64,000 bases of DNA. It comes from Pilatotrama ljubarskyi. Lineage: Eukaryota; Basidiomycota; Agaricomycetes; Polyporales; Polyporaceae. Below, in pieces: positions 1-64,000 of this stretch. The notes beneath the pieces are model-generated. The model was not told where the DNA came from and did not search any database. It was given only the letters and a program-made list of their open reading frames with translations. The stretch's first letter is position 1. Each line of letters opens with the position of its first letter. The DNA lies in assembly GCA_022385805.1 (NCBI GenBank), contig MU277676.1, positions 508,890 through 572,889 of the forward strand. Reading direction: 5' to 3'. The position numbers were made by a program, and so were the translations under genes.

Positions 1-1
1 A

Positions 2-451
2 CGCGCGGTGCTGCAGCGGGCATACTCCGAGCGACTCCAGAAGCAATAGCACGAGCTCTGGCTTGCATCTCCACAAGGTCAGCGGTGCGCAAGGGTGATC
101 GATGACAGTCCGCCGAGCGAAGACGTGCACAAGCTATACCGGGGCCTATCCAGGCGGCAGTGCAGCATTTTGACCCAGCTCCGTAGCGGTCACTGTGGGC
201 TCAATGCCTACCTCGCACGCGTCAAGGCTATTGACTCCCCTCTGTGCCCCGCTTGCCTCATCCCTGAGACCCCCTCCCACTTCCTCTTCACTTGCCGCCG
301 CTTCACTGCGGCTCGTCATTCACTTCGTGAGGCCGTGAAAGGGCCCTTGTCCCTGCGAAATACTATTGGCAACGTCAAGGCGAGGTCAGCGGTTTTGGAG
401 TTTGTTGAAGCGTCGGGTCGGTTCGCGGGTTACGGTCAATCTGTTGGTTGA
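2..451 (+). pseudogene. C-terminal ORF2 fragment of a LINE (zinc-knuckle end of reverse transcriptase), broken
   Basis: The frame starting at base 2 reads as the C-terminal tail of LINE ORF2: a linker, a Leu/Arg-rich segment (LTQLRSGHCGLNAYL) and a CPAC-x(8)-HFLFTC cysteine/histidine cluster, typical of the zinc-binding tail after the RNase H domain. A TAG stop at 47-49 interrupts the frame just before this conserved stretch, so the copy is dead. The true stop is at 449-451. The family call rests on the CPxC...HxxxxC motif and its spacing from the tail. Confidence 0.7.
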
Positions 452-828
452 GTCCCATCTCTTTCCTTCTTAATCGCCTCTGCTCCTACCTCTTCATTCC
501 CCAATCCCCAATCCTCTCTGTTATTTGTGTACGCTACACCACACCCCTTATCCCTCTTCTTCCTTACGATACTCTATCGAGGTTTTCGCACCTCGCGGCT
601 CGTTACGGAACACGCCGCCCCACTGCCACGCACGTCTCTTACACACACCCCTCTTTCTCCCCTCCCTCCCGACCTTTAACCTCAGCTTACTACACGCACC
701 TTGTTCTCCCCAACACTCTTCCCCCTTACCCTTATTAGCATGCTCCCTTACGATGGTCTCCCCGTCGCGGTAGTTACAGAGTGGCACCTTCGGCCGAGAT
801 CGGCCTCGCTGCCACTATAATCCATGAA

Positions 829-846
829 TATATCTATCTATCTATC
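829..846 (+). repeat. (TATC)n microsatellite tail of the LINE
   Basis: TATATC followed by four TATC-like units, at the expected 3' terminus of the LINE. Confidence 0.7.
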
Positions 847-1324
847 AGCGCCAGGCTGTTGGCCGGCATCGGGCCGTTCTTCCGGTGGCACCCTCTTTCT
901 CTGGACAGTGCTCGACACGCGCAACTCGTCTCGACGGCATATGAGCGAGTATCGACAGAGCTGACAAACTACAAACGAGCGTATTAGCAATAATAATTAC
1001 AGGCGGACGGGCCCCAGATGAAGCGAGCGATGCACAACTGACATGCGAGCACAGAGATGGCGAGGGGCAACGGAGGTGGGCAGAACGGACGTGAGCGTTC
1101 TGCTACTAATACTAGACAAGTCGTGAGGGGAGGAAACCGGTGATAATGAGCAGTATATGGTCCGTCATGAGATGGTGAGATCCGAAGTAGTACACAAAGC
1201 AAAGACATGCATCCATAGCAGATATCAACGACCTGCCCACCGAACGCGCCGTCAGTCCTCGTGTCCAGAATAGTAGGGCAGAAGGAGACTCACGACGACA
1301 GGCAGCCAGACGTAACGTGTCATG
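847..1324. other. Intergenic, no gene seen
   Basis: Only short unsupported ORFs on both strands. This is the downstream flank of the Sec7-like gene and should hold its 3' UTR. Confidence 0.5.
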
Positions 1325-4300
1325 TCATGAAGCGGTCCCATTCGGGGTGTGGGCCTGGTCCGACTGCAGATACGCGAGCACCAACGGGATCGAGCTGTTC
1401 TGCCGGCACACCGTCTCCAGGTCGCGCATGCTCCATATCCGGCCGTGCAACGGCGGCGACGACTCTGTCCCCGTCCCCCGCTCGTCCTCGTCGTCCAGCT
1501 CCGTCTCCATCTTCCCCGGCCCGTGCCGCCGATACAGCTGGCTCCGCGACTTGGAGCGCGCATGCGCGGGAGGACCATCAGGGCGACTCCGCCTTTGAGG
1601 GCCGGCGCCGCCGAACGAGCTGGATACGCTACCGCTCCTGCTCCTGCTTGCGCCCGTGAGACGTGCGAGAGCTTGGTCGACGGCTGAGGGGTAAGGCGGC
1701 ACGTATGACGAGCCGCCGTCCTCGGGGCTGATCAGCGTCTCCTGCAGAACCTTGAACGCGAGTGCTTCCGCCGCAGGGTTGATCAGCAGCCCCGATGAGT
1801 GCGCCTGCGTCTGCGATGCTGCGGTAGCGATATCGATCTGGCGCTTTAGCGAGACCGTCCACTGGTGCCGGATGAGGGGATCGTCGACGCTGAACATGTA
1901 CCGCCGCTTGAGCCCCGTGTGGTTGACGAACGCGATCTGGAACGTGTTGCGCATGAACGAGCGCTCGACGACGACCGGGCTGCTCAGAGGCAGGCCAGAG
2001 TACGCGATCGCATTCGGTCCGGAGCGCCACATGATGATCGTCTTGTTCCCCAGCTGCGTACCAGTCACGCGGAAGGAGACCTCGGCGGACTTGGCGAAGT
2101 TGAGCACGGGGGGGTCGAAGACGAGGTCCTGGCCGTACAGCTGGATCGTGAGGTTCGGGTCGGGCTGCGGAATTCGGAGGATGATCGGCTCGGATTGCAT
2201 GCGGTACGTAAGACGGGGAGGGAGGGGGCGCTTGATGTTGATGACGATGTCGGGCTGGCTTGCCACGCTCGAGGGATGGCGCGCTTGCACCAGTCTCTCC
2301 CTGCGGACGGAGGCGTAGATCTTGTCGAGCAGGTCGTCCGAAGCAAGGCCACGGGAGTCGAACCGCCTGAAGGCCTCAAGGAAGTCGCGGCTCGTCACAT
2401 TGCGCTTGGGGTACCCAGTCACCCCAGGCTCCTGCGCGATACCGCCGTGCAAGACATCGTTGAGCTGCACAATCGCGCGCACGAGGCGGATAGCAAGGTC
2501 CTTGTCGTACGCGACGTTCGCAGCGTTCGCCTCGTACCACCGACTCGCGAAGGAGTCGAGCAGGTACTCGAGCGGACTCGAGTGCCCAGCGGCTGCCTTC
2601 GGAGGTATGTGTATGCTCTGGAGGAACACGCGGAGGGCCTTGTCTATCCGCAACCCCGTGAGACCGAAGCTGTCGACGTACGCCTTGAGCGCGACCTTAG
2701 ACGAACGCCGAGCCAGGAATTCGCCGAGGCGTGCCCTATCTACATCCAGCGTGCGGAACAGCAACTGCCCGAGCGCGACGTCGTCCCTCGGACCGGCCTT
2801 GCCCATGAGATTCGAGATAGCTTGGTCGGGATCCTTCGTGAACTGCTGAACGAACGTCTGGATGACCGGGTGCCGCGAAGGATTCAAAGTCACCGCGGTC
2901 TTCGCACGACCGTCGTCGCGATCCCCGCTTAGCCGGAGGTCCTTGAGCTGCACTACGCTCTTGATCACGAACTTCCTGTCGGTCGGGTTCGGCTTCGTCG
3001 CGTCCAACAGCGTCTCGTGCTCTTGCAGAATATGCTTCGCGATGATGAGCATGTCCGTGAACAGGAACAAGAACCGGTCCTTGACCGTATTCGCGTTCGC
3101 CACCTGCAGCACAGGCGACGAAAGCACGAGCTTCCTCGGCGGGTCGTCGATCGCCGACGGCCATAGCGAGCTCTTCGACCCGCGCCCAAGCACCTCCTCC
3201 AGGCGTTCCATGATCCTCTCGCCCGTGCTCACGCCAGGGGACGGCTCGTGCGCCGGCGGGCTCGGGTCGGGCGAATGCTGCGACGACGACATCGTGGACG
3301 AGAACGACTCGGACGTCGAGCGCGTGGGAAAATCATCCAGCGAAGACTGCGGGTCAGGCGTCGTGGACGAGGTCGGCTCGGGGGGCGACCAGAAGCCGGG
3401 CGAAGAGTGGTCCGAGAGTACGTACGGCGGCGACGCTGCTCCACTCGTCCCGGCGCTCGTGTCTGCGTCCGGACGTGCGCCGATCCGCGGAGAGTGGGCC
3501 ATCTCACGCTCGGAGGGAGGTTCGGGCGACTGTTGTGTGGGCTCCTTCGGGGGCGGCTGGGGTGGTCCGATTCGCTGGGCGCTAGTGACGTTCGTCGGCG
3601 TGCGCGACTTGTCGCTGACGGTGCTATCCCAGCTCTGGGTGGACAGTTCGCTGTTCTCGCGCTGCATGAGGAGATCGGTCAGGGACGGCTTCTGTGCCAC
3701 TCGCGTACGAGGGTCAGCCTGCTGTGGTTGTTGCGTGCTGGGTGTTGAAGGAGCGGAAGACTGCGACTTGAATCTATTGAGCCATTTCTTCACCCCGTCG
3801 CGAGTCGTGGGCAGCTTTCCGACGGAGCCTGAACCACTGGCGGTAGGAGAGATGACCTGCGGCTGGATGTTGAAGTAGTCCGGATGAGAGGACGTTGACG
3901 GGGCGGAAGCGAGGGGTTGCGAGAACTTCGACCAAAGGCGGCTATCCGAAGCCTGGTGAGACAGCTTGCGCTCCCGCCCGCCGTCGGCGAACTTTGTAGT
4001 CGCACCCGACGAACTCGACGAGCTCGGCATCATGTCCACAGGCAGGCCGTTCACGGGTGACAGCATATCCGGGGAGGACGCAGACGGGGTCATCGCCCTT
4101 GCTCTGTTCCGCTGCTCCTCCAGCTGAATGAGCGCCGGGAACGGGAACAGCTTCGAATCCGCATACTTCAGGAGGTCCGCAGACGACGCTGGGGGCACGG
4201 GCGACACGCCGCCAGGCGGCGCAGATTGTGGGGCGAGCGAGAGCATGGAGGTCGACGATGATGTCGACTGCATGACCGGTAGTGGCGCCTGGGCCTGCTG

Positions 4301-6637
4301 CATCGCGAAGATGCCGTTCCCGTTGCTGGGCCCAGCGCCCGAGGACGACTCGGTCTTCTCGATCTTGCCGCTGTTCAGGCTCGCGCCACTCTCCCGACTC
4401 ACGCTCGAGTCGGTGTTGTACCGTCGCTCGCGCGCGCTGACGCTGTTCGTCCGCGAGCGCCGTCCACCGCTCGACCCCGTACGGGTGAACGTGTTCTTCA
4501 TCCAGGTGCTGATCGAGCCGCCTTCCCCGCCACGCTTCGGTGTCGACTCCGCTCTTGACTCGTCCCAGTCGGTGTTATAGTCGACCGTAGACGGGGAGCG
4601 GTCTAGCTGGTGTGGTGCAGCCACGGAGAGCCGCATAGGGTACGTCGGAGGAGAAGGCTGCGCATCGGTCCGCGCGGGTTCCGGACCAGCTGCTGCAGAC
4701 GAGGCAGTAGGGGAGGCGGGAGAGGGAGGGATGTTTGCGGGAGTCATTTCCGGCGAGGTTTCGACGTCCACAATAAGAGGCTGGGGGACGCTCGGCCGCT
4801 CGGACTCTGGTATGTACTCCTGAGACGACCTCTGGTCTGCACCGTCCGCGTACGGCTCTTCACCGGCGCCCTGGTCGACAAGCTCTTCCTCGTGCTCTTC
4901 GTCGTCCTCGTCGTCCTCGTCGTCGACAAGGGGGCGTTCTTGAACTAGAGCGAAATCAGCATCTGTCTCCGCTCGGATGTGACTGAACTTGCCTAGCTCA
5001 GCGACCCAGCTGATTTCGCTGCCCCGCTCAAAGTTCGTCGCATTGGCGAGCCGGCTGCGGCTCCGCTGCTCCTGGTACAATACCTGTTCGCCCTCATCCT
5101 CCGGAAACACGTTCTCCTTCAGCGGCGTCTGGAACGGACTCGCAGGGAACAAGTCGTGCCTAAAGCTCGGGTTGTTGGACATGAACATCGGCACCGCCAC
5201 AGCGGAAGCCGGACCCGAGTCCGTGGACGCATTCGACGGCGCGTCCGACGTGTGAGGCAGACGGAGGCCTGCAAGACGATGATTGCGCGCCGGGGTGGTG
5301 GGGAGGTTCGGTGGACGCGACGACGTCGCGCCCTCTGGGGCGTCATCTTCGTCCTCTATGACCGGTCCTCGGTGGCCCATCGGCGTCTCGTAGTTGTACG
5401 GGGCATCTCCGTTGGGCTTCAAGCGTGGCGACGGCCGCTCCGCGTCGCTGCTCTGGAAGCGACTCGCAGATGAGGGGGATCGTGGAGGCTCGGGGGTGCC
5501 GCGGAACAGTGCTGGAAGGGGAGACTGCGGAGGAGGCGGGAGCGGTGTGTTCCTGGCTGATGTCGAGAGCACCTCTCTTTCTTCCCGATCATCGACGACG
5601 GTCGAGGCGCGCGACGAGCTCCTACGCGACCGTCTCCGCCGTTTCTTCGCGGTAACGACTGGCGGAGGGACCTCCTCGCCACCGCTCGTCTGGTCACCCT
5701 CAGCCTGATTGATGCGTGGGCCGAGTCGGTTGAGGAGCATGCGTCGCGCGGCCATCCGCTCCCCTCCTGCGACAGTGTTGTTGCGCACGAGCTTCGCCCC
5801 GCCTTGTGAAGGGGTAGGTGACTGGGACATGAAAGTGAGGTCGACGGGCTCGCCTGTGAGCTTCGACATAGCCATCGCCCGGGCGGCCCCAGCGCTATTT
5901 GACCTGAACAGGCCAGCCCCGACGCCCTTCTGGATCTCATCTAATGACGGAAGAGGTGTTGAGGGGGTCGTCCCGGGGTAGAGAAGCGGTGCGACTGGGG
6001 AGAGGGGGGAGCGGAGGAAGTGCGATGCGGGGAAGGCGGCGAGGTGGGAGGGAATGGGAGATACCAGTGGCGGGGAAGGTGGCGGGTCCTCTCCGGGGGC
6101 GGAGGTGTAGTATTCGTCGGCGGAGGACTCGTTGGTATGGCTGGCGGAGCCGGGCTGGGCATATTGTCTGGCGGAAGCCTTGCCTTTGAGGTCTCTGGAA
6201 CCCCTCGAGCGCGTCCGCGACCTGGAGCGCCGTTTGGAGCGTGTGGGCGTATCACCTGCGGCGGCGGGAGTCTTGGCTCTGTCCTCGAACGCTGCGTCGC
6301 CGCCGGGGTTCGCTTCCTGCTCCTCGCTGTCCGCCGGTGTACCTGCGCCCTGGCCCGTGCCCCCCTGCAAGTCTCCTCCACCGGGGTCGAGCTCGCCTTG
6401 TGAGCGAGGGACAGGCTCGAGGTGTTCCTCGTCTGCGTATCCGTTCGGCTGATCCTCCTGGTGGTCGTGTTCCTCCTGTTCGCCCTTCCTCTCCTCGCTG
6501 TTGGAGCGCTCGCCCTCGCTGACGGCTTCGACGTGCATGGGGGGCCTCCTGCCGTCCTTCATCCTCGGGAGGGAGGCGGCGCGTTTGAGCTTTGCGACGG
6601 CGGTCGCGCGCTGCTCTGCGGCAGAGGATGGGTCCAT
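1325..6637 (-). CDS. Giant Sec7-like plus PH domain protein (probable catalytically divergent ARF-GEF relative)
   Basis: One uninterrupted 1770-residue frame. Residues 1 to about 1150 are low-complexity and disordered (Ser/Pro/Arg-rich, with an acidic run DDEDDEDDEEHEEE near 570-585). A PH-like strand (FLFTDMLIIAKH) lies near 1190. A helical Sec7-like domain covers about 1260-1470 and a second PH domain about 1515-1615. Sec7 domains exchange GDP for GTP on ARF GTPases at Golgi or endosomal membranes and the PH domain binds lipid. Here the first Sec7 motif, normally LPGEAQ with the glutamic finger, reads IPPKAAA near residue 1345, and the second motif, normally LNTDLHNP, reads LNDVLHGG. Exchange activity is therefore doubtful. 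The start ATG at 6637 is followed by LKRAASLPRMKDGRRPP. No intron is needed, which is unusual beside its intron-rich neighbours. Confidence 0.8.
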   Translation of the reverse strand: MDPSSAAEQRATAVAKLKRAASLPRMKDGRRPPMHVEAVSEGERSNSEERKGEQEEHDHQEDQPNGYADEEHLEPVPRSQGELDPGGGDLQGGTGQGAGTPADSEEQEANPGGDAAFEDRAKTPAAAGDTPTRSKRRSRSRTRSRGSRDLKGKASARQYAQPGSASHTNESSADEYYTSAPGEDPPPSPPLVSPIPSHLAAFPASHFLRSPLSPVAPLLYPGTTPSTPLPSLDEIQKGVGAGLFRSNSAGAARAMAMSKLTGEPVDLTFMSQSPTPSQGGAKLVRNNTVAGGERMAARRMLLNRLGPRINQAEGDQTSGGEEVPPPVVTAKKRRRRSRRSSSRASTVVDDREEREVLSTSARNTPLPPPPQSPLPALFRGTPEPPRSPSSASRFQSSDAERPSPRLKPNGDAPYNYETPMGHRGPVIEDEDDAPEGATSSRPPNLPTTPARNHRLAGLRLPHTSDAPSNASTDSGPASAVAVPMFMSNNPSFRHDLFPASPFQTPLKENVFPEDEGEQVLYQEQRSRSRLANATNFERGSEISWVAELGKFSHIRAETDADFALVQERPLVDDEDDEDDEEHEEELVDQGAGEEPYADGADQRSSQEYIPESERPSVPQPLIVDVETSPEMTPANIPPSPASPTASSAAAGPEPARTDAQPSPPTYPMRLSVAAPHQLDRSPSTVDYNTDWDESRAESTPKRGGEGGSISTWMKNTFTRTGSSGGRRSRTNSVSARERRYNTDSSVSRESGASLNSGKIEKTESSSGAGPSNGNGIFAMQQAQAPLPVMQSTSSSTSMLSLAPQSAPPGGVSPVPPASSADLLKYADSKLFPFPALIQLEEQRNRARAMTPSASSPDMLSPVNGLPVDMMPSSSSSSGATTKFADGGRERKLSHQASDSRLWSKFSQPLASAPSTSSHPDYFNIQPQVISPTASGSGSVGKLPTTRDGVKKWLNRFKSQSSAPSTPSTQQPQQADPRTRVAQKPSLTDLLMQRENSELSTQSWDSTVSDKSRTPTNVTSAQRIGPPQPPPKEPTQQSPEPPSEREMAHSPRIGARPDADTSAGTSGAASPPYVLSDHSSPGFWSPPEPTSSTTPDPQSSLDDFPTRSTSESFSSTMSSSQHSPDPSPPAHEPSPGVSTGERIMERLEEVLGRGSKSSLWPSAIDDPPRKLVLSSPVLQVANANTVKDRFLFLFTDMLIIAKHILQEHETLLDATKPNPTDRKFVIKSVVQLKDLRLSGDRDDGRAKTAVTLNPSRHPVIQTFVQQFTKDPDQAISNLMGKAGPRDDVALGQLLFRTLDVDRARLGEFLARRSSKVALKAYVDSFGLTGLRIDKALRVFLQSIHIPPKAAAGHSSPLEYLLDSFASRWYEANAANVAYDKDLAIRLVRAIVQLNDVLHGGIAQEPGVTGYPKRNVTSRDFLEAFRRFDSRGLASDDLLDKIYASVRRERLVQARHPSSVASQPDIVINIKRPLPPRLTYRMQSEPIILRIPQPDPNLTIQLYGQDLVFDPPVLNFAKSAEVSFRVTGTQLGNKTIIMWRSGPNAIAYSGLPLSSPVVVERSFMRNTFQIAFVNHTGLKRRYMFSVDDPLIRHQWTVSLKRQIDIATAASQTQAHSSGLLINPAAEALAFKVLQETLISPEDGGSSYVPPYPSAVDQALARLTGASRSRSGSVSSSFGGAGPQRRSRPDGPPAHARSKSRSQLYRRHGPGKMETELDDEDERGTGTESSPPLHGRIWSMRDLETVCRQNSSIPLVLAYLQSDQAHTPNGTAS

Positions 6638-7228
6638 GCTGGGTCGGGGTGAGGTGCTGAATGGGGATCGAATGCACCTCGGAGTCTGTAAGAAGGCGGT
6701 GGGTTACGATGTGCGTGGCAGGGTGGATTCGCGGGCGAACCTTGGGTAGATTAGCTTGCCCGGGAGCTGGGCAGATGGTCGGGGTCAGCGTGCACGTGGA
6801 CGGTGGGCTCGTCGCGCACAGAGAAGAGGGGAAACATACCGAGCAAGACATAAAGACGGAGAGAGAAGAAATGGGTGGTGGTGGTCGAGAACAAGGGTCG
6901 AGGACAACGTCGAGCGGGGAAGCGGTGACGGGCGCCAATGCGAGGGAGGGACTGTGACTGTCGACGTGCAAAGTCAAAAAAGGCGAAAAGTCGGTCTCTC
7001 AAGCCTCGTGTCATCCGCGAGCTCAGTCTTTCTCTGCTTGGACTTGCCCACGACCAGTCCTCTCTCGACTTGTCTCGGCTATGTCCTGCTTCGCTCTCTC
7101 TGTGCTCTTCTCCAGGACGCGTCTGATCCATACACCCCTTTCTCGTATCGCACCGGCCCACATGTGAGCGGTGTATAGAACGCTGCGTATTAGAGTCCAT
7201 CTCTACAATAGTACTTTTAGCTCTACAT
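6638..7228. other. Intergenic: promoter side of the Sec7-like gene and 3' flank of MIA40
   Basis: No coding sequence is supported. Pyrimidine-rich tracts on the minus strand just upstream of 6637 fit a basidiomycete core promoter. No TATA box is evident. Confidence 0.4.
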
Positions 7229-8106
7229 TCATGCTGAGGACGGCGTCGACGTCCGGGGCTTGCTCTTCTGGTCGGCGGGGGCAGCAGAGTCCGCCTGAGG
7301 AGAAGGAGACCCCGCCTGGGTCGGAATCTCCGCCGTCTCCGAGCTCGGGACAGCATCCGAGGGCGGGACGTCCTCGTCCTCGTCGTCGTTCATGATATCT
7401 ACGCGCGCACCCATCAGTCACCGCTATTCGAACCCACGAGCCATAGCACTGCTCACCCTCGCCATACACGTCCGGGTGCTGCCTGAAGCACTCCTGCATC
7501 GCCTTGAACTTCTCCACGCAGTCGATGCCCTTCGGCTCCGCCTCCGAGAACACAAAGCACGAGAACGCCTCCCTAAACTCCATCCCGCACGGCCCGTGCG
7601 CCATCCCGCCCAAGCACGGGCAGTCCCAGTTGATCTCGCCCGTCTCGGGGTTGAACGCGCCCCCGCCCCCGCCCCCGCCGCTCTCGCCCTCTTCGGCGTC
7701 GGCGGTCGGAGGTGTGGGCGAGGCTTCGCCTTCAGCCGGGGGAGGGTCCGCGGGGGATGGGCGGGGCGTCTTGGGTATTGAGGGCTCGTGCTTGTCGGCG
7801 GTGGAGGGCGAGTGTGAGATGGCCTCCGGGGAAGCGGAGGACTTGGGGGTCAGAGGGACTTGCTTGGACGCTGCGTACATGTCCCTCGTAAGGACGTGCC
7901 ATGGGCATAAGTGACTGACACTCACGTGAAGAGGGAGAGTCCAGCGCTATCCTCTCGCCGTACCAGGAGCTCCCGACAAAGTACGACGCGGCCACGGCAG
8001 AGGCCCCGAGTACAGCCCGCACCCGTGCAGGACGCGCAGATGCAGCTTGACGCGCCGACGTGTGCACGGAGCGTCGGAAAGAGGCGTTCGCAAGTGTCCT
8101 GAACAT
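7229..8106 (-). CDS. MIA40: Mitochondrial intermembrane-space import and assembly protein Mia40
   Basis: Three exons (8106-7926, 7870-7457, 7398-7229) joined by GTGAGT...GCAG and GTGAGC...GTAG introns give about 254 residues. The N-terminus ([19 protein letters not shown]) is a mitochondrial targeting sequence, followed by one membrane anchor ([14 protein letters not shown]). The catalytic domain has the redox-active CPC motif (WDCPCLGG), then twin CX9C motifs ([11 protein letters not shown] and [11 protein letters not shown]). Mia40 oxidises incoming small cysteine proteins in the intermembrane space and passes electrons to Erv1. The tail is acidic and Pro/Ser-rich. An upstream in-frame non-ATG extension exists, but 8106 is the first ATG. 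Confidence 0.93.
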
Positions 8107-8466
8107 CGTGGAGCCAAGCAAGCAGAGGGCGTCGCGGAGAGAGAGAAGGAACGTCGAGCGTCGAACGAGACACCGCCGGGGACGCGGTCAATAGTCAGCA
8201 CAGACTAGGCGCTCATACACGTCGGGAAATTTCGCTGACGCAGGCGATTCGGCTTCTCAGGTCCGGACTCGGCAGCGCGTGGGAACCCGACGCATTACCA
8301 CGTTTGGGAATAGGGCGGGGTAGTACGCGCGCCGCGGCGACTCAACGACCAACCAAGCGGCTCCGAATGGCTACACCCGAACATACAGCGTAAGTAGTCC
8401 TCCTGTAACACCGCCAAATACACCTTGCGCTGTCGATACACTGCACTACCAGCACGTCCAGGCCGC
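8107..8466. other. Intergenic: MIA40 promoter region
   Basis: No gene seen. Contains the 5' flank of MIA40 and the 3' flank of the metallo-beta-lactamase-fold gene; both are on the minus strand. Confidence 0.4.
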
Positions 8467-9912
8467 TCATTCCACCGTCGGCGTGTGCATCATCCGCTCC
8501 GTCCCCGGCGTCCCCTCCACGATCACCTTATGGCCCACTCCCGCGGGCACGCACCCCTCGCCGAGCGCGTGCTCCAGCGCCACCTTAGCCGCGAAGCCTG
8601 TACAGTGCATCGGCAGCACGTACATCGGCGCAGGGCGCATCTGGTTCGCCAGGTAGTCCACCGTGGGCGGGATGCGGTCCGCGAGGTCTGCTCCTGCGAG
8701 GTGCAGACCGCCTACTATCTGCATGCGTGAGGCCGTCAGCACACCGTGCCAACGAGCGCTAGCGTACAGGAAGGGAAAACGTGCCATGTAGACGGGGCGA
8801 GAGAACTTCTCGACCGCGTCCTTGACGACGTTGACGATGCCGGCATGTGAGCACCTGCGTGAATGAACGGGTCAGCCGGGTTTCCAGGTAGACCAAAGCC
8901 TCACTCACGCTGAGAAGATGACGAGTCCTTTGCCTACGACGTCAACGACCGCATACCGCTCGTCCATGATATCCTGCGCGAGCGGTCAGACACCAATCTC
9001 CCCAGCCGGCGAGTTACCACCCACCTCCTCCTTCACCCACTCCCCCTGCCCCTCCTTCTCGACCCACCGCACCCCGCTCGGCAAGCCCCCCTCAAAATGC
9101 GTCACCCGCGGTATCTCCCCGCTCACCCACACCGTCCCACCGGCGACGGTATGCCCCTCCGCATGCCTCTCCACAACCCCGCCCGCCTCCTCCACCTCCT
9201 CAAACCGCGGATCGTCCGCCAGCCTTCCGACGACCTTGCCCCCCGACGGCGCGACGCCCCGCGCGACCGGCCGGTCCGGGTGCAGGTCCGCGACGCACGG
9301 GGCAGCGTCCGGCGGGGCGTGCGTGCGGCGGTAGCGGAGGAAGGCGAGCATGCCGCCGCTGTGGTCGCAGTGCCAGTGCGAGAGGAGGAGGCGGGTGATG
9401 CGCTCGACGGGGAGCCTGAGCGCCTCGACGTTGCGGACGATCGAGCGCGAGTCGGGGCCGGTGTCGAAGAGCGTGTATTGCGGCTCGGAGCCTTCTGCTT
9501 CTGTTTGCTGCGGGCGGACGCGGAGTATGTGAGAGGTTATGGTGACGGGACGGACGAGGACGCCTCACGATGAGTGCCGAGAAACCGTGGGCTCCTGCAA
9601 GCCGTGGGTGAGTTCAGGAAGGCTGCTTACGTTCGTGTGCGTCGTTGAGACGTACCGCAGCAGTAGTTCTCGAGATCCAGGAATGGCACGCCGGTAAGAG
9701 GGTCCCGAGGCGTGTCGGGATGCGACAGGTGCTGAGGGACTTCATGTATGAAGCCCGGAGGCAACTTGCTCATCCTGCATCAGCGCGGTAGGTCAGGAAA
9801 GCACCTCGACCATGGCCATTGCGCATACGGCGAGGACGAACCATTCGATGCAGTTGTCCACGACGAAGGTGATGGTGAGCTTGTCCACAGCTTTGACGTT
9901 CGGTGGACTCAT
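8467..9912 (-). CDS. Metallo-beta-lactamase-fold hydrolase of the dihydropterin-phosphate synthase-like group (COG1237 type)
   Basis: Exons 9912-9842, 9774-9656, 9594-9569 (26 nt), 9507-9025, 8973-8909 and 8854-8467 join in frame. Landmarks in order: VDKLTITFVVDN start strand, KLPPGFIHEVPQHL, DLENYCCG then AHGFSALI across the tiny exon, FDTGPDS, the metal-binding SHWHCDHSGG (HxHxDH), GKGLVIFSACSHAGI and VGGLHLAG. This matches the COG1237 family, soluble metal-dependent hydrolases of uncertain substrate. A 66-nt segment with GC...AG ends inside the last exon may be an intron (about 361 residues if removed, 383 if kept). Start 9912 is preferred over in-frame upstream sequence because the family begins here. 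Confidence 0.85.
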
Positions 9913-10611
9913 GGTCGCGATGCTGGCGTTATGTCCGTTGATGCTGAGATGGCCCTCTACTATAGGGCGTTTGTTGGGGAGCTCTGAGTTATATGCCTTC
10001 AGGAAGCGCACCGTACGGGGTTACGACGCTGGGGGCTTCTTATCCGGAATTACTGCTGCAATTCGGAGTTGGCGCAGAGCTAGTAGGTGATCTGCACGCG
10101 GAGGTATCACACAATGTCCGGCGGTATCATGAGTCTGGCGTATCACGGTGCGCACATGTGCTGTTTTACACAGCTGCTCACCTCAATCTCTTGCAGGAAA
10201 CTAGCTATTAGTCGGCGATCGGGAATTGCAGCATGCAGCACTAGTACTACCGTGGCATGCAGGATACACTGCGAAGTCGAGTACAGACCTCTTCCCCATT
10301 ACGTCACACTCGACCGGTCCGCTCATCCGTCCTACACCTTGTTCGAAAGTTCAAACGTGCCCCGCTGTCCATGGCAGGAAGGCTTGTTCGATGATGCGCC
10401 TTACGAGGATCCAGCTTGCTAGACTAGTCGAGTGAACGCAGCCACCGTAGTACAACAATATTCTCGATAAGGTACCGGGTATGACAGGGTATCGTTAGGG
10501 GGCAAGAGATAGAGGTGTTCATCATCAGCAGCGTCGTCGGCCGACTCCCAAACAAAAAAGTATTGAGGAGAACACAAGGCTCGGAGGGTGCGCCGGCGTC
10601 GAGGCCCAAGC
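9913..10611. other. Intergenic, no gene seen
   Basis: Short ORFs on both strands have no recognisable content. It holds the promoter of the metallo-beta-lactamase-fold gene and the 3' flank of the barrel protein gene. Confidence 0.45.
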
Positions 10612-11642
10612 TCAAGCGCCACCGTTGGCCGAAGCGGCGCCAGCGCCGACCAGGCCGGCGAGCTGGATGATGGCCAGATTGAGCTGCTCGATGTTGCCAG
10701 TGTCGAAGCTCGTGACGGTCGTCGTCGTGGCCGGCGCGCTGCTCGTCGTAGTGCTAGGCAGCGCCTTGCTGGAGGAGCTGGGCGGCGCGCTGCTCGTCGT
10801 GGCGTGCGAAGACGACGACGGGTGCGTGCTTGACGACGACTTGTGCGTGGAAGAGACCTCTGCGGCGACAAACGTCTTCGAGGTGGTCGGGTCTGCATGC
10901 GACGTGGACGAAGGCGGAGGCGGAGGCGGGGAGCTCGTCGTCTTGTGGTGGGTAGTGGTCGGAGGCGGGGCGGGCTTGCTTGTCGTCGTGGGGGCGCCGC
11001 TCCCGAAGTTCCAACTGCCATAGAGTACGCCAGCGTCGAGGCTTCCGCCCGCGAGGAACTTGAAGAGGCCGGGAGAGAGGTCGAGCGCGCCGTACGGGCA
11101 CCCGGGGCACTGTTCGGGCGGGATATCAAGAGCGGTCCGCGTGGCTGATATGGTGAGGGCCTTACCTCGTCAGTGATCTTCGCGTTGGCCGTCCTGCCCT
11201 GATATTCGATGGTGATGGGTGCGTAGCAGTGTGAACCGCCGTCCCATTGCTGATCACACCTGGTCAGGACTAGTCTGGGGTATCGCATATAGTGATTCGC
11301 TCACCGTCTGGGTCAACGCAACGATCTAGGGGGGGTCATCAGCCCAAACAAAGCCGCCGAGTTCACGGAGTCGGGACTCACAAAGTCATCGTCGCTGTCC
11401 CATGAGCCACAGGCGTTCTCGCCGCCGTTGATGTAATAGTAAGTGAAGCGGGAGCCCTCGAAGCGCTTCTGCAAGGCGGAAGTGGTGTTGTTCCTGGGCG
11501 AGAGGGCTGCCGCGTGACGCTTGTGCTGCTCGAGGGACGGTTTGTTGTGCGAGCCGGCGTGTGCGAATGCGGCGAGGGAGAAGGCGGCGAGGACGAGCAG
11601 CGAGCTGAGGCGGACACGAGAGACGAGCGCGAGGCGGAGCAT
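10612..11642 (-). CDS. Secreted RlpA/expansin-like double-psi beta-barrel protein with Ser/Thr-rich tail
   Basis: Four exons: 11642-11382, 11325-11305 (21 nt), 11249-11166 and 11109-10612, giving 287 residues. A signal peptide (LSSLLVLAAFSLAAFAHA) precedes a KR processing-type site and the barrel: RFTYYYINGGENACGSW...DDDF, then IVALTQT from the 21-nt exon, CYAPITIEYQGRTANAKITDE, and CPGCPYGALDLSPGLFKFL with the conserved Asp. Such fungal proteins are small extracellular wall-associated barrels resembling expansin domain 1, without a proven hydrolytic activity. The C-terminal 150 residues are a Pro/Ser/Thr-rich linker ending in a weakly hydrophobic tail. A GPI signal is possible but not convincing. 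Confidence 0.88.
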
Positions 11643-12728
11643 GGCGTGTAGAAGGAAAGAACGGAGAGTACTAAAGAGTGGACGACGGTGGCGGGCAAGA
11701 GCAAGACGAACGTTGAGGACGGTCGCAGGTATCACAACAACGTTAAATCCGTCTCCATGTCGCCCAACGCACACGCATGGAACGCCGACTGCGCCCGCTG
11801 CCACACACGGCCATGTTCGCCGCATCTCTCCCTTGATTACCAGTCTCTCGACTGTCCACGCTCCATAGCTTGGCTCTCCTCGACAGCTCTCATCCACAAA
11901 TCGGCGTACCTCGTCTCTTTGCCAGCCTCGAGTGGAGTGCAGGCGGCGGCGCAACACAGCGAACGCCCGCCTGCTGTGGTCACCCATCATGATCACGCCC
12001 CCATGTTGTTCTGAATCTCCGTGGCACAAATCTGCTCGCCTATCTATCGACATCACTGGACGCAGGGTCTGATGCTCGAAGTCGAGGCCGGGAAAGGCCA
12101 GCTTACGCCGCGATGGTCCCAACGCGCCGCTAGGGAGTGCATGACAGAACCATCCGCAATGCCTGGCTCGACGAAACGAGCGCTGCAGCTCAACGACCGC
12201 GATACCCCGCTGCGCACAGTGTTCGCCGAAGACGGACCCGGACACCTGCATTCTGACAGACAACAGAGAAGGAGCACCACACAGCTCAGCAATACGCTTC
12301 CTGGAAGCTGTTCAGAACTAGCTAGGGTCATACAGCATCTGAGGCGCGCGCATCTCTACATTGCGGATGCATGCCAGTCGATGCAGTACCCCGTCAGTAC
12401 ACGAACAAACTAATCCTCAACCTTATGTCAACGGGACCTGCCGCGCCGCGAGCAGACCACGACGCACCCATGGCCATCCGCATCCACAAAACGCGCTCGA
12501 GCGAACACAAAACCCAGATAAATACCCTGTCTAGATCCGCGGTCGGCTATAATACAACCCTCGTGCCAACAAACATATATGTCATTGAACCCGATCCGAC
12601 TACGCAATGTACAGCAGCTGCTGAGACGTGAGTCCGCGACGAACGTGGCAGGCGAAAAAACACGAGCGGGAGCGGGAGCAGCACAGCAAACCGAATCATC
12701 GAGAGCGAGAGCGAGAGCGAAGGAAAGA
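11643..12728. other. Intergenic, no gene seen
   Basis: About 1.1 kb with only short overlapping ORFs. Contains the barrel gene promoter and the 3' end region of the downstream membrane protein gene. Confidence 0.45.
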
Positions 12729-14046
12729 TCAGGCGGCTTGCCTGCGGGAAGAAGGAAGGTCAGCGCAACATACGGCGTCAAGCGACTGGGCGGACTTACG
12801 CCATTCCACCATACCCCATAGCAGCCCCTGACTCTGCGAGCTTGCGCTGTCTGAAAGCCTGGAGAGACAAGAGGATGAGCAAGGGTCGCGCGATGGGTGC
12901 TGGACGCGACGCACCTTGCGGTACTTGGTACGCTCATAGGTAACGAGACCAACAACGATAAGAGCAATGACGGAGATACCCGCGAACACACCCAGACCGA
13001 TGGGCAGCACGGAGAGCTTCGTGCCGGGCAGCTGGAACGATGCGGCGGCACTCGACGTAGCAGTGTCAGCAGCAGACGTCGCCGTCGTGGGCGCATTGTC
13101 CGCCGCATTCCCGACAGGCGCAGTGGGAGACCCGGTAGCACTCGCGTCGCTCTCGGTCGCGACGGCTGATGCGTCAATCGTCGAGAATCCCTGCACGAGA
13201 ACGCTCAGTCCACTTCCAGCCGATCTGCGGGTTCGTGAGAACTCACCCCAGGCGAGACAGCTTTTGCACCAGACGATGAGGAGGCGGTAGCTGTCGCGCT
13301 GGCCGCAGCGGAGTCGCTCGAAGCGGTCGCAGTAGCCGCAGCGGAGTCGGTCGCGCCAGTCGAGAGGGCCGAGCCTGGGACCTGGGACGAGCCCTAGAGA
13401 CGAGGCGTGGTGAGACGGAGGGCCCCACGCGTGCGAACGGCAGCCAGAGATAACTCACGTTCACACCCACAGCCCCACCGGTCGCGGTCGCAGAGGCAGC
13501 CGCGTTGCTATCCGTAGCGGTCGCTGCGCGCGGGGATGAGCCTCGCAGGTGATTGTGACTAGGATGCGGGACGTACGTGACGCAGGGGCATCGGTCTGCG
13601 AGGCAGAAGCGGCGCTGTCAGTGGAGGACGCGCCGGCGTCGGCTGAGCTTGAGGCGTTGGAGCCGTCTGAGCCGGAGGCGTTGTTTCCGCTGCTGGTCAT
13701 TTGCACTGAGCAAGACTTCTCCTCGCGGACGAGGGGTTCTCCATTGTCTCCGGTGATCGGAGTGAGCTTGATCGTGCAGGTCTGAAGCATGGGCCCAACG
13801 GCGCTGCAAACGCGTCGCTTTTTCAGCCTGTAGCCACACACGAGAACGCCGTGAAGTGGGGACTCACGTCTGGATCGTGTTCGTGGTCTGGATGGTAGTG
13901 GGCTGCGAGAGGTTCTCGTCGTCCCTTGCGAGGCGCAGACTGGTGTGGACGTTGCGGATCTCGCTGGCCAGCGGGGCGGCGTGGACGACCCCGAGGAAGA
14001 GGAGGAAGAGAGCGAGGGTAGCAGACATTGAGTAGTGTCCGAGCAT
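12729..14046 (-). CDS. Secreted-pathway type I membrane protein with Ser/Ala/Thr-rich ectodomain, function unknown
   Basis: Exons 14046-13868, 13803-13577, 13523-13459, 13393-13247, 13190-12915, 12858-12800 and 12741-12729 keep one frame (321 residues). There is a signal peptide (ALFLLFLGVVHA), a short Cys-containing head (CTIKLTPITGDNG...SCSVQM) and a long Ser/Ala/Thr linker likely to be O-glycosylated. A single membrane span (VLPIGLGVFAGISVIALIVV) precedes a short basic cytosolic tail ending YGGMAQAA. The architecture resembles fungal wall-stress sensors, but no WSC or Mid2 domain is recognisable, so no function is assigned. The last coding exon is only 13 nt; if that intron is not removed, a TAA at 12796-12798 ends the protein three residues earlier. 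Confidence 0.8.
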
Positions 14047-14582
14047 GATGGTTACCGAGCGTAGACGGGCGTGTAAGAGCGCGAGTTGCGGATGCCTGCT
14101 CCGGTGAGGTCGAGTGCACGTACAACGGCGACGAGGTGGAAGAAAAGGAACGGAATGGCCCCCAGGGCAGACAGATGCGACGACCCGACGAGGATGGCGG
14201 GGGAAGAGGTGAAAGACGAACGCAGCCACCGAACCCGCCCCTTTGGCCAGAGTCCCACCCGTTTCGCGCTCAGACGACCCCCGTGTAAGCGGACCTTCAC
14301 CACAAGTAAGCGGACTCTGAACCGGGACGCGGCACGAGCTGGGCCAGCAACGATCATCCGCTCGCTGTGGCAACGCGCTTTCCAGAGCACCGCTCCCTCG
14401 ACTCCGATCATCGACCTCGGCCTCCCCACGCGTATCCTGCTCAGCGCAGTCAGAACGGCCCACGCACGCACGCATTCTATACACGCTCTACACCGAGGAT
14501 CGCAACGAGCGGGAAACCACACCCTGTGCGCAGCAGCGCAGTTCTGGGACAAACAACCTCCCTTTGTACCCCATGCGCCGCA
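14047..14582. other. Intergenic, no gene seen
   Basis: Promoter of the type I membrane protein gene and 3' flank of the P5B ATPase. No supported coding sequence. Confidence 0.4.
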
Positions 14583-17500
14583 TCACCGCATCCCACCCTC
14601 GACCGCTTTGTACAACTTCCCATCCCGGACGCGATGGTGACGCCGCAGCTCAAACACCAGCCCGATCACCTGCGCGACAGCTTGGGTGCCCCAGTGCTCA
14701 AACGCCATCGACGCCAGCACGTTCATCACAACTGCCAACAGCAGTGTCCCCCGTGCAGACGCGGGCAGCGCCATCAGCTCCAAAACCTTCGCGATAGCAC
14801 CTGGCGGGTGCAGCAGCACGACCAGGTTGAACGCTGACAGGCAGACCATCGACGCCATGAACCAGCCTGACAGACAGACGCAGACAGCCCGTCAGCGCCA
14901 GCGGTCAACATGTTGCGTGTGAAACAGCTTCCTCACCGTTCGTCCACATGTGCTTCCTGAACGGAGGCCCGATGCTGAAAACCGCCGCGACGAGGATGTA
15001 CTGGAAACACGACACCAAGAATAGCGCCGAGTTCTCGTAGTTGTGTGCTTCCAGCTTGTCGTCCCCAGCATCCGGGTCCTTCTGCACCGGGGGCGTGTAC
15101 CTATACGTGTGCGTTTCGCACATCATGTCAAGACGACGCCATGCACTGTTTCCCTCGACGGCACCGCTGACTCACCACGCTTGCGACCGGACCCAGAAGA
15201 ACGCCCAGAACTGGATGGCAGAGGTGATGACGATCTGTCCGACGAGACTCGCCAGCACTTTCTTTGACACCAGGCTCGCCGTCGGGCGTTTGGGGTGTAT
15301 GCGGGGGTACGGGAGCGTGCGGCCCACTGCACCGAGAACTCAGCACGCGCACGCAGTGAGAGCGTTTGCTAGACTTACTCGTCACCGCGATCGGGATGAT
15401 GATGAACAGATCAATGTAAAGGAACTGTGATTTGCATTGATGGATGAGCAAGTCTTCAAATGCTCCTCCATCACCGCAGACCGCTCACCTGGAAGTCGCC
15501 CAAAGAGGACGCGAATGAGTACAGTAGCGTGATTGTCGTGAACTGTATAAGCGAGTACAGTGCCCTGTAATTTTTTCGAGGTGAGCACCTGGCATTCATC
15601 GTGTTCCCAGCACGAGCACTCACATGTACTTGAAGCAGCTGAAGCTTGTCACCAAGGCTGCCCGGCCCTCCTTGATGACCTCGAGCACGCAGCTGATGTC
15701 GGGCGTCCGACTCGTGAACGGCGCAGCCACCGACGCCTCCGCCTCTGAGAGTGACAGTCCGACGTCTGCTGCCTTGAGCGCAGCGCAGTCGTTCGCGCCA
15801 TCACCGCACATGAGCACGGTGTAGCCCAGGCTTTGCAGTCGCTCGACAACCTCGTTCTTCTCATCCGGAGACATGCGAGCGTAGACTTGAGTCTTCACCA
15901 GCATCTATTGGGACGAACGCAATGAGCGCGGTCGCCTCCGAGTTCAGTGGCTTCGGGTACGTACCCTCTGCATCGTCTCGAGCGGGGCATGATTCATGAT
16001 CCACCTGAAGACGTCGCCAGTCACAGCGAGAGTGTAGTCATGGCTCTCCAACTCTTCCGCCTCCATAAGGCGCTGCGCCGGAGGAGGCAATGGCTTCAGG
16101 CTGTAGTCATCCAGCTTCCAGGTAGGCTCTTCCATACTCGACCACTCCAGCTTAGACAGCGGCGAGAACGCGTTTCCTGTACCAATATGTCAGCAACGTT
16201 AATGGCGCGCTAGAGGGCATCGCTCACCGCGGATGAAGGTAGGCGCGAAGACATGGGCCGCAGGGTTGATCAGCCCGCACTCTCGCGCGACGCTGACAGC
16301 TGTGAGCGGGTTGTCGCCGGTAATCATCCGGCATGCGAAGTGCGCCGCGCGGAGTGTCTGGATGGCAGGCGTCGTGCCAGGTTTCAGCTTGTTCTCGAAG
16401 ATGACGAGCCCGAGGAACTGCAAGTTGGACTCGGCTTGCTCCCTGAAACGCGAAGCCGGTCAGTCAGCATGTGCAGACGAAAGGGCAGACAGACGGCTAA
16501 CCGCTTCATCCTCTGCGCCTTTAGCCAGGACAGGCCCTCGATGCTCTTGCCCGCCATCGCGATCACTCGGTATCCCCGCTTGGTGTAGTACGACAGCAGG
16601 TCGTCATAGTCGGATGGGACTGGCGAGAGATTAGGTCTCATACGCGGCAGGAATGCTTTGGAGACTCACATGTGCTTTTGTCGCAAATCTCCGCCATGAC
16701 CTCCGGAGCGCCCTTGACGTAGATCTCCATGCTGTTGCTCTTGAGCCTCTTGACGATGACGCTCATCCGGCGCAGCGCAGAAACGAACTCGAACGTCCGG
16801 ATGACGCCCAGCTCCAGGAAGTGCGCATGCTAACATAGCCTGTTTAGCGCCCTTCCGACGACGAATTGCAGTACAAAAGCTCACCTTGCCTGCGCCTTTG
16901 AGCGCATCCTCAATCCTGAACTGTGCGCTCCCAGGCGGCCTCACAACCGTCTGTACCAACGCTGCCGGGCGGTCCCCGACCGCCTTGTTCTTCACGACGG
17001 GTGCGCCAGCGACATGGCCTTCCTCGAGTGTCCATTTCGTGAACTCAAACATCTTCACGTCAAGCGGGTCGCCAATGATCTCGCCATCCACCTTCTTGAG
17101 CGAATGGCAGGTCGCGAGCGCATACAGGAAGTTCGCCTTCTCGCGGCCCGCCGGCGCGGGCAGATCGCGGATGTCCTCAAGCAGCTCCCCGAACTGGCCC
17201 GTGTTCCGCTCGGGGGCGCGCACTCCGAGAATGTCGAGCCCGTCCTCGGTGAGCGTGCCCGTCTTGTCGAAGCAGCACACGTTAATTTGGCCCGCGACGT
17301 TCACGCGGCTCGGCGAGATGCAGAAGATGCCGAGCTTGCGCAGACGCCCGATCGCGAAGCTCGTCCCGATCGAGAGCGTCGCAGGCAGTGCGGGCGGAAC
17401 GACCACCGTGATGAGGTCGAGAGCACGCAGGAGAATGGTGTGCCAATGAACCTGGGATGGTTATCAGTCTCAATATGCCAGAGTGGGACGAGGGATAGGG

Positions 17501-19929
17501 AACTGACGCCTAGGCGCACGAACTGCACCGCGCTTGCACAGAAACCGAGTCCTGCAACGCCGGCCAACACCCCGATGAACCGCATCGAATCTCGATAGAA
17601 CTTGAACCCCGTAGGCTTCGGGAACAGCATTGACCGCACGAGTGCACCCTTGGTCGTATAGAACCCTGCCAAGAGGTCAGAACGCCGCAGAGCGGTGAAG
17701 AGACAGTTGTACGAACCAGTTCGTACGACGAGCCCTACAGCGGGAGCTTCAGGACGTCCATCCATGTTCGACGCTCCCCGGATCCGGACAACACGCGTTC
17801 CAGCGTACAAAAAGCTCTTCGCCATGTCGCCGACGACGTCTGTGCTGTTCCTCCATTTCGCCAGGTCCTCCCCCTTGATGGGTGACTTACTGACAGGCAC
17901 GCTCTCGCCCGTCAGCATACTCTCGTTTACAATGGCATCGCCCGATAGCAGGAACATGTCGGCCGGAAGTGTGGTCAGAGGTGGTTCGGTCAAGTCGACG
18001 ATGTCCCCGGTGACGAGGTCGGACGAGTCGCGTTCCGACCCTGGAAGGAACATGAGTATTCCTCGTGGATGGCCAATAGAGAAAACTTACAAGCGCCATC
18101 CCGATATACCCGTACGTTGCAGGCAAACTTCGACATTTCTCGCATACGGGCGATCGTCTATGATATGCGGCCTTGAACGTGCCGCACCGAATGAGAGATG
18201 CGGTATGCCTACCTGCTTAGTCTCTATCAACGTAGTGACGATACTCAGCGCGGAGATGAGGAGGATGCAAAATGCATAGTAGTAGTAGTCGTCCAAGGAC
18301 CACAGGATGATGCTCGCGATTTGGAAGACATAGAAGGGGTGTATTACCTGAGCCGCGGAGCTAGACATGAGAGGTGGATTGGATGCGGTCCGAGAAGGCG
18401 CACCTCGTCGATTAGGAGAGACAGCGTTGATTTTCCTTCGATGTCGATCAGGTTGGGGCCGAAAAGCGTCACGCGCTGAGCGTGGACGTCTTTTCGGAGG
18501 CCGTTTTGCACACTTCCGAGGCCGGTCCACGAGTTGTCTCTCCACTCTCTGCATCGTCAAAGGAGCATGTAGAACTCTGCACGTCTTGAGAACGTTGTGC
18601 ACTGACCTTATCATGCTGAACAGGCCTGTCCGAGGATCCAGAGCGAAGCGATTATAGCGGTAGTCTATGTAGGTCAAGGTGTCGAGGGTTTCGACTTCGC
18701 TGCGAGATCCTCGTGCAGTAGGCAATAGCTGAGACGGATCAGGAGCAGTAGAGAAGACCGTAGCGATGGGGTAAGGATATCGGATCCGGCGTATCTCAAA
18801 CAGAGCGATGTCTCTGTACGCAGTCTTCATCCGACTGAGCACGCGCATACATAAAACAAATCAGGGTACGGCCTACCTCGACGACCACGAAACCATGGTC
18901 CATGTTTATGAAGGCACGCTCGCGGGTGACCCAGCGCAACCAGAGACCAGGGAACCAGCGACCGAGCAGACCCAAGACTCCACAAGTGAGTACACAGCAA
19001 GCCCGCCAGAGCCATTGTCGCCAGGGTATAGGTTCATAGCCAATCATCCGAATATGGGCGTCCTCGTCCGCAATGTAGAGTGTTTGCCTGCTGGGAGGCC
19101 CTGGAGGCGGCGGAGACAGCTCTCCGAGCTCGCCCATTTCTATACGAGCCTCTGACCCGAATACGGGGTCGCCTGCTAGGAGCGGGAGCGACGGACCAGG
19201 TGAAGGTGGTAGGGAGCCGTAGTCCATCTCGCTGCCTGAGGGCGCCAGACTCGCGATGTCCACCTCCGAGTCCTCGTCCTCTTCATTGGACGTATAACCC
19301 CACCGCTCGTCGCCCGAGTCCTCGGTGTCCACAGCGTAATCTGAGCCGGCGTCCGACCGTCTGCTACTGTGTCGCCGGAGGAGACGCGACCTCGAGGCTC
19401 GGCTGGACATGGAAGTGCGGCGACTCCTCGGCGGCGACTCTGTGGTGGGAGCACCTCTGCCGAATATGCTCGCTATGTTTTCGAAGACGTTTCGTGGCGC
19501 CGTGTGCGGAGACTGGGACTTTTTGCGACCTCGTGCAGGCCTTCCGCGCTCCTCACCTTCGTCGCCGGATACGTCGGTCTGCTCGACGTCCTGGCCGTCG
19601 CCCTCGCCCGCCAGGCTGTCGCGGCTCATTCGTCTACTCCAAGTTCGTCCGTCGCGACTCATGCTATCCTCGCTCCTCCTCCGGCTGCGTGATGTCCGTG
19701 AGTAGCCGCTACTGCGACGATGGTGATCGGCCAGCGACATGCGGGAGACGCTACTGGGATTGACGGAGTGGCCGGGCCCGTCGAACATGTTATCTCCGTT
19801 TTGGCCATATTGCGAATCCCGGCGTGTCCTGTTAGCGTTCGCGATAGCCTGTTGTATGTCGATAGCAGACGCGCCCTCGGTGTAGTCATGTGCGGCGCCA
19901 GGGGAGGATGAGGACGAGGAGTCCGCCAT
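14583..19929 (-). CDS. YPK9: P5B-type P-type ATPase (Ypk9/ATP13A2-like)
   Basis: A multi-exon gene. The first exon (19929 to about 18877) encodes a 280-residue Ser/Arg-rich cytosolic tail and the P5-specific hydrophobic entry segment ([17 protein letters not shown]). Then come the actuator with TGESVP (about 17.9 kb), the P5B signature PPALP (about 17.4 kb), the phosphorylation site DKTGTLT (about 17.26 kb), the nucleotide-binding region, [10 protein letters not shown], the hinge GDGANDC (about 15.8 kb), [29 protein letters not shown] P5 signature and the C-terminal membrane helices, ending at 14583. Family members sit in vacuole or lysosome membranes; ATP13A2 exports polyamines and yeast Ypk9 protects against Mn and other metals. 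PPALP rather than PPELP argues against the ER Spf1 (P5A) group. All catalytic motifs are intact. Exact borders of some of the roughly 15 exons are unresolved, notably the first. Confidence 0.9.
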
Positions 19930-20762
19930 TTTCAGCAGAGAGTGGGGTGTACTATCAGCAGTAGCCAAGCATGACCAGACGTCGAGAGCTATGGAGGCGA
20001 AAGAGCGAGCTGGCGGTCGGAGGAAAAGCGCAGGTTTGGTGGACCATGCACTCGGACCCGCGACTGACGCCACGATCGGCCCGGCCCTACGGTATGCTAA
20101 GCGCCCTCATCCTTAGACAACCCCGAGCCCCCGGCGGTTACTTCGTGAATATCAACGTCCATCGTCATGCTTAGACGTGCTGCGTCTCGAGTATGTCATA
20201 CAGAAGTACAGTAACGCCGTACGACAATTCTGAATGGGGTCCGAATCAGTGGCTTCCAATCTTGTGAAGGTGCTCGCGAAGTCGAGCCTCTAACCTGATC
20301 CATTCCTAGCTTGCCAGTGGTACAACTAGCTGTGGTTCCAGTACAATCGCTGTATAACTACAAGGCCTAATTTGAAGCAAACAAGCCAAAAAGTCGGTGT
20401 TCGACGAAGATTACGGCGGACCATCCGATGACTTCAGGCTGACCCTCTGCGATCCGTGGAGAAAGGGAGGAGGACGAGTCGATAGAGACCAAGTTGAGCA
20501 GTGGCCTGTCCCGAAAGATGTACGACATAGCATCCTTGACGACGCGAATATTCTTTGACCCACAGGGTGCTCGCTTTCCTGTCTAGGCAGCAACACCAGC
20601 AGCAATCGACGATATACGATATGGTGCATACCCCGATACCCTGGAGCGTATTCATCGGACGTGTACTGATAGGCCAAGACAGACCGCACGTCTGGCGTTC
20701 CCCTACTTTGCGTCAGATGTACATCAGACAACTTGCATAGTATCCGTATAGACATACCTGCG
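19930..20762. other. Intergenic, P5B ATPase promoter side; possible eroded F-box tail at 20411-20762
   Basis: No intact gene. Minus-strand frames at 20411-20760 may be the decayed C-terminal end of the neighbouring F-box pseudogene. Confidence 0.35.
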
Positions 20763-22007
20763 CTATGGCGGGACCACAACCCAAAGGAGTCCCGAGTTAT
20801 GCAACCTCGGGAAGCACGCCAACAGCGTATTTCTCCACTTGCACGCGCTATCGGGTGGAATGTCTGGGACGTGGATGACAATCCCTTCCAGATTGCTGAG
20901 GAGGCCCCAATTGAGGCGAGCTTCGGCGTCAGAGGGAGCATCATCCAGCGGAGGTAGGGGATCCGTGAAAAAATAGTCAATCAGGTTGAACTGAAGGTAT
21001 ATGGCAACAGTCCGGATCCGGGGGGACTTCATCGCCGCCATGACGGAACTGACGACGCCGGGCAGGCTTTCCAGACAGGACGATACCCAGGTCATATTGA
21101 TCAATATCGTTAGTTTTGCAAGCATTGCAAGCGACCGAGTACCGCACGGAATCTTGGGTCTATACACAGCAACTTGGTCAAGGTGGGCTGTCCCGTATGA
21201 GTGTATGCGTCCTACCATCACAGTCAAAGCCCTGAACGCGACCAATGGTTACGGTGGTGAGTGCGGTAGGATCCGCGAGCTGGCAGAGACTCGCAGTAGT
21301 GTCGTGCAAATTCGAGGTAAGAGCCTACTCAAAAGTTGTAACAGGTATGTCACGCTGAACGTCAGGTCATGGCGCCTACGGCCAGATGCTTCAGTTTGAC
21401 GAGTGGGTCGGAACGATAAGCCGGAGCAGAGTCCCCTGCGTACATGCCCAACATTCGTACGTCCTCGACAATCAGTGTACAAAGGCCAGGTATGGCTTGC
21501 GCTGCGCCGAAAATGTGAGAGAATGATTTGAGCGTGACATGGGAGAATTCGAGGTGGGAGAGCGCTGATAACCGGGACAGGATTTGGATTATATGCGGGC
21601 TGAAGTCCACGCCGATAACCGCGGCCAGGCCATGGCGGGAGAATTGAGCCCGTCCGTCCAGGACGAACCTGCACAGGTGCGGCAGTCGGCACGCTAGTGT
21701 TGCGCATGCGGTGCCCACCAGTATCGACTGCTTGCTCGGGGGTGTGAGGGTATGATCTAACTCGATTCTGAGCTCTCGCACGAGGCCTGCGTGGTGACGA
21801 GAGACGCAGACGATCCTCAAAACCCTGGAGAGTTGGAGAGGAGCGTATCACAGCAGTTCAAAAAAGATGATGATGGCTCCGTCGTCGCCAGTCTCGGCAG
21901 GTAAGAGCGCATTGCTGTAGGGTTATAGCGTCCCCTTGCGCGGCGGCAGCGTCGATGATGGTCTCGCAGAGCTCGATAGGAAGGGGTAAATGAGAATGAA
22001 GCGCCAT
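20763..22007 (-). pseudogene. Broken F-box protein gene
   Basis: From ATG 22007 the frame encodes an F-box-like start (LPLPIELCETIIDAAAAQGD...CALTCRDWRRRSHHHLF). It stops at TGA (21858-21860) where related genes have an Arg codon, as expected from CGA to TGA decay. The following sequence continues the family pattern in shifted frames: TAVIRSSPTLQGFEDRLRL, then VRELRIELDHTLTPP (21362-21800), and a leucine-rich tail (20763-21245). At least two frame changes are not explained by plausible introns. F-box proteins recruit substrates to SCF ubiquitin ligases and this family is heavily duplicated in Agaricomycetes. An uncommon intron arrangement could rescue part of it, so the broken call is likely but not certain. 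Confidence 0.65.
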
Positions 22008-23150
22008 CCCGGTATCCAGCAGGGTAATCGTCCTCTTTCTCGGAGGTTGAGAGATCTGAGCGATCGGCGGGTCGGATGACTTTCGCGGACCGTACCAGGA
22101 TGAAGTCCAAGTGAGGAGGAGAGAGAGCATCCCACTCCCAGGGACAAGTCTCAATAGCACCGCCACCACGTGGACGGTGCACACACTGCGTCCCTCCCCA
22201 AGTCCTTCCGACTCGTCGACTCTCAGAGTGCGCCGTATCGCTTCTACCCATTTCACTCGAGATCCCGCATTGAACTTACTCGAGCTTTGCAGCGGCTTGG
22301 TACCTGTATGTCGTGGAACCTGCCGATAACGACGGGCATTGGGGCCAGGCCGCCCGAGTCGGTGACTTGACTCCGTCTGCTTCGCGAGCTACCCCATGGA
22401 GACGCACTCATCAATTTCAAGCATCTTTCGCCGCCCACTATTCACTCTGTGATTACTCCGAACCCCGAGTCGTACAGAGCATTGTGCACCTGAGACAGAC
22501 GCGCGGACGGACGGCGGCAGCGGTGCACATTCCCAATCTTCAGCCCCGCAACTGCGCCTGCCAGTCCATGCCGCACGCCGAGGCATGACGCGTCGCCACG
22601 GCCAGCGTCCTAGTAGCCTAGAGTCATTTCTTCTTTCTGAAGTTCAGACTCCCTTGTGGCTGAATACAGTGAGTATGGTCGGGCCTGGCTGTTCGACGGA
22701 ACATAACCGACCACTGCTTATCAGCACGACTCGGAAGGTATTCTCGCTCGGTCTCAAAGACGAATGGATTGCTCTTGGTTTGGCGGGGTTGGCCTCGCTT
22801 CGCGTCGATTTCAATGAAATGCCAGGTGCTACATGGAGAAAGCGTAGCACGTACGCGAACGCTTGCTGCTGGACACATCACCGCCTCCGGATCACCAATT
22901 CGCGGTGTTGGGACGCAAATCCGCACGGCAGGGCGTCTACGATCCCCGGTCGGTGTATCCGACTACTCTGGAACTCCGCGTTGTCCGCACCCGCAACCTC
23001 CCCCAGGTGCACCTACGACAAACCGATGATCCCGATCATGGTCGTCGCAGCGCTGGGAGTTTCACACAGGTCGCGGTCTCTCGTCTTGCTTGGAATATAT
23101 GCCGATAGGGTACGCGTACGCATGTCTCCCGGGGAGCGGGCGTGCATCGG
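22008..23150. other. Intergenic, no gene seen
   Basis: About 1.1 kb with overlapping ORFs on both strands but no recognisable protein. The last 100 bases form the carboxylesterase promoter. Confidence 0.45.
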
Positions 23151-23159
23151 TATAAAAGG
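23151..23159 (+). promoter_or_regulatory. TATA box of the carboxylesterase gene
   Basis: TATAAAAGG lies 67 bases upstream of the ATG at 23218, the usual distance for a short-leader fungal gene. Most other genes here lack such a perfect TATA box, which hints at inducible expression of this secreted enzyme. Confidence 0.7.
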
Positions 23160-23217
23160 ACGCCTATTCAGCTTCAAGTGCCGCTTCATACCACTCATTC
23201 CTGGGCTTCCACCCGCT

Positions 23218-25603
23218 ATGCCATCTCACTTCTCAGCTTACGTCCTACTTGCTTCGGCTTTCGCTATCGCATGGGGTGCAGCAATTTCTCCCCCTCCAAC
23301 CGTGACATTGGATAGTGCGACCGTCATAGGGAAGACGAACGGCTCAGTAACAAGTTTTCTCGGCATTCCCTTCGCAGAACCTCCGTATGTCCAACCTCTT
23401 CTGCCCGGCTCATATATGCACCTATCACTGAACACCCGGCTGCAGCATCGGCGACCTCAGGTTGCAACTACCAAAGCCTATCACCGGATACAATGGGACT
23501 ATAGATGGGACTATCCCAGCTACGCAATGTCCTCAGCTTGCTCCCCCGCTTCGCAGCGACCTTCCTACCGAGATCGCGCAGGATATGCTCGCCTACTTCT
23601 CCGCAGACTTTTTGACGACCGATGCACCTCAGGGCGAGGACTGTGCGTATACGTGATTTGGACCGCTTTCGAGAGATCTTACTGTGTCACAGGCTTGTCG
23701 ATTAGCGTTCAGATTCCTGCTGGCACGAAGCCGGGTGCGAACCTACCTGTGCTCGCGGTGAGTTGCGGCCTGGTGGTCTACCATGGCCATTCATGCATGA
23801 TGCTCGATGGGATGCTCATATTCCCTCCAAGTTCATCTTCGGAGGCGGCTTCACTTTTGGTTCGACCGCACAGTATGCGCCTTCTTCATGCCCCGGGTAC
23901 CTCGCCTGACTATTGATAGAACTCCGGGAGATGCGTTGATACAGCGGTCCATTGAGATGGATCAACCTATCGTCTACGTAAACATGAACTATCGGTGCGT
24001 CTCTTAATGCTTTAGTGCCTACTTTGTGTGGTACCAACACCCCTCCCGCAGCGTCGGCGGTGAGCCTCACCAAGGCATATTTCGAGTTACTACGGTCTCT
24101 TACGGACTGAAAATAGCTTTCGGATTTCTCGGAGGTAAAGAAGTGAAGGAGGCCGGCGTCGGTAACCTCGGTCTTCACGATCGTAAGTGCATGCGTCCTT
24201 GAACAACTATGAGCGCAGTTCTTGACCTTCACTAGAGCGAGTCGCACTCAGATGGATCAACAAGTATATCTCCGCGTTCGGCGGTGACCCGCAGAAAGTG
24301 ACGATGTACGCTACAGATCCATCATTATTGGCTCCTGGGCTCACTGTCGATTATGCTTTCAGCTGGGGGACGAGTGCTGGCTCCATCTCGGTCGCCCTCC
24401 AGATGATCACGAATGGCGGGAACAACGAAGGCCTGTTTCGCGGTGCTATCATGAACTCCGGCTCAGCGCCGCCTACAGGAGACATCGAGCTCGTGCAGTC
24501 GGCATACGACACTGTCGTGGAAGACGCTGGGTGCGCAGGCGCAGAAGACACGCTTGGGTGTCTGCGTAACGTCCCAACGGATACCCTCCTCGCGGCGTCT
24601 GCGAACGTTCCGAACCTCTTCGATTACCCAGTGAGTTGACTCGGATTGTTTGAGACGATTCACCGAAACAACCGACATCGGTTCTGTAGGGGCTTGCGAC
24701 AGCATGGGCTCCGCGTGCAGACGGCGTTTTCCTGGAGGCTCCCCCGCAGCAGTCGGTGCTGGCTGGCAAGGTCTCGAAGGTACCTTTCCTCATCGGTGGG
24801 TGGATATCGTCCGATAAACAAGCAAATCCCCGCTGACGCTAGCTGTCCAGGTGGCTGTCTAGACGAGGGAACGATCTTCTCCACAGGCAGCTTCAATGTA
24901 CAACCTCCTGTGCAGCCTGAGACAACACGCTGACCCTCTTCACCAGTACGGAGGAAGAGTTTCGCGGCTTCGTCCACGGGCACTTCTTCACGGGCGCGCC
25001 CAGCCCAGTCCTTTCGCCTTTGTTCGACCTGTACCCAAACGTCCCGGCCCTAGGCTCACCGTTCGGAACGGGAGACGCAAATGAGCTCGCTCCCGAATTT
25101 AAGCGCATGTCGGCGCTGCAGGGCGACATCGTGTTCCAGGCGCCGCGGAGGTTCTTCCTAGACCAGCGGTCGCTGGCGCAACCTGCATGGACCTGGAGTG
25201 AGTTCACCTATCGCTCACGCTGATGCCCTCACTGAGCGTGCAAATCGCACTTGCAGTTAACGAGCGCGGCGGAGCGAAAGGACTCGGTTTCGTACGTACA
25301 CCCTGCTTCTCGTCCAAAATACGACAGATTCCTAAAGATTGCCTCCGCCAGCCCCACGGCAGCGACTTCGTGCCTCTCCTCACCGAAGGCAACGACCTCG
25401 CGGACTACGTCATTCAATTCACAGCTACCCTGGACCCTAATGGGGGATCCAATCGCACGATCCACTGGCCCCGGTACGACCCAGTCGGCCGGAAGGTGCT
25501 CACTCTGGTTGAGGGCGATGAACCGCTGAAGATCGAGCGGGACACTGCGCGACTGGACGCTATGGCGGGACTCACGGCGTACAGCGTCGCATATCCCTTT
25601 TGA
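23218..25603 (+). CDS. Secreted type-B carboxylesterase/lipase (alpha/beta hydrolase)
   Basis: Fourteen exons read in one frame (about 546 residues): 23218-23384, 23446-23642, 23693-23757, 23832-23872, 23920-23994, 24052-24059 (8 nt), 24117-24182, 24236-24305, 24363-24630, 24690-24795, 24851-24897, about 24954-25197, 25257-25291 and 25352-25603. There is a signal peptide, then SFLGIPFAEPP, EDCLSISVQIPAG, the oxyanion strand FIFGGGFTFGS, QPIVYVNMNYR, FGFLGGKEV, and nucleophile motif WGTSAGS (GxSxG; Glu of the common GESAG is Thr). Next come GLFRGAIMNSGS, a C-rich loop, FQAPRRFF and the catalytic-His segment HGSD. Family members hydrolyse acyl esters outside the cell. The least certain junction is 24898-24953, which needs a CGGAG acceptor. 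Confidence 0.85.
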
Positions 25604-25904
25604 GCTTTTAGTCCAGTGCAAGGGTGCCTTGGACATGGCTAAGGACGTACCGTAGTGATAATATAATGATCACTTCGCGTTTGATATCTATCGTGACGCT
25701 TAGTGGGCCGTCGGGGCTGAAAACAGGATCCCAGCCCCCACGCCAACACAGGCATTGATGTCAGCAGTCTTTCACCGCTATCAGGAGGGTGAGTTTACGC
25801 GAAGCTGCAAGATGATTGCAAGTTTAGAGTAGAACGGCTACCGGTAAGGATGTGATTAGCGACCTGGCTACTGTACAAAGTCCGAAGGCGGGGGAACTCC
25901 AGAA
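25604..25904. other. Convergent 3' ends of the carboxylesterase and BOS1
   Basis: No coding sequence seen between the two convergent stop codons. Confidence 0.5.
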
Positions 25905-26972
25905 TCAACCCAGGTATCTCCATATCAAGTAGAAACAGAAGAACGTGAAAATCGCCCCAGCGAAGAAGATGTACATGTCTTGTGTACTGCGAATCCGGCA
26001 TAAGGTCAGCGTCCATGCACGGTAGCGGATAAGCCACGCACCTTCTTCGCTCAATCCAGCCGATGACATCCCTACTGAGCCCCAGCGTGTTGGCTGCGTC
26101 AAGCAGCCTCCGCTGGGTACCCTTCAGCACATTCCGTTGGTCGACGAGGTCGTCAAGCACAGCGCGTCCCTGAGCGATGAACTCATCCAGCCGCGAGTCC
26201 GTGTTTTGGATGAACGTGTGTTCCCGAAGAGCATGTTGCTCACGGAGAGCACCGTTCATGGGCAAAGGTGTTGCGCCGCGGAAAGGGGACTCCGAAATAT
26301 CGTCGGCGGGGGGCTGAGGACCCGCCATGTATCGTCGTCGCGTGTCTCCGGGTGCAGGAGTGAGAGGCGTTGTCGATGATGATGCGCCCGACAAGAGTTC
26401 CGCTCGTGCTACGGCTTCGTGCTACAAACATTCTGTTCACTGCATGTCGCGGGAAGCTCTTCTTGACAACACACCTCTGACTTTATACGTTCGAACTGAG
26501 CGCGGAGGTCTGCGTAGTCTGCGCGGAACTTCTGAACGCGCCTACGTGAAGATTGGGGCACGTCAGCATATTTGTAGAGTCAAGCGAGCATATCTGCAGC
26601 CGTCACGCGTTGTATCCAGAACGACGCATCAAGTTCGTATGCTTAGGGACATGGTGCGTCTGCATACACTGAGGAATAAAGTGAAGCGACACGCACATCA
26701 TTGCCTTCTCCTGCTTCGCCTTGATGATTTCCCGCTTGGCCATCGAGTCGTAGTCTTCAATCGTCCTGTGCATTGCAGCCAGAGACGCAGAAATCTGCCC
26801 TATCATGATCCAAGACCGATTGCGCGGTTCAACTTCTCGAACTCTTGCCCGCAGAGCGCGAGGTAGCCGACGGACCTAGCAGTGATGCTGACTTCTCGCC
26901 ATTCCGTAGTTTCTCGAGGTCAGCCTGGATGGAGTTCGTCTGGCGCACGCCTTGCGTGTATAGCGAGTTCAT
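25905..26972 (-). CDS. BOS1: ER-Golgi SNARE Bos1 (membrin/GOSR2 family)
   Basis: Five exons (26972-26876, 26799-26697, 26541-26475, 26421-26042, 25986-25905) give 242 residues. The N-terminus MNSLYTQGVRQTNSIQADL and the helical segment HRTIEDYDSMAKREIIKAKQ are typical of Bos1. A Ser/Pro linker is followed by the SNARE helix (DSRLDEFIAQGRAVLDDLVDQRNVLKGTQRRLLDAANTLGLS) and a C-terminal membrane anchor (MYIFFAGAIFTFFCFYLIWRYLG) with almost no luminal tail. Bos1 works with Sec22, Bet1 and Sed5 in fusion of COPII vesicles at the cis-Golgi. The gene is divergent from a methyltransferase across 252 bases. Confidence 0.92.
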
Positions 26973-27224
26973 AACAGCAATAAGATATGGCGAACGCAAG
27001 AGGGTATAGGTAGAGAGAGGATGGTGGCAGGACCGAAGACGTGTAGGCAGGCGTGTCACCGCCGCCATCTGAATCGCGCAGTGCGCTCACGGCCGGGCGC
27101 CAAGCGCCCCTGGCTTGCTCTGCACCACGACCTCCAGGCGATGACTTTGGCAGCGCCGGACCGTACTGCGCCGCATCGCCCTCAGTTGTCGCGCGCGACC
27201 AAACATATTGTTTTTGTATAGCTT
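26973..27224. promoter_or_regulatory. Shared divergent promoter of BOS1 and the methyltransferase gene
   Basis: Only 252 bases separate the two ATG codons, which point away from each other, so both promoters must lie here. No TATA box is clear. Confidence 0.5.
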
Positions 27225-28442
27225 ATGGACGAGCTTGAGGACGTCGCGCCCGCTACGCGCGGCGTGGTGCGACTCCCAGCGGGCTCTACCCGTGTCACAG
27301 ACGCGGACGAAGAGGTGCGCCGCGACTCGCGCTGTCTTGGAATTGTGCTGATTGCCCATAGGTATTTCTCCTGTATACTGGTCTAGCGGCACGCAACGCC
27401 GCGGACAGCTCTGCCGGGTTTCGCGGGCTTGGACACATCAACTCGCGCGAAGACTCGCTCATGATCACCTTCGAGCTGGGAGTTCCGGAGACGACGGATG
27501 AGTGTCGCGAAATGCCCATCGCGGCCGCTCATAAAAAGCGAACCGCAGCAAAGGGGAAAGCGAGAGGCAAGAAGGTCCTGCCTGAGCACACGCTTGAGGT
27601 CGAGATTGTACAGGACAAGACTGCTTTGAGGTCACGGAAGGGCGACACTGGCAGCGTCCTCTGGCACGCAAGGTATGTCCCGCTCTCACTCTCGGATACG
27701 CTTCTTGTCACTGCTTAGCAACATCTTCGATGTTATGAAAGCGTTGACTTTGCACAGACAATCCTCCGACAGCTGCACACGAGCGACCCGGCATCTCTGC
27801 TGATACCGGAGGCGTTGAGGAACGCGCACGTCATAGAGCTCGGGTGAGTAGCCTGTGACGTCCATTGGCGTTCACCAATCTCACAGGAATCCATGTTCCA
27901 CTTCATCGTTATCCAGCGCTGGCACCGGCCTCCTCGCAGTCGCGTTCTCGCCCTTCACCCGTCACTATACTGTCACCGACATAGATGATCTGGTCCCACT
28001 CATCCGGAAAAATGTCGCACGCAATTTATCGCATCCGCCGGCATTCCCTTCCAAACAGAAGGGATCGCTCTCACCGCCCAGTTCCAATGTCACTACCGCC
28101 GCTCTCGACTGGATAGAGATGCACGAAGCTACCCCTGGCCTCAGAAGGAAGCTTGCTCCGGACGAACTGGCCGATCTACTCCTGGTCGTAGACTGCATCT
28201 ACCACCCGTCGCTGATACCCCCCTTGCTTTCCACAATCGACTACCTGACGGTGCCGGACCGGACCGCGGTGTTGGTGGTGGTCGAACTGCGCGCGGAAGA
28301 CGTGGTGAGAGAATTCTTGCAAGGTTGGTTAGATTTGTCACCGGCGGGCGAGTGGGAGATATGGAGCATCGGGGGGCTGATGGAGGGGCCTTACGCTGCT
28401 TGGGTCGGCTGGAAGCACATGCTCACAGAACACGCCACGTAG
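27225..28442 (+). CDS. Seven-beta-strand protein-lysine methyltransferase (METTL21/EFM6-like)
   Basis: Four exons (27225-27314, 27362-27672, 27742-27843, 27917-28442) encode 342 residues. The SAM-binding motif I (HVIELGAGTGLLAVAF) is split by an intron, and acidic motif II (YTVTDIDDLVPLIRKN) follows. The post-I block (DLLLVVDCIYHPSLIPPLLSTI) holds the DxxY signature DCIY of METTL21-type lysine methyltransferases, and the C-terminus has a GPYAAWVGWK strand. Yeast Efm6 and relatives methylate a lysine of translation elongation factor eEF1A in the cytosol; the exact substrate here is inferred. A basic insert (KKRTAAKGKARGKK) near residue 85 is unusual. Confidence 0.82.
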
Positions 28443-28578
28443 AGCCGTTTCGTGTGCGAAATCCTAGCACATGCAGCACTATATTGATACATCCCCGTAC
28501 GCAAGGTTCTGAGCGCACCAGAAGAGCGAACCGCGATCCCACGGAGAGGGAGGAAACAAAAACCTAGCCACAGACATG

Positions 28579-29487
28579 CTATCGCTTGCCCTTTGAGGGC
28601 CCCTTCCGCCTAGACGCTTTCCCGCCCGCTCTTTCTGCTTTCTCTGTCTTCCGTTTCCGCTGCTTCATGCGTTCAGCTTTTCTGGCAGCGTTCGTCTGAT
28701 ACTTTATGTCCTTCGCCTTGACTGTGGTTTTGAGCTTTGTTTTCGCCTTCGAAGTGTCCGATCGAGCTTTGCTCCGCGAGGGTGCTGAGGACTTCGAAGT
28801 CGTACGAGATTGCGCGGCTGGTGTTTGGGAGACATCGTCTGAGGCCTCGAGGGTATCTGGTGCGGGTTTCTCTCCATGGATGAGGTTGTCTGGGTCGAAT
28901 TCCTCGACCACGGTCACGGTCGCCAGCTGCTCCTCGTCCTCGTACTCTTCCTGTTCTTCTAGAGCCTTGCCCTTTCCTTTCGACGTGCTAGACCCTCCGG
29001 GGCCTTCCCATTCGCTGTCGCTCTCGTCATCTACCCACGAATGAGCGTCCTGTCTGTATCTGAGGCAGGAGAGCGATAACTCACCGACGATGCCGCCATA
29101 TGCCCTCTCCGCCTCCTCAGCATTCTTCGCCGCTTGCTCAGCGAGCATCCGCCGATGCTATGGCCGAGCTCGATGTGAGGCGAGGGTGAGTTGCGAGTGC
29201 TTGAGTACGTACCTCCCGGCGAGCCTCTAACCTCTCTTGTTTCTCGCGCTCCATGGCCTTCTTCTTAGCCTCTTCCTTCTTCTGTAGCTTACGCTTGTGA
29301 AAGCCCGTCAAGAATTCCCTGCGATCAGCGCGTGAGCTCACGGAGGATGGTGCGGTATAGATGGGGGGACCGACCTCCGTGCGTCATCGTCGAAGACAAT
29401 CTCCTTGATTTGCTCCCTCTTTGCTTTCTTCTTCGCTGCGACGATGTTATGGGACTTTGTCAGAACGGCCAAGTTGGAGGGAGCCAT
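28579..29487 (-). CDS. RRP17: Nucleolar ribosome-biogenesis protein Rrp17 (nucleolar protein 12 family)
   Basis: Exons 29487-29375, 29318-29213 and 29157-28579 encode 265 residues. The family core is the basic coiled-coil REFLTGFHKRKLQKKEEAKKKA...EKQERLEARRE. An acidic, Ser-rich middle (DDESDSEWEG, QEEYEDEEQ) and a lysine/arginine-rich end (KYQTNAARKAERMKQRKRK, SRRKGPSKGKR) follow. Rrp17 is a nucleolar 5' exonuclease-linked factor in large-subunit pre-rRNA processing. The tail overlaps no other gene, and 136 bases separate it from the convergent methyltransferase. Confidence 0.85.
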
Positions 29488-30517
29488 GATGTCGTCGTGT
29501 GCAAGATTCCAGCAGGTGGCGGCCTCCAGCAGTATGGGCGCTTGTGAAAAGCTGCTGCCACGTGGTTCCCCGAGAAAGCGCCCATGGAAGCGCCCAATTG
29601 TGTGTCCATGTGCGCCGCAGCCAAGTTCGTTCGATCTGCGATACACCACGGCCGGGGACTCCGCCTCGGCTCGTCTCTGACACGCGCGCCCTGCGGTGGG
29701 AAGACGAGAACGCTGCTGGTGTGCGGCTTTGCGCCCGTTTGGCAACCTGCTGCGGCTCACGCACAGACGACCCACATGCTGCGGGGGAACTCGCTCACGG
29801 TCGCAACTCCCAGCCTGGCAAAGATAGCCTGGTCAAGTCTTCTATTCTCAGCTTTGCAGTTTTACTCAACGCCAGCACGACATCCATGTCACACGATATC
29901 GCTCATGTCAGCCGTCTCCCAGGGCAATACAGCGAGCTAGATTCTGCTGAACAGGCAATATGAACGGGAACAAGCTCAATTGAGTAATGCGCTCACGCTG
30001 ATTGACGCGCCGCCAGTCTTCTCAAATCCCTGAAATGCCTCCAGATTCTCTGTAAGTGCCCTACGGCTCGCCACCATGCTATCCAGTACTCGTGTCTGCG
30101 TCCGAACGCGCTCACCTAGGCGTATGTCGTCTGACACCAATGCCCCATGTTCGCGATATCGTGCGTGCAGAGCATTCGTGGACGGACCTGAGAGCAGGGC
30201 CATTCCTGGCTTCCTTTGCACATGCCACCTTATCTCATGTGGCCGAAGCATCTGCTACCCGGCATCCGGGGTAGGACGGTCAGGCATGTCTTTCTTGGGA
30301 TGCCACCCACTGCTGCGGAGTAACGTCGCAAGACCGGCTGGTGGCTCATTCCCTTCAACCCGGGAGGTCTGACTTCATCTCTAACGGCCGTTGTTTTCAG
30401 TACAATGACCATTCTTGAGTCAACGTATCTTTCAGCGTCCCCGAGTGGCACTCAGAACAGCAGACGGAGACAGATACTAACGTCCCGAAGTCAGAATACC
30501 GTGACACAGAACTACTA
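29488..30517. other. Gene-poor stretch; one weak SNARE-like minus-strand ORF at 29976-30251
   Basis: Contains the RRP17 promoter. The minus-strand ORF 29976-30251 has a segment (RLGERVRTQTRVLDSMVASRRAL) loosely resembling the Bos1 SNARE helix. It is short, has no membrane anchor and no clear exon partners, so it is not called as a gene. Confidence 0.35.
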
Positions 30518-31109
30518 TCAATCATTCCGATCCAAGCCCTTTGTTTTCTTGTTCGCCTTCCGGACCTCCTTCCCCCATCGTTGGTACCCGTCTCTGAACG
30601 CTCGTGTCTCAAAGTATTCCTTCGAGAACCCGCAAGCATCCTGCAGGAGTGGCGCGAGATCATGCGAGGTGCATAATACGAAGTCGCGCTCCGCACGCCG
30701 ATCGTCGTTATTGCCCTTTGCTTTCCGCGCCGCCACGAGATCTGCCACACCATCTTCCAAGAAGGTGGCCAACGTCTTCGATCCCTCGGCGCTGGGGGTG
30801 CTTTCGTCCAGTAGGGCTGTCTCACTGGCGCCGCGCAACATGCGCACGTCGTAGGATAGGGCAATCTGTGCGTCTTCCTCCGTGAGATAGGGTGGCCCTA
30901 TGAAGTGAGGGTATACGGAAGTGTTCAGGCGTCGGGCGGCGTCGGGATTCGAGGTGAATGTCCGCAAGTCGTGGCAGAGGAAGGCGAGCCGTTGCCGAGT
31001 ACGCTCCAGCTTCTCTGTAGAACTCCCGAATCTGCGCCGCTCGGGCTCGTCTTCATGGCCCCTCGGCCGCCCAGTTTTATCTTCTGGGTTTCGATCGTGA
31101 TTCTGCGGT
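30518..31109 (-). CDS. Hypothetical protein, partial gene model
   Basis: A minus-strand frame open from about 31109 to the stop at 30518. It reads EDEPERRRFGSSTEKLERTRQRLAFLCHDLRTF and continues to a Lys-rich end (KEVRKANKKTKGLDRND). The segment PHFIGPPYLTEEDAQIALSYD is compositionally well-ordered and codon use fits the neighbours, so it is probably coding. There is no ATG at the upstream end; a CTGATCCAG sequence near 31109 looks like a 3' splice site, so one or more upstream exons are missing from this model. I do not recognise the family. Confidence 0.45.
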
Positions 31110-31651
31110 TCATGACTGGATCAGCCCTCAACCTCAAGATTCGCGCACGTCCCATCGGAAACCTGCACCTTGTGGGGTCCGTTGTCACCAGTAGTACTAC
31201 AATCGGACGGGTGTTGTGGGTTCATGGTGGTCTGGGACGAAGACTTAACCATCACTCAATGCACCCACATACGGGCGATGTGTGCCTCGAGGCGCGTGCT
31301 CATTTAAGCCGGCGCGCGCAAGCTCAGCTGGAATATCCGGCGCCACTGGCCGTGTTCGTAGGAGGCGGCGGCGCGATCATATGTAACTCAACATTCGCCC
31401 GGCGGTGTCATCCCTGTTCCACGTCGCTGCCATACGACGTGAGACATTGATGATTGTAGTCTGGATATGACCCCACGCAATCAGAGCATTCAAACAGCAG
31501 CACCTCTATCCGACTTTGATACTTCCGAAACACAGTGAGTCGTACAAAAGACCGAGCCCGAGCACCACCATTGTGGTCGGTTTACTACTACCAGCGAGGG
31601 CGGCAAATTGACCGTGATTTGAAGCGCGGGTGAAGACCGCCGGCTGGCCCT
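31110..31651. other. No gene seen
   Basis: May hold unseen first exon(s) of the 30518-31109 gene and the 3' UTR of the next gene; nothing else is supported. Confidence 0.35.
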
Positions 31652-32802
31652 TCAACGACGCGCGTTCTTCTTCTTCTGCTTGTCCCAAGCCTTCTCGAAC
31701 TCCGCATACTTACGCTTGAATTCCCGCTGGCCCCAGATCTCCTTCTTGAGGCGGAAGAAACGCTGGACGAGTGGGAACAGGGTGTGGCTGCTGCACACCA
31801 CCCCGCCCTCCGGGTTGCTGAAGACGTGTTGGAGTGTCGCGCGCAGCGTGGGACCCGTCGGTCCCGGGATGTCGAGGATGCGGTTCAGACCGTCTCCGAA
31901 GTAGACGGTGGAGAAGAAGTACCACTGAGCAGGATCGCTCTGGGCAGCGTCCAGGCGCTCCACGGGACCGCCGGTGTCTCTGCCAAGGCGCAGGAGGTCG
32001 CGTGCGAAGAAGAGCACCTTCCACCACAGGTCGGGGTGGTCCTCGCGAAGGTCTTGGAGGGCATCGTTGTGCAGTTCCACAGCCTTGGTGCCCTCCATGA
32101 AGAGCCGGCGGAACTGTGCGGCTTCTGGAAAGCTCTCAGTCTCGTTGTCGACGCGGTCGGGAGGGAAAGCTGAGACGTACCTTCATGTCCACGACAGAGG
32201 CAGGAGAACCATAGCTCGTGCGAGGCAAAATCGATGGTCATCATCTCTCCCTTCTGGTCGGCGGCGCTCACGGTGATTTCGAAAGCAGATTTCCCGTCCA
32301 TCCGGGCGTTCTGTAGATACCCCACGAGGGACGAGGCATCTACAGAGATCCGTACTTTCCCATCTGACAGCTTGATGACCTGGGAAGGGACGAGCTCATC
32401 GATGCTGTCGAGGGTAAAGGGATCGACCTCGTTCTTCCGCTGTGGCGACCCCGGGGAGCCCTTGGAGCGGGGAGAACTGGAGCTGTGTCTGAGGGGGGAG
32501 GTGTTTGGGCTGTTCCGATCGATAGGGCGGACGACGATAGTGCATGCTTCGCTGCGCTTGTCGAAGTAGTTGATGATGAACTCGAGCATCTCCGGGCAGT
32601 CAACGCGGAAGTAGGCCGAATTCTGCGTTCCGACGTAGATGGCATTGTCACCTACGCCTTCGACTTGGCCAGCAGTGCGGGTCAACATCTGCTGGAAGGT
32701 GTCGGTCACGGATCTCTTCGGGGTAGACTCGGTCACCGTCTCCCCGCCGACTCTGTCAAAGTCGTAGATGAGGTCGACGTTGGGCAGTGGAGCGGTAGTC
32801 AT
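31652..32802 (-). CDS. Conserved-looking hypothetical protein, 364 residues
   Basis: Two exons (32802-32181 and 32124-31652) joined by a GTACGT...CCAG intron with a GACTGAG branch-like site. The N-terminal half has a beta-rich segment (NAIYVGTQNSAYFRVDCPEMLEFIINYF), a Ser/Pro/Arg linker and a second ordered block (VIKLSDGKVRISVDASSLVGYLQN). The C-terminal half is helical (LREDHPDLWWKVLFFARDLLRLG...FFRLKKEIWGQREFKRKYAEFEKAW) with a basic end. There is no signal peptide or membrane span, so it is probably cytosolic or nuclear. Clean splicing and good codon structure support a real gene. Family not recognised. Confidence 0.7.
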
Positions 32803-35558
32803 AGCTGAGCAGCTCAGGGAGAGATACGTTCTCGGGGTTCGTGGCTCAGCAGCACATTATATCCTTGCATCTGGCGGAGCCCGGACAGCCTTCACCATAG
32901 CCATCGATTGGCCGACGAAGCTTGATAGGAAGGATCTACCCAGACTACTGTCTTGACGGAGGCCAGTCGGGCACGGGGCGTCCCTTGTATGTGCCAACCG
33001 TCAGAGCATGGGAAAACGGAGTCATCGTGAACAACACTTGGACGAATGTGGAACACCACGTTGCACGACGCCCATGGAAACGGCTGCTTCTCACAATTGA
33101 AATATAATCTTCGCCGGGAGGCCAATGCGCATCTCGGTCAGATCGTAACCGTTGAACTTCTCGAAGTTCTGAGATGATAGATGTGTCGGCCCGACGGAGT
33201 CGTCATCAAGCTAGCAGCTGAGCACTTGCGCAGCTGCGAACTCGTTCTCTTGGATTCGCCTTCACCAGAATCATCGTATCAAAAGCATGCCGAAGCCTAT
33301 GGGAACTGCTGAATGGCTGGATCAGGCGATCCAGTCTATCTGGCGCAATGCGCATTCCGCTCTGCGACACGTCTTATGACACGACAGACTTCAACTTGGG
33401 AATACACACCTATGCGGCCTAGTACGGGTGGAGGCGCGCGCCAACCTACCTATATTTCGCTCTTCCAAGTACAAACACAAACAATAGGCTGTTCAGCCTG
33501 CGAGTACCTGGTCGAACTCGACTAGCCAATTCTGTCAAGATCGCGTCGACTCCGTCCAGTTTGTCCGGAGTAGCATCACTAGCACGAGTAAACCCGAGTG
33601 ACATGAGCACACAGCGGCCGTTTATGCACCACGCACCTATCTGAACCGACTGCCCGTGTCGGCAACGAGCTTCACATGGCTGCCAGTAAGGACATACATC
33701 ATACGGCGGACGGCCGCGGGGAGGATCGATCATTCTAAGTTCCGATTCCACTAGGAATCGGTCTTGCTTATGAGGATTTGGTCATGTCACGTGAACACGT
33801 GAATCCAGGCGTACGCGGTCCTATCCGCGGATTTTGGGAAAGCATTCCGACGACTCCCGTTGCATGAGCAACTCGCGATTGTTTGTCTTCCTTTGTTCTT
33901 CGTGGCGTAAACACTCGTGCGGTCTGCACGACGAGACGTTCATCAGCAAAACTGCAAGGGCCACCTATAACATTCCGGCGCTTGCAAGCAAATCGCCCCC
34001 TTGCAAGCGCCTGGAATGCCTTAGGAGGACGCTGCGTTCACTCGCAATCCCTCGCAAAAGGGCCCCGCGCTCGGAGAGCTTGTATGTATATATAATCAGT
34101 TGTAATACAGTACTGCTGGAGCGAAAAAAGGTGAAGGTTGGTGGCCATGGACTTCCGCAGCTGCCCGTGCCAGTAAGGAATACACAAAAAAGATATTTTC
34201 ACGGGTTTGCGGAGACGTGCTATTACTGAGGTCACGCGAACCCCTCGTACTTGTCTGCGTCGTTGTCGCCTCCGTGCCAGCAGTACGTACTGTCATCCGA
34301 CTCGTCGTCGGGCTTGCATCTGGGGATTTGGGTTCTCAGGCTTCTCTGCGGCGGCTGACCGAACTCATCCGAAGGCTGAGGGTGAGCGGACGGCCAGAGA
34401 TCGTGGTGGGGCCCGTCTTCAAGCATCACGGCCGAATGTGGCAGGTGCCTCTCCTTTGCAGGCAGGTCCAGCTCCCATGTTTGAAGTCCGCGCCCTCTTC
34501 CATTTCTCTCCACCTCACATGCCTTAAATACGTCGCCGACGTGTAGAGAAAATCCCCCACCCCTCTCCTCCTCCGTTCACTGCTCTCTCACCCCACTCAG
34601 AGTCAGCATCTGCTGTTTTCATTGGAGTCGTGTACCAGGACGCGGTGCACAATCGTCTGCAGAGCCCCAGGCATCGCGTCCATTCTTCGGGCACACCGGC
34701 GCCCACCCCCTCGCAAAGGTGAGCGCGCGCCTCTTGTCTATTTACGCAGTGACGCTTGAGCTCACTATATGCGCTTACTGTACGTGAGGAGGCCGGCAAG
34801 ATTGGCTTAGCTTGACATGAATGATAGTAACTGATATTTGTGCCCACCGTCTCCCTTTGGCGACAAACTCGGGTCTCTGCTTTGTGCTAGTCTCTTCTTG
34901 ACAACAAGCTTGCGCGCTCGTCTCCTGATTCTCGCACGTACACCCTGGCTCTGCGCGTACACCCTGGCCCGGTGCGCGCCGTCTCCCGGTCTTCGCGCGC
35001 TCTCGTCCCAGCCCAGGCGAGCTCACACATCTGTTGCTCAGCCTCGCATGGACGTCTGCCTCGCACACCCCGGCTCTTGTACTCGTTCTGCACCCCTTGG
35101 CCCTTATGCGTCCACCTTGGCCCTCGCGCGAACGCCATGCCCCCCTCGCGCATGTTCCGGTCCTGGCGTCTCGTCCGTAGCCCCATGTTCGACCATGATG
35201 TCCGTAGTTTAGACTTGAATATATGACAATTTCCTCCCCTGCCTTTCTCGAGCTCTGCAATGCCTCGATTTTGGCGTCAATGTGTTATGGGCTGAAGCGA
35301 CCGTCCTATAAAGTTGTATGCAAGTGGTCCAGGCACTACTAACCATATGCTATGTGATACAAGGGCCACAATCGCACGCAATTTCCGGAATCACAGGGCT
35401 ACATTAGAAGCGGATCGGCCCCTCCCAAGCTGTTCCAAGGTTGGGGGCATCGTATCCTGGCTTATCCAAGTCTGCGACCCAATTGCGGGCGATCGGGGCG
35501 ATTGCGCGCGCATGCGAGGTGTTCCAAGCGTTTATAACGCTATTGCAGTTTTGCTGAT
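32803..35558. other. Gene-poor region, no supported gene
   Basis: 2.7 kb with many short ORFs. 33.8-34.2 kb is AT-richer. 34.88-35.18 kb is C/T-rich with degenerate short repeats (GTACACCCTGGC occurs twice) that create overlapping long frames on both strands. These look like decayed repeat DNA, not genes. Confidence 0.45.
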
Positions 35559-35774
35559 GTTAATCTCCCAGTGAGAAAGGCTGAGCGAGCCTTCGCACAG
35601 AAAATGTCGCGCGAATGCGGCGACAATGCCATGGGCACGGGTTCCCACAGTATTGATCCCTTTCCACGCGGCCTGTGCGTACTTCTGTGGCGGACGTTTC
35701 CTGTCACCCTCGACTGCTCGGGCCCTCCCCGTCCTCCCATCAAGTGCGTCATAGTGTGCGAAGGCTTGCTTGCC

Positions 35775-35919
35775 GTGAGAAAGTCCCGGTATTGGGACTC
35801 CGCTGTGGCTGGCATCAGCCGCCGACGCTCGCGAGGCACAGCCACCTACCCAACACCGCGCGAGCCCCCGCGCGACCTCAATTGCGTTCTCGCGTCTCGC
35901 GCGCGTCGTAGTACAAGGC
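35775..35919 (+). repeat. Left 145-bp inverted arm
   Basis: Exact reverse complement of 36179-36323. It starts GTGAGAAAGTCCCGGTATTG. Confidence 0.85.
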
Positions 35920-36178
35920 ATTTGCGTTGTCGCGCGCCCATAAACCTTCGCGCGCACCATCGCGCGTACCCCCATATAACTTAATATTCTTTCTCTCAGT
36001 TTTAAGCATCCAAAAAGAGCATTATAGAAACCTCAAGAGGACGTGCAAGCCGGGAAATATACGGCTACTTCTGGAGGAATCTTTTGGTACGCTTTCATTG
36101 TTGCAAGCATTCCATGAGTTAAAAGAAGGGCTTATAAGTATCCCCTTTACCTCTTCAAAGCAGGGCGCGCAAATATCA

Positions 36179-36323
36179 GCCTTGTACTACGACGCGCGCG
36201 AGACGCGAGAACGCAATTGAGGTCGCGCGGGGGCTCGCGCGGTGTTGGGTAGGTGGCTGTGCCTCGCGAGCGTCGGCGGCTGATGCCAGCCACAGCGGAG
36301 TCCCAATACCGGGACTTTCTCAC
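36179..36323 (-). repeat. Right 145-bp inverted arm
   Basis: Exact reverse complement of 35775-35919; the separation between arms is 259 bases. Confidence 0.85.
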
Positions 36324-36335
36324 TGGGAGATTAAC

Positions 36336-37265
36336 GTCTCGTGTCTGCACGTCTGCTCAGTCTAGGGCTAGGCACGCTGCGGGTTACGGACTGTAGTGAC
36401 AGCGGCCGGCGGCGCGATGGCTTCTGCCCCGGTAAGGACCGCTGCGACTGTGCTTCTCTACCTGTATATCATGAACTTGCGTGTTCATCCCTTGTCCACT
36501 CCACCTTTCCCACCGAAGCACAAGTAGAGGTATTGCTCCAGGCGGCCAAGCGATCATTTATGTCAAAGCAGCTGTGCTCGCAGTGTTCGCACAAACCCGT
36601 GTTATAGTGCACCATCAGATAGTCCTTCGAAGTTGTGTCACCAATCAATGCATGATTTATTTCTCAGGACTCAGTACTTAGACTTGAGTGTGGAATCGGA
36701 CAGGGCGTGCGGAGCATCGCCGTTCACCCCCTAGTTCCATCGCCCGCGTTGGAGCCCTTGTTTGCGTGCGGGGCAGGACAAACATGATGGCATACCAAAC
36801 GAGGCAGGTTTACGGCGGGGGGGCCCCGACAGCGCTGGTGAGTGCCACAGCAGCCGCCCGACCGCCCCCTGCCATTGGTTGAGAGACGATCTAGACCGCC
36901 CCACTCGTACGCGGGGGCTCCACCGTGGGCGCATTTTCGGTCTATCGATTCCTAAGCAGCTGTAGGCGCACTGAGTCGGCCGGCGCCAAGACGCGTTGAC
37001 ACGCTGCTGACAAAGCAGGACAACATCATGCCCACAAAGGAAATGTTCCACGGATGGTTCAAGTCGCGAGCGCGCACTCACTCGAACCTGTTCCGTCTAC
37101 TCACTGTGACCTGCCGCTTGGCTGCCTCTCTGTTATCCTTCGTGGTAGGCCGCACTACGACACCTTTACGACGTGAATTTATCTTTCTGTACACTATATC
37201 TGCGTTGGAATCGACACGCCTTTCCTCGCGGTGGACCTCCCCCAATGTCCTCCAGGACCACTACG
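36336..37265. other. Intergenic, no gene seen
   Basis: Only short ORFs. The 3' part is the promoter of the F-box/LRR gene. Confidence 0.45.
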
Positions 37266-38960
37266 ATGATGGACGACATTGGAGAGGCTCTCGGTATGAA
37301 TGCATGCCGCGTCGAGTCTAAGGTGCGACTGCACTGTGAATCTTGGGCATACGTACCTTTCAGTGACTGACATTGTGTGGGCTCCAGCTCAACCACCCGT
37401 CCGCGTGCTTTGCCGTGCTTGCGTGCGATGAGCTACTCAGAAATATATTGCTACACCTCACAGAACCTCTGGTTGACGATCCAGACGAAGGGCGACAGGC
37501 GCTCGCGTCTTTGGCGTTGGTCTGCAAAGCCATCTCTCCTCTCGCTTTGGCAACACTTTGGGAACGTCTCGACAGCATCAATCCGATCATTGCGTTGTGG
37601 GAATCCTTGGACGCCGATGTACGGTTCACTACATGAACTGCTCGACCATCGCTGACCCTGACCACTCCCTTTATAGGACGTTCCAACTCGTCGAGCCCGT
37701 ATGATTCATTACACGCGCTACATCCGGGACATCGAAGTAGACTCCGGCACGGTCCCATCTTCTCTGCTCGCGGACGCTGCGCCGCCCTTGTTCCCGAACC
37801 TAAGACAGCTTCGTTGGGTCGTCCCTTCCCGGGCCGCTATACAGCCTTTCTCAGCCTTGATCGTCCCTTCTCTCACGGAAGTACGTGTGGACGTTACCTC
37901 AGACGCCTCGCCTGCGCAGGACGCCGACTTTCTCGCAACGTTGCTGGACGGGATGGGCGCCATCAATCGCCGATGTGCCTTGCTACGCACGATGGAGATT
38001 TCGTGGGTCAACGGCCCTCTCTTGCCTCCTTCTTTCTCGCTCCCCAAGATGCTTTCCTCCCTCCTGAGCCTCAGGAGTTTGTCGACAAGCACGAACACCA
38101 TCGCCTCTCGTCAAACATTACCCGACCTCTCTACGCTCCCGTCGTTGCGGTCCCTCCATATCTGCCACCTCTCCGAGACGCATCTAGGCGACGTCAACCT
38201 AGTAGCCGCCAACTCTGGCTTTGATGCTCTTCAGTCCTTCTCCCTAGAAGGACCACCCCTCCTCGTCCACGACATATTGGAATGCATGCCGCGCTGCGGT
38301 GTGCAGCAATGCACCGTCGCTTTGCATGGGAACACTCCGGAGCGTTACCAGCGCCTAGTCGTTGAGGACATCGCTCGGAAGTTCGGCGCCTCCCTCGACA
38401 CACTCTCCCTATCCTTCCCCAGCGACGCCTACTCCTTGGATCCCGGTGCATACACTCCCCTCTCCGTCAGCGTCTTCCCTACGCTTCGCACGCTGAACCT
38501 CGTCGACGTCCGTCTGACATGGCTGGCGCCGGGCGACGTCTCTGACGCGCTTTGCGAGGAGTTGGCAGCCTCATGGCCGCGCCTGCGCGTGCTTCACCTC
38601 CGGCCGAATGGCGTGAGCCTGCATCCGCCCCCTTCGATAGCTACGCTTCGCGGCCTGCGTCACTTCGCGGAGCGCTGCCCCGATCTCGAAGAGGTGGCCC
38701 TCCAGCTGAACGCGTCAGGAGAGCACTGGAAGGATGAGGCGGAGCGCGTGGCTACGAAGCGGGTGGCACGGCCGGTCTCGTTGGACCTGACCACCTCCCT
38801 CGTTACGCACCCGGAAGGCGTTGCGGTATATCTGAAGCGATGCTTCCAGGGGCCTCCTGTTGTGCGCTTCAACAGGGTCGAAGCACGGATGTGTGGGCTG
38901 GGCGGAAGGGTCGCTGCGTGGGATAGGCTGTGCGCTCTCTTGTCGGATGATGCTGCGTAA
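37266..38960 (+). CDS. F-box/LRR-type protein
   Basis: Three exons (37266-37322, 37388-37618, 37677-38960) give 523 residues. The F-box-like segment (CDELLRNILLHLTEPLVDD...LASLALVCKAISPLALATLWERLDS) spans residues 30-85. A long leucine-rich C-terminal half follows with repeated LxxLRxLxxxx patterns (SLLSLRSLSTSTN, STLPSLRSLHICHL, FPTLRTLNLVDVRLTWL, RLRVLHLRPNGVSL). Such proteins are thought to be substrate receptors of SCF ubiquitin ligases; the partner is unknown. The frame is fully open, unlike the F-box relative at 21 kb. The first exon could start at either of two adjacent ATG codons (37266, 37269). Confidence 0.8.
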
Positions 38961-39312
38961 TGGGATTCATACGTTGTATCTACTATGCGAGTCTGGGTCT
39001 CCTGGATTGCCAGTGTGGCCCCAGCAGACTAGGATGGGCAGCGCCTACGCGTTTCTGATTACCCCGAGCACCCATACGATGGTGGTCAATAGGCTCGCGC
39101 GTTGGTGGTTAAGCGGGAATCATGGCACAAGGGACGGGACGTATCTGCGGGCTCGTGCTCCGAGCCCCATGACTGAGTCGGAAGTTCCCGAAGCGCGCCC
39201 GTCACAAGTGACAGGACGCGTTGGATGAGCGCTGGACGCGTCGTGGGCGCTCGTCTGCTCTCTCTTTGCCACCACCATCTCCGCCGTCCTGCGCTTTGTG
39301 CCCTCCCTCACG
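38961..39312. other. Intergenic: PRI1 promoter
   Basis: No coding sequence seen between the F-box/LRR stop and the PRI1 start. Confidence 0.45.
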
Positions 39313-40834
39313 ATGGCGGTTTCTGAACACACTGAACCGACAACTCCTGACCTGATGCTTGCCTTCTACCGCCGCCTCTATCCCTTCAAGTCCCTCTTCA
39401 CATGGCTCAACCACGAGCACGCGCCCACAAAGCTCTTCACACACCGCGAGTTTGCGTTCACCCTCCAGGGCGACGTCTATCTCAGATACAACTCCTTTGC
39501 GAATGCGGACGAGCTGAAGAAGCAAGTTTGCTCTCTCAACCCGACGCGCTTCGAGATAGGGCCGGTGTATAGTGCCAGGGTGAGTACATCTACTCTACAG
39601 ATAAGGTCTATACGCGCCATCACCAGTACCGTCCGTTGATGAAGCACACGATAGCCAAGAGACAAAAAGACCGTCCGCCCCGCCGCCTTCTCCCCACAAC
39701 TCCGCGAACTTGTCTTCGATATCGACATGACCGACTACGACCCCATCCGCACCTGCTGCTCCGGAGCGGACATCTGCAAGCGCTGCTGGAGATATATATC
39801 CGCCGCCGTACGCGTGCTCGACCGTGCGCTCCGCGAGCACTTCGGATACAAGCACCTGCTGTGGGTGTATTCCGGACGGCGTGGCATCCATCTGTGGATC
39901 AGCGACCGCGAGGCCCTCGAGCTGACGGACGACCAGCGACGCGCGCTCGTCGGCTGGCTGACGGTCATCCAGGGCGGCAAGGAGATGCACAAGAAGGTGA
40001 ACGTGCGGATCGGCGCAAAGCCGCTCCCGCCCTCCCTCGCGTGAGTCGCCTCTTCCCCCGTTACACGGCTTCGCGCTCATCCCACGGACAGTTCGGCATA
40101 CAAGATGCTCGAGCCAGTCTTCCACGAGCTGGTGCTCGACGACCAGGACTGTTTCGGCTCGGAGGAAGGTTGGGAAGCGCTCCTACACCTGATACCCGAC
40201 CGCGACGTCGTAGATGTGCTCCGCGAGCACTGGTCGTCGCGCCCCACCCGCTCCTCGGAGGCGAAGTGGCGCGACTTCGAGGAAGAGATCGCGGAGAAGC
40301 GCGCCAAGAAGGACAAGAACGCCGTACGTCCCTTCCATATCCTCTCCGCCCAGTACTGAAACGTACGCACAGGGGCTTCTGGCAGCGGCAAAGGAGGACA
40401 TCATCCTGCAGTACACGTACCCGCGGCTCGACGCGGAGGTGTCGAAGCACCGCAACCACTTGCTGAAGGCGCCGTTCTGCGTGCACCCGAAGACGGGGCG
40501 CGTGTGCGTGCCCGTCGACCCGCGCACGATCGACGACTTCGAGCCCGAGCGCGTGCCGACCGTCGGGCAGCTCCTGCGCGAGCTCGACAGGGCGCCCGCG
40601 CCGGCGGCGGAGGGCGGGGGCGGGGGCGAGGGCGAGGGGGCGAAGCCGTCGGAGCACCACGCGGACTGGGAGCGCACGTCGCTGAAGCCGTATGTGGACA
40701 TGCTGGACAGGCATGTCCTTGGCCTGTTGGAGGAGACGCGGAGGGGGAAGCAGAAGATGGGTGAGTTTTGGATATCATCCCTGCGGTGACTTGCTGCTGA
40801 TCGCTGCGCGTCTTGTGCAGATCTGTCGTGGTGA
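39313..40834 (+). CDS. PRI1: DNA primase small (catalytic) subunit
   Basis: Five exons (39313-39579, 39655-40040, 40092-40323, 40373-40760, 40821-40834) give 428 residues, close to the usual 400-420. The landmarks are FYRRLYPFKSLFTWLNH, REFAFTLQGDVYLRYNSF, catalytic VFDIDMTDYDPIR with the paired metal-binding aspartates, zinc motif TCCSGADICKRCW, and SGRRGIHLWISD. C-terminal blocks are HLLKAPFCVHPKTGRVCVPVD and a helical end. The subunit makes RNA primers within the Pol alpha-primase complex in the nucleus. A Gly/Glu-rich loop (about 375-385) interrupts the C-terminal part. The final coding exon is only 14 nt (encoding DLSW and the stop). A degenerate copy of exons 3-4 lies 5 kb downstream. 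Confidence 0.95.
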
Positions 40835-42034
40835 CGGCGATGTGCGGTTTCATGATGTCCGAGGGCGCATATATCTGGATTTCTGACGCTGGTTTGCCAT
40901 GCCTGACGTGTATTATTTGTGTGTGTATCTGTAATGCGATGGCTTACTGGAGATGATCATGCTGGACACAGGTCCCGGCCTGCGCCTGCGCGGATGTACG
41001 CACTGATGTCCATCTCGACTTTGTTCGCAGAGTCAAGTAAATCGTTCCGGGTTCGCTGCGCCCCGTCAGGTTGCCTCGCTACAGGCGAAGGTACGTACTG
41101 GCATCTCCGTCCGTGCGGACGTCTCCGAGTCTTCCCGCTGAAAGCGACGAACAGGTCCCTCTCGGGCCTCAGGCCAGCGACGATGCAAGCGTAGACGCGG
41201 TTGGGCGACTCCCCAACTCCTGCCGGTCGTCACAGACTGCGATCCTAGTCGTCGCCCGAGGTGTCCTTGGGGACAGCGCGAGACGGGAAGCTCGGACATG
41301 TCGCCACACTGTCCTGCCCTGTACCCAACCGATCCTCGCCACGTGCAGCAAGAACGAAGTCGAGGTCGCGGAGAGGCGGTGGAGGCGAACACAGGACGGG
41401 TGGACTCCCGGAGACTCAGGCGCGTCACGCACTGGGACATGAACGGGATAGGGGCCTGGGGCCCGTAGGTGTGAGTCTCTCCCGATTGGGTTCTTCGTAG
41501 CGAGATGGGTTGTTTACTCGCGAGTAGGAGTGATGACGCTGGGCGCGTCTGCACAATCGCTCGCCCTCGGTCGGCTAGCTGCTAGCCAGTGTCTGGCCGG
41601 GGTCGCGCGCCGCGCGAAATCGAGGTCCTGCCGTCATACGAGCAACGACTGGTCCAGTTCGCCCCAATGGTTGCTCCAGGCGAGCGGCGCACTCTCGAAC
41701 GCACGCCTCCCGGCCATACGACGCCCAGGAGAGCATCGCCGTCGTCGTCATCCTGCACGACCCTATCCTGTCTTTCCGAGCGGGCATGCGTTGACCCGCG
41801 AGTGTCATTCTCGGGCTCCTCAGGTGATCATCACGCAGATCACACGTTTCGGTGCGCGTGCGTGCCAACCGGCCACGACGAAGATGTACAAGTCAACGCC
41901 CGTCTCCGCGCCCTAACATTGTACCCTTTCCGCCATACTTTGTCCAGCCACGCTCTTCTACTCCGAGGAGCGTCGTCGCCTCTCCCACCCACGCCACTCT
42001 TGCTCACACCTCCGCCGCCGCCCTCGCGAAACAT
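40835..42034. other. Intergenic between PRI1 and HNH gene A1
   Basis: 1.2 kb without a supported gene. Short motifs, such as ACAATCGCTCGC at about 41.55 kb, recur upstream of A2 near 45.6 kb, consistent with the segmental duplication. Confidence 0.45.
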
Positions 42035-43177
42035 ATGTACAAGGCCACTTACTCTCCCCTGAAACTCCACAGCGAAGAGGACGGAGGCTCTGACATCCTA
42101 GAACGTCTCCCCTTGGAGACCCTCGAGCATCTGCAGCGCCTCGACGGGTCCCGATGTCTCCTCTGTGGCTCGCAGGAGTCCGTCGTCACGCACCGCCTCC
42201 TCGGCGAGCACCTCGGGACGAACGGCAGGGTACGCACGCATATTCCTCCCCGGGCCCGCATCCCCACCCTCACGTATGCGACCGCACCGTAACAAACGAG
42301 CGTTGATGGGCGCGCGGGCGGTTTGCTTTGCAGCCTCTTCTGTGGCTGATCGGTCTCGGGCTCTTCCCTGGGACCTATCGCGCGCACGACCCGGCTAACA
42401 TTATGACTCGTGCGTGCACCGTGCCATCCGCTCAGGCTATGCTAATAGTGGAGCGTGCTGATGTCGGGTAGTCTGCGAACCGCATGCGTGTGCGTACGAC
42501 GAAGCGGCCTGGCGGCTCGTGCCGGCGGAGGGGTGGCGGGAGCGGATGGCACACTGGCATCCGAGCCTCGCCGACCACGCCTGCCTCCAAGATACTGTTC
42601 AGGCTGAGGTACGTCAGACTTAGGTCAAGATGGGCTGGAGATGTATGCTAACTGCTGCCTACCTAGAAATCTCAGGTAGCCAAGGACGTGCAGTCCCAGT
42701 CCCAGTTAGAAGTGCCCTCAGGCGTGCCTCCGATCCCCGCAAGCGACGAAGGCGACGTGAGCGAAACACCCCGCCACACCACACACGCCCGCTGACGCAT
42801 GCTACGACGATGCCTATTTCCAGAATACGTTTGACCTCGTCATCTTCCGCCCCCAGCACATGCCGCAGCGCAACATCCTGCGCCGCGCCGGCTCCGCCTC
42901 GGTCGCCATCGACGCAGCAGCCTTCGGGCCCGCGCCCGCGCCCGGGGTCGACTCGCACCACTCAGTCGGCGGCCGCGTGCTACGTGCGTGGCGCGCCCTG
43001 CGGTTCGACCCCTTCATCGCGTTCGCCGCGACGCTGTCCGCGGCGGGCGGGGCGTACGCGCCGCTGCCGAGCGCGGACGTACGCGCCATCGAGGACGATT
43101 GCGAGACGATCCGCTCGGCGTGGGATCGGGGGCTGCCGTCGGGCGCGCCGTCTTGGGACTTGGTCTGGGGAGAGTAG
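42035..43177 (+). CDS. HNH-like protein A1
   Basis: Exons 42035-42229, 42334-42409, 42472-42608, 42667-42756 and 42824-43177 join in frame (283 residues; intron phases 0,1,0,0). Exon 1 carries a CxxC and downstream histidines (SRCLLCGSQESVVTHRLLGEH). The exon 2/3 junction encodes ANIMTLCEPHACAYDEAAWRLVP. This CxxC/H...N...CxxH..(Y/F)D layout resembles the HNH_2-type nuclease core. The C-terminal exon (FDLVIFRPQHMPQRN...RVLRAWRALRFDPFIAFAATL...IEDDCETIR) is a conserved helical domain shared with A2 and A3. Nuclease activity is unproven. The extra 90-nt exon 4 (Gln/Ser/Pro linker) is absent from A2. Its neighbours are PRI1 upstream and B1 downstream, all on the plus strand. Confidence 0.72.
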
Positions 43178-43501
43178 GAGGGCGGTCAGGGGGTAGCGTA
43201 GTGCGTACCACGTTCAGGCCGTGCGGTTGGCGATGTGCCTTTCTCAGCTGGAATGGGCAGTTCCTCTGACGTCCGACTTCATCGCTTGTACAGAGGGCTC
43301 CAACGCCAGCGGGCGCACCCTGGCCGCACCCTGGGCTCGCGCGTTGCGGCCCGACCGGGCTTCGTATCGGGCCTGGAGGTGGACTGCCACCGCTACGTTT
43401 TACGTCTTAGTGTTGCCGATTTCGGTGAGTGGGAGCACATCCACGGAGTTACCAACTCATCCTCATACACTCGTCTGCCAGCGACTACGCGGTCTGAAGC
43501 T
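43178..43501. other. Intergenic between A1 and B1
   Basis: Short spacer of about 320 bases; no additional coding sequence is supported. Confidence 0.4.
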
Positions 43502-44658
43502 ATGGCCTCAGCCCAGCCTCAGCCGCCCCAGTTCATGTATCACCAGTACCCCTGGAGCACGCACGGCATTACGGACAGACTACCCTGCAGCGTCGCTACG
43601 GTGCGACTCTACGAGGGCCTGTGTCCGTTCTGCCCGCCGCCGCTTAATCTGCCTCCGGAGTCCTCGTACGGAAATGGGGCGTTGAGCCAGTATCGAATCA
43701 TTCCTCTGTCCCTGCGGGGCGAGGCCGAGGTAGCTATCGTAACTTTTGACGTCGGAATCGTCGCCTTACCGTGATCGGCACAACCATCCAGCTCGCCTGG
43801 CTCAAAGCTACGAACCTTGCGCCGCATCTCTCTACGGATAGCTTGGATAACATCATCCCCGGTACGTTCCCTTGCAACAGTTCCATCAACGCCATAGGAC
43901 TAATCGAATGTGCAGTATGTAGCGGACACAACTGCATGCTATCATTAGGACGAGTCGTCCTATGCCCTCCGCTGTGCGACCTCGAAACGCTACTAGAATG
44001 GGAGAAAACGGACTGGGATCGTCGCTTGCACGAAAACGTGCCACGCCCCCGAGTCGTCCCGCCTGCGGATGTAAGCAATTACGCCATTCCCGACTCGAGC
44101 ATATTCTGAATTGACCCCGGGCTCATCGAACAGCGTCTGAGCGGCGACTTCAGCTGCCTCTGGACTGTGACCATCATGTCGGGACGGATCGACAACCTCG
44201 CCCACTTCCAGATACACTGCACGCATCTCGCCCGTAGGCTGTCGGGGCCCGTCCGACTCCCGGTCACATACCCGCAGCACGTGCAATACATCCCCGATAC
44301 GGACGCCTCCTTGGAGGACACCCAGCCGGTCTCCGTGAAGTGCCGTACGTCGCTCACATTCGCGGACATCCTCAAAGCCAAAGAGGACGGGCGTCCCCCG
44401 CCTCGTCTCGAGCTGCTGCTGCACTTCAACGTCCCCGGTGAGCCGCCGCGGGTGTGTCCGTTCGCCACGCTGGTACGAGCGCTGGCGGTGCTGGGGGACG
44501 CCGGCCCGCCGCCTGTCTTGTTCTATGCAGGGCCTCCTGGTGCAGACGGGGAGCGTTCCTCGTTGCCGGTGGAGAACCCAGCCGGACGTTACAGAGAGCT
44601 CTTGCGCGAGCTGCGGGATCTGTACTCGAGGACGGGCGCTGATCTGGCTGCTCAATGA
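43502..44658 (+). CDS. HNH-like protein B1 (degenerate catalytic residues)
   Basis: Exons 43502-43729, 43792-43861, 43916-44070 and 44134-44658 join with phases 0,1,0 (325 residues). Exon 1 has a CxxC (YEGLCPFCPP), and exon 2/3 encodes DNIIPVCSGHNCMLSLGRVVLCPP, aligned with the second half of the HNH fold. The position of the first catalytic His (CAHIV in B3) is Tyr (QYRIIPL), and the Asp after the last His is not conserved, so catalysis is unlikely. The C-terminal exon ends in a conserved block (RVCPFATLVRALAVLGDAG, PAGRYRELLRELRDLY) shared with B2 and B3. The first donor is the GAG/GTAGCT site conserved in B2. Same intron phases as the A genes. Confidence 0.7.
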
Positions 44659-45011
44659 TGCGAAATGTCGGCGGGTAAGAGCTCAGTGCGGGTGTAGTCT
44701 GAGAGCCACCGGACCTTGAAGTGAGTGTTGGGTCGTCTATTCGTGCTTCTATAGTACCTGGATTCGCGCTGATCGACCTTAACCCTAGTAGCTGTATCTC
44801 AAGGTACCCCACGTCCGTCGCATGCCAGTGCGCAAGCTGCAGCGCTTGGATACGACGTTGTATATGTATCGAGCCATAGCTATCATTCGTATCATGTTCG
44901 TGGGGAGATGGACAGCCTAGTCACGAAGCGCTGGCGCAAAGGTGGTCGTGTTCAATTACTGCAGTCTTCCCCTGTTACGCGTACCCGAGCTGATTCATAT
45001 TGAGATCCTGA
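44659..45011. other. 3' flank of B1, homologous to the 3' flank of B2
   Basis: GTGCGCAAGCTG and a following TTGTA..TATCGAGC block recur after B2 at about 60.6 kb (GCGCAAGCTG...TATCGAGC), showing that the duplication extends past the gene. Confidence 0.5.
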
Positions 45012-45421
45012 ACAGTTCGGCATGCAGAATGTTTGGGGCAGTCTTCATGACCTCGTGGCGGTGTCGTAGATGCTCTACGCGAGCACTCGCCAGTGGCGGC
45101 GCGGTGCTCGACGCGCTTCGGAAACGAACTGGCGCCACCCCGAGAAGGAGATCGCGGCGACGAACTGTAATAGGGCGGACAGGAATGCCGAAGGCCGTCG
45201 TAAGAGCCCTTCACGCCCTCTCCCGCTCCGCAATATCTTACTCACGCTGATGGAAGCGCATACACAGGCACGGTTAGTGGCAAAGGCAGGGAATATCTTG
45301 CAGCATTCGTACCTGCGACAAGACTGCGACGTGCCGAGTACCGCAAACACCTGCTGAAGGCGCCGTTCTGCGTGCGCCCGACAACAAGGCGCATCTGCGT
45401 GCTAGTACTGCTTCGCGCATC
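45012..45421 (+). pseudogene. Degenerate partial copy of PRI1 (exons 3-4 with the intron between)
   Basis: The sequence follows PRI1 from the start of exon 3: GAACAGTTCGGCATGC matches GGACAGTTCGGCATAC, then GTCGTAGATG..CTCTACGCGAGCAC. The exon 3/4 intron follows in expanded form ending ATACACAG, then GTGGCAAAGGCAGG..AT and CTGCTGAAGGCGCCGTTCTG. A stretch of about 60 bases is missing and frames are broken. Because the intron is kept, this came from DNA duplication, not from reverse-transcribed mRNA. Confidence 0.8.
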
Positions 45422-46062
45422 GTAACCTGTGCGGATGTGCGTACTGAAATTGTTCGCATCTCCCATCCAGGTCTCCCAGCCTGGACGTATCAGCCCAGGG
45501 GCATAGACTACTCACGGGCTTATAAGCAAAACGTCCCTCCTGAGGAGGCCGAAGACCCGTTGATCACGTACGAGCGGGATTGACGACGTTCGGGCGCGGC
45601 GCGTTCCCTCCCCACAATCGCTCGCGAAGCTTCGCAACAACCGGGCCGAAGGAACGATCACCTGGACCGAGCGGGCTAAACACCATTCATCAGCGCACAT
45701 CGCCCAACGATACGACGCTCAAGGGATCATATCTCGATACCCAGTGCTGAACGTGAACCCTGAACTCGAGCGGAGGGGCCTAAGTTGGAAGACCTGTTCA
45801 AGCGGCACCCACCACTCGCCGGACGGGCGCAGGCCGAAAGAGGACGCATCCGTAGGCGGTGGGTCCATACTCAAGCTCGTTATCATTACTCATATAACAC
45901 GTTCTAGTTTGCGTCCATACTGACCAGCCGTATAAAGGCCGATGCCAGACCCCAGTACCGACCTCCACTGTGTACCACTCAGCCTCGCTCTCCGCATATC
46001 GACGTCCGCCTCCTAAACGTGGTTATATTGCCATTTTCCCTGTCGCCACTATCGCACTATAG
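45422..46062. other. Upstream region of A2
   Basis: No gene seen; includes the A2 promoter. Confidence 0.4.
45931..45938 (+). promoter_or_regulatory. Candidate TATA box of A2
   Basis: TATAAAGG lies 132 bases upstream of the A2 ATG, compatible with a leader of about 100 nt. Confidence 0.5.
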
Positions 46063-46964
46063 ATGTACAGGGTCACTGCTTCCACCCTCCATCTCCACAC
46101 CGGATACGAGGACGAGTACATTCGAGAACGTCTATCCTACCAGACCCTCGACCTTCTGCAGGATCGTGACAGATCTCGGTGTCTCCTGTGTGGGTCGCAG
46201 GACCTCGCCGTCTCGCACCGCGTCATAGCCGAACACAAGGATGCCGAAACGAACGTGCGTATGCATCACATTGCTACGCGTTGTGACCGCGCAGGCTGAC
46301 GTGTGTACGGCTTGGTCTGCAGCCTATACTATGCTTGACGGGCCACAAGCTTCTCCCTGAGCAGTATGAAGGGAACGACCTCGGGAACCTCATGACTCGT
46401 ACGTGCACATCTGCGCTGCTCTTGCCCCATGCTGATGTCAGTTAGTATGCGAACCGCATGCCGTTGCGTACGACGAAGCCGCCTGGCGGCTTGTGCCGGC
46501 AGAGGAATGGCGGGTGAAGATGGCCCATGCCTATCCAAATCGCTCTCAACAGAATCTGCAAGGGGTACGTCGAAGGGCCCGGAGAAATGAACTCTCGACG
46601 CATACTTATTGCCTGCCTTCGATTCCTGTAGGAGCTGTTTGACCTCGTCATATTCCGCCCTCAAGACATGCCCGTGAAGAGTATCCCGCGGAGCGTTGAC
46701 TCCGCCGAGGCCGCCATCGTGGGAGCCGCGTTCGGGCCCGGGGGCACAGGTTGCGTCCGCGTCTTGCGCGCGTGGCGCATGCTGCCGCTGGACCCATTTA
46801 TTGTGTTTGCCGCCACCCTGTCTGCGTCGGGAGGAGCGTATGTACCCATGCCGGACGACGTCATACGCGCCATCGAGGATGCGTGCGACACCATCCGCGA
46901 GGCATGGGATGCGCCGTACGTCGCCGCGCCCACCTGGAATGTGACGTTCCCCCGATCCGCGTAG
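46063..46964 (+). CDS. HNH-like protein A2
   Basis: Exons 46063-46254, 46323-46398, 46446-46564 and 46632-46964 (phases 0,1,0) give 239 residues. Exon 1 holds RSRCLLCGSQDLAVSHRVIAEH. Exon 2 (76 nt, same length as in A1) encodes PILCLTGHKLLPEQYEG...GNLMT. Exon 3 encodes LCEPHAVAYDEAAWRLVPAEEW. The last exon (FDLVIFRPQDMP...RVLRAWRMLPLDPFIVFAATLSA...AIEDACDTIREAW) aligns along its length with A1. The frame is open and splice sites are canonical, so the gene appears functional. It sits just upstream of the copia insertion that now separates it from B2. Confidence 0.72.
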
Positions 46965-47160
46965 TGCTAAGGGAACGACACGACGCGCACTTCCCGATGT
47001 GTTACTATGGCGCTGCGATGGCGACTGTTGAAGTACTGTACAATTCCATCGGCCACAGCGTGCGTCGAGGATAATGGCCCGTTATGGTACTAGCGCTTAT
47101 TCGTAGATTACATAAGCTACCGACCGCCCTCCTTCGTTTTTCCCTTTCGTCGCTCCTCAG
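46965..47160. other. 3' flank of A2, leading to an LTR-like leader
   Basis: No gene. The last 40 bases are pyrimidine-rich, ending CTCCTCAG before the repeat described next. Confidence 0.35.
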
Positions 47161-47367
47161 CTCTTGCCACATCCTGTGCCCGCGAGACTGAGGTATGCAT
47201 CCCTTTTATTCGTTCTAGATCTCGTACAAATGGCTGACATTACTGCAGACTTTTCCTACTCGATCTAGGTACAGAATATATAGCTCTTGCCACATCCTGT
47301 GCCCGCGAGACTGAGACTTTTCCTACTCGATCTAGGAACTCGCGGCGCTCTCGTATAACCTCCGAAA
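47026..47367 (+). mobile_element. Candidate LTR-like remnant
   Basis: A TG start (TGTTGAAGTAC) is preceded by GCGAC (47021-47025), and GCGAC recurs at 47368-47372, suggesting a 5-bp target duplication. The interior carries the leader repeat at 47161-47335 that matches the LTR architecture found elsewhere in this window. The right end reads CCGAAA and not CA, so the border is uncertain. Confidence 0.35.
47161..47335 (+). repeat. Tandem unspliced then spliced copy of a two-exon leader
   Basis: Exon A (47161-47192), a 56-nt GTATGC...GCTGACATTACTGCAG intron (47193-47248), exon B (47249-47268), a 15-base spacer GTACAGAATATATAG, then exon A (47284-47315) joined exactly to exon B (47316-47335) without the intron. 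Confidence 0.9.
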
Positions 47368-47372
47368 GCGAC

Positions 47373-48364
47373 CGGGGTGGAGATCGAGTTCTGCTTGTAC
47401 TAGTAGCTTCAATACTCAATATGACTACGTGAACCTCTCGCCAGGTCAGCCTTGATGTTTGAACGGCGGCCTTTAGAATGTCGTCTTTCAGTATGGAGAC
47501 TTCGTGTGGAGACTTCATAGCGATGCGGCACGGGGTTCGGGAGTCGGTTCTTCCATGCGAGCCATCCTGATTGAATGGAGTGGTACCCGAACAGCACTAT
47601 GATGGGCTGTGCCAGTGGTTGTCCGTACACAGCAGTGGGGAAGAACGAAAACAGATATTGACTACGATGCACACTTTCTCGGGCAAGGACCAAGATTGAG
47701 AAAAGCGCGAAAGAGCGCGGAATGCGTGTGACTTGAGCAGAGGGTCCGAGCCTTCCCCGGAAAGGGGGATTGCAACTTGATGAGCTCACGGTGGCACGCC
47801 GGGGACTCACGCTCACGACTACACTTCATGTTCATAGAATGTTGATACAAGATCCCCAAACAGAGGGGGCAGCGCATCTGTGTTGTGACGCCGGTATGCT
47901 GAGGCGAGGATGAAAGGCAGACGCGGTCACGTGTGTACGCGTCGTGCTCTCATGCAACCAAATCCCTACCCACACGCGTTGGGACCTTAGGCGGCCCGAC
48001 GTACTGCACTCCTTTTTTGGGTGCACAATAGAAGAGGCGGAAGGAAATGACTGAGTAAGAACTGTAAGCATACTAGTACATACGCCGCACCACGAGACGG
48101 CGGCTCTGGTTTCGGCGAGCGAGCTGTGGCCCGGCGTAGCCTCTCAGTGTGCGCATGTAGGGTGATTCACATTTTCCCAATCATGAGACAACGAGCAATA
48201 TGACCTGCCTCTATGTATATGTGTACTCACAGACAGTAAGTCCGCAGACCACAGTTGTCTTGCGAGTCCACCAGAACATCCGCGTCTGAGTTACCGGACA
48301 GGATAACGTTTGGCGGCTCTGGTGCCACGGCCGCGTTGATTACCACGGCAGTCTCGATGAACGG
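47373..48364. other. No gene seen
   Basis: About 1 kb of single-copy-looking DNA with short minus-strand ORFs; none recognised. Confidence 0.4.
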
Positions 48365-48369
48365 CTCTG
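48365..48369. repeat. Target-site duplication (CTCTG), 3' side of copia
   Basis: CTCTG directly abuts TGTTAGATC, and the same five bases follow the opposite LTR end at 56616-56620. Confidence 0.9.
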
Positions 48370-48694
48370 TGTTAGATCCTGGATGCCTGTCAGACGAAGC
48401 TCAGATGGATGTGAACCAACTGTATNNNNNNNNNNNNNNNNNNNNNNNNNNNNNNNNNNNNNNNNNNNNNNNNNNNNNNNNNNNNNNNNNNNNNNNNNNN
48501 NNNNNNNNNNNNNNNNNNNNNNNNNNNNNNNNNNNNNNNNNNNNNNNNNNNNNNNNNNNNNNNNNNNNNNNNNNNNNNNNNNNNNNNNNNNNNNNNNNNN
48601 NNNNNNNNNNNNNNNNNNNNNNNNNNNNNNNNNNNNNNNNGTCTATGCCCTCGTGCGTTGTACCGAGTAGTACCCGAGATAACGGACTCGAACA
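48370..48694 (-). repeat. 3' LTR of the copia element (contains an assembly gap)
   Basis: Begins TGTTAGATC and ends CTCGAACA on the plus strand, matching the 5' LTR at both ends; the middle is unsequenced. Confidence 0.88.
48426..48640. other. Assembly gap (215 N)
   Basis: A run of N inside the 3' LTR, over the region that in the 5' LTR holds the tandem leader repeat. Confidence 0.99.
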
Positions 48695-48703
48695 CTCCTC
48701 CTC
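48695..48703 (-). promoter_or_regulatory. Polypurine tract for plus-strand priming
   Basis: GAGGAGGAG on the element strand, immediately 5' of the 3' LTR, where LTR elements prime plus-strand DNA. Confidence 0.7.
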
Positions 48704-48898
48704 GACGAGGAGATCAACGCAGGGACGAAGGAGCGAACTATTGTAAGGAGCGTGTGCGTATGGGTAGGATGCGACAGACGTGGCATGAGCGTGAATGGAA
48801 AAGGGAGCACGAAATAGGCATGAGAGCGAAAACAGGAAGCAACGAGACAGGAAACTCCTCCTCGACGGCGAGACCACGCGAGAACTCCTCCTGGCGCG

Positions 48899-49668
48899 CT
48901 AGCGCAGACCGAGGCATCCGCGGAATATGCTGAACTTCGGCCCGGGAAGGGGCTTGGTGAAGATGTCGGCGACGTTGTCGTCAGTCGGGAGCCAGTGGAC
49001 GTGGAGTTGGTCGGTGGAGACGTAGTCCCGAATGATGTGGTACTTAATGTCGATGTGTTTAGTCTTCGAGTGGTGGGTCAGGTCGCCCGTGAGTGAGATC
49101 GCGCTGTTGTTGTCCACTGCTAGCGGAGTGGGACGGGATTGGGCATGGCCGATGGACACCAGGACACTGCGCAGCCAGACAGCCTCCTTGGATGCTTCGG
49201 AGGCGGCGACATACTCAGCTTCGGTGGTGGAGTCGGAAGCGCCGCCCTGCTTACAGGCAGCCCAAGAAACCATGCCAGATCCGAGCGAGAAGCAGTAACC
49301 GCCGATGGAGCGGCGCGAGTCGACACAACGAGCGTGATTAGAATCCGTGTAGCCAAGCAGGAAGGCGGGTCGTGAGCCACCAAGATGGAGGGCAAGAGTC
49401 CGAGTGCCTTTCAAGTAGCGTACAACGCGCTTTGCTGCCTCCCAGTGCGCGCGGCCGTAACAGTCGAGAAACTGAGAAAGTTGTTGGACGGCGAAGGCGA
49501 TGTCTGGGCGGGAGCCGACAGCGATGTAGTTGAGACTCCCGACGAGTGCGCAGTAAGGCCATGATTGGGCGGCGAGCTTCTCGTCATCGGTCTTGGGGGA
49601 ATGCTCCTTGCGGGAGAGATTGACGTCTGTCTCCATCGGGGTGACGACTGGATGGGCGTCGGCGAGGC
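48899..49668 (-). pseudogene. Copia RT C-terminus and RNase H fragment
   Basis: From the nested LTR border the frame reads GLADAHPVVTPMETDVNLS, then the copia hallmarks YCALVGSLNYIAVGSRPDIAFAVQQLS, WEAAKRVVRYLKGT and the RNase H block GYTDSNHARCVDSRRSIGGY, SDSTTEAEYVAASEA, KHIDIKYHIIRDYV and NVADIFTKPLP. It ends at the native stop at 48899. RNase H removes the RNA strand during reverse transcription. The fragment is open but cut off from the rest of pol by the LTR at 49674-50229. Confidence 0.88.
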
Positions 49669-49673
49669 CGAAC

Positions 49674-50229
49674 TGATGAACTCTGAACCTGGAAGGCTGT
49701 AAGCCGCACAACAAGAGGTCTTCAGTCTGTGAGAGAACGACTATGATTGCATAGTACTGTACCTGTAAGCCGCACAACAAGAGGCTACAAGTACTAGTAA
49801 GTAACATGTAAGGAAGGCATAAGTAATGAGGGACTTACTCTTCAGTCTGTGAGAGAACGACTGAAGAGCAGAGGCCTGCAGAGTCCTCCTTATATACTAC
49901 AGTAGGAGGACGATGAGTAAGCATAAAGAAGAGAGCATGTGACGTCCAGAGGACGCTGACTGAGCGATGAGTAAGGGAGCATAATCGACTATGAGTCAAA
50001 GAGTCCTAGGCTGAGTAATGCTACCTGTCCAGACATGTCTAGAATAGTCTGGAGCATCGCAGAACGTACCAGAAACCATATGGAGGGATGGCAGAATGCC
50101 GAGTAAGTACAGAACAAAAGAATGTACGTATATGGTAGGTAGGAAAGTCCATGCCTGCGTATGGTAGACGCGAGGCCACTAGCACTGCCACTCCCGGTCC
50201 GGCACAGCCGTCAACACGGAAGTTCAACA
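49674..50229 (-). mobile_element. Nested solo LTR 2 (556 bp)
   Basis: Starts TGATGAACTC and ends AGTTCAACA on the plus strand, with perfect CGAAC duplications at 49669-49673 and 50230-50234. The LTR is on the minus strand: a TATA box (GTATATAAGG, about 49890-49899) precedes the leader repeat. Confidence 0.9.
49697..49860 (-). repeat. Tandem unspliced/spliced leader in solo LTR 2
   Basis: Minus strand order: exon A (49860-49839), 54-nt intron GTAAGT...TTGTAG (49838-49785), exon B (49784-49763), 22-base spacer GTACAG...CATAG (49762-49741), exon A (49740-49719) fused exactly to exon B (49718-49697). Confidence 0.92.
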
Positions 50230-50234
50230 CGAAC

Positions 50235-50297
50235 TGGGACACGACGCGGTCGATGAGGGCCGTCTGGGAGATGCGCGCGGTGCGGGAGTCGCGGTCG
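50235..50297 (-). pseudogene. Short copia RT segment between two nested LTRs
   Basis: DRDSRTARISQTALIDRVVSQ on the minus strand is the RT stretch that normally follows the FCIGISIER block and precedes FGLADAHPV; it is stranded between solo LTRs 1 and 2. Confidence 0.8.
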
Positions 50298-50302
50298 TGT
50301 TC

Positions 50303-51055
50303 TGTCGTGGAGGCCCGGGGACACGGGACGACAGCAGAACCGACCCGCTTACAGGGGTGGCGCTGGCCCATGCCGGGTCCGTGCAGGGACGGCGACGGGG
50401 AGGTGAGTGAGGAGGGAGAGGAGGGCTTACAGGGCAGAGGCACCCTTAGCCACCCCCAACAGAGGTCTGGGGGCGCAACAGGGGCATGCCGGGGAACTTG
50501 CCTCAAAGAGGCCAAGGAGGAGGCCGGCGCTGGAGGCCAAAGCTGTCCCCAATGACTTAAGTATATTGACTTGTGAAGCTAGTACAAGATGCGCTTACCT
50601 GTCCCCAATGACTTAAGAGGTCGAGATGGGAAACAGGTGCAAAGTCTACCCTACTTATATACTGTAGCTAGTGCGCACAGACCAGGTGCCTGTTTGTACG
50701 TGTTTGGCACCAGAGGTAAGTATGAAGCATGTTACCAATGACCATGTGACCTATAGCTAGACAAATACCTATGACGTCCTTCAGGGCTGCTATGGTAATC
50801 GTAATGACTGTAAATGACGTAGGGTCGTGACATGAGGCGTATGACGAAGGTCCGGTGATACCGGAGGGCAGGGCGCTGGTATGGGCGCTTAGAAGAGGTG
50901 GACTGGGGGTGTGATGGGGAGAGGGCGCCGTGTAGGGCGCCTAAGGAGGTGAGGGAGGCGGATGCTGAGGTGCCAGGGTGTGCCGCTGTGTCAGGGGTAG
51001 GATCTGGAGGGCGTAGGCGGAGCCTTGGAGGGGAGGCGCTGGTGCCTCCACGACA
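50303..51055 (-). mobile_element. Nested solo LTR 1 (753 bp)
   Basis: Ends form a 12-base perfect inverted repeat (TGTCGTGGAGGC / GCCTCCACGACA). Flanks are TGTTC (50298-50302) and CGTTC (51056-51060), a 5-bp duplication with one CpG-type C to T change. TG...CA ends with a 5-bp duplication favour an LTR over a DNA transposon. A minus-strand TATA box (GTATATAAGT, about 50654-50663) agrees. Confidence 0.78.
50543..50617 (-). repeat. Partial unspliced/spliced leader in solo LTR 1
   Basis: A 19-base unit ending GGGGACAG (50617-50599) is followed by a donor-like GTAAGC and 37 bases. The same unit then returns (50561-50543), joined to CTTTGGCC. Splicing the first copy at GTAAGC to the second ACAG would recreate the second copy's junction. 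Confidence 0.75.
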
Positions 51056-51060
51056 CGTTC

Positions 51061-52224
51061 GATGGAGATCCCAATGCAGAATCGAGCTTCGCCTAGGTCC
51101 GAGATAGTCCAAGCACGGCGAAGATCAGCCTTGAAGCGGTCGCCAGCAGCGGGAGAACTCGCGATCATGAGGAAATTGTCGACATGGACGCCAGTGATCA
51201 CTGTGCCCTCGGCGGTAGTCCGGTGATACAGACAGTACTCACTGGGGACGCGTTCGAAGCCGACGGAGACCAAGTGCTCGTGCATTGTGCGATTCCAGGT
51301 GCAACCGCCTTGAGGCATGCCGTACAGACCCTTGCGCAGCTCCCAGACCCAGTCCTCGCGGCCCGGAACCTCAAAGCCTCGGGGCTGCTCCATGTAGCAG
51401 ATCTCGTTGGCAGGCAGAGCACCGTAGAGAAAAGCGGTTTTGACGTCAATCTGCAAGAGGAGCCAGCCCAGCGCAGCAGCTAAGTGAACGAGGACGCGGA
51501 AGGACTCGAGATGCATGGTCGGAGACATCGTAGAGTAGTAGTCCTGGCCCCAGACGGCCTCATATCCCTTACAGACCCAGCGTGCTTTGAAACGAACCGG
51601 GTTGCCGTGCTCGTCGCGTTTAAGGCGAAAGACCAGCTTTCCGTGCATGACTCAGCGAGTGCCAGGGACAGAGCTGCGTGGGATGAGGTTGTAGACGTTG
51701 AGATCCTTGATGGAAGCAAACTCCTCCTCCAGAGCCTTGCGCCAGTCAGTGGCAAAGGGGCTGGCAAGAGCGTCTTTCAGGGAGGTGGGATCGCCGTCGT
51801 AACAGCTGTTGAGTTGAAGAGTGGCCGCCAGAGCAAGGTCGAGATCCGTCCAGTTAGCCAGATCACTCTCAATGCGCTCCTCCTGGTGCTCGATGCGTGC
51901 AGCGGCAACACGGGCAGCGCTGGCGCGACAGTCGGCAATGGCGCGCTCGAGCGCGGACACCCAGGGAAGATCGTCGGCGAGAGCGCGACGTTCGGTGGGT
52001 TGCCGAGTGCGCGCGGAGGTGCGAGGGCCAGGGGCAGCAGGGGAGGGAGGGACGTCAGCCACAGACAACACGGTCACATGATCGTGCACAGGCGCGACGG
52101 GAGCGGCAGGCACCGGCGCGGGAACGAAGGACGCGACGGGACTCGCGGCGGGAAGGAGGGAAGGTGGAGGTGGCGGCGCGGTGTGTAGAACAGTAGGGGT
52201 AAAAGGGGGATCAGCAGGCCACAT
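51061..52224 (-). pseudogene. Copia reverse transcriptase fragment, damaged
   Basis: On the minus strand: a Pro/Ala linker, DLPWVSALERAIAD, WRKALEEEFASI, then TGA at about 51658-51660 where Arg is expected. It resumes with MHGKLVFRLKRDEHGNP, FKARWVCKGYEAVWGQDY, LLLQIDVKTAFLYG, GLYGMPQGG and EARFCIGISIE. The polymerase active-site motif reads VHVDNFLM, with the second catalytic Asp of VDD replaced by Asn. Both the stop and this change abolish activity. Confidence 0.88.
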
Positions 52225-54717
52225 CAGGAATCACGTCGGGGTCCAGGGGGATCATATGGACGCACGTGGCTGGATGGAGAGATGGAGACAACCCCCCATC
52301 ATATGGAGACGCCCGGCCTCCATCACGCTGTAGATGTTGCTTTCCCACGCCCTTCCCGGACGACGCACTCCTCGCGCTCTCCCCGATTTGCTTCAAAATT
52401 TTTACAAGCGGGCTTGGGCTGAGCCAAGGTGCATGTATAGGTACTTTCCGGAGCAGTACGTGAGTGGACGTCAACGAGATGGAGAACGAGTCTCCAGATG
52501 GAGGCACCCGGAGCCATGGATCCGGCGTCTCCGTCTGGAGGTTTCGGCGTTTCCTGATGCAGGGGACGACAAGGTCGTCGGAGGGCACCGAGATAGAAGA
52601 AGATGTAGAGGGGGGAGAAGGGACGGAGGTAATGGAAGGGACAGCAGGAGTAGGAGGCGCGGCGGACGACTCGTGGGATTCAATAAAAGAGACATGGAAG
52701 GAAGCGATGACACGGTGAGTGGGGGGGTGGTAACAACAATAGGTCTTAGAATTGGAACCGTAACCGATAAGAATGCATTCGAGAGAGCGAGCGCGAAGTT
52801 TCGGATTGTGGGTGTTAATATGTACGAAGGCGCGGGAACCGATTTCCCGAAGGTGACGCAGGGAGGGAGGTGTACCGAACCAAGCTTCGTAAGGGGTAAT
52901 ACCACGAGGGAGAGAAGAGGACAGAGTACGGTTAGAGAGGTAGCACGCGGTGACGTAGAACTCGTCCCAGCGGTTCTCCGGAACGTTGGAGGCGAGGCGC
53001 ATGGCGCGGGACTTCCCAAGGTACGTGCGATGCGCGTGTTCGACTTTTCCGTTATGAGCGGAAGTGTACGGCGCAGTGAGCTCGAAGTGAATCCCAAGCT
53101 CTGCGCAGACGGCGACGATTTCGTTGGTCTTGCACTCGCCGTTGTCGGTGACAACGCGCCGGATGGGGCAGCCCTCAGCACGACGCGCAATGAGGAAGGA
53201 GCGAAGTTGCACCGAGCAGGCGTCCTTGGACGAAACCGGGAAGGACCAGCCGTACGAGGAGAAATCATCGATAATGTCCAGCGAGCAGATGTTGCCGCTG
53301 GCGGAACGAGTACACTGATCACCGGTCGCGTCTATGAAGAACACCCCTCCGCGCTCTGAGCTCCTAACCCCCTCCCTGACCTTAGGCACAGGCGAGCGAG
53401 TCTGCTTGCCCATGATGCAATGGTCACATTTTGGCGGGAGGACGGAGAGATTAACAGGCGTACCGGAGGTGCGGACCTGAGAGGCGACGGTGTGCGTCGC
53501 GCGGTAGTTCGCGTGGCCGAGGCGGCGGTGCCACGTCTCGAGAGTGGGGACCGCAGAGACGGCGAGCGCAGACGCAACAGTAGGAGGCGCACCAGAGAGC
53601 GAGTACAAGCCACGACCGACGCGGGAGCCAGTGAAGAAGGCAGCACCACTGCGGTGACGGAGGGTCACACCAGAGGCAGTGAAACCGACAGTGTACCCGT
53701 GAGGGCCGTTGCACAGTGCACGGACCGAGATGAGACGCACAGAGGCAGCGGGGACATAGAGTGCATGGTCGAGAACGAGGTGCTTGCCGCGACCCAGGGA
53801 GAGGCGAATCTTCCCGATGCCAGTGGCGTAGATCACGCTGCCGTTAACGCCGCGGATGCCGCGGGGAGGGATAGAGACGAGCTCGGCGAAGTCAGAGCGC
53901 ACGGGGCTGATGTGGGTGGAGGCGCCAGAGTCGAAGAGGAAAGGGTCGACGGAGGCGGTACCAGCAGAGTAAGCGACGTCCCAGACAGCGGAGGCACAGA
54001 GAGGACCAGTCACAGCGAGATATGCCTCGTACGCAGTGTCGCCGTGAGCATCCAGCGCAGATAGCCACTCAACAGGGATGGCGTCGGAGGGGAGCGGAGC
54101 GGGAGAGTCATCAAGGACCTCGACAATAGACGCCGCAGAGTGAGCGGCCTCAGGAGCAGTGGCGGCAGCGGGAGCGACGGCGGACAAGTAGTAGGCCTTG
54201 CCCGAAGCATCGAAGAGCTTCTTGGGCGCGCCGGGGGGAGGCGCAGAGGAGCCGGGGCGACCGGCGCGACGGGCAGCGATGCGCGCCTCGACTTCGGCAC
54301 GGCGGTTCTCCATGGCGCCGCCGGGCTGGAAACAATCGGCGGTGACATGACCATTGCGCTTACAGTTGCTGCAGTGCTTCGGAGTGCGTGCGCCAGGGCG
54401 ATGGGGCTGGGCGGACATGGCGACATCGGTGCTGAGACCGGAGGACGTCTTGCCGTCATCGCGAAGGGCCTGCTCGAGCTCAATGCGCTTGATGATATCA
54501 GCGACAGCGTATGGGACGGTGGTGGTCGCGCGAGAGAGCGAGTCAGCAACAGTGCGTTGTAGCTCGGGAAGGGAATCGCGCATCATGTGCAGAAGAGCGA
54601 CCTTGCCGAGGGATTCGTCGTCGAGGGGGCCCATAGCGATAATCTGGCGACACACGGTGACACACTGGTGAGCCTGAGGAACAAGAGCCTTCGCGCCGTC
54701 GAAGCGGAGCTTAAGCA
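52211..54717 (-). pseudogene. Copia gag C-terminus, protease and integrase
   Basis: The minus-strand frame continues gag after solo LTR 3 (LLKLRFDGAKALVP), then the zinc knuckle CSNCKRNGHVTADC. The protease active site is FLFDSGASTHISP (about 53.93 kb), and the pre-integrase zinc region is WHRRLGHANYRA...CDHCIMGKQT. The integrase core is FFIDATGD, VTDNGEC and HNGKVEHAHRT, supplying D, D and E. It ends at 52211 out of frame with the RT part, so a frame change near 52.2-52.5 kb separates integrase from RT. Confidence 0.9.
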
Positions 54718-54722
54718 GATCG
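54718..54722. repeat. Target duplication GATCG of solo LTR 3 (left)
   Basis: GATCG abuts the LTR start TGTTAGGGACG and is repeated at 55636-55640. Confidence 0.9.
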
Positions 54723-54749
54723 TGTTAGGGACGTGCTGAGCTGAAGTCC

Positions 54750-54875
54750 GAAAACCCGAAAAACGCGGGGGTTATTCGCGAAACACCGAAAATGCGGTGG
54801 TTAACCGCCAAGCCCTGAAAACGCGGGGGTTATCGGAGCTAAACCCCGAAAATGCGGGGGTTAACTCCGGCGGTA
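54750..54875. repeat. Degenerate short-repeat block in solo LTR 3
   Basis: About five units of the form CCGAAAATGCGGGGGTTA with variable spacers; related to the block at 55320-55605. Confidence 0.7.
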
Positions 54876-55319
54876 CATAGGTCCGGAGTTCGGGATTTCG
54901 GGGGTAGTTCGAGAAGCAAGACAACTCAGTGAAGGGAGGACTTTGGCGAGGCTATTGGCAACGCCCTGGGACCTGATCCGTTGTCCTCTATTTCAGAAGT
55001 CCGGGGCATAGGCCCCGGGACTTAGAGCAATGCTGGTCGGAGGTCCGGGGGCTCGGGGGTACGGAAGTTCGGGGGTTGACAAGTAGATGGATTGGGGAAG
55101 TGTAGCGAGAGTGTAACAAGGATGTAAAGGAGGATGTAACGAGATATTCGAGCTGAGTAACTACAATGGCCCAGCTCAGTATATATAGTAAGTAAGCCTA
55201 TTGTGAATGAAGACAATAAGAGGCATACGGAAAGGGAGTTCCGAAGGTGAAGACAATAGAGCTATTGTATGGGAATATCAAATAGGGATGGCGCAATCTG
55301 AAACATGTGCAACAAGGAA

Positions 55320-55605
55320 GGATTCCGGGGGTTCGGGGGTTCGGAGGTAAGTCCCGGAAATGCGGAGGTAAGTCCCGGAAAACGCGGTGGTTGAAGTACC
55401 GGAAAACGCGGTGGTTAAGTATCAGAAAAGCGGAGGTTAAGTAGTGGAAAACGCGGTGGTTGAATACCGGAAAATGCGGTAGTTAAGTACCGGAAAATGT
55501 GGGGGTTAAGCCCCGGAAAAAGCGGTAGTTAAATACCGGAAAAAGCGGGAGTTAAGTCCCGGAAAAGCGGAGGTTAAAATACCGAAAAATGCGGAGGTAA
55601 AGTGA
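55320..55605. repeat. Minisatellite of about 18-24 bp units in solo LTR 3
   Basis: About a dozen variants of GGAAAACGCGGTGGTTAAGT in tandem, with changes at fixed positions (CGGTGG, CGGAGG, CGGTAG, TGGGGG). Confidence 0.8.
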
Positions 55606-55640
55606 AGTGAAGAGATAGTCGCACGGGTCGTAACAGATCG

Positions 55641-56158
55641 CGAAGAAGAAGAACCTGGGCATGAGGCCTGCGATTGAGGTGGCGATCGTGAAGGAAGACC
55701 CAGAGAGCGGACACGGAAGTGATCGCAGAGATATGCTCGCGCTCGTTGTCAGAGCATTGGAGACGGATGAAGGAAAGGACGTGGTGGTTGTTCTGGGTCC
55801 ACGCCCGGGCACTTTTAGTGCGAGTGGCGCGATCGGGGCAGACGGAACCGGCGTCGAGGTACTCCTCGAGATCACCGCAGACGGACAGGATGTCACGGAC
55901 GCGGCGAGCCCACGGGCGATAGTTGCCCAGCGTGAGGTCGAGGAGGTCGTCGGCGGCGAACTTGCTGAGGAGGTTCGCGGGGATCTGCGACTTGGTGATC
56001 GGGTCGGGATCGAGATCGGCCACAGCGGCGCCGGCGGGAGCAGACGCCGGTGCCGTGGGGAAGGAGCCTGGGGTCCCCGTGGGGGTGGCGCCCGGCGAAC
56101 GAACCGAAGAACCCATGGCGTCAGCCAGATTGTACGAGGCGTCGCCTCCAGGTGACAT
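55641..56158 (-). pseudogene. Copia gag N-terminus, cut by solo LTR 3
   Basis: ATG 56158 opens MSPGGDASYNLADAMGSS and continues through LTLGNYRPWARRVRDIL, WTQNNHHVLSFIRLQC and SALWVFLHDRHLNRR to the insertion point. The frame on both sides of the LTR plus duplication is the same, so gag was open before the insertion. Confidence 0.85.
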
Positions 56159-56344
56159 GTTGAAAATGTGAAGGGAGAAGAAAACGAACCGTCCGCCGAC
56201 GGGGGAGAGCATCGAGAGCGACGGCAAGAGGGAGATGGGCGGGGCAACAAATGCAGGGAAACGCGGAAAGGCACAAGTCTGTGGGTGCGGGGTTCACGGC
56301 GTCTTGGCGAGCAGGGTGTTTGATCTCCGGGGATCAAACCAAAA

Positions 56345-56355
56345 GGCTCATAACC
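56345..56355 (-). promoter_or_regulatory. Primer-binding site matching the anticodon arm of initiator tRNA-Met
   Basis: GGTTATGAGCC directly follows the 5' LTR on the element strand. Its complement GGCTCATAACC is the anticodon stem-loop of fungal initiator tRNA-Met (anticodon CAT), the half-tRNA type of priming known from Drosophila copia. Confidence 0.75.
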
Positions 56356-56615
56356 TGTTAGATCCTGGATGCCTGTCAGACGAAGCTCAAATGGATGTGA
56401 ACCAACTGTATATATGTACCTGGATGCCTGTCAGACGAAGCTACCGAGGTACATGAGTATGGACGAGGATGAGGGGAACGCGGGGGGGAGGAGACATACC
56501 TCAGATGGATGTGAACCAACTGAGGTATGCGGAAGGAGAGAGGGGAGCTATATATATGGGTGTCTATGCCCTCGTGCGTTGTACCGAGTAGTACCCGAGA
56601 TAACGGACTCGAACA
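56356..56615 (-). repeat. 5' LTR of the copia element (260 bp, complete)
   Basis: Minus strand: TGTTCGAG start, TATATATA box (about 56548-56557), start region CCTCAG about 29 bases later, tandem leader repeat, and GATCTAACA end. Confidence 0.92.
56365..56519 (-). repeat. Tandem unspliced/spliced leader in the copia LTR
   Basis: Minus strand: exon A TTGGTTCACATCCATCTGAG (56519-56500), 59-nt intron GTATGT...CGGTAG (56499-56441), 21-nt exon B (56440-56420), 14-base spacer GTACATATATACAG (56419-56406), exon A with one change (56405-56386) fused to exon B (56385-56365), then the LTR end. Confidence 0.93.
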
Positions 56616-56620
56616 CTCTG
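56616..56620. repeat. Target-site duplication (CTCTG), 5' side of copia
   Basis: Matches 48365-48369. Confidence 0.9.
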
Positions 56621-56838
56621 TAGTACATAAACATGCAAGCCACTATTATCATACATAACAACTTGTCTGAGATCCGTAAGTCCTCGTGTCTATGCCAATC
56701 TCCACCTCCAGCGCTGCGGCCCTAGTCTTACAAAGCGACAACTACATGATAATCTCCAAGCAGTGAGAAACAATTGCAACAGAAAGATCTAACAGTCGGT
56801 CAGAACGCAATTGCGTATGTATCACAAAAGTGTGCTTA

Positions 56839-58354
56839 CTATGATCCCGAGTTGCCGGGCTTTGACTTGGACCCTGTAATTCTTTCGCTTTGATGAAACT
56901 TTTGAGTACCTTCCCCCTCTTTATCTCTTGAAGCCTCGCTGTGCCCGCCAACTTCTCCTCGTCCTCTGCCTCTGCCTCTTTCTACCCCCGTCCCTTTCCC
57001 TTTCCCTTTATTACCGCCGCTAGGGCCCGGGGCTCCGAGTCCGCCGCTTCCCTGGCCTCGCTTTCTGCCATCATCCTCGTCCTCTGGGTAGTTAGAACTG
57101 TGTTCGGGTTCCGCCAAAGAGTTGGCCAGGTCGTTGTCACTGGTGCCAATAGTTTCTTTGACCCTGTCATGCTTGGCATCGCTGGAACCCGGGTTCTGCT
57201 TTGGCTGCTTGAGCACCGCTTGCCCCACCTCGTAGAGTTCGCGTAGTAGGTCCCGATATTCGTTCAGCGGGCTTTTCAGTCCAGTATGGGTTACATGCGC
57301 TGCATCTATGTAGCAATACTCTGGGGGTGGGTAGCCATGCTGGCCGCATACATGGTAGGCCTTCTGCATCATGCCGTATGGCTGTATCGGAGGAGCTCTG
57401 CTGAAATCCAGCAGAATGCGAAGATAGCCGTCTTCGATGCGGAAATCATACTCTATGTCCTTGCGTTTCTTGAGTCTAACGTTCGGGATAGCTTGATATG
57501 TGATTTTCTGGGGGAACCAGTGTGGTTCATCCTCGAGGAGACGCTCCCATTGTTCGGTGCATGGACCAATCGCCCTGGCTTCGCTTTTCTTGATGCAACT
57601 TCCAGAGAGCACTACGGGGAGATACTCCCACCTCTGGCTAGTATTCTACAACTGTGGTTAAGTATCATATTTCTAGAAGCCTTAAACTGACACATTCTCA
57701 CCTCAGGCTTGAGTTCATGAGCTTTTCCGTTCCTCAATGCCTCGATATACTTTCTTATATCTTTCTTCTCTGGTACTATCATGATGCAGTTGTCATCATA
57801 GAGGGTATGATGGTATGTGCATACTGTCAGGATTATATGAGTAGACATAGCTGATAGGGACAAGCCTGAAACAAATGACATGGGCCGCGCACTGGCACTG
57901 ACACGACCCCGGGCATTTGTCCGGTGATGAGGTCGCCTTATTGAGATATACCGCATACAAGGCGGTTAAAATGGCATGAAGAATGCAGAGGACGTACAAA
58001 GCATGAAGTTATTCACTGAAAGCTTTCCCCAAGTATTGTCAACAGCACCAGTTTGCCAGAGCCATTTCAACTGTCCAGGCTCAATAATCAGTTTTTGTAG
58101 TCATCATCGTCATTTGTGTTCATGTATACTTCATGTGTTTCTTTGATGGTTTTTGAGACAATGTGGGCGCATTGTATTGCATCTAAACCCTTCTTGCCAC
58201 GCTTGTAGTGAGCCTTGCAAAGGCGACAACACCCGGAGCCACTGGCTTCAATGAGTTTCGTACGGAATCTATCTGTCGTCGTCTTTGAGGTGTCTTGATA
58301 AATAAGTACCGGCAGCTCAGATACTGCGGGTTTGATATCGGAAGTAGTAGCCAT
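56839..58354 (-). CDS. HNH_2-type nuclease-like protein B3
   Basis: Exons 58354-58130, 58070-57998, 57823-57702 and 57645-56839 (phases 0,1,0) encode 408 residues. The HNH core is complete: SGCCRLCKAHYKRGKKG (CxxC), AIQCAHIVSK (first catalytic His), then VNNFMLLCTYHHTLYDDNCIMIVP across exons 2/3 with Asn, His-His and Asp. This is the best catalytic candidate of the local family. The C-terminal exon shares PLNEYRDLLRELYEVG with B1/B2 and adds a basic Gly/Arg/Lys-rich tail (GKGKGTGVERGRGRGRG) suited to nucleic-acid binding. No targeting signal is seen. Opposite strand to the other intact copies and immediately beyond the 5' LTR of copia. Confidence 0.78.
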
Positions 58355-59261
58355 AGATTCGCTGGTCTTGATCTGTTTGATGAGACTCGAATGAAGTTGA
58401 AGTCGAATCTACAACGGGCATGGGTTAAAGGATATCGGAACGGGTTAAGAAAAGACTCGGAGGGACATACCCTGCAGGAAAGTGACACTCGAGAGGGTTG
58501 GATGTGACCGGTCAGTGATCCAGAGTAGAGGCCATATATACGGCCCCGATCTGTTCAATCCACGGCGGTGCTGTATGAACCAGTGCCAGTGCATTCTGGC
58601 TAGCTGAAACACATAACTTGAAGAGTAGTATTGGTTTTGGTCGCATCACAGTGGGCATATGCAGAACATCTCGTCTCGCTCTGAAACTGAGCCTATAATA
58701 GAGATGCCATTCATCTGTAGGATGGGAAGAATTAATGCAGTGCTCATGGAGCAGCGCGCGCGCCGGCCGTTGACAGAAATGTGGCACCCACTCCCACGTT
58801 CAAGGCACCGTGGTATGTGCACACAAGGACACTGTGTCTGAACATCTACTAGATTGAATCTTGCCCTGACTCACATTCAGATATTCAGGCAAACAAAACT
58901 GTACAGATCCGCCGAGGAGCCCGTGATCATTTCATCTGGGCGCACGCAGTAAGCACTGAGCAACTACATGAGGTCGTGTATAGCCACTGGCAGCGGTCGT
59001 TTCAACCCCAGTTCATCAACTCCACCGAGCGATCGATACACGGTGCTCACAGCTGTATGTCCGGCGAGTCCCATTTACGGTTTTGTGGCTGACATCGGTG
59101 TATGACCACCGCCACCGGACTCATGGCCAGCAGCGGCAAGACGTTTACGGCCAGATATTGACGCCTTACTTGATAGAAATAGCGGGACCGCAATCACGTA
59201 GTGATCATATCACACGCTCGCATCCTCCTCGACTCGAACCTCCGCCACCTAGCCTCAAATT
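58355..59261. other. Divergent spacer between B3 and B2
   Basis: About 900 bases between the B3 and B2 start codons; no other gene. It must contain both promoters. A minus-strand TATATATGG at about 58533-58541 could serve B3. Confidence 0.45.
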
Positions 59262-60488
59262 ATGGCCTCTTCCCATCCTCAGACGACCTTGATGTATCAC
59301 GAATACTCAATGAGCATACAGCTCTCGGAATCCACCGACGACTCTATGCTTCCAGTGGCCAACAAGACCTCGGTGCAGCTTTACAAGGGCTTGTGTCCCT
59401 TTTGCCTTCCACAAGTCCGCCCGCCAGAGCCACCATCGTATGGATTCGAATCGGGAGCACTGCTCAAATATCAGATTATACATCCTTCTCCTAGGGGTCG
59501 GGCCGAGGTAGCTATCCTGACTGCTCTACATGTCAAAACCATCACCTCATTCGGGCACCATTTAGCTAGCTTGGCTTGATGCAACAAGCCTCGCTCCTTC
59601 TAGTACCTTTTCAGAGGATAGTCCGCATAACATCATTCCCGGTAAGCGTACTCACTGCCGTACTGCCGCCGTAATACTCACAATATATTGTGCAGTGTGT
59701 GATACGCACGGTGCAATGCTATCTCGGGAGGAAATCGTCCTTTGCCATCCCCTGCAGGACCTCCAAGAACTCGTCCGCTGGGAGAAGAAAGACTGGCATC
59801 AACGCCTGGAAAGTGATGTGCACCGCGCCCGAACCGTGCCTCCCGTGAATGTGAGTAACGGCAGTACATTCACGCTGAAGTAGACTCCTTGCTGACAACG
59901 TATCTTCTGGCCGCCGGACAGGCACTGAGTGGACGCCTCAGCTGCATCTATACTCACAACACCGCAACGTCGAGCGGCGAAGGGTTCCTCGGCCACTTTG
60001 TGATAGGCTGCACAGATCTCGCCTACTCTCCGCCCGACGGGATCGCGACGTTCCCGCAACAACTGCAGTACCTACCTATGTACTTCACCAAGGAGCGAAA
60101 GCGCAGAGTCGCGGTGAGATGTTCCGGATCCGTCACACTCGCGGATGTCCTTCTTGCCAAGGAGCGTGGGGAGCGCCCTCCGATCTTCGAGCTCCTGTTC
60201 AAGTTCAACTCGCGGTGTACGCAGCGCGTGAACCCGTTCGCTACGCTCGTTCGCGCGCTGACAGCGCTGGGAGACGCGTTCATGCCGCCTGCCTTGTTCT
60301 ACGCGGAGGAGGTGACCGAGGGAGAGGAGAAGAAGATTGTCTCGCTGCCGGTCGAGAACCCGACTACATCCTACAGAAAGCTCTTGCGCGAGCTGCGGGA
60401 CCTGTACTCGAGGACGGACACGGATTTGGAAGCGCAGCGTAGCAGGATGTTGGCAGGCAACACGGAGTTCCACCCGGCTGAGGTCTGA
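59262..60488 (+). CDS. HNH-like protein B2 (degenerate catalytic residues)
   Basis: Exons 59262-59507, 59566-59641, 59696-59850 and 59922-60488 (phases 0,1,0) give 347 residues. It aligns with B1 throughout: YKGLCPFCLP, LAWLDATSLAPS, HNIIPVCDTHGAMLSREEIVLCHP, WEKKDWHQRLESDVHRARTVPPVN, NPFATLVRALTALGDAF and TSYRKLLRELRDLYSRTDTDLEAQ. As in B1 the first catalytic His is replaced (LKYQIIHP). Exon 3 is 155 nt in both. The longer C-terminus adds RSRMLAGNTEFHPAEV. Before the copia insertion this gene would have followed A2, mirroring the A1-B1 pair. Confidence 0.7.
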
Positions 60489-62452
60489 GAGGAACCAGAT
60501 CCAAGCAAGTTTCGTGTCGTTTATCCGTGCTGCCCCTGGGATTCGTGCCCATTGACATCTCCCCTAGTCGTTTCCCAAAGTAGCATGGCGTCCGCCGCGC
60601 GTCACTGCGCAAGCTGTTATGCTTGGGTACGATGTTGTAATATATCGAGCTTTCGCTCGTACCGTGTCCAGAGTGTATCGTGTCTGATTCATGTCGTATC
60701 GTGTCCTGAATCGAGCTGCTGAATCCCCCGTCCTGACCTATGCCAGAGCAACGAGGACTGCGTGCTGCGCTGCATCCTGTCTCGGGTCCGGAAGCTCTCT
60801 TCCCGAGGCGTACAGATAGACTCGTATGAGCCCGACAAGCCGACTCCAATCCCACGAACTCACCGCAATAGCGCCGTCGGAATGTAGCGTCCGCCCATCT
60901 TCCGAGTGGCATTGGTAGTACTTACCTGAACACACCGCACCCAGAGAGCGTCCGAGAACGCTTCGCAGAAATACTCTCAGAGTACTGCGCGAAGCTATGA
61001 TAACGTCTTACCACTGCCCGGCCCATCCCTGCCAACGCAACACTACAATCCCGTTATACATGCTCTCACTAGTGAGCGATGGCTTATACGAGGCTCCCCA
61101 TCGATGTGCTCCAGCTGTAGGGGCACCAGGGACTGCGACCACATCGACCGCCCCCAACACGCACCCCATCCACACCACCTTCACGCTGCACAGAAGCTAG
61201 TGCGTACATGAGCGGGCGAGGGAGCTCGTCGAATGCGAGATCAACCCGCATGCTGACGGCGACCGCGCGCCACGCCAGATGCGCACAGCGGAGCGCAAGG
61301 TGGGCGAGGTCTGCGAGCGCCGCCCAAGTCGCACACGTAGGGCGCAGGTGGGCGGTACTCGTCTTTGTCCGAGAAGTATAGGTGTTGAGCATGATGATGC
61401 GGTTTTCATGAGCCCAGATGTCAGACACCCACTGCCAGTGGGTTCGTGATGCAGCTGGAGGGAAGGCAGACTGGACAGCAGCGCACAGAGTCGATAGATG
61501 GCGGTATCCTGACGAGGACGTCTAGATCTGCGCCGGAATACAGAGGATGCCGTTTGAAGACCGAGAGAATGATGGAGAGGATAGACTAGGAGCGCAGATC
61601 ATAAAGTGCCCTTCCCTGTACAGTTGCTGGGGAGTTGATCTAGAGTATCCCGGACGCGGGATTGTCTTTCAGCACATCGTTCGAAATGCGCCCTGGAGAC
61701 CAAGGCCGGACGTACCAAAGCCTCGATAGAAAACGAGCGGAGTGTGCACAAGGACGAAATACGATGTGAGGGCCCGTCTTGAGCCCGTGCCACACCTATA
61801 AAACTGCATGCGCAACTGTGTCGCTTGAGCCGAAAGGGAGGTTATACCAAAACCTTACGCGCCGAGCCCACACGCATACACAGCGACGTCGCAAGAACGA
61901 TGTTGTGTGGCTCGGCTCGGGTAGATTGCTGTACGGAGATGACTTACGAAGATTTGCTATCATACATACCACTGGTGCGTGCTAGATCCAGGTTCGACGT
62001 CGTGTCATGCAAATCCCACTAGCTGTAGACGTATTCCCGGCGTAGAAATTCCATAGCTAGTCCCGGTGGCAGAGCGCACCACGCATCGATGAGATTTCCC
62101 GTAGCCAAGGAAGACACCGAGACCAGGAGCAAGTCTTTGATGCGCTGTAGGCGTCGGGCTGCACATGAGAGGAAGAGGAAGAGAGAATCCGGGCTCGGCT
62201 GCTCGTCGCAGCTCCTGATTGGGCTCGGCTGTGTGCAGCCAATCGCGAGCGAGCGCTTCGTGAAGCCTTCGCCCAGTCGAAGCGCCGCCCAGCCATCGAG
62301 TCTTCGACCGCGACTCCAACACCGCAGACAGGCTCCTCAATATTCTGCTATCGCCCCAGGCCTACTTCACCTTCTCGACGAGCAGTATTCAAATCAGCAC
62401 GTAGATACTTCTTCTCGAGGACTATTACACTCGTTCTACGGCAAGTCGTCCA
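60489..62452. other. No supported gene; B2 3' flank duplicated from or to B1
   Basis: 60.5-60.7 kb is homologous to the B1 3' flank. Beyond this, short ORFs on both strands are unrecognised; minus-strand frames at 61.1-62.3 kb may be more decay of A-like sequence. Confidence 0.4.
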
Positions 62453-63066
62453 TCACAGCCTCCTCCAGCTCCCAAACATTCGGCGACCAGAACGGCACAG
62501 ACGTCCACCGGCATTCCACTCAGCGCGGATGTGCAGGCACTCCTCCTCGATGGCGACGAGCGTTACAGCGGGTGGCGGAGTGTACGCTGCACTAATGGTA
62601 CGTAGCGCGGTCGTGAAGACAATGAAGGGGTGAGGCTCAGCACGCACTTCCCAGTTGCGAAGCACCCGCGCAGCGCCTGTGGCGAACGGTAGCATGTCTT
62701 CTAGCAGGAATATCTGTAGGTCGAATAGACGTGTTTTGGCCTGCACAGGGAGATACAAATGTGTCATATCTCGAGGTGAGCAACCTTCCAGCAGTACAGT
62801 GAATTCTCGCTGAGAGGAGACTTTCCAGAGCGAAGTCTCTTGCGGATCTGCGCATAGCGCTCTCCTTGCGTGCTACGACGGACGCGCCCTCGCACGCGCT
62901 TTCCTGGGGGTCCGGCCATAACACGGAGCACGAAGGCCCCTCTTACACGTCCAGTCAGTATCAACCTGATACGAGACCCAGTGAGGTCGAACCTGGCGCA
63001 TACGGGAGGCGGGTCTGTGTCGATGAAGGACGTGCGGATATACCTAATGGCCAGGTTCTCCGGCAC
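62453..63066 (-). pseudogene. Eroded HNH-like A3 copy
   Basis: The minus-strand frame 62736-62453 reads RLFDLQIFLLEDM...ARVLRNWEVRAEPHPFIVFTTALRTISAAYTPPP...AIEEECLHIRAEW, clearly the C-terminal domain of A1/A2. An acceptor (CCCTGTGCAG) begins it, as in A1/A2. Upstream frames to about 63066 are not recognisably the HNH core: the CxxC and the CxxH block are not found. It is probably a dead or strongly diverged copy in inverted orientation. Confidence 0.6.
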
Positions 63067-64000
63067 GGGGCCCAGAGTGCCGGGCGACGCGTGCGTACAC
63101 GTTTCCGCGCGGAAGCGGGCTTCGCGGAGCCAGCGCCAGACTTCCGCATCGTAGGCGTCCGCACGACCATAACTCCGGTAGAAAGATCGAGTTCCCCGTG
63201 GGTGGACTCTGATAGGTTTGATAGGTACGTACTTGCGGGCTTAGTTGACTCCGTATGAACGGAGCGCATATGTGCTTATGGTGCTATGGGCATTCTTGAG
63301 GGTGTCGTATAGCAGACGATGTCCTGTCACCAAAGGTCTGCTGGGTTGGAAGGTCAATCGCGTAGTCAAGAATCTTGCGATGCGGAAGGTGCGCATCGCC
63401 TTGTGAGCTGCTCCCCATCGGAACACGTGCGGTGGCTGGCATGGCACGAGGCGTAGGCCCTCTGTCGACGAGCATACGGACTTATAGCTATATGACAGCC
63501 TGCCCGCTTGTACCGGTGATTCCGTCCTCGCGCCGTGACATCGCGCGCTCTTGTAATTCGGCTCTCACTCGACCATTGAAGCTTGAAGACACACGGTGAC
63601 CTGAATACGTTATAGCAGGGCACGGGACACGGAGTCGGCTGTCCACCTGAGGGGCGTAAAGGATGCAAAGATTCCCCATCGTGGCCTCGACTTTGAAGCA
63701 TAATTCCGCCGCATCACCTATCAGTTCACGCCGCTGCCTAGTACGCCCCTTTGGCCCCGACGTCAACTGCCAGTGCGGTTCAGGTGCAATCCAGACCTAA
63801 CGAGTAAGTTTGTCAGACTCCGTCTCTCGCTGGACCATTGTATTGGCACTGACTCTGGATGCTCAGGCCGTCCTGTGCATACCGGTCTACTACATCAGTA
63901 CTTTTGCAAATCTCTGAGCGTCTGGCACGTCTGAGCTTTTCTCACTCAGACCCTTCAGACCTGTCTGCCCTGCTTCTGCTGCTTCCCAGGAGCCTTTCAT
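63067..64000. other. No gene seen to the window end
   Basis: Short ORFs only; a gene continuing past the window edge cannot be excluded. Confidence 0.35.

Follow-up and report, generated by a model that had tools for sequence, protein, structure and literature searches.

The window analysed here is a 64,000-nt stretch of Pilatotrama ljubarskyi contig MU277676.1 (508,890–572,889, forward strand), along which the parts described below are numbered from 1. On its minus strand, positions 48370–56615 form a Copia element whose ends, read from the LTRs, are flanked on both sides by the 5-bp duplication CAGAG. As in other Copia elements, integrase-side domains precede an RVT_2-type reverse transcriptase, the end duplication is 5 bp and the primer site is tRNA-Met-like; these features, with its two LTRs, place the element in Copia. 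The RVT_2 match scores 151.5 bits, and gag_pre-integrs, Pol_BBD and SH3_retrovirus are above cut-off; rve reaches 31.1 bits (cut-off 32.6) and the gag model 21 bits, under its cut-off of 27. Among Copia (Ty1/copia) LTR retrotransposons, Drosophila copia and Ty5 are primed by a fragment of initiator tRNA-Met. Here the primer binding site, GGTTATGAGCCT (56344–56355, minus strand), resembles the complement of the anticodon arm in the genome's own tRNA-Met genes, which ARAGORN identified in 6 of the 29 fetched matches to the primer pattern.

The 5' LTR (56356–56615, minus strand) consists of U3, exon A1, intron 1, exon B1, a spacer, A2, B2 and a 9-nt tail. The same order, in which an A and a B separated by a GT..AG intron are followed by a GT-spacer and by A joined to B, occurs at all three loci considered here. 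In the copia 5' LTR the geometry scan places A1 at 56500–56521, A2 at 56386–56407 and B2 at 56365–56385; intron 1 (59 nt, GTATGT...GGTAG) lies at 56441–56499, B1 at 56420–56440, followed by donor 2 (AG/GTACAT, cut at the slash), and the 12-nt spacer at 56408–56419. In the 3' LTR (48370–48694, minus strand) A2B2 is visible at 48379–48421, and the first copy falls inside a 215-base run of N (48426–48640). Solo LTR2, also on the minus strand, has A1 at 49839–49862, a 54-nt intron 1 at 49785–49838, B1 at 49763–49784, a 20-nt spacer at 49743–49762, A2 at 49719–49742 and B2 at 49697–49718. The third unit, the 47161 locus, is on the plus strand, with A1 at 47159–47192, a 56-nt intron 1 at 47193–47248, B1 at 47249–47268, a 13-nt spacer at 47269–47281, A2 at 47282–47315 and B2 at 47316–47335. 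A TATA start lies 31–35 nt upstream of A1 in the copia LTR and solo LTR2. At the 47161 locus no TATA at −30 and no primer site were seen, and a genome search for its relatives returned the query place as sole match.

Scanned for this geometry at the main threshold, a score of at least 12 per half, the window gave 16 rows: the three units, and 13 rows at about 55342–55603 that were rejected as one ordinary tandem repeat. Markov shuffles of the window gave no match at this threshold in any of 10 trials; at score 10 there was one chance match in 3 of the 10. The scan bears out the common A-intron-B-spacer-AB order that the preliminary description reported for the three loci, which do lie where it placed them, and its introns of 54–59 nt and its TATA box about 30 bases upstream in both LTRs likewise hold. 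Its spacers of 14, 15 and 22 nt are present, but measure 12, 13 and 20 nt once the AG with which copy 2 begins is assigned to A2.

Across the genome, counted by place, the unit was found at 35 places in 13 sequence families, mostly Copia-type LTRs. The layout therefore recurs in several families, as had been claimed, and reaches further than was reported; a chance duplication confined to the copies in the window is excluded. All 13 families have a GT..AG joint at the site of intron removal, each has a distinct spacer, and in 8 of them a TATA start lies 29–35 nt upstream of A1. The LTR pairs of the C18, C29 and C51 elements are 99–100% alike and carry the unit in both LTRs; a shuffled control of 211,047 bases contained none. 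The LTR sequences had been called unrelated; the families do differ strongly, but they have in common a CTCAG/CTTCAG...CTGA core and the overall plan.

The place count includes L055, whose decayed B was missed by a stricter scan. Outside the 35 stand LTR2 pieces that border an N run or lie at the end of a contig (L056, L057, L059, L062, L063, L066 and other partial matches), the C22 5' LTR, which is cut by a contig end, and L103 (C44), which has the donor hairpin described below and the intron, with no second copy. Two extra matches at the loosest threshold, in L018 and L039, look like chance. Sequence comparisons between families used 12 representatives, leaving out L087, a duplicate of the C166 family, and L104, which is also absent from the folding comparisons and is included in the 13-family count of hairpin pairs. 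The same primer site occurs without the unit at 14 LTR3-type and 6 other LTR-like places; the Copia relatives checked, C1 and C6, showed no unit, the C6 5' LTR being partly N, and a search of viral contigs with the pol protein gave no match. Forms with A-B only (C21:209460, C87:92998) or A-intron-B only (C26:339386, C10:486909) are possible by-products, for which recombination between direct repeats is another possible source. One C69 LTR, a further possible by-product, has an extra A-intron-B-spacer unit and so carries the unspliced unit twice and the spliced copy once. Several contig breaks and N runs coincide with these repeats.

Over the 12 representatives, copy 1 and copy 2 differ at 4 of 537 nt, whereas B is only 52–80% identical between the five related families. 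The three window loci show one such difference; it affects A2 in the 5' LTR of the copia element and is absent from A2 of that element's 3' LTR (48400–48421). Because the copies are near-identical while the families differ strongly, copy 2 appears to have been rewritten from a spliced copy 1 during transposition or shortly before it, and its first base corresponds to the predicted RNA start. In L047 intron 1 ends AAG/A instead of TAG/ (the slash marking the acceptor cut) and copy 2 includes the additional exonic A, so that it follows the acceptor shift just as expected of a splice product. In L049 a single B variant is found in both copies. Against this model, L043 and L050 have a common B1 base that is missing from their B2, and 8 of 19 LTR2 copies have some difference between the two copies. 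L104 has one difference in A and one in B. The spliced joint, the AG/TATA start, the near identity and L047 support the earlier suggestion that copy 2 is a reverse-transcribed spliced leader lying beside an unspliced copy, in a layout maintained or renewed across families.

The spacer, A2 and B2 together look like a second intron, which the preliminary description missed, and the fully spliced leader would then be A-B-tail. This putative intron 2 would span 56365–56419 in the copia 5' LTR (minus strand, 55 nt, GT...CAG, with CTGAC 11 nt before its end), 49697–49762 in solo LTR2 (minus strand, 66 nt) and 47269–47335 at the 47161 locus (plus strand, 67 nt). GT follows B1 and AG ends B2 in 12 of 12 representatives, as does a CTRA 11–25 nt before the end of the segment, and the lengths are 54–67 nt compared with 52–59 nt for intron 1. 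In all five related families CTGAC lies 11–14 nt before the end, despite the divergence of B. In its GT..AG, length and CTRA the segment thus agrees with a spliceosomal intron, with a weak donor: donor 2 is mostly GTAC, a poor match to the usual fungal donor. Because B2 copies B1, the AG that ends B2 and the AG/GT at B1 are not independent, and the CTGA at the end of A is also needed for the hairpin, so it is not independent branch-site evidence. In folding, the unpaired value of donor 2 is 0.19 before intron 1 removal and 0.47 after. Pairing between the intron 1 end and donor 2 shows weak family specificity (478 of 20000 permutations; 344 of 20000 for the control, the A2/B2 joint with the B2 end) and is weak in C22, 47161 and L075. 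Two other cuts were rejected: the spacer as an intron by itself is too short beside intron 1 and its removal would leave ABAB, and a jump to an acceptor ending A2 does not fit LTR2 or C22, in which A lacks a terminal AG.

Donor 1 can pair with bases that immediately precede the predicted RNA start, and the two arms covary between families; this hairpin, too, had been missed. In the copia 5' LTR the upstream arm, CATACCTCAG as read on the minus strand (56520–56529), lies mostly upstream of the inferred RNA start, and the downstream arm, CTGAG/GTATG (56495–56504, minus strand), comprises the end of A1 and donor 1; the solo LTR2 hairpin is CTCTTCAGTC...GACTGAAGAG (49838–49868, minus strand). Mean arm pairing is −20.2 kcal/mol for own arms and −14.0 for swapped arms (0 of 20000 permutations as good), and Watson-Crick pairs number 95 of 130 at k2–11 (reached by 11 of 20000) and 62 of 78 at k4–9 (2 of 20000), permutation figures that are optimistic because the families are related. 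A search with the hairpin pattern found 24 places (34 rows, 10 places being on both strands), and the reversed-pattern control one; 15 of the 24 have the unit, two (C10:486909 and C44) have the hairpin and the intron but lack copy 2, and seven have no unit. In local folding donor 1 is unpaired at 0.66 when the fold begins at the RNA start; adding 14 nt of U3 lowers this to 0.20, and 14 nt of spacer in place of U3 gives 0.39. The modelled hairpin could form in 3' LTR RNA and not at the RNA 5' end. Whole-leader equilibrium folding fails to distinguish the two ends at donor 1 (mean unpaired values 0.20 and 0.15, and 0.22 when U3 is shuffled), and in only 4 of 12 families does the upstream arm find its best partner in the family's own donor.

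What can be read in the DNA is the architecture and how far it has spread, the near identity of copies 1 and 2, the covariation of the hairpin arms, and the primer site; from there we infer an RNA start and end, two splicing events and a landing step, which would fit together as follows. The first base of A1 would be the transcription start. Donor 1 would be free at the RNA 5' end, so that intron 1 and then intron 2 would be removed, leaving the spliced leader A1-B1-tail-primer site, from which minus-strand strong-stop DNA would be tail'-B'-A'. At the RNA 3' end the LTR sequence would remain unspliced because donor 1 would there be paired with U3 bases that precede A1. The strong-stop DNA would find no continuous match in A1-intron-B1 and a continuous one in A2B2 of the 3' LTR; it would land there and be extended through spacer, B1, intron, A1 and U3. 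The new LTR would again be U3-A1-intron-B1-spacer-A-B-tail, with A2B2 freshly copied from spliced A1B1. This scheme, in which the R/U5 of these Copia LTRs contains two leader introns together with a site where the spliced leader can land, is, we consider, probable. The C69 LTR pair, which differs by one unit, speaks against it. The fuller proposal is a self-restoring LTR, with two introns spliced from the 5' leader only and kept at the 3' end by a start-site-dependent hairpin, and with an intron-free cDNA copy of the spliced leader that serves as landing site and is rewritten as the element transposes; it is put forward tentatively, as nearly an even call. As to the C69 pair, standard reverse transcription makes both LTRs alike.

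Adjacent direct repeats are prone to template slippage, and this counts for a simpler, though unlikely, scheme in which only intron 1 is spliced, strong-stop DNA is made from A1B1-spacer-A2B2-tail, and slippage of reverse transcriptase between the AB repeats, with occasional landing on A2B2, keeps the copies alike. Concerted evolution would then need no second intron, in keeping with the weak donor at B1. Such slippage predicts A-intron-B-spacer-AB-spacer-AB arrays, yet at the 35 places no further A follows within 150 nt of B2 (57 nt in L075), and the sole expanded LTR has instead two unspliced units and one spliced copy; the 54–67 nt GT..AG length and the CTGAC in B are also left unexplained. 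Less probable again is an ancient, now passive relic, made once from spliced cDNA, in which unequal recombination or gene conversion at the DNA level has since kept the copies alike. Recombination is possible between direct repeats of about 45 nt, and forms with one unit deleted exist; but conversion would have to match A and B yet skip the intron, and near-perfect copy pairs occur even where B identity between families is 52–80%, the C18, C29 and C51 LTR pairs have the unit in each LTR, and L047 has changed in the way of a splice product. A tandem duplication arising by chance alongside an unrelated indel, or an assembly that falsely fused spliced and unspliced LTR versions, is scarcely credible, and as source of the architecture chance is refuted: contigs and N runs do break at these repeats, but one geometry with a GT..AG joint recurs in 13 families with distinct spacers and in both LTRs of three elements, and neither the window shuffles at the main threshold nor the 211,047 shuffled bases gave a match.

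The hairpin has a separate alternative, less likely than not: in place of a splice switch, it would be a relic of self-primed strong-stop snap-back, or a site for a protein at the RNA start. If the 3' end of strong-stop DNA folded back on CTGAG, its extension would begin where the upstream arm begins, and whole-leader folding does not show donor masking. Against this, the pairs vary by family and still form despite diverged U3 and donor sequences, and a U3-dependent donor fold is described in foamy virus 3' LTR RNA (PMC3694450). Either origin of the hairpin is compatible with copy 2 as a rewritten spliced leader.

Unlike the R/U5 of known Copia elements, that described here holds two intron-like segments and an intron-free leader copy, and intron-bearing and intron-free copies adjoin, unlike in a standard U3-R-U5 LTR. 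The perfect non-terminal repeats of Drosophila TART offer a likeness, a terminal piece being kept as an identical second copy within the element, although TART is a non-LTR telomeric element without splicing. In foamy virus a donor near the RNA start folds differently at the 5' end and in 3' LTR RNA, bases −13 to −1 extending the first stem (PMC3694450). Local folding and covariation agree with a similar U3-dependent masking here, whereas whole-leader folding does not, and the foamy virus switch controls poly(A) choice, with no second intron or spliced leader copy mentioned in the parts consulted (PMC3694450). BARE, likewise of Copia type, has distinct RNA pools proposed to separate RNA roles, and the passages seen mention no LTR intron or spliced leader copy (PMC3735527). 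The passages seen in PMC2923131 and PMC5542766 deal with vectors. Among open-licence PMC papers we found no description of LTR introns or of such a layout.

Reverse transcription of spliced RNA erases introns. The introns proposed here lie in the LTR segment for which the RNA 5' end is the template, yet they persist in 13 diverged families, and the arrangement has the look of a device by which the element could have its RNA spliced without losing its introns on copying back into DNA. If so, it would be a new solution for a reverse-transcribing element that keeps spliceosomal introns, and may be an independent case of a U3-controlled splice donor, as in foamy viruses. In the spliced copy the element would carry its own record of its splicing and first strand transfer, so that both could be read from genome sequence, and intron retention by retroelements would become directly testable.

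At three loci in the window the layout claimed in the preliminary description is borne out by the sequence: on the RNA strand, exon A (A1) is followed by a GT..AG intron (intron 1), exon B (B1), a spacer opening with GT, and a joined A2B2. The further claim, that A2B2 (copy 2) is the exact splice product of A1 and B1 (copy 1), holds save for a single mismatch, which falls in A2 of the copia 5′ LTR. At the threshold used, this geometry had no match in 10 shuffles of the window; with a looser score three of the ten gave one match each, and when GT..AG was also demanded, 211,047 bases of shuffled locus sequence gave none.

The Copia element lies at 48370–56615 on the minus strand, with CAGAG flanking both ends. 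Domain models place integrase-side domains ahead of RVT_2 in its frames, the order characteristic of Copia, with gag and rve scoring under their cut-offs; the integrase-side protein is 64% identical to Trametes cinnabarina and 69% to T. pubescens proteins, which points to a polypore as the probable host. Its 5′ LTR is at 56356–56615 and its 3′ LTR at 48370–48694, where a 215-base N run (48426–48640) covers copy 1; several contigs of the assembly also begin or stop at these repeats. Within the element, a solo LTR from another family, LTR2, separates the reverse transcriptase part from the RNase H part. A 23-nt unit array (TAAGTACCGGAAAACGCGGTGGT) adjoins the gag frame at 55342–55603, and a 29-nt unit array lies at 54752–54863. 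The third locus, 47159–47335, has perfect copies (54 of 54 nt); no relatives were found across the genome, and it is either a single-copy LTR or another thing of like layout.

The repeat is not confined to the window copies. Searches of the 33.1 Mb genome (173 contigs) with the two LTRs, the RNase H part, the primer site and the donor hairpin, with a scan of the fetched loci, placed the unit at at least 35 places in 13 families: nine in five related families (that of the window element and those on contigs C18, C29, C51 and C166/C28), a further 19 belong to LTR2 and its relative in the window, which count as two families; C69 has two, and C58, C22, C10, C25 and the 47159–47335 locus have one each. 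The unit is not general among LTRs sharing the primer site. This site had 38 matches, and the 29 fetched comprised six tRNA-Met genes, 12 copies of a family termed LTR3, six other LTR-like places, three chance-like matches and two with the unit, which was found neither in the 12 LTR3 copies nor in the six LTR-like places. The other nine comprised five with the unit, two LTR3, one LTR with A-B only and one C22 match cut by a contig end. LTR3 (for example loci L076, L089 and L098) shares the primer site of the unit LTRs and, downstream of the RNA start but ahead of that site, has a donor-like CACAG/GTAAGC, which may reflect a different splicing arrangement. No description of an LTR bearing a spliced copy of its own leader was found in the open-licence PMC literature.

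Sequence comparisons indicate that copy 2 is a splice product that is renewed. Over 537 nt compared in 12 family representatives, 4 positions distinguish A1B1 from A2B2; had copy 2 been made a single time and never renewed, the two would have diverged. The five related families are 52–80% identical to one another in B and 59–74% in intron 1. In LTR2, 11 of 19 copies show no difference between copies 1 and 2 in A or B, and 8 show some. One B variant in L049 is present in both copies, and L047, in which intron 1 ends AAG/A (TAG/ in the others), has one added A at the copy 2 joint, as splicing at the shifted acceptor predicts. Against refreshing, a common B1 base is missing from B2 of L043 and L050; possibly U3-A1-intron-B1 came from the parental 3′ LTR and A2B2 from the 5′ LTR, with unspliced RNA or recurrent mutation as possible alternatives. 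Copy 2 begins with AG, and in 8 of 13 families a TATA starts 29–35 nt upstream of A1, so that copy 2 starts at the expected RNA start. In five LTR2 copies a short stretch from the end of B is duplicated exactly at the border between B2 and the tail preceding the primer site (CTTACAG added in L044, L046 and L053; TGCGGCTTACAG in L051 and L059).

Taken as a whole, the sequences probably reflect two leader introns spliced at the RNA 5′ end, a donor-1 hairpin blocking splicing at the 3′ LTR, and strong-stop DNA landing on A2B2. If only intron 1 were spliced and reverse-transcriptase slippage kept the copies alike, an occasional extra A would be predicted after B2; none was found within 150 nt (57 nt in L075) at any of the 35 unit places counted. 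The putative intron 2 consists of the spacer, A2 and B2. All 12 representatives have GT after B1 (donor 2) and AG closing B2, which is not separate evidence since B2 copies B1, and the length is 54–67 nt compared with 52–59 nt in intron 1. CTRA lies 11–25 nt ahead of this AG in all 12, and CTGAC at 11–14 nt in all five related families, though other B bases have diverged; this motif has no obvious role in B1, and in B2 it lies where a branch site would be expected. In C69, CTATA is the LTR end and the second-acceptor AG is formed across the LTR/primer-site border, so that it is present at the 5′ LTR (CTATAGGTTATGAGCCC) and absent at the 3′ LTR (CTATACCTGG). Most spacers are rich in A and U and contain words resembling AATA or TATATA; these may be a poly(A) signal, which would be lost from the 5′ leader along with intron 2.

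In all 13 families the bases immediately before A1 are able to pair with donor 1 together with the last part of A1 (arms CATACCTCAG...CTGAGGTATG in the window element, ACGGTGCTTCAG...CTGAAGCACCGT in C22). Mean pairing energy is −20.2 kcal/mol for own arms versus −14.0 kcal/mol for swapped arms, with 0 of 20000 permutations as good, although just 4 of 12 families have their own donor as the best-ranked partner. At k2–11, 95 of 130 positions form Watson-Crick pairs, a count reached by 11 of 20000 permutations; at k4–9 it is 62 of 78, reached by 2 of 20000. The families are related, which makes these figures optimistic. Bases upstream of A2 pair weakly and without family-specificity (6914 of 20000). 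Most of the upstream arm precedes the inferred RNA start, so only RNA that includes U3, as at the 3′ LTR, could form the hairpin. The closest precedent for the hairpin is foamy virus RNA, whose donor region takes a different fold in the 3′ LTR form, with bases −13 to −1 lengthening the first stem, a fold proposed by the authors to block U1 snRNP (PMC3694450). Local folding agrees with masking (donor 1 is unpaired at 0.66 if the arm is left out, 0.20 if it is present and 0.39 if spacer bases replace it), whereas whole-leader folding does not (0.20 versus 0.15). The end of intron 1 pairs with donor 2 with weak family-specificity (478 of 20000; control pairing 344 of 20000), and donor 2 is predicted to open on removal of intron 1 (unpaired 0.19 to 0.47). 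That intron 1 would be removed before intron 2 is only a suggestion; this step and the hairpin are weakened by the control pairing and the spacer folding control. At locus L103 (G000:C44:39249-39286) a 14-bp inverted repeat spans a donor, with 57 nt of intron-like sequence that ends TGTACCATAG and then a short exon B; no second copy was found in 801 bases.

Splicing of both introns would leave a leader of A, B, tail and primer site, whose strong-stop DNA would find an uninterrupted match in A2B2 of the 3′ LTR, and landing there would restore the observed LTR. The two-intron scheme also allows further forms that do occur in the genome: LTRs with A-B only (C21:209460, and C87:92998 with the primer site after it), those with A-intron-B only (C26:339386, C10:486909), and the C69 pair, in which one LTR has two unspliced units and the spliced copy and its partner one unit; recombination between repeats could yield the same forms. 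These elements may, with somewhat less assurance than we attach to the scheme itself, represent a self-restoring intron-bearing LTR, with introns spliced only in the 5′ leader and kept by the hairpin at the 3′ end, and the landing copy rewritten in the course of transposition.
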